Shown here: positions 1 through 64,000 of the stretch, one piece after another
How the letters are laid out: each line of letters starts with the position of its first letter
Position numbering within the stretch: position 1 is the stretch's first letter
From: Actinophytocola gossypii
GTDB taxonomy: Bacteria; Actinomycetota; Actinomycetes; Mycobacteriales; Pseudonocardiaceae
Assembly (NCBI RefSeq): GCF_025165815.1
Contig: NZ_JAFFZE010000029.1
Span: 1 to 64,000 of the forward strand
Reading direction: 5' to 3'
Length of the DNA stretch: 64,000 nt
Translations under genes and position numbers: made by a program
The notes under the pieces: model-generated
Databases searched by the model: none
Seen by the model: only the letters and a program-made list of their open reading frames with translations
Told to the model about the DNA's origin: nothing

Positions 1-146
1 TCCGCCGTCCGCACCGCGCCACCCGGCACCTCAGCCGCCTCCAACACCAGCACATCCCACCCCGCGTCAGCCAGCACATTCGCCGCCACCAACCCGTTCG
101 GACCCGCACCCACCACCACCGCGTCCGCCACCTCGGTACGTGTCAT
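1..146 (-). CDS. FAD/NAD(P)-binding oxidoreductase, N-terminal fragment
   Basis: The gene runs off the left edge, so only about 48 N-terminal residues are visible. They start at an ATG (144-146) and hold a Rossmann dinucleotide-binding motif (VVGAGPNGLVAANVL) followed by an acidic strand end (VLVLEA) and a PGGAVRT segment. This is typical of the phytoene-dehydrogenase/amine-oxidase-like flavoprotein superfamily, in which the glycines and the terminal Glu bind the ADP part of FAD. The substrate cannot be deduced. It is transcribed divergently from the GntR operon at 250, so the roughly 100-bp gap holds promoters for both directions. Confidence 0.75.
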   Translation of the reverse strand, partial: MTRTEVADAVVVGAGPNGLVAANVLADAGWDVLVLEAAEVPGGAVRTA

Positions 147-201
147 CTGCTCGGCATACCCGGCCGGACCGGGACCAACCGCACCCGATCTTCACCACCA
201 C

Positions 202-229
202 TTGCCTATGGTTCTATAGTACTAGGCAA
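202..229. promoter_or_regulatory. Inverted-repeat operator of the GntR/ABC operon
   Basis: TTGCCTA (202-208) and TAGGCAA (223-229) form a perfect 7-bp inverted repeat with a 14-bp spacer. The second arm overlaps the palindrome TAGTACTA (217-224), and ACTAGG is repeated directly at 221 and 229. The site lies just upstream of the GntR start at 250. YtrA-type regulators usually bind such palindromes in their own promoters, so autorepression is inferred. Confidence 0.55.
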
Positions 230-249
230 CTAGGTAAATGGAGGAAGTC

Positions 250-642
250 GTGATCGAGTTCCATCTGGACGGCGGGTCCGGCCTGTCGCCGTACCAGCAG
301 TTGGTCCGACAGGTGCGGCACGCGTTGCGGTTGGGTCTGCTGCACGAGGGCGACCAGCTGCCGAAGGTCAAGGACGTGGTGGCCGCCCTCGCCATCAACC
401 CCAACACGGTGCTCAAGGCCTACCGGGAGCTGGAGCACGACGGGCTCGTCACCGCGCGGCCCGGCGTCGGCACGTTCGTGACGGCCACGCTCGCCGGCGG
501 CTCGCTGCCCGCGCTCGGGCCACTGCGCCAGGACCTGCGCCGTTGGCTCGGCAAGGCCCGCCGCGCCGGGCTCGACGAGGAGAGCATCGAGGCGCTGTTC
601 ATGACCACGTTTCGCTCCTCGGCCAGAGAGGACATAGCGTGA
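250..642 (+). CDS. GntR-family transcriptional regulator, YtrA subfamily
   Basis: A 130-residue protein with an N-terminal winged helix of GntR type (PYQQLVRQVRHAL, then DQLPKVKDVVAAL and PNTVLKAYRELEHDGL) and only a short C-terminal tail. This is the size and layout of the YtrA subfamily, which controls ABC transporter operons. I chose the GTG at 250 because GGAGG (240-244) sits 5 nt upstream; an in-frame ATG at 238 would overlap that ribosome binding site. It is the first gene of an operon with the ABC ATPase (GTGA overlap at 639-642) and permease. It probably represses the operon through the inverted repeat at 202-229 until an antibiotic or envelope signal is sensed. The signal is unknown. 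Confidence 0.85.
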   Translation: MIEFHLDGGSGLSPYQQLVRQVRHALRLGLLHEGDQLPKVKDVVAALAINPNTVLKAYRELEHDGLVTARPGVGTFVTATLAGGSLPALGPLRQDLRRWLGKARRAGLDEESIEALFMTTFRSSAREDIA

Positions 643-1520
643 CCGTGCTGCGCGCCCAGGGTCTGGGCAAGAAGTACAAGCGCCGCTGGGCACTGAGCGG
701 TTGTGCCCTCGACATCCCCGCCGGCCATGTGAGCGGCCTCGTCGGCCCGAACGGTGCCGGCAAGTCGACCCTGCTGAACCTCGCCGCCGGCATGCTCACG
801 CCGACGGCCGGCACCATCGAGGTGTGCGGCGGCGTGCCGGGCAGCGGCCCGGGACAGCTGGCCAAGGTCGGTTTCGTCGCGCAGAACACGCCCGTCTACC
901 CCGGCCTGACCGTCGCCGAGCACCTGCGCCTCGGCGCGCACCTCAACCCGCGCTGGGACGACGCGCTCGCCCGCGACCGGGTCGACCGGCTCGGGCTCGA
1001 CCCGGCCCAGCACGCCGGCAAGCTCTCCGGCGGCCAGCGCGCCCAGCTCGCGCTCACCATCGGGCTCGCGAAACGCCCCGAGCTGCTGCTGCTCGACGAG
1101 CCGGTGGCCGCGCTCGACCCGCTCGCCCGACGGGAGTTCCTGGCCGACCTGATGGAGGCCGTCGCCGAACACGGGCTGTCGGTCGTGCTGTCCTCGCACC
1201 TGGTCAGCGACCTGGAACGGGTCTGCGACCACCTCATCGTGCTGGTGGACTCCCAGGTGCGGGTCGTGGGCGAGGTCGAGGACCTGCTGGACAGCCACCT
1301 CCGGCTCACCGGCCCGCGCCGCGACCTCGACACGCTGCCGGCCGACCAGCACGTCGTCTCCGCGAGTCACACCGACCGCCAGACCACCGTCCTGGTCCGC
1401 GCCGAGGCACCCGTGCTCGATCCCACGTGGACGGTCGGCCGGCTGACGCTGGAGGACCTGGTCCTGGCGTACATGAGCAACCCGACCGCCGCCCGCCCCG
1501 CCCTGGAGGTGCTCCGATGA
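639..1520 (+). CDS. ABC transporter ATP-binding protein
   Basis: A 293-residue ATPase subunit with Walker A (GPNGAGKST, about residue 37), Q-loop (FVAQNT), signature LSGGQRAQLAL, Walker B (LLLLDEP) and H-loop (SSHLV). It energises transport by the membrane protein encoded next. The start is the GTG at 639 that overlaps the regulator's stop (GTGA), preceded by GAGAGGA. The C-terminal 70 residues after the nucleotide-binding domain resemble the extra domain seen in BcrA/CcmA-like exporters. With a YtrA-type regulator and a six-helix permease, export of an antibiotic or peptide is more likely than import; no binding protein is present. Confidence 0.9.
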   Translation: MTVLRAQGLGKKYKRRWALSGCALDIPAGHVSGLVGPNGAGKSTLLNLAAGMLTPTAGTIEVCGGVPGSGPGQLAKVGFVAQNTPVYPGLTVAEHLRLGAHLNPRWDDALARDRVDRLGLDPAQHAGKLSGGQRAQLALTIGLAKRPELLLLDEPVAALDPLARREFLADLMEAVAEHGLSVVLSSHLVSDLERVCDHLIVLVDSQVRVVGEVEDLLDSHLRLTGPRRDLDTLPADQHVVSASHTDRQTTVLVRAEAPVLDPTWTVGRLTLEDLVLAYMSNPTAARPALEVLR

Positions 1521-2503
1521 CCTGGCTGACCTGGCGCCAGTTCCGCGTGCAGGCGCTGTCGGTGTTCGCCGCCCTGGCCGCGGTCGTCGTGGTGCTCGCG
1601 ATCACCGGCCCCGACCTGGTCGGGCGCACCAGCTTCACCGACGTGGACTTCCTCTTCGGCGGCACCATGCTGCTGATGTACCTGCTGCCGGCCGCCCTCG
1701 GGGCCTTCTGGGGCGTGCCGATGGTCGCCCGCGAGCTGGAGACCGGGACGCACAGCCTGGTCTGGAACCAGACCGTCACCCGGCGACGGTGGCTCGCGAC
1801 CAAGCTCGGCACCGGCGTGCTGGCCGCCACCGTCGCGGCGGCACTGCTGAGCGTCGCGGTGACCTGGTGGGCGAGCCCGATCGACGCGCTGGCGAGCGCG
1901 GAGCGCCAGTCCTCGATGCTGAACCGCATGGCACCCCCGGTGTTCGGCGCGCGCGGCATCGTGCCGGTCGGGTACGCCGTGTTCGCGTTCGTACTCGGGG
2001 TCGCGGCCGGGATCGTGCTGCGCCGCACCATGGCCGCGATGGCGGTCACCCTCGTCGCGTTCGCCGCCGTGCTGCTGGCGGTCCCGTTCCTGGTCCGCCC
2101 GTACGTGCTGCCCCCGACCGACGAGACGGTGCCGATCACCGAGCAGAACCTCAAACAGATCATCGGCGACGAGTCGGGCGTGCTCGAGGCGGTGACGGTC
2201 GAGGAGCCGGCCGGCGCGTGGGTCCTGACGAACGAGACGGTCGACGCGTCCGGCGACCCGGTACGTCCGCTGCCCGCCGAGGTGCAGCACTGCATACCGG
2301 CGCCGGGCGAGGGCGAACCGCCGGACCGGCAGAGCGTCGTCACGTGCGTCTCCCAGCTGGGCGACCTCGGTTACCAGCAGCAGCTGACCTACCAGCCGGG
2401 CAGCCGGTTCTGGCCCCTGCAGTGGATGGAGACCGGGCTCTACCTCCTGCTGTCGGCCGCACTGAGCTGGTTCTGCTTCCGCCACCTCCGCCGACTGTCC
2501 TGA
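1517..2503 (+). CDS. ABC-2-like transporter permease
   Basis: A 328-residue integral membrane protein with about six predicted helices: near residues 15-33, 45-66, 95-115, 150-170, 172-192 and 305-325. A roughly 100-residue extracytoplasmic segment containing two Cys (QHCIPAPG and VVTCVSQ) lies between the fifth and last helices, so a disulfide is possible. The start ATG overlaps the ATPase stop (ATGA at 1517-1520), which implies translational coupling and a stoichiometric complex. The RELETGTHSLVWNQ segment after the second helix is typical of actinobacterial ABC-2 permeases, where it probably couples to the ATPase. The substrate is unknown. Confidence 0.85.
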   Translation: MTWLTWRQFRVQALSVFAALAAVVVVLAITGPDLVGRTSFTDVDFLFGGTMLLMYLLPAALGAFWGVPMVARELETGTHSLVWNQTVTRRRWLATKLGTGVLAATVAAALLSVAVTWWASPIDALASAERQSSMLNRMAPPVFGARGIVPVGYAVFAFVLGVAAGIVLRRTMAAMAVTLVAFAAVLLAVPFLVRPYVLPPTDETVPITEQNLKQIIGDESGVLEAVTVEEPAGAWVLTNETVDASGDPVRPLPAEVQHCIPAPGEGEPPDRQSVVTCVSQLGDLGYQQQLTYQPGSRFWPLQWMETGLYLLLSAALSWFCFRHLRRLS

Positions 2504-2513
2504 GGAGACACCG

Positions 2514-2543
2514 TTGCGCACGCTCGCTCTCGCCACGCACTGA
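2514..2543 (+). other. Orphan out-of-frame start of the hydrolase signal peptide
   Basis: The TTG at 2514 follows GAGGAG with 6-nt spacing and reads nine residues (LRTLALATH) before TGA (2541-2543). The hydrophobic continuation ALTVALSS...AVAE lies in the hydrolase frame, so one base appears to be missing at about 2536-2540. See the finding on this frameshift. Confidence 0.55.
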
Positions 2544-2584
2544 CCGTCGCGCTGTCGTCGACGCCGGCCGTCGCCGAGACCCCG

Positions 2585-3634
2585 GTGCCACACCTGCCCG
2601 ACCCGACCGGGCGACACGAGGTCGGCGTCACCTCGGTCTACCTGAACGACACCTCCCGACCGGACCCCTGGATGTCCGATGTGGACTCGAGGGAGCTGAT
2701 GGTCTCCCTGTTCTACCCGACGGCGTCCACGGCCGGGCCGGTCAAGAAGTACCTGACCCCGGCGGAGTCCCGCGCGCTGCTGGCCGACGGCGGGATCACC
2801 ACCGTGCCGCCGGACGCGCTGAGCACGGTGCGGACCAACGCCGTCGTCGACGCCCGGCCGTCGGGCCGGCCGCGCAGCCGCCCGCTGGTGGTGCTGTCGC
2901 CGGGGTTCAAGAAGCCCCGGGCCACGCTCAGCTCGATCGCCGAGGACCTGGCGAGCCACGGCTACGTCGTCGCGGTCGTCGACCACACCTACGAGAACGT
3001 GGTCACCACGTTCCCCGACGGCCGGGTCACCGATTGCGCCGCGTGCGGGCAGTACGACCTCCCGTTCTGGCGGAAGCTGTCCCGCGGCCGGGCCGCCGAC
3101 GTGTCGTTCGTCCTCGACGAACTGACCGGCCCGCACCCGCGATGGCGCGGCGCTCACCTGATCGACCCGAGGCACATCGCCATGGGCGGCCACTCCGTCG
3201 GCGGAGCCAGCACGATCGACGCCATGCTCGCCGACCACCGGATCCGGGCCGGCGTCGACATCGACGGCACGCTCGACGCGCCGATCCCCGATTCCGGTCT
3301 CGACCGCCCGTTCATGTTCCTCGGCCGGGCGAACACCTACACGCCCGGCACCCCGGGAGGGGCGGCCGAGTCGTGGGAGCAGAGCTGGCCGCGGCTGACC
3401 GGGTGGCGACGCTGGCTGGTGGTGGCGGGCATGGAACACGCGTCGTTCACCGACATCGGGGTGCTCGCCGAGCAGTTCGGGCTCGACCTGGGCGCGGACA
3501 CCGGGGGCGACCGCGGCGCGGCCATCACCCGCCGGTACGTCCGGGCCTTCTTCGACCTGCACCTGCGCGGCGAGCGTCAGCCGTTGCTGGAGCGGCCGTC
3601 GTCGCGGTTCCCCGAGGTGAGCGTCGTGGGGTGA
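2585..3634 (+). CDS. Alpha/beta hydrolase of platelet-activating-factor acetylhydrolase type, 5' end disrupted
   Basis: The open frame gives a PAF-acetylhydrolase/dienelactone-hydrolase-like fold. It has the nucleophile elbow GGHSVGGAST, a likely acid in GVDIDGTLD and a catalytic His in MEHASFTDI, so it is an esterase or lipase-like enzyme. No good start exists in this frame; GTG 2585 is only the first available. A good Shine-Dalgarno (GAGGAG, 2502-2507) and TTG start at 2514 lie 10 nt after the permease stop but in another frame. They encode the beginning of a signal peptide (LRTLALAT) that hits TGA at 2541. Adding one base near 2538 joins it to ALTVALSSTPAVAETP. The protein was therefore probably secreted; frameshift or sequencing error is unresolved. 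Confidence 0.75.
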   Translation: MPHLPDPTGRHEVGVTSVYLNDTSRPDPWMSDVDSRELMVSLFYPTASTAGPVKKYLTPAESRALLADGGITTVPPDALSTVRTNAVVDARPSGRPRSRPLVVLSPGFKKPRATLSSIAEDLASHGYVVAVVDHTYENVVTTFPDGRVTDCAACGQYDLPFWRKLSRGRAADVSFVLDELTGPHPRWRGAHLIDPRHIAMGGHSVGGASTIDAMLADHRIRAGVDIDGTLDAPIPDSGLDRPFMFLGRANTYTPGTPGGAAESWEQSWPRLTGWRRWLVVAGMEHASFTDIGVLAEQFGLDLGADTGGDRGAAITRRYVRAFFDLHLRGERQPLLERPSSRFPEVSVVG

Positions 3635-5193
3635 GGTAGGTGGACGGTGAACGTGGTGGGGGTGCTGGTGACCTCGACGGTCCCATGGTGGGCTTCGACG
3701 ATGTGCCTGGTGATCGCCAGGCCGAGGCCGGTGCCGGTGGGATGGGCGCGGTAGTGGCGGTCGAACACATGCGGCAGGTGCTCGGGGGCGATGCCGGGGC
3801 CGGTGTCGGTGACGGTCACCGAGACGGGGTCGGCGGTGACCGTCACCTCGACGATGCCGCCGGGGGCGTGGCGGAGGGCGTTGGCCACGAGGTTGCCCAG
3901 TGCCTGCCGCAGCCGGGCGGGGTCGGCGCGGACCGGGACCGGACCGGGGACGGTGAGCCGTAGGTCCACTTCGGACGCTTCGGCACGGGCGCGGTGGGCG
4001 GACACGGTCCGGGCGGCGAGGTCGGCGAGGTCGCTGTCCTCGAGGTGGACGGGGAGGGTGCCGGACTCCGCCGCGGAGAGGTCGTGCAGGTCGGTGACGA
4101 GCCGGTCGAGGAGGATCGACTCCTCGATCAGGGAACGCACCAGGGCGGGGTCCATGGGGAGCACACCGTCCTGGGCGGCTTCCAGGTGGGTGCGGACGTT
4201 CGTCAGCGGGGTGCGCAGCTCGTGCGCCACGTCGCCGAGCAGGGCGGTGCGGTGGCGGGTGCGCTCCTCGATCGCGGCGGCCATGGTGTTGAAGGTGACG
4301 GCGAGGCGGGTGACCTCGTCGTCGCCCCGGACGGACACGCGGGGGGCGTGGTCGCCGGACGCGAGGCGGCGGGCGGCCGCGGTGACGGCCCGGACCGGGC
4401 GGAGCAGCCGGCGGGTCGCGGGGACGGTGACGGCCGCCGCCAGCAGGAGGATCGCGGCCATCGTGGCGAGGGTGTGCCAACGGGTGTCGGGGGCGAGGGG
4501 GTCGAACCGGTCGCCGACGCCCAGCCACAGGTCGGCCGGTGGGGCCACATAGGACTGTCGGGCCGACTGGACGCACTGGGCGTCCTGGCAGGCGGCGACC
4601 TCGGCGGCGAGGCGACGGCCGGCCGCGGACGGGGCGTGCAGCTCGGACGGAACACAGGGGTCCCCCGACGGACGGGCCGCGGCGGTCGGCCGGTGGTGGA
4701 CGCGGGTGGGGGTGGTTCCGTCGCGGCGTAGGCAGTCCGCTGCCTCGGCGGCCAGGGTCTCGCGGTGGCGGCGCTCCTCGTCGGTGAGTTGCCAGACATA
4801 GAAGCCGAGCTGGAACCCGGCGGAACGGGCGACGACGGTGGGGCGCGGGGTGACGTCCCGGCCCGGCGGCGCGGAGGCGTCGATGCGGGCAGCCGGCGTC
4901 GAGGGCAGTGCGGCGACCGGGGCGGAGTCGGCGATCCGTTCCCCGTCCGGGGTGGTGAGGGCGATTCGGCGGCCGGTGCGGTCGGCCAGCGCGCGGACCA
5001 GGGGCTCGACGCCGTTCCAGCTCCGGTGCTCGTTCGCGTGGGTGAACAGCGCGTCCCGGATCTCGGCGTCGGTGGACAGGAGTGGGGTGTCGTCGCCGGG
5101 ATCGCGGGTGGTCAGCAGGGCGGTGCCGACGGCCGCGATGGCCGCCACCGCGAGTGACCGGCCGAGCAGCCGCGGCAGCAGGCTACGACGCAC
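3577..5193 (-). CDS. Two-component sensor histidine kinase (BaeS/PhoR type)
   Basis: A 538-residue membrane kinase. A first transmembrane segment (about residues 10-28) and a second (about 240-258, ATMAAILLLAAAVTVPA) flank an extracytoplasmic sensor with four cysteines. A HAMP domain follows (RPVRAVTAAARRLASGD), then the H-box VAHELRTPLTNVRTH with the phospho-accepting His, the N-box NLVANALRHA, G1 DTGPGIAP and G2 GTGLGLAI. It autophosphorylates and passes phosphate to the regulator encoded just upstream, whose 3' end overlaps its start by 11 nt. Its own 3' end overlaps the convergent hydrolase gene by 58 nt. The stimulus is unknown; the Cys pairs (DCLRRD, DPCVPS, ACQDAQC) could make it redox- or metal-sensitive. 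Confidence 0.92.
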   Translation of the reverse strand: MRRSLLPRLLGRSLAVAAIAAVGTALLTTRDPGDDTPLLSTDAEIRDALFTHANEHRSWNGVEPLVRALADRTGRRIALTTPDGERIADSAPVAALPSTPAARIDASAPPGRDVTPRPTVVARSAGFQLGFYVWQLTDEERRHRETLAAEAADCLRRDGTTPTRVHHRPTAAARPSGDPCVPSELHAPSAAGRRLAAEVAACQDAQCVQSARQSYVAPPADLWLGVGDRFDPLAPDTRWHTLATMAAILLLAAAVTVPATRRLLRPVRAVTAAARRLASGDHAPRVSVRGDDEVTRLAVTFNTMAAAIEERTRHRTALLGDVAHELRTPLTNVRTHLEAAQDGVLPMDPALVRSLIEESILLDRLVTDLHDLSAAESGTLPVHLEDSDLADLAARTVSAHRARAEASEVDLRLTVPGPVPVRADPARLRQALGNLVANALRHAPGGIVEVTVTADPVSVTVTDTGPGIAPEHLPHVFDRHYRAHPTGTGLGLAITRHIVEAHHGTVEVTSTPTTFTVHLPHPTTLTSGNRDDGRSSNG

Positions 5194-5875
5194 CGGACAC
5201 CCCGTCCCCCAGCTTGTAGCCGACGCCGTACACGGTGAGCACGTACCTCGGCCTGGCCGGCACCGGCTCGATCTTGCGGCGCAGGTTCAGCACGTGCGTG
5301 TCGATCGTGCGGCGGGTGACCTCGCGGTCGAAGCCGCCGAGACGTTCCAGCAGCAACTGCCGGGTGAACACCCGGCCAGGCGCGGCTGCCAGGCACGCGA
5401 GCAGGGCGAACTCGGCGGGTGTGGTGCGCACCGGCTCACCGCTGACCTCGACCTCGTGCCGGGCGGTGTCGACGAGCAGGCCGCCGATCCGGTACCGCTC
5501 CGGACCGACGCGGCCGGACCTGCGCAGCACCGCCTGGACCCTGGCCAGCAGCTCGCGCGGGCGGTACGGCTTGGTCACGTAGTCGTCGGCGCCCGTGGTC
5601 AGACCGAGGACCAGGTCGTCCTCGCCGGCGCGGGCGGTGAGCACGACGATCGGCAGGTCGCGCTCGGACCGCAGGGTTCGGCACACGTCCAGGCCGTTCA
5701 CCGCCGGCAGGGTCAGGTCGAGCACCAGCAGGTCGGGCGCGCACCGCCGGGCGTGCTCGATGGCGGCCCGGCCGTCGTGCACGACGGTGGCCAGGTGGCC
5801 GTCGCGTTCCAGGTAGCGGCGGATCAGGTCCGCCTGCTTGCGGTCGTCCTCGGCGACCAGGATTCGGGCTGGCAT
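5183..5875 (-). CDS. OmpR-family response regulator
   Basis: A 230-residue regulator with an N-terminal receiver domain (acidic pocket AEDD, phospho-acceptor Asp in LLVLDLTLP, conserved Thr in VVLTAR, Lys in DDYVTKPY) and a C-terminal winged helix (TPAEFALLACLA, RTIDTHVLNLRRKIE, YVLTVYGVGYKL). I preferred the ATG at 5875 because receiver domains normally begin a few residues before the first strand; a GTG at 5890 would add five residues. It is the first gene of the two-component pair. The likely binding site is the 11-bp-phased direct repeat at 5925-5943, shared with the divergent serine hydrolase. Confidence 0.92.
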   Translation of the reverse strand: MPARILVAEDDRKQADLIRRYLERDGHLATVVHDGRAAIEHARRCAPDLLVLDLTLPAVNGLDVCRTLRSERDLPIVVLTARAGEDDLVLGLTTGADDYVTKPYRPRELLARVQAVLRRSGRVGPERYRIGGLLVDTARHEVEVSGEPVRTTPAEFALLACLAAAPGRVFTRQLLLERLGGFDREVTRRTIDTHVLNLRRKIEPVPARPRYVLTVYGVGYKLGDGVSGAS

Positions 5876-5924
5876 GCCGGGAAGTCTCACGCACGTACCT
5901 GAGAATCAGCCGTGAGAGCCGCGT

Positions 5925-5943
5925 TCCTGACCAGATCCTGACC
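5925..5943. promoter_or_regulatory. Tandem direct repeat, probable OmpR-type regulator binding site
   Basis: TCCTGACC occurs at 5925-5932 and again at 5936-5943, exactly 11 bp apart, which puts both copies on one DNA face as OmpR/PhoB-type regulators require. The site lies between the response regulator and the divergent serine hydrolase and could control both. Confidence 0.5.
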
Positions 5944-5996
5944 TGCCGCGGACAGCCTCGCTCCTGTCCGGAACCCGAGGAACAGGAGCCGAACCC

Positions 5997-7157
5997 ATGA
6001 CCGAACACCACCGTCCGTCCCGGCGGACCGTCCTCGCCGCGCTCGGCGCCGCCCCGCTCGCCGGCGGCGTGCTTGGCGCGTCCGACGCCGCGGCAACGAC
6101 CGGGCGGATTCCCGACGAGCTGCGGCCCGGCGGCGAGTTCGACCGGTACCTCGCCGAGCTGGCCGCCGAGGACCGGTTCGCCGGCACGGTGCTGCTGACC
6201 CACCGGGACCGGCCGGTGCTGGCGCGCTCCCACGGGTTCGCCGACCGGGCGCGGCGGATCCCCAACGGGCCGGAGACCCGATTCATCCTCGGCTCGATCA
6301 CGAAGGTGTTCACCGCGCTCGCGATCGCCCAGCTCGCCGAGCGCGGCGAGGTCGGATTCGGCGAGCGGGTCGGCGCCTATCTCGACGGGTTCGCTCCCGA
6401 GGTCGCCGACCACGTGACCGTGCACCAGCTGCTCACGCACACCTCCGGGCTCGGCGACTTCCACAGCCAGGAGTACCTGGAACAGTCCCGGCACTGGGAC
6501 AGCGTCGAGGAGTTCTGGGACAACACGCTGGAGTTCGTCCGCCGCTGCGAACTCCAGGCGCCGCCGGGAAACGCCTCGATCTACAGCAACGCCGGGTACT
6601 TCATCCTGGGCGCGATCGTGGCGAAGGTCGCGCGGCGGTCCTACTACGACCACGTCCGCGAGCACGTCTTCGAACGCGCCGGAATGACGAGCTCCGACTT
6701 CTACACCAAGCCGAGGTGGCGTGCCGACCGCGGGTTCGCGCACCCCTACCACCGCGACGAGTCCGGCGCGCTGGTCGACGGCCTCGAGCTCGCGCCGTTC
6801 GTCGGCGCGCCGCCCGGCGGGTCGTTCGCCGACGCGGCGGACCTGGCCCGGTTCGCGAAGCTGATGGGAGGCAATCGTTTGCTCGGCGTGGAATTCCGGC
6901 ATCTCGCCGGCAGCCCGAAGGTGCCGCTGTCGCCGGACAACACCAGGTTCCACAGCTACCTGACCGCGGTGGAGCGGCTGAACGGCGAGTGGATGGTCGG
7001 GCACAGCGGCGGTGCCACCTACGGCGTCTCCTGCAACCTGGACTGGTTCCCCGAGTCCGACTGGGTGGCCGTGATCCTCGGCAATTACGGAGATCGGAGC
7101 ACCAAGCCGATCGCGGAGAAGGCGCACGAACTGATCAGCCGGCACGCGCGCGGCTGA
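5997..7157 (+). CDS. Secreted serine hydrolase, beta-lactamase/DD-peptidase family
   Basis: A 386-residue exported enzyme. The N-terminus has a twin-arginine motif (SRRTVLAALGAAP) and an alanine-rich hydrophobic stretch ending near residue 37. The class C beta-lactamase-like fold shows the SxxK nucleophile motif (SITK), the YxN-type motif in YSNAGY and an HSGG near the C-terminus in the place of KTG. Members hydrolyse D-amino-acid peptides, esters or beta-lactams, so the exact substrate cannot be given. The start ATG has AGGAG upstream. It is divergent from the two-component pair and shares its control region, so it may be that system's target, for example in envelope stress. Confidence 0.88.
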   Translation: MTEHHRPSRRTVLAALGAAPLAGGVLGASDAAATTGRIPDELRPGGEFDRYLAELAAEDRFAGTVLLTHRDRPVLARSHGFADRARRIPNGPETRFILGSITKVFTALAIAQLAERGEVGFGERVGAYLDGFAPEVADHVTVHQLLTHTSGLGDFHSQEYLEQSRHWDSVEEFWDNTLEFVRRCELQAPPGNASIYSNAGYFILGAIVAKVARRSYYDHVREHVFERAGMTSSDFYTKPRWRADRGFAHPYHRDESGALVDGLELAPFVGAPPGGSFADAADLARFAKLMGGNRLLGVEFRHLAGSPKVPLSPDNTRFHSYLTAVERLNGEWMVGHSGGATYGVSCNLDWFPESDWVAVILGNYGDRSTKPIAEKAHELISRHARG

Positions 7158-7350
7158 TCAGTTCGACAGCACCTCCCGGTCCTGTCGGCAAGATTTTCAC
7201 CCGACGGCCGGACGAAATCGCCGCGATTTATCGCGCGCTGACTGTTCCCACGCGAGCACGGGAGGTCACTTGTCGGATTTCGCGTAACGCGGCGGGATTT
7301 TCCGCGATGCACTCGGACGTCATATGTTCCGCGCATTCCTGGAGTGTTTC

Positions 7351-8238
7351 GTGGTCGAGAACTCGTCGGTTGGTTTGGTCATGGTGGGGTCCGAGGCGCA
7401 GGTCACCGTCACCGGGGAGAACCAGCACCAGGCGGCGCTGGCCCGGTACCGTCCCGGGGCGACGGTCGCCGTGGAGCTGGGCTGGTGCACGATCCGGTCC
7501 GGGAAGTACCGCGGGGAGCGGGCGATCGAGGTCCGGCTCGACGGCCAGCGGGTCGGGGAGCTGACCCACCTGATGACCCAGCGGTACGGGTCACTGGTGT
7601 CGCGGGTGGCCGCGGGCGGCGGTCGACCCGGGGCGGAGGCGACGATCCACTCCGGCGCCCGCGGGCTGGAGATCACCCTCCGGATGCCGAAGGACCCGGA
7701 CGCGTTGCCGGTGACGCCGGCCGACGAGCCCACGGTGGTCCTGGGTGCGGTGCGGCCACCCGTCCCGGCCGCGCCGGGGCGGAAGGTCGGGCGGCCGCTC
7801 TGGATCGGGGCCGCGGTCTTCGTGCTCGTCGTGTTCTTCGCGGCGCTCGGCGGCGGTGAGGACGAGGAGGCCCCGTCATCGGGCGTCGCGGCCGACAGTA
7901 CGACGACCGCACCGGTCACCACCACCACGACCACGCCACCGCCGACCACGACGACCACCACGCCGAAGCCCAAGCCGAAGCCGAGGACCACCGACCAGCC
8001 GGCTCCGCCGCCGGAGCCGAAGCCGAAGCCCGAGCCGGAGCCCGCCCCCGAACCCGAGCCGGAGCCCGAACCGGCCTGCGATCCCAACTACAGCGGGTGC
8101 GTCCCGATCGCCAGTGACGTCGACTGCGCGGGCGGCAGCGGCAACGGTCCCGCCTACGCCAACGGCCCGGTCCAGGTCGTCGGCGAGGACGTCTACGGCC
8201 TCGACCGGGACGGCGACGGCACCGCCTGCGACGGCTAG
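7351..8238 (+). CDS. Membrane-anchored protein with C-terminal Excalibur calcium-binding domain
   Basis: A 295-residue protein. The N-terminal 110 residues form a compact domain (QVTVTGENQHQAALARY, AIEVRLDGQRVGELT) that resembles HIRAN-like folds. One transmembrane helix (WIGAAVFVLVVFFAALGG) follows, then a long Thr/Pro/Lys/Glu-rich spacer, probably wall-spanning, and an Excalibur domain ending in DRDGDGTACDG, a calcium-binding loop with a paired Cys. I chose GTG 7351 because GGAG lies 6 nt upstream; ATG codons at 7324 and 7381 are alternatives. The stop codon overlaps that of the convergent TPR gene inside CTAG. Function is unknown; Excalibur domains occur on secreted surface proteins and nucleases. 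Confidence 0.8.
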   Translation: MVENSSVGLVMVGSEAQVTVTGENQHQAALARYRPGATVAVELGWCTIRSGKYRGERAIEVRLDGQRVGELTHLMTQRYGSLVSRVAAGGGRPGAEATIHSGARGLEITLRMPKDPDALPVTPADEPTVVLGAVRPPVPAAPGRKVGRPLWIGAAVFVLVVFFAALGGGEDEEAPSSGVAADSTTTAPVTTTTTTPPPTTTTTTPKPKPKPRTTDQPAPPPEPKPKPEPEPAPEPEPEPEPACDPNYSGCVPIASDVDCAGGSGNGPAYANGPVQVVGEDVYGLDRDGDGTACDG

Positions 8239-9305
8239 GACCGGCGGCGGCGGAACGGGCCGGTGACCGCCCGGTAGGCGGCGCGCACGAGCCACACCAC
8301 GAACGCGATCTGCAGCCCACGCAGGATCAGCCCCAGGATCGCCGCCATCACGCCCGCGCCCGCCATCCACACCCGGCCCGGCGCGAACGCGGCGAACATC
8401 AGCGCGAGGGTGAACACCACCAGCACCACACCGAGCAGCCGTTGCGGCCAGCTCATCCGTCCGGGCAGGCCACGCAGGTGCCGGCGCGCCCCGGCCGGCA
8501 GGTGCCGCAGCGTCAGCCACGCCACGAACGTGTACGCACCGAGCTGCACCACTCCGACCGACGCGCGCACCCACCAGGTGTCGACCTCGCTCGCGAGGAA
8601 CACCACCATCGGCAGGACCCCGGTCACCAGCACGACCACCAGCAGCCGGCCCATCAGCCGCAGCGCCACCGCGTCCAGGTTCCGCCGGAGCGTCTCCTCG
8701 GTCGGGTTCAGCCGCAGGCCCGCCGTCACCGCCCGGGCCGCGCGGCCGAGCCGGGCGCGGTCGATGTCCATGGCGGCCAGGTTGTTCAGCGCGTCCGAGG
8801 ACTCCGGGTCCAGCCGCAGCGCCTCCTGGTAGGCGGCCCGCTCCTCGGACCTGCGCCGCCGGGCCCGCGCGGCCACCCCGAGCATGAGGTGCGCGTCGGC
8901 CTCGTGCGGCGCCAGCTCGACCGCGCGCCGGGCCGCGTCGTGGCCGCCGCGGGCGTCCCCCGCGGCCAGCAGCGTCCGGGCGTGCACGTAGTGGTTCAGC
9001 CACTCCTGTGCGTCGGTGCGGACCGCCTCGACCGCGGTCGCCGCCGCGTCCCGGTGGTCGCCCCGGGTGGACAGGGCGAGTGCGCGCAGGCGCAACGCCC
9101 AGCCGGACTCGGGCTCGGTGGCGAGTGCGCGGTCGGCCGCGTCCACCGCCGCGTCGGCGTCGCCCAGGCGCAGCTCGCAGCGGGCGAGCAGGCACAGCGC
9201 GGTCACCGAGTCCGGCTCGCCGGCCAGGTAGCCGGTGATCTCGGTGCGGGCCTCGGCGTGCCGGCCAAGGTCGATCAGGGCGTTGGCCTTCGCCAGGGTG
9301 GCCAC
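8235..9305 (-). CDS. Tetratricopeptide-repeat membrane protein
   Basis: A 356-residue protein. The first 220 residues are TPR helix pairs (GRHAEARTEITGYLAGEPDS, then ERAAYQEALRLDPESSDAL and similar). About four transmembrane helices follow (near 223-243, 252-270, 295-315 and 322-342) and the C-terminus is basic. The GTG start lies directly against the TAG stop of the ATPase (no gap), so the two are translated together. The TPR region probably docks the AAA ATPase or its client at the membrane. No catalytic motif is visible. Confidence 0.82.
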   Translation of the reverse strand: MATLAKANALIDLGRHAEARTEITGYLAGEPDSVTALCLLARCELRLGDADAAVDAADRALATEPESGWALRLRALALSTRGDHRDAAATAVEAVRTDAQEWLNHYVHARTLLAAGDARGGHDAARRAVELAPHEADAHLMLGVAARARRRRSEERAAYQEALRLDPESSDALNNLAAMDIDRARLGRAARAVTAGLRLNPTEETLRRNLDAVALRLMGRLLVVVLVTGVLPMVVFLASEVDTWWVRASVGVVQLGAYTFVAWLTLRHLPAGARRHLRGLPGRMSWPQRLLGVVLVVFTLALMFAAFAPGRVWMAGAGVMAAILGLILRGLQIAFVVWLVRAAYRAVTGPFRRRRS

Positions 9306-10529
9306 CTACGCCAGCCGGTTCTTCTTCAGGTACCGGAGCAGCTCGTCGTACTCGCCGCCCTCGTTGGCGAACAGCGCCACGTTGCGGGCCGAGTCGAACC
9401 ACGGCCGCGCCGACGGCCGCACCTCGCCGAGCGCGGCCTCGAGGTCGCGCATCTCGATCATGCGGGCGTTCCCGCTGCGCACCGAGTCGAGCAGTGCGTG
9501 CTCGGCCGCGGTCTCGCAGACGTGTGCCAGGTCGGCGCCGGTGAATCCGTCGGTGCGCTTGGCGAGGCCGCCGACGTCGATGCCCGACACCGGCCGGTGC
9601 CGCAGGTGGTAGCGCAGGATCGCCTCGCGCGCCTGCCGGTCCGGCGGGAGGACCAGCAGCGTGCGGTCCAGCCGGCCGGGGCGGCGCAGCGCGACGTCGA
9701 CATCCCATGGCGCGTTGGTGGCGGCCAGGACGAACACGCCCTCGTTGCCGGCGGTCACCCCGTCCAGCTCGGAGAGCAGCTGGTTGACCGTGGAGCGCAT
9801 GGCGCTGTTGCGCAGGTTGGTCCGCTTCTGCCCGATCGCGTCCACCTCGTCGAGGAACAACACGCACGGCGCGTTGCGGCGGGCCAGCTCGAACAGGTCC
9901 CGCAGGTTGCGTTCGCTCTTGCCGATCCACATCTCCAGCACGTCGGCGAGCGAGACGGAGATGAACCGGGCACCGAGCTCGCCGGCAACGGCCTTGGCCA
10001 GGAAGGTCTTGCCGCAGCCGGGTGGGCCGTAGAGCATCAGGCCGCCCTTGAGGCTCTTGCCGTAGAGCCTGCGCAGCTCGGGGTTGCGCATGGGCGCGAG
10101 GAACGCCGCCTCGAGCCGTGCCTTGACCTCCGCGAGGCCGCCGATGTCGGCCAGCGTCACGGTCGAGCGTTCGACCTCGTGGGCCGGCTCGTCGGTGCTC
10201 TCGGCGTCCTCGTCGACGAACATCGGCGGCGTGACGTCGCCCAGGTCCTCCTCCGCCCGGCGCCAGTCGAACCCGGGCGGTTCCGGCGAAGGAGCGGGCG
10301 GTGCGGGCGGTGCGGGCGGTGCGGGCGGTGCGGCACCGACCGCCCCCACCATCAGCGCGCGGGCCCGCTCGTTGCCCGGCTCGGCGGCGAGCACCACGGC
10401 GAGGTGCGCCACCGCCTCCTCACCCAGGCCCTGGTCGACCAGCAGGCCGGACAGGTGCAGCCGCAGGGGCAGGTCGTCCGGGGCGGCCTCCACGGCTCGC
10501 CGCAGGCTCGCGAGCAGGGCATCGGTCAC
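9306..10529 (-). CDS. AAA-family ATPase with N-terminal TPR-like helices
   Basis: A 407-residue protein. A short TPR-like helical region (residues 5-60) and a Pro/Ala linker precede a single AAA module close to the Cdc48/FtsH clade. It has Walker A GPPGCGKT, the pore-loop region (MWIGKSE), Walker B LFLDEVDAIG, sensor 1 (ATNAPWDV), arginine finger (RRPGRLDR) and sensor 2 (TGADLAHVCE). Such enzymes hexamerise and remodel proteins with ATP. There is no protease domain, so it is a remodeller, probably working with the TPR membrane protein that follows at zero spacing. The Ala/Pro linker is encoded by a tandem GCGGGC-rich repeat near 10296-10333. Confidence 0.9.
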   Translation of the reverse strand: MTDALLASLRRAVEAAPDDLPLRLHLSGLLVDQGLGEEAVAHLAVVLAAEPGNERARALMVGAVGAAPPAPPAPPAPPAPSPEPPGFDWRRAEEDLGDVTPPMFVDEDAESTDEPAHEVERSTVTLADIGGLAEVKARLEAAFLAPMRNPELRRLYGKSLKGGLMLYGPPGCGKTFLAKAVAGELGARFISVSLADVLEMWIGKSERNLRDLFELARRNAPCVLFLDEVDAIGQKRTNLRNSAMRSTVNQLLSELDGVTAGNEGVFVLAATNAPWDVDVALRRPGRLDRTLLVLPPDRQAREAILRYHLRHRPVSGIDVGGLAKRTDGFTGADLAHVCETAAEHALLDSVRSGNARMIEMRDLEAALGEVRPSARPWFDSARNVALFANEGGEYDELLRYLKKNRLA

Positions 10530-10574
10530 GGCGCTCTCCCCCGTTCGGCTACGCCGCGAATCCTAGGGAGGGTG

Positions 10575-10786
10575 TCAGCAGGTCTCGTAGAGGTACCCGT
10601 CGGCGTCGTCGGGTACGACGTACTCGTCGCGCCGGACGGTGCTCAGCTCGTCGCCCCAGCCGTCGCAGGCCCTGGTCAGTCCCGCTCCGGTGGTGGCGGT
10701 TCGACCACGGCGCCGGACGCGGTCACCGCGGACGACACGGTCGTTGCGGCCAGCACAAGGACACCGACGAGGATTCCCCTGCTCAC
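10575..10786 (-). pseudogene. Small secreted Cys-containing protein, frameshifted
   Basis: The GTG at 10786 overlaps the upstream gene's stop (GTGA) and begins a clear signal peptide (SRGILVGVLVLAATTVSSAV). That frame reaches TGA after 36 codons (near 10679). The frame continuing from there encodes LTRACDGWGDELSTVRRD and ends ...YLYETC at 10575. The span is 212 nt, one short of a multiple of three, so a single missing base near 10678-10683 would restore a 70-residue secreted protein with two cysteines. Either a recent loss or a read error is possible. Its position suggests that it belongs to the AAA/TPR operon. Confidence 0.55.
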
Positions 10787-11589
10787 CCTCGACCGGCCCT
10801 GACCTCGATGAACGCCCGGATACCCGCCACGATGCCGTCCAGCGGCACGGGCATCGTGGTGTTGGCCGCGATGTCGGCGAGCACCGTGGCCGGCAGCTCC
10901 GGCGCCCCGGTGAGGTCGGCGGCCACCCAGGCGACCGTCCGGCTGGTCACCTTCGGTAGCCGGGTGAGACCCTCGGCGATCGCGGCCAGCTCACCGCTGG
11001 CGATCGCGGCCTCCGACGCAGCCTCCTCGCCGCCCCGGCGCGGGCGGCTGATCCGGTCGTCGGCCTGCTTGCGGAGCACCACACCCTTGGCCGCCGGCAG
11101 CGCCACGATCGGCTCCGCGCACACCGAGCAGCCGGTGGCGACCCGGCCGAACGGGCCCCGGACCACGCAGCTGGTGCGGTCCGGCGCGGTGCTGAGGAAC
11201 CAGAACGACCAGCAGGACTGGCAGCAGAACACGTCGGTGCTCGCGCCGTCCCACCGCTTGGCCGCCTCCAGCTCGGCGGCGGCCAGCTCGGCGGCCTCCC
11301 GGTCGGCCTCCAGCCGGGCGGCGTCGGTGGCCTCGGCGACCTCGGCACGCAGCGACTCGTTGGCCATGGTCAGCTCGGCGTTGGCCGCGATCAGCTCGTC
11401 GACCCGCGCGCGCAGCTCCTCGGCCCGCTCGTCGGCCCGGCGCAGCGCGCTCCGGTGCCGCTCCCGCTGCCTGGTCAGCGCGTCCTCGGTGGTGTCCATG
11501 ACGTGGTCCACCGCGACCTTCACCTCGCGCCGCACCGCCTCCTGGGTAGGAGCGAACTCCAGCAACCACATCCAGACCCGCCCAGCCAT
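10783..11589 (-). CDS. Coiled-coil protein with Cys-rich putative zinc-binding core
   Basis: A 268-residue protein I do not recognise by family. Residues 20-115 are a charged, Ala/Glu/Arg-rich region predicted as a long coiled coil. A Cys cluster follows (FCCQSCW, a later TSC, then GCSVC), which could bind zinc, and a helical tail ends AFIEVRAGRG. It starts at the ATG at 11589 and heads a minus-strand run: this gene, the small secreted protein (GTGA overlap), the AAA ATPase and the TPR membrane protein. A structural or adaptor role is inferred from the coiled coil and the neighbours only. Confidence 0.7.
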   Translation of the reverse strand: MAGRVWMWLLEFAPTQEAVRREVKVAVDHVMDTTEDALTRQRERHRSALRRADERAEELRARVDELIAANAELTMANESLRAEVAEATDAARLEADREAAELAAAELEAAKRWDGASTDVFCCQSCWSFWFLSTAPDRTSCVVRGPFGRVATGCSVCAEPIVALPAAKGVVLRKQADDRISRPRRGGEEAASEAAIASGELAAIAEGLTRLPKVTSRTVAWVAADLTGAPELPATVLADIAANTTMPVPLDGIVAGIRAFIEVRAGRG

Positions 11590-11666
11590 GGCGCAACGGT
11601 AGCGCGCCCGTCTCGCAATGTGAGCGGGTAACGGCTCCCGATTACGGTCCGATACCATCGGGAGAC

Positions 11667-11724
11667 GGGTCGAGAGGCGCTGCAACGGACGCGGCACCGG
11701 GGCCGGGTCCGCCACGCTCGATCC
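11667..11724 (+). promoter_or_regulatory. Probable S-adenosylhomocysteine (SAH) riboswitch aptamer of metH
   Basis: The metH leader holds GAGAGGCGCTGCAACGGAC (11672-11690), close to the conserved SAH-aptamer core (GAGGAGCGCTGCRA). An outer stem pairs GGGTCGAG (11667-11674) with CTCGATCC (11717-11724), and an inner stem pairs CGGAC (11686-11690) with GTCCG (11707-11711). SAH riboswitches are known to switch on methyl-cycle genes such as metH and ahcY when SAH accumulates. The match is by eye; a covariance-model hit would be decisive. Confidence 0.6.
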
Positions 11725-11749
11725 GAAATCCAGTACTTCTACAAGGGCG

Positions 11750-11774
11750 CCTCCCATGATGAGACTCTGGGAGG
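11750..11774 (+). promoter_or_regulatory. Shine-Dalgarno-sequestering hairpin before metH
   Basis: CCTCCCA (11750-11756) is perfectly complementary to TGGGAGG (11768-11774), which contains the metH ribosome binding site 6 nt before ATG 11781. An upstream GGGAG (11660-11664) could pair instead with CTCCC (11751-11755) and free the site. This is the expected layout of a translational expression platform. Confidence 0.65.
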
Positions 11775-11780
11775 TACCGC

Positions 11781-15376
<3,596 letters not shown>

Positions 15377-15392
<16 letters not shown>

Positions 15393-16009
15393 GCCAGCGA
15401 CACCGGCGTCGTCTGGTCCGGCCACGTACCGGTCAGCACGGCGCCGGTCGCCTCGGTCTCGACACCGGCTCCGGCGCCGAGGCGGCGGCGGACGACCAGC
15501 TCGACGGTGTCCGTCCTGATCCGCGCCGGGTCGGCGTCGGTGACCTCCAGGACGGCGTTGACCGTGGGCGCGTCCCCGCGCCCGGTGCTGGCCACGTCCA
15601 TGGTGAGCGGGTTGACCTCGAACCGGCCGTCGACCTCCCGGAGCTCCTCGGCCTGGCCGGTGTTCGCGAGGACCGCGGCGGCCAGTGCCGGCGGGTACAC
15701 CGGGTCGCCGAGCGCGTCGTAGACCCAGCGCTTGCCCAGCACCGAGTGCTCGGCGGTGCCGATCAGCCACTCGTCACCGCCGGCGAGCGGCTCGGCGCGG
15801 TAGGTGAGGGGCACCTGGAACACCGTGCCGTCGGCGGTCCGGACGAGGAGGGTCTCGATGCCGACCTCACCGGCCGGGTCGTCGAACCGGTAGCCCGCCA
15901 CCTTCGTCAACTCGCCGACCGGGCCGGTGCACCAGCCGCGGCTCGGCAGCCACTTCGTCAGGAGTTCGAGCTTGGTCGGCTGGATCGTCGCCCGGTGGAT
16001 CAGTGCCAT
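15377..16009 (-). CDS. Maltokinase N-terminal cap-like domain protein
   Basis: A 210-residue stand-alone protein with the pattern of the maltokinase N-cap domain ([71 protein letters not shown]). In maltokinases this domain caps the kinase active site. Here no kinase domain follows, so catalysis is not expected and its job is unknown. It lies 4 nt after the pentapeptide-protein stop on the same strand and is probably cotranscribed with it. Its 3' end overlaps metH by 16 nt. Confidence 0.82.
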
Positions 16010-16013
16010 GGCG

Positions 16014-16823
16014 TCACCCTAGCCGCGAGCCGGCGCGGGCGGCCCAGTGTGCCGGCCGGTCCACCGCGGCCGGCAGCAGGGTGGCGGTGTCGCCGCGAGT
16101 CGCGTTGGCCTGGAACTGGGTGAGGAACAGGGCGGTGGACAGGTCCGCGCCGCACACGGTCGCGCCGCGCAGGTCGGCGCCCGTCACGTCGGCGAGGCGC
16201 AGGTCGGCGCGGGTGAGGTCGGCGCCGATCAGCACGGCCCCGCGCAGGTTCGCGCGGCGCAGGTCGGCGCCGGCGAGGTCGCGGCCGGCGAGGTCGGCGC
16301 CTCGGTGGTGCGGGCCGCGGCGGCCGCGCACGGCCTCGCTGGCGCGGGTGAGCAGCGCGTTCACCCGGCCGCGGTGCGCGTGCACGTCGACGGCCGCGAG
16401 CGCGTCGGGGTCCTGGCCGGCGAGCCGGTCGGTCTCGGCGTACGCCGCTCGCAGGTCAGCGCGCAGGGCCGCCGGGGCGCGGTCCAGTGCTTCGGCGAGG
16501 TACCAGAGCAGTTCGTGCAGGTCCCGCACGACCGGGAACGCGGCGAACATCGGCCGGGCGACCGCCGGCTCGGTTCGCCAGTCCCGGCCGTCGAAGGTCT
16601 CCCGCGTCACCCGCTGCCCGGCACCGAAGCAGTCGAACACCGCGCACCCGCGGAACCCCTTGTCCCGCAACGAGTCGTGGATCCCGCAGCGGTGGTCGGC
16701 GAGCAGGTTCGCGCACGGCGTGCCGGCCGGCTTGTCCACCGCGAAGTCGGCCGACGCCGCGAACGCCGGCGCCACGCAGCACAACCCGACACAGCTCCCG
16801 CAGTCCGCCCGCAACTCCCGCAC
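16014..16823 (-). CDS. Pentapeptide-repeat protein with N-terminal Cys cluster
   Basis: About 269 residues. The N-terminus has a Cys-rich motif (ADCGSCVGLCCVAP) with further Cys in GTPCANL, HRCGIHD and FRGCAVFDC, suggesting metal binding. The C-terminal third is a pentapeptide right-handed beta-helix of A(D/N)LxxA units (GADLAGRDLAGADLRRANL and so on). Pentapeptide helices can mimic DNA, as in gyrase-protecting Qnr/MfpA proteins, but this Cys-bearing subgroup has no assigned function known to me. The start is uncertain: I use GTG 16823 just before the Cys motif, without a strong Shine-Dalgarno. Confidence 0.8.
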   Translation of the reverse strand: MRELRADCGSCVGLCCVAPAFAASADFAVDKPAGTPCANLLADHRCGIHDSLRDKGFRGCAVFDCFGAGQRVTRETFDGRDWRTEPAVARPMFAAFPVVRDLHELLWYLAEALDRAPAALRADLRAAYAETDRLAGQDPDALAAVDVHAHRGRVNALLTRASEAVRGRRGPHHRGADLAGRDLAGADLRRANLRGAVLIGADLTRADLRLADVTGADLRGATVCGADLSTALFLTQFQANATRGDTATLLPAAVDRPAHWAARAGSRLG

Positions 16824-16845
16824 CCGGCCACGATATGCCCCCGAA

Positions 16846-16886
16846 AAGGTGACCTTCGAGACGCCCGGCGTCCCGAAGGTCACCTT
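16846..16886. terminator. Long nested hairpin, Rho-independent terminator
   Basis: AAGGTGACCTTCG (16846-16858) and CGAAGGTCACCTT (16874-16886) are perfect 13-bp inverted arms, and GACGC/GCGTC pairs inside the loop. Read on the minus strand, downstream of the M6 protease stop at 16895, the stem is followed by TTTTC. It is a good terminator for the protease and separates it from the pentapeptide gene. Confidence 0.7.
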
Positions 16887-16894
16887 CTGGACGG

Positions 16895-19003
16895 TTACCC
16901 GACCACCGTGCAGGTCGCCGTGGACGTCCTGGTCGGGTCGCTCTCGGACGTGGCCGTGAGGGTGACGTTGGCCCAGTTCGGGCCGGCGCCGTCCTTGCGC
17001 GCGTGGACCGGCACCCGCACGTACTGCCCGAACCGCGCGGTGGCCAGGTGGTTGGGCACCTTGACCGCCCAGCCGTCGGTGGCGGTGGCCTCCACCCGGT
17101 ACACGTCGCTGTTCAGGTGCTTGCGCACGTCCTCCGGGTGCTCCCCGAACGCCGGGGTCCGCTCGCCGGTGTTGCCGAGCTGGAACCGGCACGTCGCCAG
17201 CCCGTCCCGGTTCGGCACCGCCGAGGTCGGCAGCACCCGCACCCCGCGCCGCTGCGGGCCCGGCCCGTCGAGCGAGCGGACCGCGACCGTGTAGCTCAGC
17301 TCGCCGTGGGCGTTGCGGCGGAGGTTCAGCACGTAGAAGTGCAGCCGGTTGGCCTCGTCGACGTACTCGTACTCGCTGCCGGAGTCCGCGCCGGCGTGGA
17401 ACAGCGCGTCGGACAGCTGCCGGTAGTCGCCGATCGTGATGGGTACCTCGGTGCCGTCCGGCAGGACGTAGTCGGTCATGCCGATGTCCTGCGGGTTGGC
17501 GTCGATCACCCACTCGAACGGCGCCCGGTCCTCGTTCTTCGTCTTGGCCAGCAGCACGCCGGCGTCCGGGGTGAACGAGTCCGCGCCCATCCGGTCCACG
17601 ACCTCGACCGTGTAGTTGTCGTAGTTCCCGCCGTCGCAGAACGGGTCGGTCCTCGGGTCGCAGGCGGGCGCGAGGTCACCGCCGTCGAGCTGGATGTTGA
17701 TGCCGGACAGCCCGTTGCGGCCCGGCTGGACCACCCGCGCGGTCACGTCCGCGACCACCAGCCCGGAGTCGGCGAGCGCGTCCCTGGACAACCGGAGCAC
17801 GTTCCGCTCGTCGACCATCTCCAGCTTGATCTTGTTGCGCAGCATGTGTTGCGCGCCCATCGACGAGCCGCCGGTCGCCGGGATCGCCCAGCGGCTGTGC
17901 GGTCCGCCCGGCCCGTTGAACGTGCCTCGGGAGAGCATCTCCCAGATCCCGGAGTACGACCGGCGCGGCGGGTTGCCGTACGGGTTGTTGTAGTTGTCCC
18001 CGATGCCGAGGATGTGGCTCAGCTCGTGGGCGTAGGTGCTCATGCCGGAGCTCTCGGCCTGGGTGGACGACCCGCCGCCGGCGTTTGGCCAGATGGTCGC
18101 GGCCGACGCCCACGAGGTCCAGTCGACGTACCGGGTGTCCGCCCAGTTCGGCAGGCTCACGTCCGGCGGCCCGAACTCGTCGGTGACGTCCTCGGGGGTC
18201 GGGAACTTCATCATCCCGAACTCCTGCCAGGTGGCCGACTCGTCCTGCCCGGCGGAGAGGAAGAAGACGAAGTCGAAGCCCGCCGGCACCTCCTGGCCGA
18301 CGTCGGCGACCCACGCGGCGCGCCCGTCCGTGCGGATGTTCCGGTCGCAGTTGTCGCCGGCGGGGCAGGCGTCGTCGCCCTGGAACTCCATCGCGTACTC
18401 GTGCGACTTGCCCGGCATCTGGTAGGGCCCGAACGCGGTCAGGTCGACGCCGTAGCGGCCGCCGGAGTCCTCCATCCACCACTCGTGGATGGTGTGGCCG
18501 CGGTTCAGCTCACCGGGCACGTTGAGGAAGTCGTGGTAGAAGTCGGCGACCTCCTCGCGGGGGACGTCGTGTGCCTCCGCGCTCGGGTTGCCGAACACGG
18601 TGGAGTTCTGCGGCTGGGTCACCGCGAACGGCTGGTTCGGGTAGTCGAGCAGGACGAGCGCGCCCTTGAAGTCCCGCACCGACCCGTCGACGTTCGGGTC
18701 GGCCCAGTTCGTGTTCGGCGGCTTGCGGTAGTCCGCCCACGTCATGTGGTCGGGGTTCTCCCAGTCCTGCGGGTCGATCGGCGCCGGGAAACCGGCCTGG
18801 GTCGCACGCCGCGCCTCGAACGGCTGGGCGTCCGGCGCGGCCTGCTGCCACGGCTGCTGCCGGGGCCAGTGGTCGTACTGCCAGGGGTGCTCGGGGGCGG
18901 CTGGGGTGTCCGGGGGCGCGGCGGAAGCGGGGCTGGTGGCAACCCCGGCGACGAGCGCCGCGGCCGACAACAGCGCCGCCGCCAGCAGGGAATGGCGGGT
19001 CAC
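16895..19003 (-). CDS. Secreted M6-family metalloprotease (immune inhibitor A-like)
   Basis: A 702-residue exported protease. A signal peptide (residues 1-28, ending TSPASAA) precedes a long pro-region. The zinc site is AHELSHILGIGDNYNNP near residue 330, where HExxH gives two His ligands and the catalytic Glu, and the following GxxD region is as in M6 peptidases. The C-terminal 200 residues are beta-rich and probably bind substrate or cell surface. It starts at a GTG. M6 enzymes degrade host or competitor proteins, including antimicrobial peptides. It precedes two chitinases on the same strand, which fits a set of secreted degradative enzymes. Confidence 0.88.
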   Translation of the reverse strand: MTRHSLLAAALLSAAALVAGVATSPASAAPPDTPAAPEHPWQYDHWPRQQPWQQAAPDAQPFEARRATQAGFPAPIDPQDWENPDHMTWADYRKPPNTNWADPNVDGSVRDFKGALVLLDYPNQPFAVTQPQNSTVFGNPSAEAHDVPREEVADFYHDFLNVPGELNRGHTIHEWWMEDSGGRYGVDLTAFGPYQMPGKSHEYAMEFQGDDACPAGDNCDRNIRTDGRAAWVADVGQEVPAGFDFVFFLSAGQDESATWQEFGMMKFPTPEDVTDEFGPPDVSLPNWADTRYVDWTSWASAATIWPNAGGGSSTQAESSGMSTYAHELSHILGIGDNYNNPYGNPPRRSYSGIWEMLSRGTFNGPGGPHSRWAIPATGGSSMGAQHMLRNKIKLEMVDERNVLRLSRDALADSGLVVADVTARVVQPGRNGLSGINIQLDGGDLAPACDPRTDPFCDGGNYDNYTVEVVDRMGADSFTPDAGVLLAKTKNEDRAPFEWVIDANPQDIGMTDYVLPDGTEVPITIGDYRQLSDALFHAGADSGSEYEYVDEANRLHFYVLNLRRNAHGELSYTVAVRSLDGPGPQRRGVRVLPTSAVPNRDGLATCRFQLGNTGERTPAFGEHPEDVRKHLNSDVYRVEATATDGWAVKVPNHLATARFGQYVRVPVHARKDGAGPNWANVTLTATSESDPTRTSTATCTVVG

Positions 19004-19096
19004 GGATCGACGCTAGCCCGGCCGTGGACCTACATCAAGACCGTTCGGCATCGGCTGGGTTTCCCGAGTGAGCGCGTCGGGCCACGTTCCTCTCCC

Positions 19097-19209
19097 GGCA
19101 GGCAGGCCAGGTACCTGCTGGCCGACAGCTACCGCCTGCTCGGCGACTCCCGCACGGCGCTGCGCGAGTACCGGGTGCTCGCCGACGGTGACGGCGCGGC
19201 CGTGAGGAT
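19097..19209 (+). pseudogene. Possible remnant of a TPR-containing gene
   Basis: Between the protease and chitinase genes, the plus strand reads a helical-hairpin pattern (ARYLLADSYRLLGDSRTAL, then REYRVLADGDG) typical of TPR-like C-terminal tails. It has no start codon or Shine-Dalgarno and no downstream continuation. It may be a decayed gene fragment or a chance antisense reading. The rest of 19004-19208 holds nothing I can assign. Confidence 0.3.
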
Positions 19210-20963
19210 CAGGGCAGCCCGTCGAGGAACGGGGCGTGGCTGTTCTGGAACTCCCAGCCGTAGTAGCGGTCCCAGTTGATCGACCAGGTCATCAGGCCGC
19301 GGATGGCCGGGGACGCGCCGCCGCGCAGGGTGTAGCCGCCGCAGTCGGTGTTGCGGGCCAGGCAGTCGAGGGCCTGGTGGACCTGGGCGGGCGGGGTGTA
19401 CCCGTTGCCGGCGCTGACCGCGGCCGGGGCGCCGAACGCGATCTGGTCCTCGCGCAGGCCGGGGAACGTGTGGCCGGTGTTCCCGACCGGGAAGCCGGCC
19501 TTGACCATGTCGGTCATCGCGATGTGGAAGTCGGCGCCGCCCATGGTGTGGTACTGGTTGTCCAGGCCCATCACCGGGCCGGAGTTGTAGTCCTGGACGT
19601 GCAGCACGGTCAGCGCGTCCCGCAGCGCGTGGATCACCGGCAGGTACGAGCCCCGGCGGTTGTCGCCGCCGTTGCCCGCGCCGTAGAACTGGTAGCCGAC
19701 CTGGACGAAGAACGTCTCCGGGGCCATGCTGAGGATGAAGTCGTCGCCGTAGCGGGACTTCAGGGCGCGCAGCGCGTCGATCAGGTTGACGATCACCGGG
19801 GTCGTGGGGTTGCGGAAGTCGGTGTCGCCGGGGTCCAGGTACAGCGAGTGGCCCTCGAAGTCGATGTCCAGGCCGTCGAGGCCGTACCGGTCGATGATCG
19901 CCGACACCGACGAGACGAACCGGTCCCGCGCGGCGGTCGTGGTGAGCTGAACCTGGCCTCCTGCGCCGCCGATGGAGATCAGCACCTTCTTGCCCTGGGC
20001 CTGCTTCGCCTGGATCGCGGCGGCGAACTCGGCTTCCGACTCGACGTTCGGGCACTCGGCGGCCGGGCAGAGCTGGAAGCGGATGTCGCCGGAGGTCGGG
20101 GTGGTCGGCTCGCCGAAGGCCAGGTTGACCACGTCCCACTCGGCCGGCACGTCGGCCATCCGCAGGTAGCCGGACCCGTTGGCGAAGCTGGTGTGCAGGT
20201 AACCGATCAGCGCGTGCCGGGGCAGGTCGGCGGCCTGGCAGCCGGCGGTCGTCGCGGTCACCGGGGCGCTGCGGGCCGACTCGCCGGCGGCGTTGTGCGC
20301 CACCACCGCGTAGGTGTGGGTGGAGCAGGCGGCGAGCCCGGTGAGGACGGTCGAGGTGCCGGACACGCTGGCGCGCGAGGACGTTCCCTCGTACACGCGG
20401 TAGCCGTCCGCGCCGGACACCGCGGGCCAGGACAGCGCCACCGACGACTCGGTCACCGCGCCGACGGTCGGGGCTCCCGGGGCCGCGGGCGTGCCGGGTT
20501 CGCTGCCGCCCGGACCGTCGAGGGCCACGTCGTCGGCGTGGTAGGTGCCGGCGCCGTACCAGCCGTGCAGGTACAGCTCCGCCGACGTCTGGTCGGCGCC
20601 GCTGGTGAAGGTCAGCGACAGCTCGGTGTACGCGGTCGCCGCGGTCCAGGTCGACGGCCCGCCGGCGACGCCGAGGTACACCGGGTTCCCGCGCACCCAG
20701 GCGGAGACGGAGTACGTCGTGTTCGGTCGGACGGCCACGGTCTGGGCGCAGCGGGCGTGGTCCGAGGCGGTCGCGGTGGCGGCGAGCGCGTGACCGCCCG
20801 AGCGGACCGGGCCGGTCACCACCGATCCGCCCGAGCACGTCCAGCCCGCGAGCGTCCCGGTCTCGAAGCCGGGGTTGGTCACCAGGTTCGCCGCCGAGAC
20901 GGGGGTGGCGAGCCCGAACAGGACACCGAGGGCGGCGAGAACCGCGAGTACTCGCCGCCTCAT
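19209..20963 (-). CDS. Secreted GH18 chitinase with N-terminal carbohydrate-binding and FN3 domains
   Basis: A 584-residue enzyme. A signal peptide (about 1-25) precedes a CBM4/9-like jelly-roll module (residues 26-160, starting NLVTNPGFETG), then a fibronectin type III domain (170-250) and a GH18 barrel (260-584). The catalytic DxxDxDxE motif reads DGLDIDFE. GH18 chitinases cleave chitin with retention through the substrate acetamido group. The barrel shows SIGG (about 405) and the C-terminal MTWSINWD strand typical of the family. Its ATG overlaps the stop of the other chitinase (ATGA at 20960-20963), so the two are cotranscribed and coupled. It is presumably controlled by the 12-bp repeats at 22581-22615. 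Confidence 0.92.
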   Translation of the reverse strand: MRRRVLAVLAALGVLFGLATPVSAANLVTNPGFETGTLAGWTCSGGSVVTGPVRSGGHALAATATASDHARCAQTVAVRPNTTYSVSAWVRGNPVYLGVAGGPSTWTAATAYTELSLTFTSGADQTSAELYLHGWYGAGTYHADDVALDGPGGSEPGTPAAPGAPTVGAVTESSVALSWPAVSGADGYRVYEGTSSRASVSGTSTVLTGLAACSTHTYAVVAHNAAGESARSAPVTATTAGCQAADLPRHALIGYLHTSFANGSGYLRMADVPAEWDVVNLAFGEPTTPTSGDIRFQLCPAAECPNVESEAEFAAAIQAKQAQGKKVLISIGGAGGQVQLTTTAARDRFVSSVSAIIDRYGLDGLDIDFEGHSLYLDPGDTDFRNPTTPVIVNLIDALRALKSRYGDDFILSMAPETFFVQVGYQFYGAGNGGDNRRGSYLPVIHALRDALTVLHVQDYNSGPVMGLDNQYHTMGGADFHIAMTDMVKAGFPVGNTGHTFPGLREDQIAFGAPAAVSAGNGYTPPAQVHQALDCLARNTDCGGYTLRGGASPAIRGLMTWSINWDRYYGWEFQNSHAPFLDGLP

Positions 20964-22525
20964 GGCAGCGTGTCCAGGTGCGGCGCGACCGTGCGGGCGA
21001 AGTTGTTGCCGTTGGTGACGTCCCAGTTGATCGACCACGTCATCGCGCCTCGGATGCCCGGATAGGTCCTGGGTGGTTGGAACGAGCCGCAGTTCGTGCC
21101 GCGGGCCAGGCAGTCCAGCGCGTCGGTCACTACCGAGGGCGCCACGACCCCGCCGCCGGCCGCGCCCGGTCCGGCTGGCAGGCCGACCGCGACCTGGTCG
21201 GGTCGCAGCCCGTTCTCGAGCTGGATGCAGGCGAGCGCGGTGATGAAGTCGACGCTGCCCTGGTGGTAGGCCTGCGCCTGGTCGCAGCCGAGCATCGAGC
21301 CGGAGTTGTAGAACTGCGTGTGCACCACGGTCAGGATGTCGCGGATCTCCAGCGCCAGGGCGAAGTACGAGCCGCTGGTGGACTGCATGTCGATGGTCTG
21401 CGGGGCCATCGTGATGATCAGGTCGGAGCCGACCTGACCGCGCAGGTCGCGCAGTGCCTGGGCCATGTAGGTCGGGTTCAGGCCGTTCTCCAGGTCGATG
21501 TCGACCCCGTCGAAGCCGTACTCGGCCATGATCGAACGCACGCTGTTGGCGAAGTTCGTGGCCGAGGCGGAGTCGCCGACGCTCACCCGGCCCGCCTCGC
21601 CGCCGACCGACAGGATCACCTTCTTGCCGCGCGCCTGCAACGCGGCGACGTCGGCCTTGAGCTGGGCGTTCGTGTACCCGCCGAGCGCGGTCGACAGCTC
21701 GGGGTCGACCCCGAACGTGACCTGCCCCGGCGTCGAGGTCGCCTCGGCGAACGCGACCGCGATCAGGTCGTAGGAGTCGGGCACGTCCGACAGGCGCAGC
21801 TCGGTGGCCGGGTTGACGAAGTTGTGCCAGTACCCGGTGAGGAAGTGGCGGGGCAGGTCGGCCTGCGGGCAGCCGGCCGTGGTGGCCGTGACCGGCGCGC
21901 TGCGGGCGGACTCCCCGACGTCGTTGAAGGCGGCGACCGTGTAGGTGCGGGAGGTGCACGCCGCCAGCCCGGAGACGGTGACCGAGGTGCCGGTGACCGT
22001 GGCGCGCACGGTGTCGCCCTCGTACAGCCGGTACCCGCTGGCCCCGGCGACCGCGTCCCAGCCCAGGGTGATGGCCGACGTGGTGGTCCCGGTCACCCGA
22101 ACGGTGCCCGGCGTGGCCGGAACGCCCGGTTCCGGATCGGTCCCGCCACCGCACGACTGCCCGTTGACCAGGCAGTTCGTCGGCGCGCCCGGTCCGGAGC
22201 CGATGAACCCGAAGCTCACCGAGGCGCCGGGCGCGATGGTGCCGTTGTACTCGCGGTTGGTGAAGGTGTGGTGGTTGCCGTTCGAGGTCAGCAGGGCGTC
22301 CCAGTAGGTGCCCAGCGAGGTGCCGGCGGGTAGGTCGAACTCGACCCGCCAGCCGTTGATGGTGCTGGTACCGCCGTTGGTGACGGTGATCCGGCCTTCC
22401 CAGCCCGACCCCCAGTCGGACGTCTTGACGAAGGCCGCCCGCTCCCCGGCCGCGCTCGCGACCGGCGCGACGGTACCGAGACAGGCGAGAACCATGGCGA
22501 GAACCAGAACGAGGGGACGCTTCAT
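20960..22525 (-). CDS. Secreted GH18 chitinase with CBM2-type and FN3 domains
   Basis: A 521-residue enzyme. A signal peptide (1-27) is followed by a CBM2-like module (WEGRITVTNGGTSTINGW with two bracketing Cys), a FN3 domain and a GH18 barrel with catalytic DGVDIDLE. The FN3 and catalytic domains resemble those of the next gene, but the binding modules differ (CBM2 against CBM4/9-like), so the pair probably attacks different chitin surfaces. I chose ATG 22525 because GGAGG lies 6 nt upstream; a GTG at 22570 would extend past it. It is the first gene of the chitinase pair, with tandem TNGACTAGACA-type boxes 56-90 bp upstream. Confidence 0.93.
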   Translation of the reverse strand: MKRPLVLVLAMVLACLGTVAPVASAAGERAAFVKTSDWGSGWEGRITVTNGGTSTINGWRVEFDLPAGTSLGTYWDALLTSNGNHHTFTNREYNGTIAPGASVSFGFIGSGPGAPTNCLVNGQSCGGGTDPEPGVPATPGTVRVTGTTTSAITLGWDAVAGASGYRLYEGDTVRATVTGTSVTVSGLAACTSRTYTVAAFNDVGESARSAPVTATTAGCPQADLPRHFLTGYWHNFVNPATELRLSDVPDSYDLIAVAFAEATSTPGQVTFGVDPELSTALGGYTNAQLKADVAALQARGKKVILSVGGEAGRVSVGDSASATNFANSVRSIMAEYGFDGVDIDLENGLNPTYMAQALRDLRGQVGSDLIITMAPQTIDMQSTSGSYFALALEIRDILTVVHTQFYNSGSMLGCDQAQAYHQGSVDFITALACIQLENGLRPDQVAVGLPAGPGAAGGGVVAPSVVTDALDCLARGTNCGSFQPPRTYPGIRGAMTWSINWDVTNGNNFARTVAPHLDTLP

Positions 22526-22580
22526 CGCTGACCTCCACGAGTACGCGCGGCGAGCAGGGAGGCACCGCACGTTAGCTAAA

Positions 22581-22615
22581 TGTCTAGACCAATGACCGGC
22601 CGTTGTCTAGTCCAA
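22581..22615 (-). promoter_or_regulatory. Tandem 12-bp chitinase-promoter repeats, DasR-like sites
   Basis: Read toward the chitinases, TTGGACTAGACA (22615-22604) and TTGGTCTAGACA (22592-22581) are direct repeats 23 bp apart. They match the 12-bp direct repeats of Streptomyces chitinase promoters and the core of the DasR element (TGGTCTAGACCA). DasR releases such sites when glucosamine-6-phosphate or GlcNAc-6-phosphate accumulates. No dasR gene is in the window. Confidence 0.65.
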
Positions 22616-22658
22616 TTTGCCCCGGGAATGCCGGACTCGGGATGCTTGTTGACGGGGG

Positions 22659-22680
22659 TAGTTGAAGACGCAACTAGTTG
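22659..22680 (+). promoter_or_regulatory. Nested palindromes before the CE1758-like monooxygenase
   Basis: TAGTTG (22659-22664) and CAACTA (22671-22676) form an inverted repeat, and CAACTAGTTG (22671-22680) is itself a perfect palindrome. A TTGACG (22649-22654) could be the -35 element. The palindromes would cover the -10 and start region, so an operator for an unlinked regulator is plausible. Confidence 0.4.
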
Positions 22681-22695
22681 AGGGTGATGAGAGTG

Positions 22696-23784
22696 ATGCA
22701 GTTCGGGATCTTCACGGTCGGGGACGTGACCACGGATCCGACGACCGGGCGGACGGTCAGCGAGTACGAGCGGATCAAGTCGATGGTGACGATCGCCCTC
22801 AAGGCGGAGGAGGTCGGGCTGGACGTGTTCGCGACCGGCGAGCACCACAATCCGCCGTTCGTGCCGTCGTCGCCGACGACGATGCTCGGGTACGTCGCGG
22901 CGCGGACCGAGCGGCTGATCCTGTCCACCTCGACCACGCTGATCACCACGAACGACCCGGTCAAGATCGCCGAGGACTTCGCGATGTTGCAGCACCTCGC
23001 CGACGGGCGGGTGGACGTGATGATGGGGCGGGGGAACACCGGGCCCGTCTACCCCTGGTTCGGGCAGGACATCCGGCAGGGGATCCCGCTGGCGATCGAG
23101 AACTACGCGCTGCTGCACGAGCTGTGGCGCAAGGACGTCGTCGACTGGGAGGGGCGGTTCCGGACCCCGCTGCAGGGCTTCACCTCGACTCCGCGCCCGC
23201 TCGACGGCGTGCCGCCGTTCGTGTGGCACGGGTCGATTCGCAGCCCGGAGATCGCCGAGCAGGCCGCCTACTACGGCGACGGGTTCTTCGCCAACAACAT
23301 CTTCTGGCCCAAGGAGCACTACATGCGCCTGATCGGGCTGTACCGGCAGCGCTACGCCCACTACGGGCACGGCACCCCGGAACAGGCCATCGTCGGGCTC
23401 GGTGGGCAGGTGTTCATGCGGAAGAACTCCCAGGACGCGGTGAACGAGTTCCGGCCGTACTTCGACAACGCGCCGGTGTACGGGCACGGACCATCACTGG
23501 AGGACTTCATGGCGCAGACGCCGCTGACCGTCGGCAGCCCGCAGCAGGTGATCGACCGGACGCTCGGGTTCCGCGAGCACTTCGGCGACTACCAGCGGCA
23601 GCTGTTCCTGATGGACCACGCCGGGCTGCCGCTGAAGACCGTGCTGGAGCAGCTGGACATCCTCGGCGAGGAGGTCGTCCCGGTGCTGCGCGAGGAGTTC
23701 GCCGTCGGGCGGCCGGCCGAGGTGCCGGACGCGCCGACGCACGCCTCGCTGAAGGCCGCCGCGCGGGAGGTGTCGGTCGGATGA
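22696..23784 (+). CDS. FMN-dependent luciferase-like monooxygenase, CE1758 family
   Basis: A 362-residue LLM-class flavin monooxygenase. It begins MQFGIFTVGDVTTDPTTG, and GEHHNPPF with the TIM-barrel strands ILSTSTTLITTNDP and GRVDVMMGRGNTGP is characteristic of the CE1758 family. These enzymes use reduced FMN supplied by a partner reductase, and the next gene encodes exactly that (CE1759 family, ATGA overlap at 23781). The substrate is unknown. Start alternatives are GTG 22684 and ATG 22687; I chose ATG 22696 by similarity to family N-termini. It is divergent from the chitinases across about 170 bp. Confidence 0.87.
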   Translation: MQFGIFTVGDVTTDPTTGRTVSEYERIKSMVTIALKAEEVGLDVFATGEHHNPPFVPSSPTTMLGYVAARTERLILSTSTTLITTNDPVKIAEDFAMLQHLADGRVDVMMGRGNTGPVYPWFGQDIRQGIPLAIENYALLHELWRKDVVDWEGRFRTPLQGFTSTPRPLDGVPPFVWHGSIRSPEIAEQAAYYGDGFFANNIFWPKEHYMRLIGLYRQRYAHYGHGTPEQAIVGLGGQVFMRKNSQDAVNEFRPYFDNAPVYGHGPSLEDFMAQTPLTVGSPQQVIDRTLGFREHFGDYQRQLFLMDHAGLPLKTVLEQLDILGEEVVPVLREEFAVGRPAEVPDAPTHASLKAAAREVSVG

Positions 23785-24389
23785 GGACGCTCGCCGTGGT
23801 GTCGGCCGGCGTGACCGTGCCGTCGTCGACCAGGCTGCTCGCCGACCGCCTCGCCGCGGCGGTCGGTGGGCAGACCGAGGTGTCGGTGGAGGTGGTGGAG
23901 CTGCGTGAGCTGGCCACCGACATCGCGCAGAACATGGTCACCGGGTTCCCGAGCCCTCGGCTCGCGGCCGCCATCGAGCAGGTGACCGGGGCGGACGGGG
24001 TGATCGCGGCCACCCCGATCTTCACCGCCTCGTACTCGGGGCTGTTCAAGTCGTTCTTCGACGTGGTCGAGCACGACGCGCTGGTGGGCAAGCCGGTGCT
24101 GATCGCGGCGACCGGTGGCACGGCCCGGCACTCGCTGGCGCTGGAGCACGCGCTGCGGCCGATGTTCACCTACCTGCGCGCGGTCGTGGTGCCGACGGCG
24201 GTGTACGCCGCGTCGGAGGACTGGGCGTCCGCGGGCGGCGACGACCTGGCGCACCGGATCGCCCGCGCGGCCGGCGAGCTGGTCGAGCTGATGACCGGGC
24301 GCCCGCCGTCCGCCGCCCCGCCGGAGGAGCAGGTGATCCCGTTCGAACAGCAGTTGGCCGCCCTGCGGCTGCCGCGCGAGCGGGAGTGA
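23781..24389 (+). CDS. FMN reductase, CE1759 family
   Basis: A 202-residue flavodoxin-fold NAD(P)H:FMN reductase (phosphate-binding SAGVTVPSSTRLLADRL, then GVIAATPIFTASYSGLFKSFFD). It would deliver FMNH2 to the monooxygenase encoded just upstream; the ATGA overlap implies coupled synthesis. The C-terminus (EEQVIPFEQQLAAL) is typical of this family. It ends 40 nt before the convergent amidase gene. Confidence 0.87.
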   Translation: MRTLAVVSAGVTVPSSTRLLADRLAAAVGGQTEVSVEVVELRELATDIAQNMVTGFPSPRLAAAIEQVTGADGVIAATPIFTASYSGLFKSFFDVVEHDALVGKPVLIAATGGTARHSLALEHALRPMFTYLRAVVVPTAVYAASEDWASAGGDDLAHRIARAAGELVELMTGRPPSAAPPEEQVIPFEQQLAALRLPRERE

Positions 24390-24428
24390 CGGAGGCCGGG
24401 GCGGGCGCCGCCCCGGTCTCGAACACGG

Positions 24429-26444
24429 TCAGAAACTGGTCTCGCCGGGCAGGCCGAAGTAGTCGTGCCACTTGGCGCCGCCGAGGAAGCCGGTGCCGTT
24501 GGAACGCGCCGTGTAGACGTCGGCCAGGTCGTTGTGGGTGAACGTCACGATGTCGTCCAGGCCGTCGCCGTCGAAGTCACCGGTGTACGGGAACTCGCCG
24601 GCCAGGCCGAAGAAGTCGTTCCACTTCTGCTCGGTGCCGGTGAAGCCGGAACCGTTCGACATGGCCACGTACACGTCCGCCGCCGCGTTCGTGGTGAATG
24701 TGGCGATGTCGGCCATGCCGTCGCCGTTGAAGTCGCCGACCCTGGGCTGCTCGCCGCCGACGGCGAACCAGTCGTGCCACTTGGCGCTGCCGCCGAAGCC
24801 CGTTCCGGTCGACAGGGCCACGTAGACGTCGGCGAGCGTGCCGCGGGTGAAGACCACGATGTCGTCCCGGCCGTCGCCGTTGACGTCGGCCACGCCCGGG
24901 TACTCGCCGGCGATGCCGAAGAAGTCGTGCCACTTCACCCCGGGGCCGAACGACGTGCCGTTGGACAGGGCCACGTACACGTCGGCCGCCGCGTTGCGGG
25001 TGAACGTGACGATGTCGTCCAGGCCGTCGCCGTTGACGTCACCGACCGACGGGACCTCGCCGTTCAGCGAGAAGTAGTCGTGCCACTTGACGCCCGGCCC
25101 GAACGACGAGCCGTTCGACAGCGCGACGTAGACGTCCGCGAGCGAGCCGTGGGTGAACGTGACGATGTCGTCCATGCCGTCGCCGTTGAAGTCCCCGGTC
25201 AACGGGGTCTCGCCGGACAGCGCGAACCGGTCGTGCCACTTCACCGACGTGCCGGAGAAGCCCGAGCCCGACGACAGGGCGACGTAGACGTCGTCCAGCG
25301 GGCCGTGGGTGAACGTGACGATGTCGTCCATGCCGTCACCGTTGAAGTCCGTCGACGATCCCGTGTAGACACCGGACGACGAGCTGCCGCCGTTCACCAG
25401 GTCCAGGTAGTAGTCCCAGTTCCAGTGCGGGCCAGGGTCGGTGTGGTCGTTGCCCGGCACCTCGTTGTGGCCGACGATCCCCTGGCGGTTCTTCGGGATC
25501 CCGTGCCGGTCGGCGAGCCAGCGGGACAGCGCCGCCGACGACCGGTACATCGAGTCGGTGAACCACGACGGGTTGTCGACGAAGCCCTCGTGCTCGATGC
25601 CGAGCGTTCTCGGGTTCGCCGAGCGCGCGTGGTACGCGGTGTCGCCGTCGCGCACCATCTGGGTGACCTCGCCGTTGGACGACTTCACCACGTAGTGCGC
25701 GCTGACCCCGGACGCCGGGTTCTGGAACCAGCTGATCGTGCCGGCGTACGAGCCCTGGGTCACGTGCACCACGATCTGGTCGATCGCCGCCGACCGGCCG
25801 TTGGCGTAGTTGCCGCTGTGCGCGGGGATCCACCGGGAGTCCGGGTAGTCCATGCCCTGCGCCGACACGTCCTCGCGGGCCGCCGGGGCGGGCAGCCCGG
25901 GGTGCGCCGGCACGCCGACCAGCTCGCCGTCGGGCGTGCGGGTCTGCAGGCCGGCGCGGAGCAGGTCGTACACGGTGCCGGCGTACATCGCGGCCACCGA
26001 GTCGTCGGCGGCGCCGCTGTAGTCCTCGACCACCGGGAGCCACGCGGCCAGGTCGTCGCGGTCGGCGCCGGACATGCCGGCGTCGTCGGCGAGCGAGCGC
26101 AGCACGGCGGCGCCGCCGCGCACGTTGGCCGCCCGGTCGGCCTTCAGCTCGGCGACCGGCTCGCCGGTCAGCTCAGCGGCCAGTTCGAGGGTCTGCCGCT
26201 TCGGGTTGCTCACCAGGTGCATCACGCCGTACCCGTTGTCCTGACTGGGTTTCCCGGCGTGTCCGTCCAGGTGCGTCTCGCCGTGGCCGACGGCGACGAG
26301 CAGGTCGCGCGGGACGTCGAACTCCTCGGCGGCGCCGGCGAACGCGGCGTTCAGGCCGTCGGCTTCAGCGGCCTGGGCTGGCCAGGCGGCCAGGCCGAGC
26401 GTGGTCAGGGTCGCCGCGCCGAGCGCGAGCAATCGTCTGCTCAT
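24429..26444 (-). CDS. Secreted N-acetylmuramoyl-L-alanine amidase with six FG-GAP repeats
   Basis: A 671-residue exported protein. A signal peptide (1-25) is followed by a helical lysozyme/transglycosylase-like region (30-170, VAVGHGETHLDG). An Amidase_2 domain (about 200-350) has zinc ligands in IVVHVTQG and NDHTDPGPHWNWD, and the SAHYVV, HARSANPRTLGIEHEG motifs. It should cut the amide between MurNAc and the stem peptide. Residues 366-671 are six repeats of about 50 residues with calcium loops DxNGDGxDD and a KWHDxF signature, expected to fold as a beta-propeller for binding. The same module is fused to the next three secreted proteins upstream. Confidence 0.92.
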   Translation of the reverse strand: MSRRLLALGAATLTTLGLAAWPAQAAEADGLNAAFAGAAEEFDVPRDLLVAVGHGETHLDGHAGKPSQDNGYGVMHLVSNPKRQTLELAAELTGEPVAELKADRAANVRGGAAVLRSLADDAGMSGADRDDLAAWLPVVEDYSGAADDSVAAMYAGTVYDLLRAGLQTRTPDGELVGVPAHPGLPAPAAREDVSAQGMDYPDSRWIPAHSGNYANGRSAAIDQIVVHVTQGSYAGTISWFQNPASGVSAHYVVKSSNGEVTQMVRDGDTAYHARSANPRTLGIEHEGFVDNPSWFTDSMYRSSAALSRWLADRHGIPKNRQGIVGHNEVPGNDHTDPGPHWNWDYYLDLVNGGSSSSGVYTGSSTDFNGDGMDDIVTFTHGPLDDVYVALSSGSGFSGTSVKWHDRFALSGETPLTGDFNGDGMDDIVTFTHGSLADVYVALSNGSSFGPGVKWHDYFSLNGEVPSVGDVNGDGLDDIVTFTRNAAADVYVALSNGTSFGPGVKWHDFFGIAGEYPGVADVNGDGRDDIVVFTRGTLADVYVALSTGTGFGGSAKWHDWFAVGGEQPRVGDFNGDGMADIATFTTNAAADVYVAMSNGSGFTGTEQKWNDFFGLAGEFPYTGDFDGDGLDDIVTFTHNDLADVYTARSNGTGFLGGAKWHDYFGLPGETSF
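24981..25173. repeat. 193-bp stretch identical to 27008-27200
   Basis: This part of the amidase FG-GAP module and the matching part of the neighbouring gene (27008-27200) read identically over 193 bp, while flanking blades differ. That suggests recent gene conversion or duplication. Confidence 0.85.
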
Positions 26445-26455
26445 GGGAACCTCTC

Positions 26456-27949
26456 TCAGAAGCTGGTCTCACCAGCGAGGCCGAAGAAGTCGTGCCACTT
26501 GGCGCCGCCGAGGAAGCCGGTGCCGGTGGAGCGCGCGGTGTAGACGTCGGCGAGGCTGTTGTGGGTGAACGTGACGATGTCGTCCAGGCCGTCGCCGTCG
26601 AAGTCGCCGGTGTAGGGGAACTCGCCGGCGAGCGCGAAGAAGTCGTTCCACTTCTGCTCGGTGCCGGTGAAGCCCGAGCCGTTCGACAGCGCGACGAACA
26701 CGTCGGCTGCGGCGTTCGTGGTGAACGTGGCGATGTCGGCCATGCCGTCGCCGTTGAAGTCGCCGATCCGCGGCAGCTCCCCGCCGACCGCGAACCAGTC
26801 GTGCCACTTGGCGCTGCCACCGAACCCGCTGCCGTTCGACAGCGCCACGTACACGTCGGCGAGGTCGCCCCGGGTGAACACCACGATGTCGTCCCGGCCG
26901 TCGCCGTTCACGTCGGCCACGCCCGGGTACTCGCCGGCCAGGCCGAAGAAGTCGTGCCACTTGATCCCCGGCCCGAACCCGGAGCCGGTGGACAGCGCCA
27001 CGTAGACGTCGGCCGCCGCGTTGCGGGTGAACGTGACGATGTCGTCCAGGCCGTCGCCGTTGACGTCACCGACCGACGGGACCTCGCCGTTCAGCGAGAA
27101 GTAGTCGTGCCACTTGACGCCCGGCCCGAACGACGAGCCGTTCGACAGCGCGACGTAGACGTCCGCGAGCGAGCCGTGGGTGAACGTGACGATGTCGTCC
27201 TTGCCGTCGCCGTTGAAGTCCCCGGTCAGCGGGGTCTCGCCGGTGAGGGCGAACCGGTCGTGCCACTTCACCGAGGTGCCGTCGAACCCGGCTCCGGTGG
27301 ACAGGGCGACGTAGACGTCGTCGAGCGGGCCGTGGGTGAAGGTCACGATGTCGTCCCGGCCGTCGCCGTCGAAGTCGGTCGACGAGCCGGTGAACACCCT
27401 CGGGCTGATCATGCCGGCCGCCTCGGCCAGCATCGCACGAGCCTTGCCCTCGGCCTGGTCGTAGCGCTCCGGGCAGCACGAGCGCTGCACGCTCTGCGCG
27501 AGCTGGCCGGCGGTGTAGTGCGGGTACTTCGGCTCGTTGGCCTGGGCCTGGATGAAGAACTGGGTGGCCGCGTACGGCACCTGCATGATCTGCTCCGGCG
27601 TGCCCCAGCCCTGGCTTGGCCGCTGCTGGAACACGCCGAGCGAGTCCTTGTCGCCGCACGGCAGGTTGTTCATGTGCGACTCGACCCAGCCCGCCTCGAA
27701 CGCGGCCAGCATGACCTTGTCCGAGACGTTCCGGTCGAGCCCCACCTGGTAGACGGTGCGGATGACGTTCGGATCGTGGTTGGGCGGGATGCTGGGGCAG
27801 GCATGAGGGTTCACGCTCAGCGGCACGTGGTCGCCGGTCGGGGGCGCCGGCGGTGGTGCGGCGGTCGCGGGGGCGGTGAGCATGCCGAGGACCAGTGCCG
27901 CGGCCGCCAGCGCGGTCACCGCTCCCCGGACGGGTCTGTACCTGGACAT
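26456..27949 (-). CDS. Secreted lytic-transglycosylase-like protein with six FG-GAP repeats
   Basis: A 497-residue exported protein: signal peptide (1-30), then a small helical domain (about 55-185) with [33 protein letters not shown]. Its Glu and following SLGVFQQRP are typical of the lysozyme-like fold of actinobacterial resuscitation/transglycosylase proteins, which cleave the glycan strands of peptidoglycan. Residues 192-497 carry six FG-GAP calcium repeats in the same order as the amidase gene. It sits 11 nt upstream of the amidase gene on the same strand. A LacI-like half site (27972-27981) lies just upstream. Confidence 0.87.
27008..27200. repeat. 193-bp stretch identical to 24981-25173
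   Basis: Second copy of the identical FG-GAP coding segment, in the transglycosylase-like gene. See the entry at 24981. Confidence 0.85.
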
Positions 27950-27971
27950 GTGCAGGGTGTCCTTCCAGGAA

Positions 27972-27981
27972 ATCGTTTACG
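27972..27981. promoter_or_regulatory. AATCGTTTAC motif shared with the GH172 promoter
   Basis: AATCGTTTAC lies in the 32-bp gap before the transglycosylase-like gene. Its reverse complement is the core of the palindrome at 32837-32854 before the GH172 gene. LacI-family operators often look like this, so joint control of the cluster is possible. Confidence 0.4.
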
Positions 27982-29550
27982 TCAGAAGGAGCGTTCGCCG
28001 GGCAGACCGAAGAAGTCGTGCCATTTCTGTTCGGTGCCGACGAACTCGGACCCGTTCGACAGCGCCACGTACACGTCCGCGGAGGCGGTGTGGGTGAACG
28101 TCACGATGTCGTAGAGCCCGTCGCCGTTGAAGTCACCCGTGTACGGGAACTCCCCGGCGAGCGCGAAGAAGTCGTGCCACTTCCGTTCCGTGCCGACGAA
28201 CTCGGACCCGTTCGACAGCGCCACGTACACGTCGGCCGCGGCGTTCGTGGTGAACGTGGCGATGTCCGCGCGGCCGTCGCCGTCGAAGTCGCCGACGCGG
28301 GGTTGTTCGCCGCCGACCGAGAACCAGTCGTGCCACTTGACGCCCGGCCCGAACCCGGTGCCGGTGGACAGCGCGACGTACACGTCGCCGGTGGTGCCCC
28401 GGGTGAAGGTGATCAGGTCGTCGCGGCCGTCGCCGTCGACGTCGCCGAGGGCGGGGAATTCCTCGCCGATCGCGAAGAAGTCGTGCCACTTCTGTCCGGC
28501 CCCGAACGACGTGCCGGTGGACAGCCCGACCCACACGTCGCCCGCCGCACCCCGGGTGAACGTCACGATGTCGTCGAGGCCGTCGCCGTTCACGTCGCCG
28601 ACGGCGGGGATCTCGCCGGTGAGCGCGAACCGGTCGTGCCACTTGGCCGACGGTCCGAACCGCAGACCGTCGGACGCCGCCACGTACACGTCGTCCAGCG
28701 GGCCGTGGGTGAACGTGACGATGTCGTCCCGGCCGTCGCCGGTGAAGTCCCCGGTCAGCGGGGTCTCGCCGGCCAGGCCGAAGAAGTCGTGGGCTTTGAC
28801 GCTGGCGCCGAACCCGGTGCCGGTCGACGGCGCGGTGTAGACGTCGGCGAGTTGGTTGACGGTGAACGTGACGATGTCGTCCTTGCCGTCGCCGGTGACG
28901 TCGGTCGGCGAGCCGCCGAACAGCCCGCTGCCGCCACCGCCGCAGTTCCCGCTGGTGTGGTAGCGGATCGCACCGCTGTAGGGCAGCGCGACACCGTCGA
29001 TCACGATCGGCTGGTTGGCGCCGTCGGCCTCCTGCTCGTAGTGCAGGTGCGGGCCGGTGGAGTTGCCCGTGCTGCCGACCTTGCCGAGTTCGGTACCGGC
29101 CGCCACGTACTGGCCTCGGGACACCGAGAACGCGGACAGGTGCGCGACCATGCTGGTCCAGCCCCCGCCGTGGTCGACCCGGACGTAGTTGCCGTAGCCG
29201 GCGTGGTTGGGCACCACGTCGATCACGGTGCCCGGCGCGGACGCGAGCGCCGGCGTGCCGAGGTCCTCACCGCCGGCGATGTTGAAGTCGAGCGCGTTCA
29301 CCACCTCGCTGGAGTGGTGGTAGTACTGCCGCTGCTCGCCGCACGGCCAGGGCGCGCGGAAGTTCGGCCGCGGCCCCGCCTGGATCGTCGCGGGCGGTGT
29401 GTCGTCGACGATCCGGGGCTGGGCCGCCTCGGCGGCCGGACCGTCCTTCGGGGTGGCGGTGGCTGTTGCGGTGGCTGTTGCGGTGGCGGTGGGGACGACG
29501 ACGGCCGAGGTGACCGCCGCCGCGATGACGAGTCTTCGCCAGCGGGTCAT
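27982..29550 (-). CDS. Secreted M23-family endopeptidase with six FG-GAP repeats
   Basis: A 522-residue exported protein: signal peptide, a Thr/Ala tract, then a LytM/M23 domain (about 65-200). Its zinc motifs are [13 protein letters not shown] (HxnD) and GPHLHYE (HxH). M23 enzymes cut peptidoglycan cross-bridges. After a Gly-rich linker with GNCGGGG, six FG-GAP blades follow (about 215-522), the fifth and sixth closely matching those of the two neighbouring genes ([35 protein letters not shown]). It belongs to the same minus-strand run and probably acts with the amidase and transglycosylase-like proteins on cell walls. Confidence 0.92.
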
Positions 29551-29563
29551 GGTCGTCCTGCTC

Positions 29564-32500
29564 TCAGATCAGGCTGGGTCGGGGGATGGCGGTGCCGGCC
29601 GCGAGCTGGTCGTGCCACTTCGCGGAGGTACCGAAGGACGACGCGGTCGAGGTCGCCACCCACACGTCGGCGGCGGCGCCTCGGGTGAAGGTGAGGACGT
29701 CGGTACGACCGTCGCCGTTCACGTCGCCGAGGCCGGGCGCCTCGCCGGCGGTCGCGAAGAAGTCGTGCCAGCGCCAGGCGTTCTGCACGAACCGGCCGCC
29801 GTCGGACAGCGACACGTACACGTCCGCCGTGTCGCCCCGGGTGAACGTGACCACGTCGTCGCGGCCGTCGCCGTTCACGTCGCCGGTGCCGGCCAGCTCG
29901 TCACCGATGGCGAAGTGGTCGTGCCAGCGCCAGACCTCCTGCACGAACGCGACGCCGTTGGACAGCGACACGTACACGTCGCCCTGCGCGCCGCCGGTGA
30001 ACACGGCCACGTCGTCGCGGCCGTCGCCGTCGAAGTCGCCGACCGCCGGGCGTTCGGCGCCGTAGCCGAAGTTGTCCTGCCACTTCACGCCCGGCCCGAA
30101 CCCGTTCCCGGTGGACAACGCCACGTACACGTCGCCAGCGGTGCCGAGGGTGAAGGTGATCAGGTCCGCGCGCCCGTCGCCGTTCACGTCGCCCAGTTCG
30201 GGGTGCTCGGTGCCGATGGCGAAGTGATCGTGCCACTTGGCGGACGGGCCGAAACCGTCCCCTGTGGACAGCGACACGTACACGTCGGCGGCCGTGCCCC
30301 GGGTGAACGTGACGATGTCCGCGCGGCCGTCGCCGTTCACGTCGCCGGTGCGCGGCACCTCGCCGTCGACGGAGAAGTAGTCGTGGCCCTTCACCGGCGC
30401 GCCGAAGGCCGACCCGGTGGACCGCGCGGTCAGCACGTCGGCCGCCGCGCCCTGGGTGAACACCACCGCGTCGTCCCGGTTGTCGCCGTCGACGTCGCTG
30501 GTGTTCCGCGCCTCCACCCGCGCGCTCACCGCTGCGGACACGGGCCCGGCGTTGCCCGCGCGGTCCACGGCCACCACGCGGTAGTACCGCTGCGCGCCCG
30601 CCGGCAGCGGGCCGTGCCGGAACACCGGCGAGGTCGTGGTGCCGACCAGGCCGCCCGTCGACCCGGGCGATGTCGACGCGTACACCCGGTACCCGGCCAC
30701 GCCCACGTCGTCGGTCGCCGGGCTCCAGCTCAGCGGGACCGCGTGCGTGCGGCCCTGTCCGACCGCGAGCCCGCCGACTCCGCTGGGCGCGGTCGAGTCG
30801 GTGAACGGCGCGACCAGGTTCAGCGCCTCGTACCGGGACGCCGTCCAGCGCGGGCCGTTCGGCACCAGCCGCACGGTGATCGTGGACTTCCCGGCGGTCA
30901 GCGCCGCCGGCAGGGTGAAGTCGTCGTCGAGCCAGCGCTGGAACGTGTTGCCGAGCGCCTGGACCCAGGTACCGGCCGGCCGCCCGTCCACGGTGACCGC
31001 CGCCGACTGGTACGCGGTGTTCTGGTCGCTCGTGCGGCGCAACCGGACGCCCTGGTTGCCCGGGTCGACGGCGAGCCGGAAGCTGACCGCGCCGCCGGTC
31101 GAGCGGACCTGGGCGGTCAACGCGTCGTGGTCCTCGTCGCCCTCGTACACCGCGGTCAGCCCGTACTGGTCGGCCCCACCCGATTCGGTGTAGGCGTGCG
31201 CGGCGCGGCTGCCGGCATCACCGACGACGACCGTGTCGGTCGTGCGGCTCGCCACGTCCTGGCGGGTGTAGAGGAACGCGGTGCTGCTCTCGGCGACCGG
31301 CATGTCGTTCTGCGGCCCGTGCTCGATGCCGAACCGCAGCCCGGCCGTGTACGACACCGCGTCGCCGATCTGGATCCGGTACATCGAGTCGCACTCGACC
31401 GCGCACGAGCCGGTGCGGATCCGGTGTCCGGTGTTGCCGGTGAACACGCCGGAGTACTCGCCTCGGTTGTAGTACCAGCCGGACTCGTAGTAGTCCTCGG
31501 TACCCGTGCCGTGAAACTGCGGGCTGCGCGAGCCGTCGACGTGGATCCGCTCGTCGCCCTCGAGGTAGCCGCGCTCGTTGCCACCCGGCACGGAGTTCCG
31601 CACGGTCTGGGAGACGCCGAGGAACCGCCCCCGGCCCGGCTGGTCGGCCACGATCCAGTCCCTGGCCTGCGTGGTCTCGCCATGGCGGGAGTCGGTGGTG
31701 AAGTGCCCGGAGCCGCCGCCCGGGCCGAGCTCGGTGGCCCAGCGGGCGTTCGGCGCGTGCGTGATCTCCGCCTCGATCCCGGAGATCCGGCCGCCGGTGG
31801 TGTTCACCAGCCGCACGGTCGCGCTCGACGCGTACGGCATCATCCACCACGCGCTGTACCAGCCGCCCGGGTTCGGGTCCATGCCGAACATCAGCGCGCG
31901 CACGTCCCGCTCCCCCAGGCCCGCGCCGAAGAACTCACCGACCGGGGAGTCCACTGTGGTCCGTCCGTCGAAGGTGATCCGCAGCCGCAGCCCGGCGAGG
32001 TTCGCCTCGGTGTCGGCGGAGTCGGGCACCCGCAGGCGCAGCCCGGTGATCGCGGCCGGGCCGTCGAGGTCCGCCAGCGTCGCGGTCGCGCCGGGACCGG
32101 GTGAGACGGTCGCGGTCTCGGTGCGCGCGCCCGGCTGCGCCGGTTTCGGGTCGAGCCGTCCGGCCTGGCGGAGCGTGTTGACCACGTCGGTGGCGGGATC
32201 GTCCTGGTCGAACCGGGCGACGCCGTCGGCGGTGGCGAACTCCCGGTAGCCGACGTGGTAGAAGAGCGGGTTGTTCGTGGTGGTGACGAGCATCGACTCC
32301 CGGTAGGGCATCGGCACCTTGATGGTGACGCCGCCGGAGGTCTGGTCGGCGTTGGTCACCAGCGGCCAGACGAACGGCGCGCCGAGGTCGCCGTTCACGA
32401 CGCGCTGCAGGTTGGTGTCGAGCACGGTCACGCCGTCCAGCACGATCCGGATGTTCCCGGTGGCGGTGACGTCGCCGTTGTCGCGGGTGAACCAGATCGA

Positions 32501-32809
32501 CTGGAGCTCACCCGGTCCCCGGTCCTCGGCCAGCACGCAGCCGGGGCCGCCGGTGCGCAGGCAGGAGTAGCGGCCGACGAAGCCGTCGTCGTTGCTGCCG
32601 TTGCGGGCGAAGCTGGAGAACTGCTTGGTCTGCGAGCCGGACGCCAGGTCCGGCAGCAGGTCCAGCCGGCGGTAGGTGTCCCAGCCGACCGGACCGTTGC
32701 TCGCGGCCGGGCCGGTGTCGGCTGCCGCGCTGGGGACGGTGACCATTCCGGTCACCGCGAGGGCGAGTGAGGAAACGACGGCGAGCAGGGATCGCCGGAT
32801 TCTCCGCAT
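29564..32809 (-). CDS. Secreted DUF2961/GH172-like glycoside hydrolase with FN3 and six FG-GAP repeats
   Basis: A 1081-residue exported protein: signal peptide (1-30), then a DUF2961 domain (about 45-450; [54 protein letters not shown]). A jelly-roll region, a FN3 domain (about 675-765) and six FG-GAP blades (770-1081) follow. DUF2961 proteins form family GH172, which acts on fructans and on arabinans, including mycobacterial arabinogalactan. The substrate here is inferred, not seen. It is the first gene of the four-gene FG-GAP run, and an 18-bp palindrome (32837-32854) sits in its promoter. Confidence 0.85.
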
Positions 32810-32836
32810 CGTGGGCCACCTTCCGGTCCGGACGCG

Positions 32837-32854
32837 CGAGTAAACGATTACTCG
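32837..32854. promoter_or_regulatory. LacI-like palindromic operator before the FG-GAP cluster
   Basis: CGAGTAAACGATTACTCG is an inverted repeat with 7-bp arms around ACGA. It lies 28-45 bp before the GH172 start and downstream of a possible minus-strand -35 (TTGACG near 32886-32881). Its core recurs at 27972-27981. A carbohydrate-responsive LacI-family repressor is inferred. Confidence 0.5.
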
Positions 32855-32997
32855 CAGTGTGCGGCTGGTACTTACTCACGTCAATAGACCGGGTGGCGGT
32901 ACCGATTCACGAACCGAGACCGTCGAACAAGGGTATTGCCGGATTGTCCTACGACACGTAGCGTAAGCAGTTACCCACAACCGGCGAGAGATGGGAC

Positions 32998-34326
32998 GTG
33001 ATCCCCATGACCTCCGCTCGAAGCGCCGTGGAACCCAGGGCGCTACGCCGTGCCTACGCCGCGAGCCTGTCCGGGACCGCGCTGGAGTACTACGACTTCG
33101 CGGCCTACTCGGTCGCCGCCGCCACGGTGTTCGGCGACCTGTTCTTCCCCTCCGGCGACGACCTGGTCGGCACGATGGCCGCGTTCTCCACCTACGCGGT
33201 CGGCTACCTCGCCCGCCCGCTCGGCGGGTTCGTGTTCGGCCGGCTCGGCGACGTGCTGGGACGCAAGAAGATCCTGGTCCACACGCTGCTGCTGGCCGGG
33301 ATCGCGACGTTCCTCATCGGCCTGCTGCCGACGCACGCGGCGATCGGCGGCCTGGCCGCGGTACTGCTGGTGCTGCTCCGGTTCGCCCAGGGCGTCGCGG
33401 TCGGCGGCGAGTGGGGCGGCGCGGTACTGCTGTCCAGCGAGTACGGCGATCCGCGCCGACGGGGTTTCTGGGCGTCGGCCGCGCAGATCGGACCACCGGC
33501 CGGCACGCTGCTCGCGAACGGCGTGCTGGCGCTGCTGTCCGGGACGATGTCGGAGGCGGCGTTCACCTCGTGGGGCTGGCGGATCGCGTTCCTGCTGTCG
33601 GCCGTGCTCGTCCTGTTCGGACTGTGGATCCGGCTGCGGCTTGAGGAGACGCCGGTGTTCCAGCGGATCGCCGACCGGGGCGAGCGGCCCAGCGCGCCGG
33701 TGTCCGAAGTGGTCACCACCGAGCGCAGGGCGCTGGCCGCCGGGATCCTCGTGCGGGTCTGCCCGGACGTGCTGTACTCGCTGTTCACCGTGTTCACGCT
33801 CACCTACATCACCCAGGAGCTGGACATGTCGCGCAGCGAGGGCTCCACCGCGGTGATGATCGGCTCGGCGTGCCAGCTGCTGCTGATGCCGGCGTTCGGC
33901 GCGCTGTCCGACCGGATGAACCGGCGCCTGCTCACCCTGGTCGGCACGATCGCGGCGGCGATCTGGCCGTTCCTGTTCTTCCCCATGCTCGGCGACGGCT
34001 CGTTCGGTCTGCTGGTGCTCGGCACCGTGGTGGCGCTGGCGATCCACGCGATGCTGTACGGCCCGCAGGCGGCGCTGCTCACCGAGCAGTTCTCGCCCCG
34101 GCTGCGCTACACCGGCTCGTCGCTGGCCTACACGCTCGCCGGCGTGATCGGCGGCGCGCCCGCGCCACTGATCCTGACCGCGCTGCTCGCGCTGGTCGGC
34201 AACTGGTGGATCCTGGGGGCGTACGTGGTGTTCAGCGCGGTGCTGACCGCGATCGGGCTGTGGCTCGCCCGCGACCCGGTGGTGGAGTCCGAAGAGGAGA
34301 CGACCCGTGAGGTGGCGACCACATGA
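32998..34326 (+). CDS. MFS transporter, metabolite:H+ symporter (MHS) family
   Basis: A 442-residue transporter with 12 predicted helices and the MHS signatures: GTALEYYDFAAY in helix 1, GRLGDVLGRKKIL after helix 2, and GEWGGAVLL. MHS members import organic acids, osmolytes and amino-acid derivatives by proton symport. The stop overlaps the most upstream start of pxpA (ATGA at 34323). With pxpA and pxpBC following, uptake of 5-oxoproline (pyroglutamate) or a related lactam is a reasonable inference. I use GTG 32998, preceded by GAGAG; ATG 33007 is possible. Confidence 0.9.
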   Translation: MIPMTSARSAVEPRALRRAYAASLSGTALEYYDFAAYSVAAATVFGDLFFPSGDDLVGTMAAFSTYAVGYLARPLGGFVFGRLGDVLGRKKILVHTLLLAGIATFLIGLLPTHAAIGGLAAVLLVLLRFAQGVAVGGEWGGAVLLSSEYGDPRRRGFWASAAQIGPPAGTLLANGVLALLSGTMSEAAFTSWGWRIAFLLSAVLVLFGLWIRLRLEETPVFQRIADRGERPSAPVSEVVTTERRALAAGILVRVCPDVLYSLFTVFTLTYITQELDMSRSEGSTAVMIGSACQLLLMPAFGALSDRMNRRLLTLVGTIAAAIWPFLFFPMLGDGSFGLLVLGTVVALAIHAMLYGPQAALLTEQFSPRLRYTGSSLAYTLAGVIGGAPAPLILTALLALVGNWWILGAYVVFSAVLTAIGLWLARDPVVESEEETTREVATT

Positions 34327-35234
34327 CTGACGACATGACACCATCTGTCCTCAACCCAACCCGCGCTGTCCCCAACCGCACCTCAGGGGAACGTGACGCA
34401 ACCCGGCCACAAGTACGTGACCAAACAGAACCTTTCGTCCCCCAAAGTGACCCCAACCAAAAAATCCGGGGAGGCGGAGAAGGCATCGACCTGAACTGTG
34501 ATGTGGCGGAGGGTTTCGGGGCCTGGCGCATCACCGACGACGACGCGCTGCTCGGCGTGGTGTCCAGCGCCAACATCGCGTGCGGCTTCCACGCCGGTGA
34601 CCCCGGGACGATGCGGCGGGCGTGCGAGACGGCGGTGCGCAACGGGGTGGCGATCGGCGCGCACGTCGGCTACCGGGACCTCGCCGGGTTCGGCCGGCGG
34701 TACGTCGACGTCCCGCCGGCGGAGCTGACCGACGACGTGCTGTACCAGCTCGGCGCGCTGCACGCGTTCGCGGCGGCGGCCGGTGGGTGGGTCGGCTACG
34801 TCAAGCCGCACGGCGCGCTGTACGGGACCATCGGCCGCGACGACGCCCAGGCGGGCGCGGTGGTCGAGGCGGTCCACCAGTTCGACGCGACGCTGCCGGT
34901 GCTCGGGCTGCCCGGATCGCGCTGGCTCGCGATCGCCGACAAGGCCGGGCTTCCCGTGGTGCGCGAGGCGTTCCTGGACCGCGGGTACACCCCGGACGGC
35001 CGGCTGGTGCCGCGCCGGTCGCCGGACGCGCTGCTGTCCGACCCGGCCGCGGTCGCGGAGCGGTGCGTGCGGCTGGCCGAGGCGGGCGAGATCGTCGCCG
35101 TCGACGGGACCGTGCTCACGGTCGACGCGCGGTCGGTGTGCGTGCACGGCGACACGCCTGGCGCGCTGGAGCTGGTCACGGCGGCCCGGGAGGCGCTGAC
35201 CGGGGCCGGGGTGACGGTGCGGAGCTTCGTGTGA
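34323..35234 (+). CDS. pxpA: 5-oxoprolinase subunit A (LamB/YcsF family)
   Basis: The protein from IDLNCDVAEGFGAW onward is a complete LamB/YcsF polypeptide of about 250 residues (NIACGFHAGDP, GVAIGAHVGYRDL, YVKPHGALY, EAFLDRGYTPDG). With PxpB and PxpC it converts 5-oxoproline to glutamate using ATP. The start is odd: the conserved N-terminus opens at an ATC (34485), 10 nt after GGGGAGG, and no ATG or GTG lies there. Reading from ATG 34323, which overlaps the transporter stop, adds about 54 non-conserved residues encoded by the repeat at 34397-34478. Whether translation uses that start, or a rare codon after the repeat's ribosome site, cannot be told. Confidence 0.88.
   Translation: MTDDMTPSVLNPTRAVPNRTSGERDATRPQVRDQTEPFVPQSDPNQKIRGGGEGIDLNCDVAEGFGAWRITDDDALLGVVSSANIACGFHAGDPGTMRRACETAVRNGVAIGAHVGYRDLAGFGRRYVDVPPAELTDDVLYQLGALHAFAAAAGGWVGYVKPHGALYGTIGRDDAQAGAVVEAVHQFDATLPVLGLPGSRWLAIADKAGLPVVREAFLDRGYTPDGRLVPRRSPDALLSDPAAVAERCVRLAEAGEIVAVDGTVLTVDARSVCVHGDTPGALELVTAAREALTGAGVTVRSFV
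34397..34478 (+). repeat. Dispersed 82-bp leader element, copy A
   Basis: Starts CGCAACCCGGCCACAAGTAC and ends ATCCGGGGAGGCGGA. The first 35 bp match copy B (56491-56571) at 32 positions and the last 15 bp match exactly; the middle differs. The 3' end supplies a Shine-Dalgarno sequence, and CCCGG near the 5' end could pair with CCGGG near the 3' end. It lies between the transporter stop and the conserved start of PxpA. It could be a small mobile repeat or a structured RNA leader; I do not recognise the family. Confidence 0.75.
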
Positions 35235-36754
35235 GGGTGCTGCCGTGCGGGGACGCGGCGCTGCTGCTCGACACCGAGGCGGCGCTCGGCCTGTACGCGG
35301 CGCTGGCGGACGCGCCGCCGGCCGGGGTCACCGATCTCGTGCCGGCGGCCAGCACGCTGCTGGTCCGGTTCGACCCGGCCGAGGTGTCCGCCGAGGAGCT
35401 GGCACGGGAGCTGGCGGCGGTCGAGCCGGTGTCCCGGGTGTCGGCGGCGGGCGAGCTGGTGGAGGTGCCGGTCCGCTACGACGGCGAGGACCTGGCTGAG
35501 GTGGCGGCGCGCACCGGGCTCGGCGTGGCCGGGGTGGTCGAGGCGCACGCGGCGCCGGAGTACGTGGTCGCGTTCTCCGGGTTCGCACCGGGTTTCGGCT
35601 ACCTGACCGGCCTGGACGACCGGCTGCGGCTGCCGAGGCGGGACACGCCCCGGGTGCGGGTGCCGGCCGGCTCGGTGGGGGTGGCCGGCGAGTTCACCGG
35701 GGTGTACCCGCGCTCCTCGCCGGGCGGCTGGCACCTGCTCGGCCGCACGACCGTGCCGCTGTGGGACGCCGGCCGGACGCCGCCGGCCCTGCTGCGCCCG
35801 GGCAACCGGGTGCGGTTCGTGCCGGTGGACTCCCTCGACCCCGCTCCTCCGTCCACTGTGGAGCGCCCGGAGCCGGCCGCGGGGATCGAGGTGGTCCGGT
35901 GTGGACCGCTGGCGACCGTGCAGGACCGGGGGCGGCCCGGCTTCGGCTCGATGGGGGTCGGCCGGTCCGGCGCCGCCGACGCGGGGGCGGCGGCGCTGGC
36001 GAACCGGCTGGTGGGCAACGCCGAGCACGCGGCGGTACTGGAGCTGACCCTCGGCGGCGCGACGCTCGTGTTCCGGGCCGCCACGCTGGTCGCGGTGACC
36101 GGCGCGCCGTGCCCGCTCGACCGCGACGGCCGGGCCGAGGCGCCGAACGCGCCGTTCACCGTGCCCGCGGGCGGTCGCCTGACGATCGGGGCGCCCGAGG
36201 TCGGCCTGCGCGGCTACGTCGCCGTCCGGGGTGGCGTCGCGGTGCCGCCGGTGCTCGGGTCCCGCGCCACGGATGTGCTCGCCGGCCTCGGCCCGGACGC
36301 GCTGTCGCCCGGCACCGTGCTCCCGGTCGGCACCGACCACGATGGACCGCCGCCGGCGGTCGAGGTGGCACCGGTGCCCGCGCTGGAGTCCGGCGACCTG
36401 GAGGTGCGGGTCGTCCCCGGCCCCCGCGCCGACTGGTTCACCCCCGACGCCCTGGACACCCTGCGCCGAGGACGGTACGTGGTCACCGCGGACAGCAACC
36501 GCGTCGGCCTCCGCCTGGACGGCCCCGCGCTCGCCCGGGCCAGGGACGGTGAGCTGCCCAGCGAGGGCATGGTGGCCGGCGCGATCCAGGTGCCGCCGTC
36601 CGGGCAGCCGGTGCTGTTCCTCGCCGACCACCCGGTCACCGGCGGCTACCCGGTGATCGGGGTGGTGCACACCCGCGACCTGGGGATCCTCGCCCAGGCC
36701 CGGCCCGGCCAGGCGGTCACCTTCCGGGTGGTTCAGCGGGCGGCGGCCCGGTAG
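35231..36754 (+). CDS. pxpB/pxpC: 5-oxoprolinase subunits B and C, fused
   Basis: A 507-residue fusion. Residues 1-205 are PxpB/KipI-like (VLPCGDAALLLD, FSGFAPGFGYLTGL, PRRDTPRVRVPAGSVGVAG), and residues about 215-507 are PxpC/KipA-like (VRCGPLATVQDRGRPGFGSMGVGRSGAAD, EGMVAGAIQVPPSGQPVLFL, DHPVTGGYPVIG). Together with PxpA it hydrolyses 5-oxoproline with ATP. Fusion of B and C is common in actinobacteria. The GTG start overlaps the pxpA stop (GTGA). Its 3' end overlaps the convergent GntR-FCD gene by 22 nt, which suggests that this regulator controls the operon. Confidence 0.93.
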   Translation: MRVLPCGDAALLLDTEAALGLYAALADAPPAGVTDLVPAASTLLVRFDPAEVSAEELARELAAVEPVSRVSAAGELVEVPVRYDGEDLAEVAARTGLGVAGVVEAHAAPEYVVAFSGFAPGFGYLTGLDDRLRLPRRDTPRVRVPAGSVGVAGEFTGVYPRSSPGGWHLLGRTTVPLWDAGRTPPALLRPGNRVRFVPVDSLDPAPPSTVERPEPAAGIEVVRCGPLATVQDRGRPGFGSMGVGRSGAADAGAAALANRLVGNAEHAAVLELTLGGATLVFRAATLVAVTGAPCPLDRDGRAEAPNAPFTVPAGGRLTIGAPEVGLRGYVAVRGGVAVPPVLGSRATDVLAGLGPDALSPGTVLPVGTDHDGPPPAVEVAPVPALESGDLEVRVVPGPRADWFTPDALDTLRRGRYVVTADSNRVGLRLDGPALARARDGELPSEGMVAGAIQVPPSGQPVLFLADHPVTGGYPVIGVVHTRDLGILAQARPGQAVTFRVVQRAAAR

Positions 36755-37413
36755 ACCGCGACGAGCTGGTGCTCGGAGTCGCTGAGGTAGGTGCGCAGGA
36801 GACGTTCCGCCTCGGGGCCGTCGCCGGTCTCGACGACGGCCAGGATCTCGCGGTTGCGCTCCAGGTACGGCTCGTGCAGGCCGCGGGGGTCGTTCACGGT
36901 GTGGAAGTGCAGGCGCAGCTCGGCGAGTACGCCGCGCATCAGGTCGTCCATCCTCGGACTGCCGGCCAGGGCGGTGATGGCCTGGTGGAACAGCATGTTC
37001 GCGGTGCCGAGGCCGCGCCAGTCCCGCGCACGCACCGCCTCGTCGCCCTGCGCGACCGCGGCCGCCATCGCCGACCCGTCCGGCGGTGCGGTCAGCTCGC
37101 GGACCACGCCGCACTCGAGCAGGGTGCGCAGCCGGTAGAGGTCGACCAGGTCGTCGAGCGTGAGCCGGCGGACGAACACGCCCCGGTTGAGCTCGTGCAC
37201 CAGCAGCCGCTCGTGGGTCAGCAGCCGGAACGCCTCCCGCACGGTGTTCCGGGAGACCTTGAGCGCGGTCCCGATCGAGTCCTCGGCGAGCCGCTCCCCC
37301 GGCGCGAAGAACCCCTCGGTGATCCGGGTGCGCAGCACGTCGGCCAGCCGCTCCACCGTGCTGGTCCGGCCGAGCAACCCCCGGTCGGCAGCGAGCTCCA
37401 GGTCCGCGCTCAC
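36733..37413 (-). CDS. GntR-family regulator with FCD ligand-binding domain (FadR type)
   Basis: A 226-residue regulator: N-terminal winged helix (VERLADVLRTRITEG, DSIGTALKVSRNTVREAFRLL) and an all-helical FCD domain (about 95-220) with the Asp/His metal-ligand pattern typical of carboxylate-sensing members (LVDLYRLRTLLE, FHQAITALAG, HFHTVN). GTG 37413 has GGGAG 4 nt upstream. It overlaps the end of pxpBC tail to tail and is divergent from the TIR operon. Regulation of the transporter-pxp operon is the likelier role; control of the TIR operon is possible. Confidence 0.9.
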   Translation of the reverse strand: MSADLELAADRGLLGRTSTVERLADVLRTRITEGFFAPGERLAEDSIGTALKVSRNTVREAFRLLTHERLLVHELNRGVFVRRLTLDDLVDLYRLRTLLECGVVRELTAPPDGSAMAAAVAQGDEAVRARDWRGLGTANMLFHQAITALAGSPRMDDLMRGVLAELRLHFHTVNDPRGLHEPYLERNREILAVVETGDGPEAERLLRTYLSDSEHQLVAVYRAAAR

Positions 37414-37616
37414 AACACTCCCACCATCTCCGACCTGCGGTTTCCACCTCGATTGTATCGCCTTCCGGCACCCCGGGGCGCCAGGGGATTTCGCGGATTT
37501 CTTGGCCGCTTTCGGCCTACTCGGAAAAGTGGCCAGTATGCACCAGGAATGGACAGTTGCTGGACCCGGTCGGCTACTTCCCAGTAAGGCTGGACAGGCA
37601 CCGCACGGCTTGGCAA

Positions 37617-37640
37617 AGTGCCCGGCACACACCGGGCACT
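37617..37640 (+). promoter_or_regulatory. Perfect hairpin in the leader of the TIR operon
   Basis: AGTGCCCGG (37617-37625) and CCGGGCACT (37632-37640) are perfect 9-bp arms around a 6-nt loop, 31 nt before the TIR start. There is no T-run after it, so it is more likely an operator or a translational control hairpin than a terminator. Confidence 0.5.
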
Positions 37641-37671
37641 GACATTCGTCATACCGAAGGAACCTGTATTC

Positions 37672-38220
37672 GTGACCAAGATATTCATCAACTACCGCAC
37701 GGCCGACGAACCCTACGGCGCAACGCTTCTTGATCAGGAACTGAGCCGGCACTTCGGCCGGGAAATGGTGTTCCGGGACGCCGAGTCCATTCCGCTGGGC
37801 GCCGACTTCGAGACCGAGATCATGGCCGCGGTTCGCGACTCGGACATTCTGCTCGCGGTCATCGGCCCGAACTGGCTGACCGCCGCCGACGCCGCAGGAA
37901 ATGTCCTGCTCGACAACGAGCGGGACTTCGTTCGCCGGGAGATCGCGACCGCGCTGGAGCACGGTGTCCGGGTGATCCCGGTGCTGATGAACGCCACCCG
38001 GATCGTGCCGGGCGCGCTGCCCGCCGACATCGCCGGGCTGGCCAGGTGCCAGGACGTCCGGGTGGACTTCCGGAACAGCACGTTCGACCTCGGGGCGCTG
38101 GTGGACCGGCTGCGCGAGCTCACCGGGAAGCCCATCCCGTCCCCCGAGCCCGAGCGCGCGACGATCAAGGCGCAGTTCAACGACCAGGTGACCGTCCAGC
38201 GTGACTTCGTCATCAACTGA
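37672..38220 (+). CDS. TIR-domain protein (putative NADase effector)
   Basis: A 182-residue protein that is nearly all TIR domain: KIFINYRTADEPYGATLL at the N-terminus, a VFRDAESIPLGADF loop, SDILLAVIGPNWL, and FVRREIATAL, whose Glu90 is the likely NAD-cleaving residue. Bacterial TIR domains cleave NAD+ or make cyclic ADP-ribose signals in antiphage and inter-bacterial defence. The last 16 residues (AQFNDQVTVQRDFVIN) form a short motif also seen near the N-terminus of the next protein. GTG 37672 follows GAAGGA. The 3' end overlaps the next gene by 20 nt. First gene of a four-gene operon; the defence role is inferred. Confidence 0.85.
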   Translation: MTKIFINYRTADEPYGATLLDQELSRHFGREMVFRDAESIPLGADFETEIMAAVRDSDILLAVIGPNWLTAADAAGNVLLDNERDFVRREIATALEHGVRVIPVLMNATRIVPGALPADIAGLARCQDVRVDFRNSTFDLGALVDRLRELTGKPIPSPEPERATIKAQFNDQVTVQRDFVIN

Positions 38221-40336
38221 GGCCGAGAAGCCGGCGGCGGAACCGGCGGCCGAGGAACAACCCGAGCCCCGCACCGCCGCGCCGAGCCAGGAGCAGGCGC
38301 TCTCCCAGCTGAAGGCCGACGTGGGCGAGCGCACCGACCACGCCAGGGCCAGAGAGATCACCTCCCGGCGGATGGACAAGGTGATCAACGCGGGCGCGGT
38401 CTTCAACGCGCCCGTGACGATCGCCGGCGACTTCGGCGTCGGCTGGCGGCCGCCGGCCGGCGCCACGTCGGGCGGGACACCCGTACCGGACGGACACTTC
38501 TACGAGCGGCTCCGCGGCTACGTCGAGGCACCCGGCTTCCGTGCCGCAGAGCGAGTCCTGCGCACCGGGCACCTGGTCGTACTGGCCGCGCCGAGCCGGA
38601 TCGGCCGCGAGACCACGGCGTTCAAGCTGCTCGACGGGCTCCTGCCCGGCGGGCGGCCGTCGGTGTTCGAGCTGCCGTCGACGATGCTGGGCAGCGCCGT
38701 GTGGCAGGTGCCGGCCGAGGGCGCCGGCTATGTCGTGCACGACCGCTCGCCGGCGAGCGTGCACCGCCGCACCTGCGCCGCGGACGCCGTCGACGACGCC
38801 TGGCTGACCAGGACCAGCGAACTGCTCAAGGCGGCCGGCAGCTTCCTCGTGGTGATCACCGGCGCGGTGGGCGGCCAACTCGCCGCGGCCACCCGGCGCG
38901 ACGAGTTCGTCATGCCGCACCTCGGACCGCCGGAACTGGCCGAGGTGGTCCGGAACCGGGTGCTGGTCAGCGGCATGGAGATCCATCCCGACGCGCTGGA
39001 CCGGCGGCTCGCCGAGCCCGAGGTGGCCGGCGTCCTCGCCGAGGTGCTGGCCGAGCGGCCCCATCCGAGCTTCGCCGTGCAGGTCGCCGACGCCGTGCTC
39101 GGCGCGCTGCGCGACCGGCGCGACCTGGCCGAGGCGCTGGAGTCGCTGCGCGAACCCGACGCGCAGGCCCGCGACTGGCTGGCCGGCGAGCTGCCGCCCG
39201 CGGAGGTGGCGTTCGCGCTGGCCACGGCGGTCCTTGAGGAGTCCAGCTACCTCACCGTGTCCGACGCGGCGGTGCGGCTCGCGCGCTCGTTCGTCGACGA
39301 GCTGGACGACGAGGCGCTGCGCTACCGCCGGGCACTCGTCGCCGACCACAGCTGGATCGAGCTGGCCCCGCCGGATCCCGACGGCGGGTCGGCGGTGCGC
39401 GAGGTGGTCCGGTTCCGCGGGCCGCGGCTGCAGCAGGCCGTGCTCAGCCACGCCTGGTACGAGCTCGACGGTATGCGGACGAAGATCCTCGCCTGGCTGG
39501 CGGACCTGGCCGGGCACTCCGACGTGGAGGTGCGGGCCAGGGCGGCGACCGCCGCCGGCATGCTGGCCGTGCTGGACTTCCAGCACGCGCTGCACCGCTA
39601 CCTGCTGCCCTGGGCGAAGAGCACGGACCCAGCCCGCCGGCACAGCGTGGCGATCGCGCTCGGCGTGGCCGGCCGGCTCGACCAGCACACCGAGCGGGTG
39701 TGGACGCTGCTCGACCAGTGGGCGGCCGACGTGTCCGACGAGGACAGCCGACTCCCGTCGACGGCCGCGCTGGCCGCCGGCGGGCCGCTCGGCCTGGCCG
39801 CGCCCGACCGGGCGGTGCGGCTGCTGCGCACGCTGGCGACCGAGGGGACCTGGGGGCTCCTCGAACCGGTGGTGCTCGGCGGCCTCGCGCTGGTCGAGGC
39901 CGGCCAGGCCGGGCGGGTGCTGCGGGCGCTGCTCGACTGGAGCGAGCCGCAGGACGACAGCGACCAGGTGGTCCGGGCGCTCACCGTGTTCGCCTACGCG
40001 CTCGGCGCCACCACCGACGGCGCCACCACGCCCGTGCTGCTGGCCGAGGCGCACCGGCACGCCGACGAGCTGCCCGAGCTGTGGGGCCGGGCGCTGTCCT
40101 GCCCGCCGGTGCGGCCGCTCGCGCTGGACGCGCTGCGGGACTGGCTGCGGGTGGCCGACCGCGATCCGGCCGCACACGAAGCCGTGTTGGACATCGTCGC
40201 GGGGATCGTGGACCGCGGTCCGACCGACCTGCGGCGCCTGCAACACCACCTGGAGCGGTGGGCCACCGACGAGGACGACCCGTCGCCGGCCGCCGCGCAC
40301 ATCTTCGATCAGCTCGCCGAGGCGGGAGAGGACTGA
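38201..40336 (+). CDS. STAND-like protein with degenerate P-loop and helical-repeat C-terminus
   Basis: A 711-residue protein. The N-terminal 60 residues are disordered, then the motif AVFNAPVTIAGDFGVG (66-81) mirrors the TIR C-terminus. At about 100-140 a segment typical of STAND NTPases appears (YVEAPGFRAAERVLRTGHLV), but the P-loop reads APSRIGRETT, with no Lys at the Walker A position, so ATP hydrolysis is doubtful. The rest is helical, with HEAT-like repeats in 440-690 (VEVRARAATAAGMLAVLDF, RRHSVAIALGVAGRL). It could be the sensor or scaffold that gathers the TIR effector. The GTG start overlaps the TIR gene; the family is not firmly recognised. Confidence 0.75.
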   Translation: MTSSSTEAEKPAAEPAAEEQPEPRTAAPSQEQALSQLKADVGERTDHARAREITSRRMDKVINAGAVFNAPVTIAGDFGVGWRPPAGATSGGTPVPDGHFYERLRGYVEAPGFRAAERVLRTGHLVVLAAPSRIGRETTAFKLLDGLLPGGRPSVFELPSTMLGSAVWQVPAEGAGYVVHDRSPASVHRRTCAADAVDDAWLTRTSELLKAAGSFLVVITGAVGGQLAAATRRDEFVMPHLGPPELAEVVRNRVLVSGMEIHPDALDRRLAEPEVAGVLAEVLAERPHPSFAVQVADAVLGALRDRRDLAEALESLREPDAQARDWLAGELPPAEVAFALATAVLEESSYLTVSDAAVRLARSFVDELDDEALRYRRALVADHSWIELAPPDPDGGSAVREVVRFRGPRLQQAVLSHAWYELDGMRTKILAWLADLAGHSDVEVRARAATAAGMLAVLDFQHALHRYLLPWAKSTDPARRHSVAIALGVAGRLDQHTERVWTLLDQWAADVSDEDSRLPSTAALAAGGPLGLAAPDRAVRLLRTLATEGTWGLLEPVVLGGLALVEAGQAGRVLRALLDWSEPQDDSDQVVRALTVFAYALGATTDGATTPVLLAEAHRHADELPELWGRALSCPPVRPLALDALRDWLRVADRDPAAHEAVLDIVAGIVDRGPTDLRRLQHHLERWATDEDDPSPAAAHIFDQLAEAGED

Positions 40337-40337
40337 C

Positions 40338-41273
40338 GTGCCGGAGCAGAAGACCTACGACCCGATCCTGGAGACCACCGAGCTGCCACGGCTGCGGCTC
40401 GGCGCGCTGACCCCGCCGAGGATGGGCACCGCCCTGGTGCTCGAGCCGGCGCGCGGCGAGCCGCTGGTGGTGCTGCCCGGCGAACGGGTGCCCGACCGCG
40501 TGTTCGGCAACTACCGCCGCTCGCACCTGGTCGACCTGGGGAACTACGGGCTGGAGCTGACGGTGGCGCTGCCCAGCCAGGACCCGTCGTTCCGGTTCGA
40601 CACCACGGTGTCGTTCAACTGCCAGGTGACGAACCCGGTGATGGTCACCACCAACAACATCCGGGACATGACCTCGGCCGTCCGGCCCCGGCTGGTCAAG
40701 ATCCTGCGCGCGGTGTCGCAGCGCTACGACGTGCTGGACGTGGCCGCGGCCGAGGCGGCGATGAACTCCGCGCTGGACCGGTACTACGGCAACTCGGCGG
40801 CGCGGCTCGGCGAGTTCACCGTCGAACTGGAGACGGGCGGGACGTCGGCGATCCACGAGGTGCGCCGGCAGGCGCGGCTGGGCGGCATGCGGCGCGGGGA
40901 CATGCGGCAGGTGGTCGATGGCGGCAAGAACGAGATGTTCGCGCAGTGGCTCGCGCTGCACGACGGCGATCCGGACGCGTTGTTCGCGCAGGAGGCCGAC
41001 GGCACCGAGCTGGAGCGGATGTTCCAGCTCGAGGCGATGCGGATGTACCTGTCCTCCGGCGACGACGTGGAGGCGTTCGACAAGAGCCGGGTGCGCGAGT
41101 ACATCGCCGAGCGGGTCCTCGGCGACAAGATGGGTCCGAAGCCGGACACCGGGAAGCGACTGTCCAGAAGGGACCGGATCCGCGCCTCGCTCGCCGCCGC
41201 GGATCAGGAGTCCGGAAAGGACACCCCGAAGGACGCACCGCCGGCCGTCGGTGAGCCGGAGGAGGATCGGTGA
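40338..41273 (+). CDS. SPFH/band-7-like domain protein
   Basis: A 311-residue protein. Residues about 50-190 follow the SPFH (stomatin/prohibitin/flotillin) pattern: FDTTVSFNCQVTNPVMVTT, then RPRLVKILRAVSQRYDVLD and AAAEAAMNSALDRYY, and a FTVELETGG strand. A charged helical region follows, and the C-terminus is basic then acidic. There is no transmembrane helix or obvious signal, so it would be cytoplasmic or peripheral. SPFH proteins assemble rings or scaffolds at membranes. It starts at GTG 40338 with GGGAGAGGA upstream, 1 nt after the previous stop. A scaffold in the candidate conflict system is inferred; similarity is by pattern only. Confidence 0.65.
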   Translation: MPEQKTYDPILETTELPRLRLGALTPPRMGTALVLEPARGEPLVVLPGERVPDRVFGNYRRSHLVDLGNYGLELTVALPSQDPSFRFDTTVSFNCQVTNPVMVTTNNIRDMTSAVRPRLVKILRAVSQRYDVLDVAAAEAAMNSALDRYYGNSAARLGEFTVELETGGTSAIHEVRRQARLGGMRRGDMRQVVDGGKNEMFAQWLALHDGDPDALFAQEADGTELERMFQLEAMRMYLSSGDDVEAFDKSRVREYIAERVLGDKMGPKPDTGKRLSRRDRIRASLAAADQESGKDTPKDAPPAVGEPEEDR

Positions 41274-41986
41274 CCGTTCCCCTGACGGTCTGGTCCTGCG
41301 CCGAGTGCGAGACGAACAACACGCTGGACTCGGCCGCCTGCCGGATCTGTGACGGCGATCGGACGGCGCTGTGCCGGGTGGTCGAGCCGCCCGTGCCGAT
41401 GCCGTGGCGGCAGCTCGAGCCCGATCAGCGGTTCGGCCCGTCCCGGGAAGCCGTGCGGGCGTTGGAACGCCCGTTCGGCGGCACCCCGCCGGACCGCGCA
41501 CCGGCCTCCCCGCCGGCACCGGCACCTCCGGCGAGCGACGGCGGGGTCCGCCGAGTCGTCGGCGTGTTGTCCGTGGTCGCCGCCGTCGGAGTCGGCGTGG
41601 CCCTGCTGGTCCAGCTGTTCGGCGGGCTGGCACCGGACGACGACGGAACCGCGCCGGCCGAGCCCGCCGGCGCCCCGGTCCCCTGCCCCGAGCCGGTGGC
41701 CCGGCACCTGCCGGAACCCGGTGCCACGCTGGTCGCCGCCTACCGGACCGACCGGCACCTGGTCACCCTCTGCCGGCTGCCGGGCGGCCAGGTGTTCTAC
41801 GACGGCCGGCGCAGGGGCCGGCCGGCGACGCCGGAGAACGTGATCTCGCTGCGGGCCGGCCAGCGGCCGGACGGCTGGCTGGCCCGCAACGGCGCCACCA
41901 CCTACCGGGTCACCGGGGACACGCTCGTGGTGTCCGACGGGAAGACCGTGCTCCTGCGGGACCGGCTGCGTCCGGTCACTCGGTGA
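41270..41986 (+). CDS. Membrane protein with N-terminal RanBP2-type zinc finger
   Basis: A 238-residue protein. Residues 8-27 read W-x-C-x2-C, then NN, and C-x2-C (Trp8, Cys10, Cys13, Cys24, Cys27), the RanBP2-type zinc-ribbon pattern. A Pro-rich linker, one transmembrane helix (about 93-115, VVGVLSVVAAVGVGVALLVQLF) and an outside domain of about 110 residues with two Cys follow. GTG 41270 overlaps the SPFH gene stop and has GGAGGAGG upstream. It is the last gene of the TIR operon and could anchor the complex at the membrane and bind nucleic acid or ubiquitin-like partners inside. Function not known. Confidence 0.78.
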   Translation: MTVPLTVWSCAECETNNTLDSAACRICDGDRTALCRVVEPPVPMPWRQLEPDQRFGPSREAVRALERPFGGTPPDRAPASPPAPAPPASDGGVRRVVGVLSVVAAVGVGVALLVQLFGGLAPDDDGTAPAEPAGAPVPCPEPVARHLPEPGATLVAAYRTDRHLVTLCRLPGGQVFYDGRRRGRPATPENVISLRAGQRPDGWLARNGATTYRVTGDTLVVSDGKTVLLRDRLRPVTR

Positions 41987-42137
41987 CCACATGCGTCCGC
42001 GCGCCCGCCGCCCCGTCGCCACCGCCGGCCGGCGCGTCGGTTGGCTGCCCGAGCAGCAGCGCGCCGGCGAGCACCCCGACGACGACCAGCCAGAGAGCGA
42101 TCCGAAGAACCGTCGAGAACGAGACCACGACCGTCAT
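41976..42137 (-). CDS. Small single-pass membrane protein
   Basis: A 53-residue protein: MTVVVSFSTVLRIALWLVVV starts a transmembrane helix (about 5-29), followed by a Gly/Ala/Asp-rich polar tail. ATG 42137 has GAAGGGA 7 nt upstream. It overlaps the end of the zinc-finger membrane protein gene by 11 nt, tail to tail. It is probably real because of the hydrophobic pattern and ribosome site, but nothing indicates function. Confidence 0.5.
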   Translation of the reverse strand: MTVVVSFSTVLRIALWLVVVGVLAGALLLGQPTDAPAGGGDGAAGARTHVVTE

Positions 42138-42155
42138 GGCGAATCCCTTCCACCG

Positions 42156-42175
42156 GGCCCGATTTCCCTCGGGCC
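42156..42175. terminator. Hairpin in the 42138-42332 intergenic region
   Basis: GGCCCGA (42156-42162) and TCGGGCC (42169-42175) pair perfectly around a 6-nt loop. It lies 170 bp past the zinc-finger gene and before the GntR-FCD gene. The T-run is poor, so terminator function is uncertain. Nothing else is recognised in this gap. Confidence 0.35.
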
Positions 42176-42332
42176 GTTGTTCGGTGAAATCCATGGTCCG
42201 GGCCCGGAGCGCCGGGCGGCAACGGGTTTCCTGTTTCCCACCGGAACCGGAAACGAGGCGGACCACCTTCGGGCCGGCCGAGTCGCCCGGGCCACCGAGC
42301 GCGCGGGATTACCGCCGCTATTATCGGCCGCC

Positions 42333-43085
42333 ATGAACGCCAGATCCGACGGAAAACCGGCGGTTCGCCCCTTCGGCACCGAACCGTCCGCCGGGCACCT
42401 CGAGATCATGCGTGTACTCGGGCGCTCGGAGCGCGCCACCAGCGTGGTCGACCAGATCCTGGTCTCGGTCGGCACGGCCATTGTGGAGTCCAGGCTGCAC
42501 CCGGGCGACGACCTGAACTCCGTCGAGTTGGCACGGATGTTCCAGAGCAGTCGCACCCCGGTCCGGGAGGCGTTGCTGACCCTGGAACGCGAGGGTTTGG
42601 TGGAGATCAACGCGCACCGCAGACCCAGGGTGCGGCGGCTGTCGCTGGACGAGGTGCGGGATATCTACGAGCTACGTTCCACGCTGTATGCATTGGTGAG
42701 CCGGCGTATTGTGGAGAATGCGACGGAATCCGAACTCGGCACGCTCCGGGACCTTCAACACCGGCTCGAACAAGCCGCCGACGCGGGCGATGTCGACCGG
42801 TACTTCTGGCTCAACGTCGACTTCCGGAACTACGAGGCGTCCATCGCGGGCAACCGCACGGTCCGCCGTGTGCTGGACGGCGTCGGCGTGCGGACCCTGC
42901 AGCTGCGGCACCTGAGCCTGTCGCTGCCCGGCCGGCTCGGCGCCTCGGTCGCCGACCACGAGCGGCTGCTGCGCGCCTACGAGGACCGCGACGCCGACCT
43001 GGCCTCGGCACTGACCCAGACGCTCGTGCGCCGTGGCCTCGCGGCCATCGAGACCTCTGGCTGGACGGGGCGCGGCGACTCCTAG
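42333..43085 (+). CDS. GntR-family regulator with FCD domain
   Basis: A 250-residue regulator: winged helix (ATSVVDQILVSVGTAIVES, NSVELARMFQSSRTPVREALLTL) and a helical FCD ligand domain (LDEVRDIYELRSTLYALVSRRI, FWLNVDFRNYEASIAGN, ASVADHERLLRAYEDRD). FCD domains commonly bind small carboxylates through a metal site. The ATG at 42333 is used; ATG 42408 (MRVLGRSERATS) is a shorter alternative. Two small membrane-protein genes follow within 11 nt and are candidate targets. The signal is unknown. Confidence 0.88.
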   Translation: MNARSDGKPAVRPFGTEPSAGHLEIMRVLGRSERATSVVDQILVSVGTAIVESRLHPGDDLNSVELARMFQSSRTPVREALLTLEREGLVEINAHRRPRVRRLSLDEVRDIYELRSTLYALVSRRIVENATESELGTLRDLQHRLEQAADAGDVDRYFWLNVDFRNYEASIAGNRTVRRVLDGVGVRTLQLRHLSLSLPGRLGASVADHERLLRAYEDRDADLASALTQTLVRRGLAAIETSGWTGRGDS

Positions 43086-43096
43086 GATCGAGCGCG

Positions 43097-43477
43097 ATGA
43101 ACGACGTACTGGCCACCACGCTCACCTTCGTCGCGCTGGGTGCGGCGTTGTGGGCGCTCGTGCTGGTGATCGCCGGGCAGCCGGTGCGGCCGGACCGGTG
43201 GCACGGGCTGGGGGCGCTCGCCGTGGTGGCCCTGCTGGAGCTGGGTCTGCTCGCGCAGGCGGTCGCCGGCATCGTGGCGATGGTCACCACCGAGCGTGAG
43301 CTCGACGGGCTGTCGTTCGTCGGTTACCTGGTCGGCCCGGTGCTGATCGTTCCGCTCGCGGCCTTCTGGGGGCTCGTCGAGCGCACCCGCTGGGGTCCCG
43401 GCGTGCTGGTGATCGGCTGCCTCACGGTGCCGGTGATGATCCTGCGGCTCGGTCAGGTCTGGAACGCGCATGGCTGA
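43097..43477 (+). CDS. Small integral membrane protein
   Basis: A 126-residue protein with four predicted helices (about 5-24, 38-62, 73-92 and 99-117). No catalytic motif or named family is recognised. It begins 11 nt after the GntR-FCD stop and its end overlaps the next membrane-protein gene by 8 nt, so the two may form one complex. The layout resembles small actinobacterial DUF membrane pairs of unknown function. Confidence 0.72.
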   Translation: MNDVLATTLTFVALGAALWALVLVIAGQPVRPDRWHGLGALAVVALLELGLLAQAVAGIVAMVTTERELDGLSFVGYLVGPVLIVPLAAFWGLVERTRWGPGVLVIGCLTVPVMILRLGQVWNAHG

Positions 43478-43895
43478 CGTGGCGGCCCGCACCCGCTCCG
43501 GGCCAGGCCGGCTGCTGATCGCCGTGTACGCGGTGTTCGCGCTGGCCGCGACCGCGCGCTCGGCGGTGCAGCTCGGCACCCGCTTCGGCGACGCGCCGCT
43601 GGCGTACCTGCTGTCCGCGTTCGCCGCCGTGGTCTACGTGCTGGCGACCGTGTGCCTGGCGCGTGGCGACCGCACGTCCCGGACCGTGGCCACGGTGTCG
43701 ATCGTGGTCGAGCTGGTCGGGGTGCTGGCCGTCGGCACGTTCAGCCTGGTCGACCCGGCGGCGTTCCCGGACGCCACCGTGTGGTCGGACTACGGCCGGG
43801 GCTACGGGTTCGTGCCGGCCGTGCTGCCACTGCTCGGCCTGTGGTGGCTGCGCGTCTCGGGCCGATCTCTGGAACGATCGGCGGGGAGTCGGTGA
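43470..43895 (+). CDS. Small integral membrane protein
   Basis: A 141-residue protein with four predicted helices (about 14-34, 45-63, 73-92 and 111-127) and a polar segment VWSDYGRGYGF between the last two. Its start overlaps the previous gene by 8 nt. The WSDYGxGYG pattern is seen in actinobacterial membrane proteins beside transporters; I cannot assign a function. Confidence 0.72.
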   Translation: MADVAARTRSGPGRLLIAVYAVFALAATARSAVQLGTRFGDAPLAYLLSAFAAVVYVLATVCLARGDRTSRTVATVSIVVELVGVLAVGTFSLVDPAAFPDATVWSDYGRGYGFVPAVLPLLGLWWLRVSGRSLERSAGSR

Positions 43896-43916
43896 CGTCG
43901 GTGAGAAGAGGTACGC

Positions 43917-44225
43917 ATGCCCGAGGCGAGGGTCGAGCACAATCCGGAGAAGTACCGGTACGAGCTCCACGTCGGTGACCGGGTCGCCGGTTTCGCCCAG
44001 TACCACGACAGCGGCAACCGCATCGTGTTCACCCACAGTGAGGTCGACGACGAGTTCTCCGGCCAGGGCCTTGGCAAGGTCCTGGCGGGCGGCGCGCTGG
44101 ACGACGCGGTGGTCCGGGAGAAGGTGATCGTGCCGGTGTGCCCGTTCATCGCGCGGTACCTGAGCAAGAACCGCGAGCGCTACGAGGGCCACGTACAGGC
44201 GCCGCCCGACGACGCCCGCGAGTGA
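43917..44225 (+). CDS. GNAT-fold N-acetyltransferase-like protein (NATD1/YidJ type)
   Basis: A 102-residue protein with the short GNAT fold of the NATD1-like group: EKYRYELHVGDRVAGFAQY, IVFTHSEVDDEFSGQGLGK with the acetyl-CoA-binding Q-G-x-G-K, and CPFIARYLSKNRERY at the C-terminus. These small proteins resemble the CoA-binding half of acetyltransferases; the substrate is unknown. ATG 43917 has GAAGAGG 5 nt upstream. Confidence 0.87.
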   Translation: MPEARVEHNPEKYRYELHVGDRVAGFAQYHDSGNRIVFTHSEVDDEFSGQGLGKVLAGGALDDAVVREKVIVPVCPFIARYLSKNRERYEGHVQAPPDDARE

Positions 44226-44268
44226 GCTGAGAACACCCTGTGAACCTGCCCGACCTGGGCACAGACGC

Positions 44269-44294
44269 GGTTACCGAGGCGTTGTGCCGGGTAG
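44269..44294 (+). promoter_or_regulatory. SigB-like promoter of the stress protein gene
   Basis: GGTTAC (44269-44274) and GGGTAG (44289-44294) are spaced like the general-stress sigma consensus (GTTT, 14-16 bp, GGGTAT). They lie 31 bp before the start of a general-stress-protein gene, which supports the call. Confidence 0.55.
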
Positions 44295-44324
44295 GACTTT
44301 CTTTTCACAGGAGGTGAATCCGAC

Positions 44325-44831
44325 ATGACGACAGCATTCGCGCCGACGCCGTCGCCGACGAACCTGCCGACCCTGCCGGATGGCTGGCCGATCGGTTCCT
44401 ACGACACCTACTCGGAGGCGCAGCGGGCGGTCGACCACCTCGCTGACGAGAACTTCCCGGTCCAGGAGGTGACGATCGTCGGGGTCGAGCCGATGGTGGT
44501 CGAACGGGTCGCGGCCCGGTTGACCTGGGGCCGGGTGCTCGGCGGCGGCGCCGCGTCCGGTGCCTGGCTGGGTCTGTTCGTGGGTCTGCTGCTGAGCCTG
44601 TTCACGCCGGGTGCCGGGCTGGGGCCGATCCTGATCGGTCTCGGCTCGGGTGTGGTGTTCGGCCTGGCGTCGGCGGCGATGCGCTACGGCGCGACCCGAG
44701 GACAGCGTGACTTCGTCTCGCACAGCCAGCTGGTCGCCCGCCGCTACGACGTGCTCAGCAAGCCTCGGCACGCCGAGCAGGGCCGGGACCTGCTGGCCAG
44801 GTTGGCGATGCGGCCGGTGGACGCGCGCTAG
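44325..44831 (+). CDS. General stress protein, glycine-zipper membrane type
   Basis: A 168-residue protein. The N-terminal domain (GSYDTYSEAQRAVDHLADENFPVQEVTIVG) is the YflT-like general-stress fold, and a hydrophobic Gly-rich hairpin follows (about 70-115, GRVLGGGAASGAWLGLFVGLLL and a second helix). This architecture is common in actinobacterial general stress proteins, whose molecular role is unknown. GGAGG lies 9 nt before ATG 44325 and a SigB-like promoter precedes it. A large inverted repeat at 44853-44888 follows the gene. Confidence 0.87.
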   Translation: MTTAFAPTPSPTNLPTLPDGWPIGSYDTYSEAQRAVDHLADENFPVQEVTIVGVEPMVVERVAARLTWGRVLGGGAASGAWLGLFVGLLLSLFTPGAGLGPILIGLGSGVVFGLASAAMRYGATRGQRDFVSHSQLVARRYDVLSKPRHAEQGRDLLARLAMRPVDAR

Positions 44832-44852
44832 TCCGGAACCGGTTTCGGAAAT

Positions 44853-44888
44853 CATGGTCCAGACCTTGTGAGCGTGGTCTGGACCATG
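44853..44888. promoter_or_regulatory. 13-bp inverted repeat with two DasR-like 12-mers before the GH16 gene
   Basis: CATGGTCCAGACC (44853-44865) and GGTCTGGACCATG (44876-44888) are perfect arms. They contain TGGTCCAGACCT (44855-44866) and TGGTCTGGACCA (44875-44886); the second differs from the DasR core TGGTCTAGACCA at one base. The spacing (20 bp) and distance to the gene (50-85 bp) resemble the chitinase boxes. It could also terminate the stress gene. Confidence 0.6.
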
Positions 44889-44892
44889 GCAT

Positions 44893-44915
44893 CTTTGTTG
44901 CTACCAACAACAAAG
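44893..44915. promoter_or_regulatory. Second inverted repeat in the GH16 promoter
   Basis: CTTTGTTG (44893-44900) and CAACAAAG (44908-44915) are perfect 8-bp arms with a 7-bp spacer, 23 bp before the GH16 start. Probably an operator overlapping the start of transcription, since the base composition is unusually AT-rich here. Confidence 0.45.
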
Positions 44916-44937
44916 CGATTCGTCGGTGGTGACAACG

Positions 44938-49867
<4,930 letters not shown>

Positions 49868-49888
49868 GACCACGGATCATGCGCCATC

Positions 49889-49930
49889 CGTATCGGACGA
49901 GTCGAGTCCGCGCATTGGACGTATCGGTCG
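49889..49930. promoter_or_regulatory. Phased direct repeat between LysR and aldo/keto reductase
   Basis: CGTATCGGACG (49889-49899) and CGTATCGGTCG (49920-49930) repeat with a 31-bp period, about three helical turns. They are in the divergent control region, the usual place for LysR binding, though they lack the classic T-N11-A form. Confidence 0.4.
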
Positions 49931-49952
49931 GCGTCCTTCTAGCGTCCTCACC

Positions 49953-50936
49953 ATGCGGACGATCGAACTGGGGCGCACCGGCGAGCAGGTCAGCCAGCTC
50001 GCTCTCGGCGCCATGCTGATGGGCACGATGACCGGAGAGGAGGAGTCCCGCCGGATGCTCGACCACTACCTCGACGCCGGCGGGTCCTTCGTGGACACCG
50101 CGAACTGCTACGCCTGGTGGACCGAGCCCGGCCGGACCGGCGGGGAGAGCGAGGAACTGCTCGGGCGCTGGCTGGCCGGCCGCCGGCGCGAGGACGTCTT
50201 CCTCGCCACCAAGGGCAGCGCCTGGGTGCCCGACACCGAACGCTGGCGCGACAACCCCGGCGCCGCGACCTACTCCGGCGCCGGCGCCGCGACCCTGCGC
50301 CGCGAGCTGGACGAGAGCCTGCGGCGGCTCGGCACCGACCACGTGGACCTGTACTACGTGCACGTCGACGACCTGGACACCCCGCTGGCGCAGACCCTCG
50401 ACGCACTCGCCGGCCTGGTCGCCGCCGGGAAGATCCGGTACCTCGGCTGGTCGAACGTACGAACCTGGCGGCTGGAACGGATCCGCGCCCTGTGCGACCG
50501 GCACGGCTGGCCCGCGCCGGTGGCGCTTCAGCAGCAGTACTCGTACCTACGACCGCGGCCGGGCGCGGATCTGCGGTCCATCGTCGGTGACGAGCAGCTC
50601 CACCACCTGCGGCACAACCCGGACCTGACGCTGGTCGCGTACTCGCCGCTGGTCAAGGGTGCCTTCGGGAACCCGGCGAAGCGGGCCCACCACATCATGG
50701 ACTCGTTCCGCGGCCCGGACGCCGACGCCCGGTTCGCCGCCGTCGAGGAGCTGGCCGCCGACCTCGGGGCAACGCCGAACCAGGTGGCACTGGCGTGGTT
50801 GCTGCACCAGACCGGGCCGGCGGCGGTGAGCCTGGTCGGGCCGCGCACGTTCGCGCAGTTGACGGAGGCGCTGCCCGCCCTGGAGCTGAAGCTCTCGGAC
50901 GAGCAGCTGACCCACCTCGACTCCGTCTCCGGCTAG
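49953..50936 (+). CDS. Aldo/keto reductase
   Basis: A 327-residue NADPH-dependent oxidoreductase with the AKR tetrad: Asp and Tyr in FVDTANCYAWW, Lys in FLATKGS, His in LYYVHVDD. The sequence LGRTGEQVSQLALGAMLMG at the start and the C-terminal VGPRTFAQL cofactor loop are typical. It reduces aldehydes or sugars; the substrate is unknown. It starts at ATG 49953, divergent from the LysR gene and probably under its control. It ends 1 nt before the convergent metE stop. Confidence 0.92.
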   Translation: MRTIELGRTGEQVSQLALGAMLMGTMTGEEESRRMLDHYLDAGGSFVDTANCYAWWTEPGRTGGESEELLGRWLAGRRREDVFLATKGSAWVPDTERWRDNPGAATYSGAGAATLRRELDESLRRLGTDHVDLYYVHVDDLDTPLAQTLDALAGLVAAGKIRYLGWSNVRTWRLERIRALCDRHGWPAPVALQQQYSYLRPRPGADLRSIVGDEQLHHLRHNPDLTLVAYSPLVKGAFGNPAKRAHHIMDSFRGPDADARFAAVEELAADLGATPNQVALAWLLHQTGPAAVSLVGPRTFAQLTEALPALELKLSDEQLTHLDSVSG

Positions 50937-50937
50937 T

Positions 50938-53196
50938 TCACCGGCTGGCGCGGGCCGCCGCCACCAGGTTCGCCAGGGCCCGGTCGACCTCGGCGTAGCC
51001 GCGGGTCTTCAGGCCGCAGTCCGGGTTGGCCCACAGCCGGTCGGCCGGAACCACCCGCAGCGCGGCGGCCAGCAGGTCGGCCACCTCCCCGGTGGACGGC
51101 ACGTTCGGCGAGTGGATGTCGTACACCCCCGGCCCGACGCCGCGCCGGAAGCCGATGGCGTGCAGGTCGTCGAGGACCTCCATCCGGGAGCGGGCGGCCT
51201 CGATCGTCGTGACGTCGGCGTCGAGGCCGTCGATGGCCTCGATGACGTCGCCGAACTCGGAGTAGCACAGGTGGGTGTGGATCTGGGTGGCCGGCGCGGC
51301 ACCGCCGGTGGCGAGCCGGAACGCGTCGACCGCCCAGGCCAGGTACGACTTGCGAGCTGACGTCCGGAGGGGGAGCAGCTCGCGCAGGGCGGGTTCGTCG
51401 ACCTGGACGACGCCGATCCCGGCGGACTCCAGGTCGGCGATCTCGTCGCGCAGGGCCAGCGCGACCTGCCGCGCGGTGTCGGCGAGCGGCTGGTCGTCGC
51501 GGACGAACGACCAGGCCAGGATCGTCACCGGCCCGGTCAGCATGCCCTTGACCGGTGCCGTGGTGAGCGACTGCGCGTAGGCGCTCCACGGCACGGTGAT
51601 CGGCGCCGGCCGGGACACGTCGCCGTGCAGGATCGGCGGGCGCACGCACCGCGAGCCGTAGGACTGCACCCAGCCGTGCTCGGTGGCGGCGAACCCGTCG
51701 AGGTGCTCGGCGAAGTACTGCACCATGTCGTTGCGCTCCGGCTCGCCGTGCACGAGCACGTCCAGCCCGAGCCGCTCCTGGTCGCGGATGACCCGCTCGA
51801 TCTCGGCCCGCATCCGCGCCTCGTACCCGGCCCGGTCCAGCCGGCCGGCGCGCAGGTCGGCGCGGGCCCGCCGGACCTCGCCGGTCTGCGGGAACGAGCC
51901 GATCGTGGTGGTCGGCAGCGGCGGCAGGCCGAGCCGGTCGCGCTGCGCGGCCGCGCGCTGCGGGTACGGGGCGCGGGACAGGTCGGCCGGGGTGACCGAC
52001 GCGGCCCTGGCCCGCACGGCGTCGTCGCGGCGCGGCGCGACGGACCCGACCGGCGGCGGTGTCGCACCCGGCTCGCGCAGTGCGCGGGCGAACGCCACGA
52101 CCTCGCCGACCTTCTCCCTGGCGAACGCGAGCCGCGCGCGGACGGCCGGGTCGAGCCCGGTCTCGGCGGACAGGTCGTAGGGCACGTGCAGCAGCGAGCA
52201 CGAGGTGCCGACCGACAGGGCGCCGACCGACCCGAACATCGACGCGCACGCGGCGAGCGCGCGGCCCGGGTCGGTGCGCCACACGTTGCGGCCGTCGACC
52301 ACGCCGAGCACGACCTCCTTGTCCCGCAACGCGGGCACCGAGGGGATCTCGTCGAGCACCTCCGGCGCGGCCACGGCGTCCAGCGCGATCGCCTCCACGC
52401 CGGTGCCGGCGAGTACCGGCAGCGCGGGCCCGAACCCGCCGAAGTACCCGGCGACCAGCAGCCGCGGCCGGTCCGGCACGGCGGAGAGCCGGGCGTAGAC
52501 CTCGCGCAGCGCGGCCAGCTCGGCGTCCGACCGGTCGGCGACGAACGCCGGCTCGTCGAGCTGCACCCAGTCCGCGCCGGCTGCGGCGAGCCGGCCGAGC
52601 AGCTCGACGTAGCGGTCGACGAGCGGTTCCAGCAGCTCGAGCGGGGCGAACCCGGCCGGGGCGCCGGGCGCGGCCTTGGCCAGCAGCAGGAACGTCAGCG
52701 GGCCGAGCAGCACCGGCCTGGTGCGCACGCCCTGGTCCAGGGCCTCGGTGAACTCGGCCACCGGCTTGTCGCCGGCCAGGGCGAACACGGTGTCCGGGCC
52801 GAGTTCGGGGACCAGGTAGTGGTAGTTGGTGTCGAACCACTTGGTCAGCTCAAGCGGCGCCACTCCGTCCCGGCCGCGGGCCATGGCGAAGTAGGTGCCC
52901 AGCGGGGACAGGCCGAGGTCGCGGAACCGCGGCGGTACCGCGTCGAACAACACCGCGGTGTCGAGCACGTGGTCGTAGTGGGAGAACGTGTTGCCGGGCA
53001 CCGAGTCCAGGCCGGACGCGGCCAGTTCCGCCCAGGTGTCGGCACGCAGCCGGGCGGCGACCTCGGCGAGCGCGGCCTCGTCGGTGCGGCCGGCCCAGTG
53101 GTCCTCCAGCGCGCGCTTGAGTTCCCGGCGCGGGCCGATCCTGGGATAGCCGAGCACGGTGGCGCCGACGGTCGGACTTGGGGTCGAGTGGGTCAC
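50938..53196 (-). CDS. metE: Methionine synthase, cobalamin-independent
   Basis: A 752-residue MetE, full length for the family, which transfers the methyl of 5-methyltetrahydrofolate (polyglutamate) directly to homocysteine. The N-terminal barrel ([17 protein letters not shown]) and the catalytic C-terminal barrel ([20 protein letters not shown]) are both present. The zinc ligands lie in [10 protein letters not shown] (His and Cys), the Glu region and NPDCGLKTR (Cys). It starts at GTG 53196 with GGAGAGAG upstream. It is preceded by a cobalamin riboswitch (53322-53506), so it is expected to be shut off when B12 is plentiful and MetH can take over. Confidence 0.96.
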
Positions 53197-53226
53197 TGCT
53201 CTCTCTCCTCGCGAGCTCAGTTCACG

Positions 53227-53294
53227 CCGACGGCCGGCGGACGCGCGAGGGCACCACAGACGGGCACCGCCCGGCCCACCCGCGAGGCCGTCGG
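53227..53294 (-). promoter_or_regulatory. Long-range stem between cobalamin aptamer and metE start
   Basis: CCGACGGCC (53227-53235) and GGCCGTCGG (53286-53294) are perfect complements enclosing about 50 nt, just before the metE ribosome site. It may be the expression platform of the riboswitch. Confidence 0.45.
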
Positions 53295-53321
53295 ACTCCG
53301 CGCACCAGGCGGCACACGGAC

Positions 53322-53506
53322 CAGTGGCAGGTCTTCGGACTCGCGGGCACCACCAGAACCCTGGCGACCTACTGACCGTCGCTTCCCAGACAAAAAACGT
53401 CCAGTGCACCTGACGGCGGTCGTTCCCACTCACCGCTGCGGGGCAGTCCCGGAATCACACCGGGTTCCCTCTTGCCTCACCCCGAGCGGGGTGAACCACC
53501 AGCGAG
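53322..53506 (-). promoter_or_regulatory. Cobalamin (B12) riboswitch of metE
   Basis: On the minus strand the leader reads GGGAACCCGGTGTGATTCCG, then GGGACTGCCCCGCAGCGGTG, matching the conserved cobalamin-aptamer core (GGGAA-CCGGTG, then CCGC-GCGGTGA). The B12-box-like GAAGACCTGCCACTGG follows downstream. Ends are approximate. Cobalamin binding normally prevents expression of the downstream gene. Confidence 0.9.
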
Positions 53507-53513
53507 CCCGACC

Positions 53514-54365
53514 CTACCCGCCGCCGACCGCGCCGCGCACGAACTCCGGGTCGTCGCCGACGGCGATCGCGGCCGCGCGCACTCCCTCGAACGCCGCCCG
53601 GTACCGGTCCACCTGGTCGCCGCGCCCGTAGTAGTGGCCGTCGACCAGCGTCTCGACGTAGACCGCGCCCGTCTCCTCGCCGGAGCCGTCGAGGTGGGGG
53701 AAGGACAGCACGGTGAACGGCAGGGAGATCCCGCGCCGGCCGGCGTCCAGCGGCAGCACCCACAGCTCGAACCCCGGCCGCGCGGCCAGCTCCACCAGGT
53801 ACTCGGCCTGTGCCGCCATCACCTCGGGCGTGCCGACCGGCCAGCGCAGCGCGGCCTCGCCGAACAGCAGCGACACGGTCGCCACGTCACCGTCCAGCAC
53901 CTCGCGCTGCCGGCAGACCAGCAGGTCCACGCGCCGCTCGACCTCCTCGGCCGCGAGGTCCGGCTCGGTGGCGCGGAGCAGCGCGGCGGCATACTCCGGG
54001 GTCCTGGCCAGCTCGGGGACCTGCATCGGGTCCCACGCCTCGACGCGCTCGGCGGTCGCCTCGCCGCCGAAGAACAGCGCCCGGTAGGCCGGTACCGCCG
54101 CGGCTTTGCCCTGCCACCAGTCGACACTGTTCCTGGCCCGCTCGCGGAGCTCGAGGTAGTGCGGGATGCGTTCCGGAACGCCGTAGTGGGCCAGTAGCTT
54201 CTCCAGTTGCAGGCCGTTGGGCAGCGACCGGGCGGTCTCGATGTGGCCGACGGTCTGCACGCTCGCGCGGATCACCGTGGCCGCCTCCTCGCGGGTGACC
54301 CCGGCCTGTTCACGCAGGGCACGCAGACCGGCGGCGACCTGGTGCCGCAGTGCGGTCCTCGCCAT
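53514..54365 (-). CDS. XRE-family regulator with DUF5753 domain
   Basis: A 283-residue protein: N-terminal helix-turn-helix (LRALREQAGVTREEAATVI, SVQTVGHIETARSLPNG) and a C-terminal DUF5753 domain (about 90-280, AWDPMQVPELARTPEYAAALL, RQREVLDG, FELWVLPLD, VYVETL). This pair is abundant in filamentous actinomycetes as BldB/WhiJ-like regulation modules, often with a DUF397 partner. ATG 54365 has AGGAG 5 nt upstream. Here the neighbour is the divergent small gene at 54489, not a plain DUF397 protein. Confidence 0.88.
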   Translation of the reverse strand: MARTALRHQVAAGLRALREQAGVTREEAATVIRASVQTVGHIETARSLPNGLQLEKLLAHYGVPERIPHYLELRERARNSVDWWQGKAAAVPAYRALFFGGEATAERVEAWDPMQVPELARTPEYAAALLRATEPDLAAEEVERRVDLLVCRQREVLDGDVATVSLLFGEAALRWPVGTPEVMAAQAEYLVELAARPGFELWVLPLDAGRRGISLPFTVLSFPHLDGSGEETGAVYVETLVDGHYYGRGDQVDRYRAAFEGVRAAAIAVGDDPEFVRGAVGGG

Positions 54366-54488
54366 CACGTCTCCTCTCGACGCTCTCAGCTTGCCGATAG
54401 ACGGCTCAGGTTGTCACCACTCGAAAGGAGGACTTCACATCCGAGCGGACAACAACGTAGCGTTCTACATGTGACTGAGGGATACAAG

Positions 54489-54746
54489 GTGATCGAGCCG
54501 GGGCCGGTCGAGCACTCGGTGCAGCTGTCGTCGTGGGTGGGCATCCCGGTGGACGCGCACATGGAGTGCCGGATCAACCCGCACCGCGACTTCGAGTTCA
54601 GCGTCGGCACCTGGCAGGTCGGCGTGGAACTGGTCTTCGAGCGCCGCGCGCTGCAGCGGTTCGTCGACCTGGCCACCCGCGCGCTCGCCCAGCCGGAACG
54701 GGGCGATCCGAAGTCCGAACGGGTCTTCTCCTCCCAGGCGTCCTGA
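54489..54746 (+). CDS. Small protein divergent from the XRE-DUF5753 regulator
   Basis: An 85-residue protein (VIEPGPVEHSVQLSSWVGIP, CRINPHRDFEFSVGTWQVGVELVFERRALQRFVDLATRAL). It looks like a small beta-strand-helix fold. GTG 54489 has GAGGG 7 nt upstream; GTG 54471 is an alternative without a ribosome site. Small partners of XRE-DUF5753 regulators are usually DUF397, but this one lacks that signature. A role as partner of the regulator is inferred from position only. Confidence 0.6.
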   Translation: MIEPGPVEHSVQLSSWVGIPVDAHMECRINPHRDFEFSVGTWQVGVELVFERRALQRFVDLATRALAQPERGDPKSERVFSSQAS

Positions 54747-55056
54747 CCTGCGCCGGCCGGCACGGACGCTCGGTAGGACAACCGCCCGAACGGGCGAGGC
54801 CACTCCGGTGACGAGCACTCGCCCACTGTTTCGCAGAAACCACCCGAGTGCCGAATTAGGTTGCCCGAGTGGAGTAACGTTCCGTCCGTGACTACGCACA
54901 GTGGAGTCGTTTCTCACCGTACCGCGTGATCATTTCTCGACTTTCTTTCCAGTCGAATTACGAACATTTCTCACTCTCTTGGGCGACTGCCCGGGAGAGG
55001 CCGGACCGTGCACATTGGAGGCCGCCCTTCCGAAATCCCGATTGGTGGTGTGCGTT
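54747..55056 (+). other. Non-coding leader/promoter region of the encapsulin operon
   Basis: About 310 bp without a convincing gene. It holds a hairpin (CGCCCG 54783-54788, CGGGCG 54791-54796) that may end the small gene's transcript, then a segment with lower GC (about 54880-54980) likely to contain the encapsulin promoter. An in-frame GTG at 54901 would extend the shell protein by 52 unlike residues and is not preferred. Confidence 0.5.
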
Positions 55057-56478
55057 GTGACGGTGACCGAGCCAGTGGCGCCCGGACTGCAGGAGAACGG
55101 TGCGAGCCAGCAACAGAGCCTGGCGACGACCGCCGCGCGGAACCTGGCTACGACCAAGAAGTCCGTGCCGCAGATGCAGGGCATCTCGTCCCGCTGGTTG
55201 CTCCGGATGCTGCCCTGGGTCGAGGTGTCCGGCGGCACCTACCGGGTGAACCGCCGGCTCACCTACTCGGTCGGCGACGGCCGCGTGACGTTCGCGAACA
55301 CCGGTTCGGACATCCGGGTGATTCCCGCCGAGCTGTGCGAGCTGCCGCTCCTGCGCGGCTACGACGACCAGGAGGTGCTCGACGCCCTCGCCGGCCGGTT
55401 CGAGCGACGGGAATACGCCGCCGGCGACGTCATCGTGGAGTTCGGCCACGAGTCCAACGAGGCGTTCCTCATCGCGCACGGAAAAGTGAACAAGGTCGGC
55501 CCGGGGCATTACGGGGACGAGACCGTGCTCGGCACGCTCGCGAACGGCGACTATTTCGGCTCGGCGTCGCTCGCCGATCCGCAGAGCATGTGGGAGTTCA
55601 CGGTCAAGGCCGTCACACCGTGCACCGTGCTCATGCTGCCGCAGTCCGCGTTCGACGAACTGCTCGACCGGTCCGAGACGCTGCGCACCCAGCTCGAAAA
55701 CTTCCGAAGTGGACAGTTGGCCGCGCAGAACCCGCACGGCGAGGCCTCGATCGAGCTGGCCTCCGGCCACGACGGCGAGCCCGACCTGCCCGGCACCTTC
55801 GTCGACTACGAGCTGGCGCCGCGCGAGTACGAGCTGTCCGTCGCACAGACCGTGCTGCGTGTGCACAGCCGCGTCTCGGACCTCTACAACGACCCGATGG
55901 ACCAGGTCGAGCAGCAGCTGCGGCTGACCATCGAGGCGCTGCGCGAGCGCCAGGAACACGAGATGGTCAACAACCCCGACTTCGGGCTGCTGGCCAACGC
56001 CGACCTCGGCCACCGCCTGCACACCCGCAGCGGCCCGCCGACCCCGGACGACCTGGACGAGCTGCTCTCCGTGGTGTGGAAGAACCCGACCCTGTTCCTG
56101 GCCCACCCGCGCACGATCGCCGCGTTCGGCCGAGAGTGCAACAAGCGCGGCGTCTACCCGGACACCGTGGACGTCGGCGGCCATCGCATCCCCGCGTGGC
56201 GCGGCATCCCGATGTTCCCGTGCAACAAGATCGGCATCTCCGAGACCCGCACCACGTCGATCATGGCGATGCGAGTCGGCGAGGAGCAGCAGGGCGTGAT
56301 CGGCCTGCACCAGACCGGCCTCCCCGACGAGTACCAACCCGGCCTGTCCGTGCGGTTCATGGGCATCAGCCCGAAGGCGATCGTGTCCTACCTGGTCAGC
56401 GCGTACTACTCGACGGCGATCCTGGTGCCGGACGCGCTCGGGGTCCTGGAGAACGTCGAACTCGGCCGGGAGGACTGA
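55057..56478 (+). CDS. Family 2B encapsulin shell protein, first copy
   Basis: A 473-residue HK97-fold shell protein with an inserted cyclic-nucleotide-binding-like domain. After an extended N-terminal arm ([34 protein letters not shown]) comes the insert (about 115-235, [40 protein letters not shown]). The HK97 shell core then follows ([87 protein letters not shown]). GTG 55057 gives the same length as the second copy. The insert lacks the Arg of a normal cAMP-binding cassette. It probably co-assembles with the next protein into a mixed compartment. Confidence 0.92.
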
Positions 56479-56490
56479 GATGAGAGATCT

Positions 56491-56571
56491 CGCAACCCGG
56501 CCACAGGTACGTGACCAAGCCGAACGCACGCTCCCCAACGCGACCACAAGGGATGAATCCGGGGAGGCGGA
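56491..56571 (+). repeat. Dispersed 81-bp leader element, copy B
   Basis: CGCAACCCGGCCACAGGTAC to ATCCGGGGAGGCGGA, matching copy A (34397-34478) at both ends. It fills the gap between the two shell genes and its 3' block provides the ribosome site (GGGGAGG, 7 nt before GTG 56575). A 33-codon frame from ATG 56480 runs through it and ends at TGA 56576-56578, overlapping the GTG; translational coupling through it is possible. Confidence 0.75.
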
Positions 56572-56574
56572 ACT

Positions 56575-57975
56575 GTGACCACGGTCGAGACGGACGTCCG
56601 GATCGAGGCGACGGTTCGGCGTAGCCTGAGCACCAGGGCCGCGCGCAACCTGACCACCACAACCAAGACCGTGCCGCAGATGCGCGGCATCACTCCGCGC
56701 TGGCTGCTGCGGATGCTGCCCTGGGTGGAGGCCAAGGGCGCGGTCTACCGGGTCAACCGGCGGCTCAACCTCGCGATCGGCGACGGGCGGCTGACGTTCG
56801 TCAACGTCGGCACCGACATCCAGGTGGTGCCGGCCGAGCTGCGCGAGCTGCCGCTGCTGCGGGACTTCACCGACGACGCGGCGCTGGCGGCGCTCGCCGG
56901 ACGGTTCGAGCAGCGCGAGTTCGAACCGGGCGACCTGATCGTCCAGAAGGGACAGCGGCGCGAGGAGCTGTTCCTGCTGGCGCACGGGAAGGTGCAGAAG
57001 CTCGGTACCAGCGAGTTCGGCGAGACCGTCGTGCTGGACGTGCTCGCCGACGGCGCCCACTTCGGCAGCGACGTACTCGCCGGCACGGAGTCCACCTGGG
57101 ACTTCACCGCGAAGGCGATCACCCCGTGCACCGTGCTCGTCCTGCCCGGCCAGTCGTTCCGGCAGCTGAACGGCCAGTCCGACGCCCTGCGCGCGCACAT
57201 CGCCGCCGAACTGGCCAAGCCGGCCGGCGCGCAGAACAAGCACGGCGAGGCGTCGATCGACCTGTCGTCCGGGCACGCCGGCGAGGTCGACCTGCCCGGC
57301 ACCTACGTCGACTACGAGCTCAAGCCGCGCGAGTACGAGCTGTCGGTCGTGCAGACCCTGCTCAAGGTGCACTCCCGGGTCGCCGACCTCTACAACGACC
57401 CGATGAACCAGACCGAACAGCAGATCCGGCTGACCGTCGAGGCGCTCCGCGAACGGCAGGAGCACGAGATGATCAACAACCCGGACTTCGGTCTGCTGCA
57501 CAACGCCGACCTCAAGCAGCGGATCTTCACCCGTACCGGCCCGCCGACCCCGGACGACCTCGACGAGCTGCTGTCCCGGCGGCGCAAGACGAAGCTGCTC
57601 CTCGCCCACCCGCGCACGATCGCCGCGTTCCGCCGCGAGTGCACCGCCCGCTCGATCTACCCGGCCAGCATCGAGGTCCAGGGCAGCGTGGTGCAGTCGT
57701 GGCGCGGGGTGCCGATCCTGCCGTGCGACAAGATCCCGATCACCGACGGGCACCTCAGCTCGATCCTGGCCATGCGCACCGGCGAGGACGACCAGGGTGT
57801 CATCGGGTTGCACGAGACCGGGATCGACGACGAGGTGTCGCCGGGCATGAACGTGCGGTTCATGGGCATCGACGACAAGGCGATCATCTCGTACCTGGTC
57901 AGTGCGTACTTCTCCTGCGCGGTACTGATCCCCGACGCGCTCGGCGTACTCGAGCACGTCGAGATCGGACGCTGA
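56575..57975 (+). CDS. Family 2B encapsulin shell protein, second copy
   Basis: A 466-residue paralogue of the upstream shell gene with the same arm ([40 protein letters not shown]), inserted cNMP-type domain ([36 protein letters not shown]) and shell core ([52 protein letters not shown]). Paired 2B shell genes are known in actinomycetes and can form two-component shells. GTG 56575 is set by the GGGGAGG of the repeat upstream. The polyprenyl synthase starts 3 nt after its stop, so shell and enzyme are made together; loading of that enzyme is inferred. Confidence 0.92.
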
Positions 57976-57978
57976 CCC

Positions 57979-59019
57979 GTGGCCGCACCGGAGCTGACAC
58001 CGGCGCGGGAGACCGTGCCGGAGACCCTCGCGTGGAGCCGTGCCCTGGTCGACCCGGCGCTGCACGCCGCTGTGGACACGCTGCCCGCGTCGATGCGCCG
58101 GGTCGCCGGCTACCACCTCGGCTGGTGGGACGCCGACGGCGGCGGGGAACCGGCCCCGGCCGGCAAGGCGCTGCGGCCGGCGCTGGTGCTGCTGAGCGCC
58201 GCGGCGACCGGGGGCTCGCCCCGGGAGTCGGTGCCGGCGGCGGTGGCGGTGGAGCTGGCGCACAACTTCTCGCTGCTGCACGACGACGTGATGGACGGCG
58301 ACACCACCCGCCGGCACCGCCCGACCGCGTGGCACCAGTTCGGCATCGGCGCGGCGATCCTGGCCGGCGACGCGCTGCTCACCCTCGCCCTGGACGTGCT
58401 CGCCGCGAGCGGCTACCCGGCGGCCGGGCGGGGCATGCGGATGCTGTCCGCGGCCGTGCAGGACCTGGTGGACGGGCAGAGCGCCGACATGGCGTTCGAG
58501 CAGCGGGACGCGGTCGGGGTGAGCGAGTGCGAGGACATGGCCGCGCACAAGACCGCCGCGCTGATCGGCTGCTCGTGCGCGCTCGGCGCGTTGTTCGGCG
58601 GCGCGGACGACGAGCAGGTGCGCCGGATGCGGCTGTTCGGTGAGCACCTCGGCCTCGCCTTCCAGCACGTCGACGACCTGCTCGGCATCTGGGGCGACCC
58701 GGCGGCCACCGGCAAGCCGGTCTACTCGGACCTGCGCAACCGCAAGAAGTCGCTCCCGGTCGTGTCCGCGCTGGCGTCGGGCACGGCGGCCGGCGCGGAG
58801 CTGGCGGCGCTCTACGCCGGCACCGCGCCGCTGTCCGACCCCGAGCTCGAACGGGCCGCGGCGCTGGTCGAGGCGGCCGGCGGCCGGGAGTGGAGCCGGA
58901 CCGAGGCCGACGCACTGCTCACCCGCGCGCTGGACCAGCTCCGCGACACCGCGGTCCGCGGCATGCCGGCGGTCGAGCTGGAAGCCCTGGCCCGCATGGT
59001 CACCGACCGCGACCACTGA
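57979..59019 (+). CDS. Polyprenyl diphosphate synthase, likely encapsulin-associated
   Basis: A 346-residue trans-prenyltransferase with both Asp-rich motifs: FARM-type HDDVMDGD (about residue 94) and [13 protein letters not shown] (about 232), plus the KALRP and AHKTAAL signatures. It condenses isopentenyl diphosphate with allylic primers. Leu/Phe residues before the first motif (FSLL) suggest a C20-type product, but chain length is not certain. The N-terminus before the fold is short (about 15 residues), not the long disordered cargo arm common in family 2 cargo. GTG 57979 begins 3 nt after the shell gene. IspH, DXS and IspG follow, supplying its substrates. Confidence 0.92.
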
Positions 59020-59047
59020 GTCGCGACACAGAGCAAGGAGACCTTGC

Positions 59048-59992
59048 ATGTCCCCGGTCCCCATCGGTCCACTCGACACGGTCCTGCTCGCCGCCCCGCG
59101 CTCGTTCTGCGCGGGCGTCGAGCGGGCCGTCGGCATCGTCGAGCACGCACTGGCCCAGCGCGGCCGGCCGGTGTACGTGCGCAAGCAGATCGTGCACAAC
59201 GCGCACGTGGTGGCCGACCTGGAGGCCAGGGGCACGGTGTTCGTCGACGAGCTGGCCGAGGTGCCGGCGGGGGCCACCGTGGTGTTCTCCGCGCACGGCG
59301 TCTCGCCCGCGGTGCGGTCCGAGGCCGCGCGGCGCGGCCTCGACGTGATCGACGCGACGTGTCCCCTGGTCACCAAGGTGCACACGGAGGCGCGCCGGTT
59401 CGCCGCGCGGGGCGACACCGTGCTGCTGGTCGGGCACGCGGGCCACGAGGAGGTGGAGGGCACGCTCGGCGAGGCGCCCGAACGCACGATCCTGGTGCAG
59501 GACGTCGCGGACGCGCGGACGGTCGAGGTGCCCGACCCGGAGCGGGTGTGTTACCTGACCCAGACCACGCTGGCGGTGGACGAGACCGAGGAGATCCTCG
59601 CGGTGCTGCGCGAGCGCTTCCCCGCCCTGCGCGGCCCCGGCTCGGACGACATCTGCTACGCCACCACGAACCGGCAGGAGGCGTTGTCGTCGGTCGCCGA
59701 GGACGCCGACCTGGTGCTGGTGGTGGGCTCGGCGAACTCGTCGAACTCGGTCCGGCTGGTGGAGCTGGCCCGGCGCGGCGGCACCCCCGCGCACCTGATC
59801 GACGACGTGTCCGGCATCCGTCCGGAGTGGCTGGACGGGGTTCGGGTGGTCGGGCTGACCGCGGGCGCGTCGGCCCCGCCCTGGCTGGTGGACGAGGTGA
59901 TCGCCGCGCTCGCCCCGGCCGAGGTGGTGCAGCGGGAGACCGCCACCGAGACGATCCACTTCACCCTCCCGCTCGCGGTGCGTCCCTCATGA
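59048..59992 (+). CDS. ispH: 4-hydroxy-3-methylbut-2-enyl diphosphate reductase
   Basis: A 314-residue IspH/LytB, the last step of the MEP pathway to IPP and DMAPP. The three cluster-binding Cys are in [22 protein letters not shown] and [10 protein letters not shown], and the catalytic region includes [20 protein letters not shown] and SSNSVRL. GTG/ATG choice: ATG 59048 has AAGGAG 8 nt upstream. It belongs to the encapsulin-isoprenoid operon and its stop overlaps the dxs start (ATGA). A second, housekeeping copy elsewhere in the genome is expected but cannot be seen here. Confidence 0.96.
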
Positions 59993-61755
59993 CGTCACTC
60001 GCCGACATCGCCGGGCCAGGCGACCTGGCCGGCCTGTCCACGGCCGACCTGCGCGACCTCGCCGAGGACGTGCGGGCGTTCCTGATCGAGCGGGTCAGCC
60101 GCAACGGCGGGCACCTCGGGCCGAACCTCGGCGCGGTGGAGCTGACGATCGCGCTGCACCGGGTGTTCCGCTCCCCGCACGACGTGCTGCTGTTCGACAC
60201 CGGGCACCAGTCCTACGTGCACAAGCTGCTCACCGGCCGGCAGGGCGAGTTCGCCGCGCTGCGCCAGGCCGGCGGCACCTCCGGCTACCCGTCGCGGACC
60301 GAGTCGCCGCACGACGTCGTGGAGAACTCGCACGCCTCCACCGCGCTGTCCTACGCCGACGGCCTGGCGAAGGCGTTCGCGCTCACCGGCTCGGACCGGC
60401 GAGTGGTGGCGGTCGTCGGCGACGGCGCGCTGACCGGCGGAATGTCCTGGGAGGCGCTGAACAACCTGGGTGCCGCGCCGGACCGCCCGGTCGTGGTGGT
60501 GCTCAACGACAACACCCGCTCCTACGCCCCGACCGTCGGCGCGCTGGCGGCGCACCTGCGCGCGCTGCGCCAGTGCGATGAAGGACGCCTTCCGCACGTC
60601 GCAGGCCCCCGCACCAGCGCGAACCTGTTCACCGAGCTGGGGTTCGCCTACCTCGGCCCGGTCGACGGGCACGACGTGGCGGCGGTGGAGGACGCCCTGC
60701 GCGCCGCGGCCGGGCTCGGCCGCCCGGTCGTCGTGCACTGCGTCACCGCGAAGGGCAAGGGCCACCGGCCGGCCGAGGACGACGACGCCGACCACATGCA
60801 CGCGGTCGGCCCGGCGAACAGCTCCGGCGGCACGTCCTGGACGTCGGTGTTCGCCGACACCATCACCGACCTCGGCGCCGAGCGGCCGGACGTGGTGTGC
60901 CTGACCGCGGCGATGGCGCTGCCCGCCGGGCTCGGCCGGTTCGCCGCCCGGTTCCCCGAGCGGGTGTTCGACGTCGGCATCGCCGAGCAGCACGCGGTCA
61001 CCTCGGCGGCGGGCCTGGCGATGGGCGGGCTGCACCCGGTGGTGGCGATCTACTCGACGTTCCTGTCCCGGGCGTTCGACCAGGTGCTGATGGACGTCGC
61101 GCTGCACCGGCTCGGCGTCACGTTCGTGCTCGACCGGGCCGGCGTCACCGGACCGGACGGGGCGAGCCACCACGGCATGTGGGACGCCTCGATCCTGCCG
61201 GTGGTGCCCGGCCTGCGGGTCGCCGCGCCCAGGGACCCGGCGCGACTGCGCGCGCTGCTGCGGGCCGCGGTGTCCATATCGGACGCCCCGACCGTGATCC
61301 GGTACCCGAAGGCGAGCGTCGGGCCGGACATCCCCGCGGTGCGCCGGGTCGGCGGCTGCGACATCCTGCGCGAGCACCCGGACGCGGAGGTGCTGCTGGT
61401 GGCCGTCGGGCCGCTGGCCGGTGCCTGTCTCGCGGCCGCGGACGAGCTCGCCACCCATGACGTGCCGGTCACCGTCGTCGATCCACAATGGACAGCTCCC
61501 CTGAATCCGTGCCTGCTCAAGCTGTCCGCCGCGCACCGCCTGGTGCTGGCGGTGGAGGACACGACGGTGACCGGCGCGCTCGGCGGCCGGCTGGCCCAGG
61601 CCCTCGCCGCGACCGGCGAGCCCACCTGCGTCGCCACGTTCGCGCTGCCGAGCGCGTTCCTGCCGCACGCCTCGCGGGCGGAGATCCTGCGGGCGCACGG
61701 GCTCGATCCCAGCGGCATCACCACGACCGTCCTCAAGCGACTGAGCAGGAGGTAG
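59989..61755 (+). CDS. dxs: 1-deoxy-D-xylulose-5-phosphate synthase
   Basis: A 588-residue thiamine-diphosphate enzyme that joins pyruvate and glyceraldehyde 3-phosphate, the first MEP step. Visible motifs: [35 protein letters not shown], the ThDP site [16 protein letters not shown] followed by NDN, the pyrimidine-domain [17 protein letters not shown], and [15 protein letters not shown]. It is slightly short for the family and may be a cluster-specific copy. The ATG overlaps the ispH stop, and ispG follows 5 nt later. Confidence 0.95.
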
Positions 61756-61760
61756 CCCCG

Positions 61761-62876
61761 ATGACACTGGTCGATCTCGGCATGCCGGAGGCACGCCCGG
61801 CACCGACCCGACGCGCGTCCAGGCAGGTGATGGTCGGCTCCGTGCCGGTGGGCGGAGGTGCCCCGGTGTCGGTGCAGTCGATGACGACCACGGTGACCGC
61901 CGACGTGGAGGCCACCCTGCGGCAGATCGCGGAGCTGACCGCGGCGGGCTGCGAGATCGTGCGCGTCGCGGTGCCGTCCGCCGACGACGCCGAGGCGCTC
62001 GCGACCATCGCCGCGAAGTCGGCGATCCCGGTGATCGCCGACATCCACTTCCAGCCAAGGTACGTGTTCGCCGCGATCGACGCCGGCTGCGCGGCGGTGC
62101 GGGTGAACCCCGGCAACATCAAGAAGTTCGACGACAAGGTCGCGGAGATCGCCCGGGCCGCTGCCGACGCCGGCACCCCGATCCGGATCGGGGTCAACGC
62201 CGGCTCGCTCGACGCGCGCCTGCTGGCCAAGTACGGCAGGGCGACCCCGGAGGCGCTGGTCGAGTCGGCGCTGTGGGAGTGCTCGCTGTTCGCCGAGCAC
62301 GGGTTCGAGGACCTGAAGCTGTCGGTGAAGCACCACGACCCGGTGGTGATGATGGCCGCGTACCGGCAGCTGGCCGAGGAGTGCGACTACCCGCTGCACC
62401 TCGGCGTCACCGAGGCAGGCCCGGCGTTCCAGGGCACCATCAAGTCGGCGGTGGCGTTCGGCGCGCTGCTCGCCGACGGCATCGGCGACACGATCCGGGT
62501 GTCGCTGTCCGCGCCGCCGGTCGAGGAGGTGAAGGTCGGCGCGGCGATCCTGGAGTCGCTCGGCCTGCGCCCGAGGAAGCTGGAGATCGTGTCCTGCCCG
62601 TCGTGCGGGCGCGCCCAGGTCGACGTGTACCGGCTCGCCGAACGGGTGACCGCCGCGTTCGAGGGATTCGAGACGCCGCTGCGGGTCGCGGTGATGGGCT
62701 GTGTGGTGAACGGTCCCGGCGAGGCACGCGAGGCGGATCTGGGGGTCTCCTCGGGCAACGGCAAGGGGCAGATCTTCGTGCGCGGCGAGGTGGTCAAGAC
62801 CGTCCCGGAAAGCCAGATCGTGGAGACCCTGCTGGACGAGGCGATGAAGCGCGACTGGTCCGGGGAGCGCCCATGA
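61761..62876 (+). CDS. ispG: 4-hydroxy-3-methylbut-2-en-1-yl diphosphate synthase
   Basis: A 371-residue IspG/GcpE, the penultimate MEP enzyme, using a [4Fe-4S] cluster. The TIM-barrel begins [20 protein letters not shown] with [20 protein letters not shown] and [15 protein letters not shown]. Cluster ligands are in [10 protein letters not shown] (two Cys), a Cys in [19 protein letters not shown], and the late Glu. AGGAGG precedes ATG 61761. It closes the MEP trio; its stop overlaps the micro-ORF at 62873 (ATGA). Confidence 0.96.
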
Positions 62877-62950
62877 GTGAGCTTGCGAGCGAATCGATGT
62901 CACAGGGCGACCGCGAGCGGCAGCACCGAGCCTGCGAGGGGCTGTCGTGA
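62873..62950 (+). CDS. 25-codon micro-ORF bridging ispG and DUF4239
   Basis: ATG 62873 overlaps the ispG stop (ATGA) and the frame ends with TGA 62948-62950, overlapping the GTG of the DUF4239 gene (GTGA). The peptide [20 protein letters not shown] is hydrophilic and unlike any family I know. It may only carry ribosomes from one gene to the next, or be a chance reading frame. Confidence 0.35.
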
Positions 62951-63711
62951 GTATTTATGCCACCGGGCTGCTGTGGGTCGGCGGGGCGGCGATCGTCGCC
63001 GGCCTCGTCGCGTACCTGATCCGGCGGCTCGGCGCCACCCAGGGCGCGGTCGAGAACAACGAGGCGGCGGGCCAGGTGTTCACCCTGGTCGGCGGCCTGC
63101 AGGCGGTGCTGGTGGCGTTCGTGCTGATCTCGCTGTTCGACGGGGCGAGCGCGGCCGAGGACGGCTCCTACACCGAGGCGGACAGCGTGGTGGCCGCGGC
63201 GTGGGCGTCGGAGTCGCTGAGCGGTGAGGCCGACCGGGCGGCGATCGTCGCGCAGGCCAGGGACTACACCGAGACCGTGATCGACGAGGAGTGGCCCAGG
63301 ATGCGCGAGGGCCAGGAGGTGGGCGACCAGGGCTGGAACGAGCTGTCCGAGCTGCGGCGGCTGGTCGCGGCCGCGCCCGCCGAGGACGAGTGGGCCATCG
63401 ACCAGAAGAACGAGGCGTCCCAGCAACTCTGGGAGGCGTACAAGGCACGGCAGGAGCGCCTGAACACCGCGACCGGCGGCGGCGTGAACTCCGTGGTCTG
63501 GTTCGCGATGGTGGCCGGCGCGGTCATGTCGCTCGCCCTGCCCCTGCTGTTCGGCGGGCCCCGACCGCTGACCCACATCCTGATCGTCTCCACCCTGGCC
63601 GCGACCATGACCCTGCTCCTCTACGCGACACACCAGCTGCAGAACCCGTACAGCGGCGGCGCCGAGATCGGACCGGCGGCGTTCGTGTCCGCCCTGGAGC
63701 GCCTGCAGTGA
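62947..63711 (+). CDS. DUF4239 membrane protein (bestrophin-like)
   Basis: A 254-residue protein with two N-terminal helices (about 5-25 and 43-62), a long charged cytoplasmic or outside region, and two C-terminal helices (about 177-200 and 206-224). DUF4239 is distantly bestrophin-like, and such proteins may be anion channels; the role is unproven. Motifs: NNEAAGQVFTLVGGLQAVLV, ADSVVAAAWASESLSG. It starts at GTG 62947 by the micro-ORF overlap. The next gene overlaps its stop (GTGA). Confidence 0.82.
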   Translation: MSIYATGLLWVGGAAIVAGLVAYLIRRLGATQGAVENNEAAGQVFTLVGGLQAVLVAFVLISLFDGASAAEDGSYTEADSVVAAAWASESLSGEADRAAIVAQARDYTETVIDEEWPRMREGQEVGDQGWNELSELRRLVAAAPAEDEWAIDQKNEASQQLWEAYKARQERLNTATGGGVNSVVWFAMVAGAVMSLALPLLFGGPRPLTHILIVSTLAATMTLLLYATHQLQNPYSGGAEIGPAAFVSALERLQ

Positions 63712-64000
63712 CCCGCGCGGCCCGGCTCGCCGTGGCGGTGACGGTGACCGGTGCCGCGGCGGTGATCGCCTGGCCCGCGGCCGCCGCCGACGACCCGTCC
63801 GGCGCGGCGGGCTCGGGGTTCGAGGTGACGATCCGGGTCGGGAACCGGCCCCCACCGACCCGCCCCTGGCCGTGGCCGTCGGCGACGACCCCCGAACCCC
63901 CACCGCCGACGACGACCACCACCCGACCCCCACCACCACCGGCTCCCCCGCCGGAACCACCACCCGAGCCGCCACCCGAGCCGCCACCCCCGGTCGTCAC
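63708..64000 (+). CDS. Secreted proline-rich protein, truncated by the window edge
   Basis: Begins at GTG 63708 in a GTGA overlap with the DUF4239 stop. The N-terminus is a signal peptide (RAARLAVAVTVTGAAAVIAW, PAAAA), followed by a short VTIRVGNRPPP segment and a Pro/Thr/Glu-rich tract (PPEPPPEPPPEP), probably a wall-spanning linker. The C-terminal domain lies outside the window, so function is unknown. Confidence 0.78.
   Translation, partial: MTRAARLAVAVTVTGAAAVIAWPAAAADDPSGAAGSGFEVTIRVGNRPPPTRPWPWPSATTPEPPPPTTTTTRPPPPPAPPPEPPPEPPPEPPPPVV

What the first reader, a model, noticed from the sequence alone, without database searches (positions are those of the whole stretch)
37672..41986. Four-gene TIR / STAND-like / SPFH-like / zinc-finger membrane operon: candidate undescribed immune system
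The genes are tightly packed (20-nt overlap, 1-nt gap, GTGA overlap) and encode a stand-alone TIR protein with a putative catalytic Glu, a large STAND-like protein whose P-loop has lost the Lys, an SPFH-like scaffold and a RanBP2-type zinc-finger membrane protein. TIR and STAND modules are established in bacterial NAD-depleting immunity. The SPFH-like and zinc-finger membrane partners suggest a membrane-assembled complex. I know of no named defence system with this exact set.
Basis: partly seen in the sequence, partly recalled or inferred. Interest (0 to 1): 0.85.

Follow-up and report, generated by a model that had tools for sequence, protein, structure and literature searches.

The report
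Bacterial TIR–STAND–SPFH signalling operon
A soil-type bacterium carries a compact set of four genes, led by an enzyme resembling those that destroy NAD in immune cell death, and comparison with relatives suggests that a switch-like protein recruits the enzyme through a short matching tail and holds it on a scaffold, a layout probably used for defence or stress signalling but not yet tested.

Summary
The four genes and their overlaps are confirmed: a TIR protein (E90 invariant in 18 of 18), a STAND-like NTPase with helical repeats and Arg for the P-loop Lys, an SPFH protein (sub-threshold in Pfam, supported by fold), and a one-TM zinc-ribbon protein. Gene families in this exact four-gene order occur in 4 of 47 STAND loci. 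The wider unit is effector–STAND–SPFH: SPFH follows in 46 of 47, a recognised effector precedes in 46 of 47, both in 45. A PP2C–kinase–vWA triad is complete in 18 of 47 and missing here. The effector slot varies: TIR 21, nucleotide-cyclase homologue 22, other 4. A short motif at the effector's C-terminus matches one near its own STAND partner's N-terminus: after removing near-copies and permuting only within clades, 0 of 10,000 permutations reach the observed mean (37 pairs), though individual matches are often weak. Best reading: a STAND switch recruits and clusters a TIR NADase by homotypic, perhaps amyloid-type, tail contact on an SPFH scaffold. It works like described bacterial NLR amyloid signalosomes, with parts I did not see combined in nine literature searches. 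Immune function is plausible and untested; ten flanking proteins gave no credible defence match.

The parts
37672..38220 (+). Gene 1: stand-alone TIR protein (effector), 182 aa, GTG start; TIR domain residues 4-134, catalytic-type Glu90
   Evidence: TIR_2 3.3e-12; E90 invariant in 18 of 18; family profile matches SARM1 TIR, E=3.4e-8, with the Glu aligned in the DWVHKE stretch
38170..38217 (+). C-terminal tail motif of the TIR protein (residues 167-182, AQFNDQVTVQRDFVIN)
   Evidence: against gene 2 residues 56-90, 12 of 20,000 shuffled tails score as well; against all of gene 2, 22 of 5,000; against the tail of an unrelated cyclase-type effector in L032/L034, 0 of 20,000; family tests
38201..40336 (+). 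Gene 2: STAND-like NTPase with C-terminal HEAT-type repeats, 711 aa
   Evidence: AF2 model pLDDT 81.6, pTM 0.73; Foldseek best SAMD9 5.1e-5, NLRP14 entry 5.9e-4, low TM-scores; HEAT_2 1.6e-3 and nSTAND3 0.058, both sub-threshold
38396..38443 (+). Matching motif near the N-terminus of gene 2 (residues 66-81, AVFNAPVTIAGDFGVG), inside a stretch with pLDDT<50 (65-89) between a helix and the NTPase core
38585..38614 (+). Walker-A-like stretch (residues 129-138, AAPSRIGRET) with Arg136 at the Lys position
   Evidence: Arg in 27, Lys in 6, Gln in 2 of 35
40338..41273 (+). Gene 3: SPFH (Band 7) protein without a TM segment, 311 aa; SPFH core then helices
   Evidence: AF2 model pLDDT 72.1, pTM 0.49; Foldseek ranks 1-34 entries of SPFH proteins, best prohibitin 4.4e-7; maximal KD19 0.82
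41270..41986 (+). Gene 4: N-terminal zinc ribbon, one TM segment (about residues 92-122), C-terminal domain with two invariant Cys (139, 168)
   Evidence: CxxC...CxxC in 6 of 15 aligned sequences, window included; the two Cys in 15 of 15
36733..37413 (-). Flanking GntR/FCD regulator, divergent; left border of the variable site, not part of the system
42444..43085 (+). Flanking GntR/FCD regulator; right border of the variable site, not part of the system

Best explanation
A STAND-gated TIR signalosome. Shown by sequence or model: gene 1 is a TIR protein with the SARM1-type Glu; gene 2 is a STAND-like protein with a helical-repeat C-terminus; gene 3 has an SPFH fold; gene 4 has one TM segment; genes 1 and 2 share a short motif that across relatives matches its own partner better than chance, and that stays with the locus when the enzyme domain is swapped. 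Inferred: an unknown trigger (sensed by the repeats, or relayed by gene 4) opens the STAND protein; its N-terminal motif then templates TIR tails by homotypic, perhaps amyloid-type contact; TIR domains gather and cleave NAD+ (or make an NAD-derived signal); SPFH assemblies hold the complex, tied to the membrane by gene 4. In fuller relatives a PP2C-kinase-vWA triad would add phosphorylation control; this operon lacks it. Most likely outcome: abortive defence or stress-induced dormancy.
For: SPFH follows STAND in 46 of 47 loci and a recognised effector precedes it in 46 of 47. Tail/N-terminus match, mean local score of cognate against permuted pairs: discovery n=32, 38.3 vs 27.7, 0 of 10,000; later-fetched n=14, 48.6 vs 27.7, 0 of 10,000, cognate ranked first in 8 of 14; cyclase-type only n=15, 0 of 10,000; TIR only n=18, 24 of 10,000. 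With 10 near-copies removed and permutation only within clades, n=37, 40.3 vs 29.8, 0 of 10,000; in the window's own clade n=16, 1 of 10,000. The window TIR tail resembles the tail of a cyclase-type effector in the same STAND clade, 0 of 20,000 shuffles. TIR and cyclase labels need 4 changes on the STAND tree, 3 of them forced by well-supported branches. The motif lies in a low-confidence, probably flexible stretch. Precedent: paired motifs at effector C-terminus and NLR N-terminus in adjacent bacterial genes, less often with TIR (PMC7889193, passages). SPFH by fold.
Against: Amyloid formation, NADase activity, STAND-TIR contact and any trigger are untested. P-loop Lys is Arg, so classical ATP-driven switching is in doubt. 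Single matches are often weak: the cognate partner ranks first in only 8 of 32 and 11 of 37 loci without near-copies; six of 14 later loci (L076, L078, L104, L112, L115, L116) do not rank first. The TIR-only test is the weakest (24 of 10,000), and the window tail against the whole of gene 2 gives 22 of 5,000. Nothing shows that SPFH or gene 4 binds the other proteins. BTAD regulators in the effector slot of two Actinomadura loci (Pfam in L078; L076 by look and cluster label) suggest that some versions end in gene regulation. Ten flanking window proteins gave no credible defence match.
Confidence: 0.55

Rival explanations
1. A regulatory, not suicidal, system: the effector slot makes a signal or controls transcription (TIR product, cyclic nucleotide read by the adjacent Crp, or BTAD activator) in response to envelope or developmental stress; defence is incidental.
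For: Crp genes (cNMP-binding plus HTH_Crp by Pfam in L047) directly precede many cyclase versions; the cyclase homologues keep two Asp and the Arg in 9 of 9 and the Asn in 8 of 9 aligned sequences; BTAD in the slot; gene 4 has a domain beyond the TM segment with an invariant Cys pair.
Against: The window version has TIR, and no Crp or cyclase gene beside it; the SARM1-type Glu is conserved.
Confidence: 0.3
2. A decaying remnant: loss of the PP2C-kinase-vWA triad leaves a non-functional or partly functional operon.
For: PP2C and vWA queries from L043 find nothing in this genome and the kinase query finds only weak kinase matches, best 4.1e-8 (the tool warns that an empty answer without a positive control is weak); same-genus G004 and G005 keep only a short SPFH ORF of the four at this site and G001-G003 have no gene 3 match.
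Against: All four ORFs are intact and tightly coupled and conserve key residues; triad-less TIR-STAND-SPFH forms recur on the tree, including a clade of four (support 99/99), so the reduced form seems viable.
Confidence: 0.1
3. The tail/N-terminus match reflects shared ancestry or composition only, and the STAND protein works through folded-domain contact.
For: Individual matches are often weak; clade groups used are coarse.
Against: Shuffled tails score lower (24.3 vs 38.3); the signal survives removal of near-copies and within-clade permutation; it survives replacement of TIR by unrelated domains.
Confidence: 0.12

Closest known systems
Bacterial NLR amyloid signalosomes, BASS motifs (PMC7889193 and PMC8086366, passages)
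   Same: Adjacent effector and NLR/STAND genes; matching short motif at effector C-terminus and NLR N-terminus; TIR named as a less frequent effector
   Different: SPFH third gene, TM fourth gene, TerY-P-like triad in relatives; effector is not a BELL domain; membership in BASS families 1-10 not tested
TerY-P triad systems (PMC11090510, passages)
   Same: vWA, PP2C and Ser/Thr kinase genes together, in 18 of 47 STAND loci of this family
   Different: Absent from the window; here beside STAND, SPFH and a variable effector; the kinase's C-terminal zinc ribbon or OB fold was not tested
MoxR-vWA ternary, iSTAND and GAP1-N2 conflict systems (PMC7159879, passages)
   Same: Actinobacterial multigene systems; cNMP cyclase and TIR alternatives; Band-7 scaffolds; kinase-PP2C-vWA set in some GAP1-N2 systems; adaptors proposed to pair effector and core by homotypic contact
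   Different: No MoxR or GAP1 recognised among the Pfam matches here; coupling by a short motif instead of a folded adaptor domain
Thoeris (system recalled; model matches)
   Same: Stand-alone TIR effector
   Different: No ThsA in the operon; Thoeris ThcB4 model scores 24.9 bits against a cut-off of 220
RNA vault with TEP1 (PMC13174449, abstract and passages)
   Same: TIR-like NADase with STAND-type architecture inside a large protein shell; the shell's shoulder resembles SPFH domains (recalled)
   Different: Parts-list resemblance only; no homology of the assembly was tested; no vault entry among the 50 displayed of 307 Foldseek matches of gene 3

Membership tests
TIR NADase | TIR domain by curated profile | tested here: met
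   TIR_2 47.4 bits, cut-off 28
TIR NADase | Catalytic Glu in the SARM1-equivalent position | tested here: met
   E90 invariant in 18 of 18, aligned with SARM1; which Glu is catalytic in SARM1 is recalled
TIR NADase | NAD+ cleavage | not testable with these tools
   needs biochemistry
STAND NTPase | Curated profile above cut-off | tested here: not met
   nSTAND3 13.5 bits, cut-off 27.2
STAND NTPase | STAND-like fold with helical repeat C-terminus | tested here: inconclusive
   the only two Foldseek matches at E<=1e-3 are SAMD9 and an NLRP14 entry (STAND proteins, recalled), TM-scores below 0.2; most later ranks are repeat proteins
STAND NTPase | Walker A Lys | tested here: not met
   Arg136; Lys in 6 of 35 relatives
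SPFH / Band 7 | Curated profile above cut-off | tested here: not met
   Band_7 12.9 bits, cut-off 23.6
SPFH / Band 7 | SPFH fold | tested here: met
   24 matches at E<=1e-3, first 34 ranks entries of SPFH proteins; TM-scores up to 0.67 by target length for an isolated SPFH domain
SPFH / Band 7 | N-terminal TM anchor (prohibitin, HflK/C type; recalled) | tested here: not met
   maximal KD19 0.82
Bacterial NLR amyloid signalosome | Matching motif at effector C-terminus and NLR N-terminus in adjacent genes | tested here: met
   family level; window pair alone: 12 of 20,000 (residues 56-90) or 22 of 5,000 (whole gene 2) shuffles as good
Bacterial NLR amyloid signalosome | Motif belongs to BASS 1-10 | not tested
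   profiles not at hand
Bacterial NLR amyloid signalosome | Motif forms seeding amyloid | not testable with these tools
   needs experiment
TerY-P triad | vWA, PP2C and kinase genes together | tested here: not met
   absent from the window operon; PP2C and vWA queries from L043 find nothing in the genome; complete in 18 of 47 STAND loci
MoxR-vWA or GAP1 systems | MoxR, VMAP or GAP1 component in the operon | tested here: not met
   none recognised among the Pfam matches of the four genes or of 10 flanking proteins
Thoeris | ThsB-type model above cut-off and ThsA partner | tested here: not met

The most novel reading that the evidence does not exclude
A bacterial, vault-like NADase particle: an SPFH shell that houses a TIR enzyme under a STAND switch, with vWA, kinase and phosphatase as regulators in the full form. 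The parts list (TIR-like NADase, STAND, SPFH-like shell, vWA) parallels the eukaryotic vault with TEP1 and PARP4 (the SPFH-like shoulder of the vault protein and the vWA in PARP4 are recalled). The enzyme cargo is exchangeable through a short self-matching tail, a plug-in architecture for TIR, cyclase, phosphorylase and transcription regulators.
Probability: 0.1. Interest if true: 0.92.

Novelty: new variant of a known kind. Interest (0 to 1): 0.66.

Why it matters
It brings together four themes usually met apart: TIR immunity, STAND switches, SPFH scaffolds and TerY-P-type phospho-control. The matched tails make a clear, cheap prediction: specificity between receptor and effector lies in about 16 residues that can move between unrelated enzymes. 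If true, it gives a bacterial model for amyloid-type immune signalling with interchangeable outputs, and a possible bacterial counterpart of scaffolded NADase machines.

Tried and rejected
Rejected: that the exact four-gene set is the conserved unit. Rejected: that it is Thoeris. Rejected: that the lost P-loop Lys marks a local pseudogene. Led nowhere: plasmid DNA search (no match); first genome-contig scan with gene 3 (28 pattern matches, none a relative); sequence-profile searches of the PDB with genes 2 and 3 (nothing credible); Pfam on two cyclase-type effectors (no family at E<=0.1); PADLOC on 10 flanking proteins (one partial match to a beta-galactosidase).

Literature: nine searches. 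I saw listings of 6 to 12 papers each (titles and starts of abstracts), and passages of seven papers; none describes this gene set. The library holds open-licence papers only, so this is weak evidence of absence.

Selection and dropped rows: of 75 gene 3 places outside the window I fetched 40 and later one more (G251). Of the gene 2 matches, G810 and G841 were not fetched as wider regions; fetched L114 shows no STAND or SPFH by my profiles, and L109 no STAND above my threshold of 40 bits. Duplicates L071-L075 and L077 of genomes already held were left out of counts. L064 was left out (STAND start uncertain) but is; the short second TIR L055_9 was left out. L118 and L115 were left out of the second tree (long branches). 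Ten near-copies were left out. Motif window sizes (last 45 residues; residues 6-140, 1-140 later) were set after seeing the discovery set; the later 14 loci had been visible, but nothing was tuned on them. Gene calls in relatives are from my own simple caller and can miss or truncate genes (it missed gene 3 in L038). In L104 the gene counted as 'upstream' lies 958 bases away.
Full report
Observation. The TIR call is solid (TIR_2 3.3e-12). The other three fall below Pfam's cut-offs by sequence (nSTAND3 0.058, Band_7 0.11, Zn_ribbon_RanBP 0.043), so they needed other evidence.

Fold evidence. An AlphaFold2 model of gene 3 (pLDDT 72.1, pTM 0.49) matches entries of SPFH proteins in Foldseek's first 34 ranks: best human prohibitin at 4.4e-7, then HflK/C, stomatin, QmcA and flotillin; 24 matches have E<=1e-3; TM-scores by query length are 0.21-0.39 in these ranks, and reach 0.67 by target length for an isolated SPFH domain at rank 38. 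A model of gene 2 (pLDDT 81.6, pTM 0.73) has an alpha/beta region followed by helical repeats. Its only two PDB matches at E<=1e-3 are SAMD9 and an NLRP14-UHRF1 entry (both STAND proteins, recalled), with TM-scores below 0.2; most later ranks are HEAT/ARM-type repeat proteins, and an AVAST5 filament stands at 0.018. Sequence profiles of genes 2 and 3 find nothing credible in the PDB. STAND is therefore likely but not secure.

Key residues. The Glu at TIR position 90 is invariant in 18 of 18 aligned TIR proteins, and the family profile aligns it with the DWVHKE stretch of SARM1 (E=3.4e-8). The P-loop Lys of gene 2 is Arg in the window; over 35 family members it is Arg in 27, Lys in 6 and Gln in 2. 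Gene 3 has no TM segment and gene 4 has one. Gene 4's C-terminal domain keeps two Cys in 15 of 15 sequences; the CxxC...CxxC ribbon is present in 6 of 15, window included, though some starts may be truncated by my caller.

Distribution. Gene 3 matches occur in 66 of 390 genomes of the family at E<=1e-3, 24 of them at E<=1e-25, own genome included; in 27 of 298 genomes of the order with a profile; gene 2 in 9 of 396 genomes of the phylum. Named relatives are Lentzea, Amycolatopsis, Goodfellowiella, Actinokineospora and Actinomadura. In 32 of 40 regions fetched around gene 3 matches a gene 2 homologue directly precedes it; the other 8 (L033, L046-L050, L066, L069) have SPFH without a called STAND gene. 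Because these regions were found through gene 3, its presence there is by selection; adjacency and order are not. Of loci found through gene 2 and not already held, 7 pass my STAND threshold (L076, L078, L111, L112, L113, L115, L118) and 6 of these 7 have SPFH next; L109 and L114 do not pass it, and G810 and G841 were not fetched as wider regions.

The conserved unit. Over 47 STAND loci including the window, some of them near-copies, the upstream same-strand gene is TIR in 21, a nucleotide cyclase homologue in 22 and other in 4. The cyclase family has no Pfam match at E<=0.1 in two members tested, but its profile finds a solved cyclase (5d0g) at 4.2e-4 and another (3mr7) at 4.4e-3, and two Asp and the Arg of the class III pattern (recalled) are kept in 9 of 9 aligned sequences, the Asn in 8 of 9. 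Some members carry an N-terminal BTAD region (L060). The 'other' four are two BTAD regulators in Actinomadura (Pfam in L078; L076 by look and cluster label), one nucleoside phosphorylase (L103, PNP_UDP_1 4e-19), and L104, where the nearest gene is unrelated-looking and 958 bases away. Downstream, SPFH follows in 46 of 47 (44 of 46 by HMM, plus the window, plus L038 by tblastn); the exception is a second locus of this same genome, L118. A recognised effector and SPFH flank STAND together in 45 of 47. A PP2C-kinase-vWA triad (PP2C_2, Pkinase and VWA above cut-off in L043) follows directly in 16 loci and precedes in 2 more (L067, L110), with 3 partial cases (L038, L064, L106). The four-gene order TIR-STAND-SPFH-TM protein occurs in 4 of 47 (window, L041, L053, L055).

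The window is a reduced form. On the STAND tree the window lies in a 22-row clade (support 100/100), 14 of which have the triad; its nearest relative, L043 at 49% identity, has it. PP2C and vWA queries from L043 find nothing in the genome; the kinase query finds only weak matches, best 4.1e-8 (the tool warns that an empty answer without a positive control is weak). Within the genus the operon sits between two GntR genes next to LamB_YcsF and carboxyltransferase genes. G004 and G005 keep a short SPFH ORF (164 and 190 aa) and two neighbours there; G003 has the GntR pair without any of the four in my gene table; G001 and G002 have the left-hand metabolic genes and no gene 3 match. The site is variable, as expected for an accessory system.

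Matched tails. The TIR protein ends in AQFNDQVTVQRDFVIN; gene 2 has AVFNAPVTIAGDFGVG at residues 66-81, within a stretch (65-89) of pLDDT below 50. For the window pair alone, 12 of 20,000 shuffled tails score as well against residues 56-90, and 22 of 5,000 against the whole of gene 2. Over 32 loci the mean local score of cognate pairs is 38.3 against 27.7 for permuted pairs (sd 1.4; 0 of 10,000) and 24.3 for shuffled tails; the cognate partner ranks first in 8 of 32, the window's second. On 14 loci fetched later the figures are 48.6 against 27.7 (sd 2.9; 0 of 10,000), first in 8 of 14; L076, L078, L104, L112, L115 and L116 are not first. Within cyclase-type loci 0 of 10,000, within TIR loci 24 of 10,000 permutations reach the observed mean. 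After removal of 10 near-copies (37 pairs) the mean is 40.3; permuting only within five STAND clades gives 29.8 (sd 1.8; 0 of 10,000); by clade: window's clade (16) 1 of 10,000, second (6) 109 of 10,000, third (11) 0 of 10,000, and two clades of two that cannot tell; the partner ranks first in 11 of 37. So the match is real as a set and often weak in the single case.

Tails and swaps. TIR and cyclase labels need 4 changes on the STAND tree, 3 forced by well-supported branches. Yet the window TIR tail still resembles that of the cyclase homologue in L032 and L034 of the same clade (FNDQVTVQRDFVIN and FAGPVTAHRDFVIN; 0 of 20,000 shuffles; this pair was chosen after inspection). The nucleoside phosphorylase in L103 and the second TIR of this genome (L118) also match their partners (scores 53 and 109, both first). 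The tail seems to travel with the locus, not with the enzyme. Fungal amyloid motifs tied to PNP_UDP effectors are a parallel (PMC12261475, passage).

Mechanism. The pattern is that described for bacterial NLR amyloid signalosomes: a motif at the C-terminus of an effector and the N-terminus of an adjacent NLR, with TIR as a less frequent effector (PMC7889193, passages; PMC8086366, passages). I infer that the STAND protein, once triggered, exposes its motif and gathers TIR tails, so that TIR domains cluster and cleave NAD+. The SPFH protein would scaffold the cluster and gene 4 tie it to the membrane. Clustering, amyloid nature, NADase activity, trigger and the roles of genes 3 and 4 are all untested.

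Known systems. Band-7 domains, cyclase and TIR as alternatives, and kinase-PP2C-vWA sets are described as parts of actinobacterial conflict systems (PMC7159879, passages). TerY-P triads are described with restriction systems, and TerY-P-like modules as stand-alone antiphage systems (PMC11090510, passages). None of the papers listed in nine searches, by title and start of abstract, and none of the passages I read describes effector-STAND-SPFH with or without the triad; the library is open-licence only. A recent preprint reports a TIR-like NADase with STAND-type architecture inside the eukaryotic vault (PMC13174449, abstract and passages), which suggests, by parts list alone, the bold reading given in the section on the most novel reading; no vault entry is among the 50 displayed of 307 Foldseek matches of gene 3.

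Verdict. A real, conserved, modular signalling system, of which the window holds a four-gene TIR form. New variant of a known kind; defence is the likeliest role, and unproven.

Noticed in passing
own genome, L118:5774-9578 (G000 contig 13): Second TIR-STAND pair in the same genome with its own, different, strongly matched tail (score 109), followed by a membrane protein of 379 aa in place of SPFH.
   Followed up: partly
L107:6450-9005 (-) and L117:7554-10133 (+): Single proteins of about 850 aa with TIR and SPFH regions by my profiles and, in L107 by Pfam, a C-terminal CHAT domain (5.2e-21).
   Followed up: partly
L047-L050: SPFH relatives of gene 3 close to a Crp regulator, with no STAND gene called: possibly a separate use of this SPFH family.
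   Followed up: no
cluster c7, e.g. L036:2466-3503, L033:6668-7636: Family of about 320 aa with no Pfam match above cut-off in two members, in 13 of the first 40 fetched loci and left behind at the same site in G004 and G005.
   Followed up: partly
L064:3169-4920 and L106:7977-9932: SPFH fused to a TerY-like vWA region in one protein by my profiles, a direct link between scaffold and triad.
   Followed up: no
window 33007-36754: MFS transporter, LamB_YcsF and carboxyltransferase genes beside the operon, with counterparts at the site in G001, G002 and G003.
   Followed up: partly
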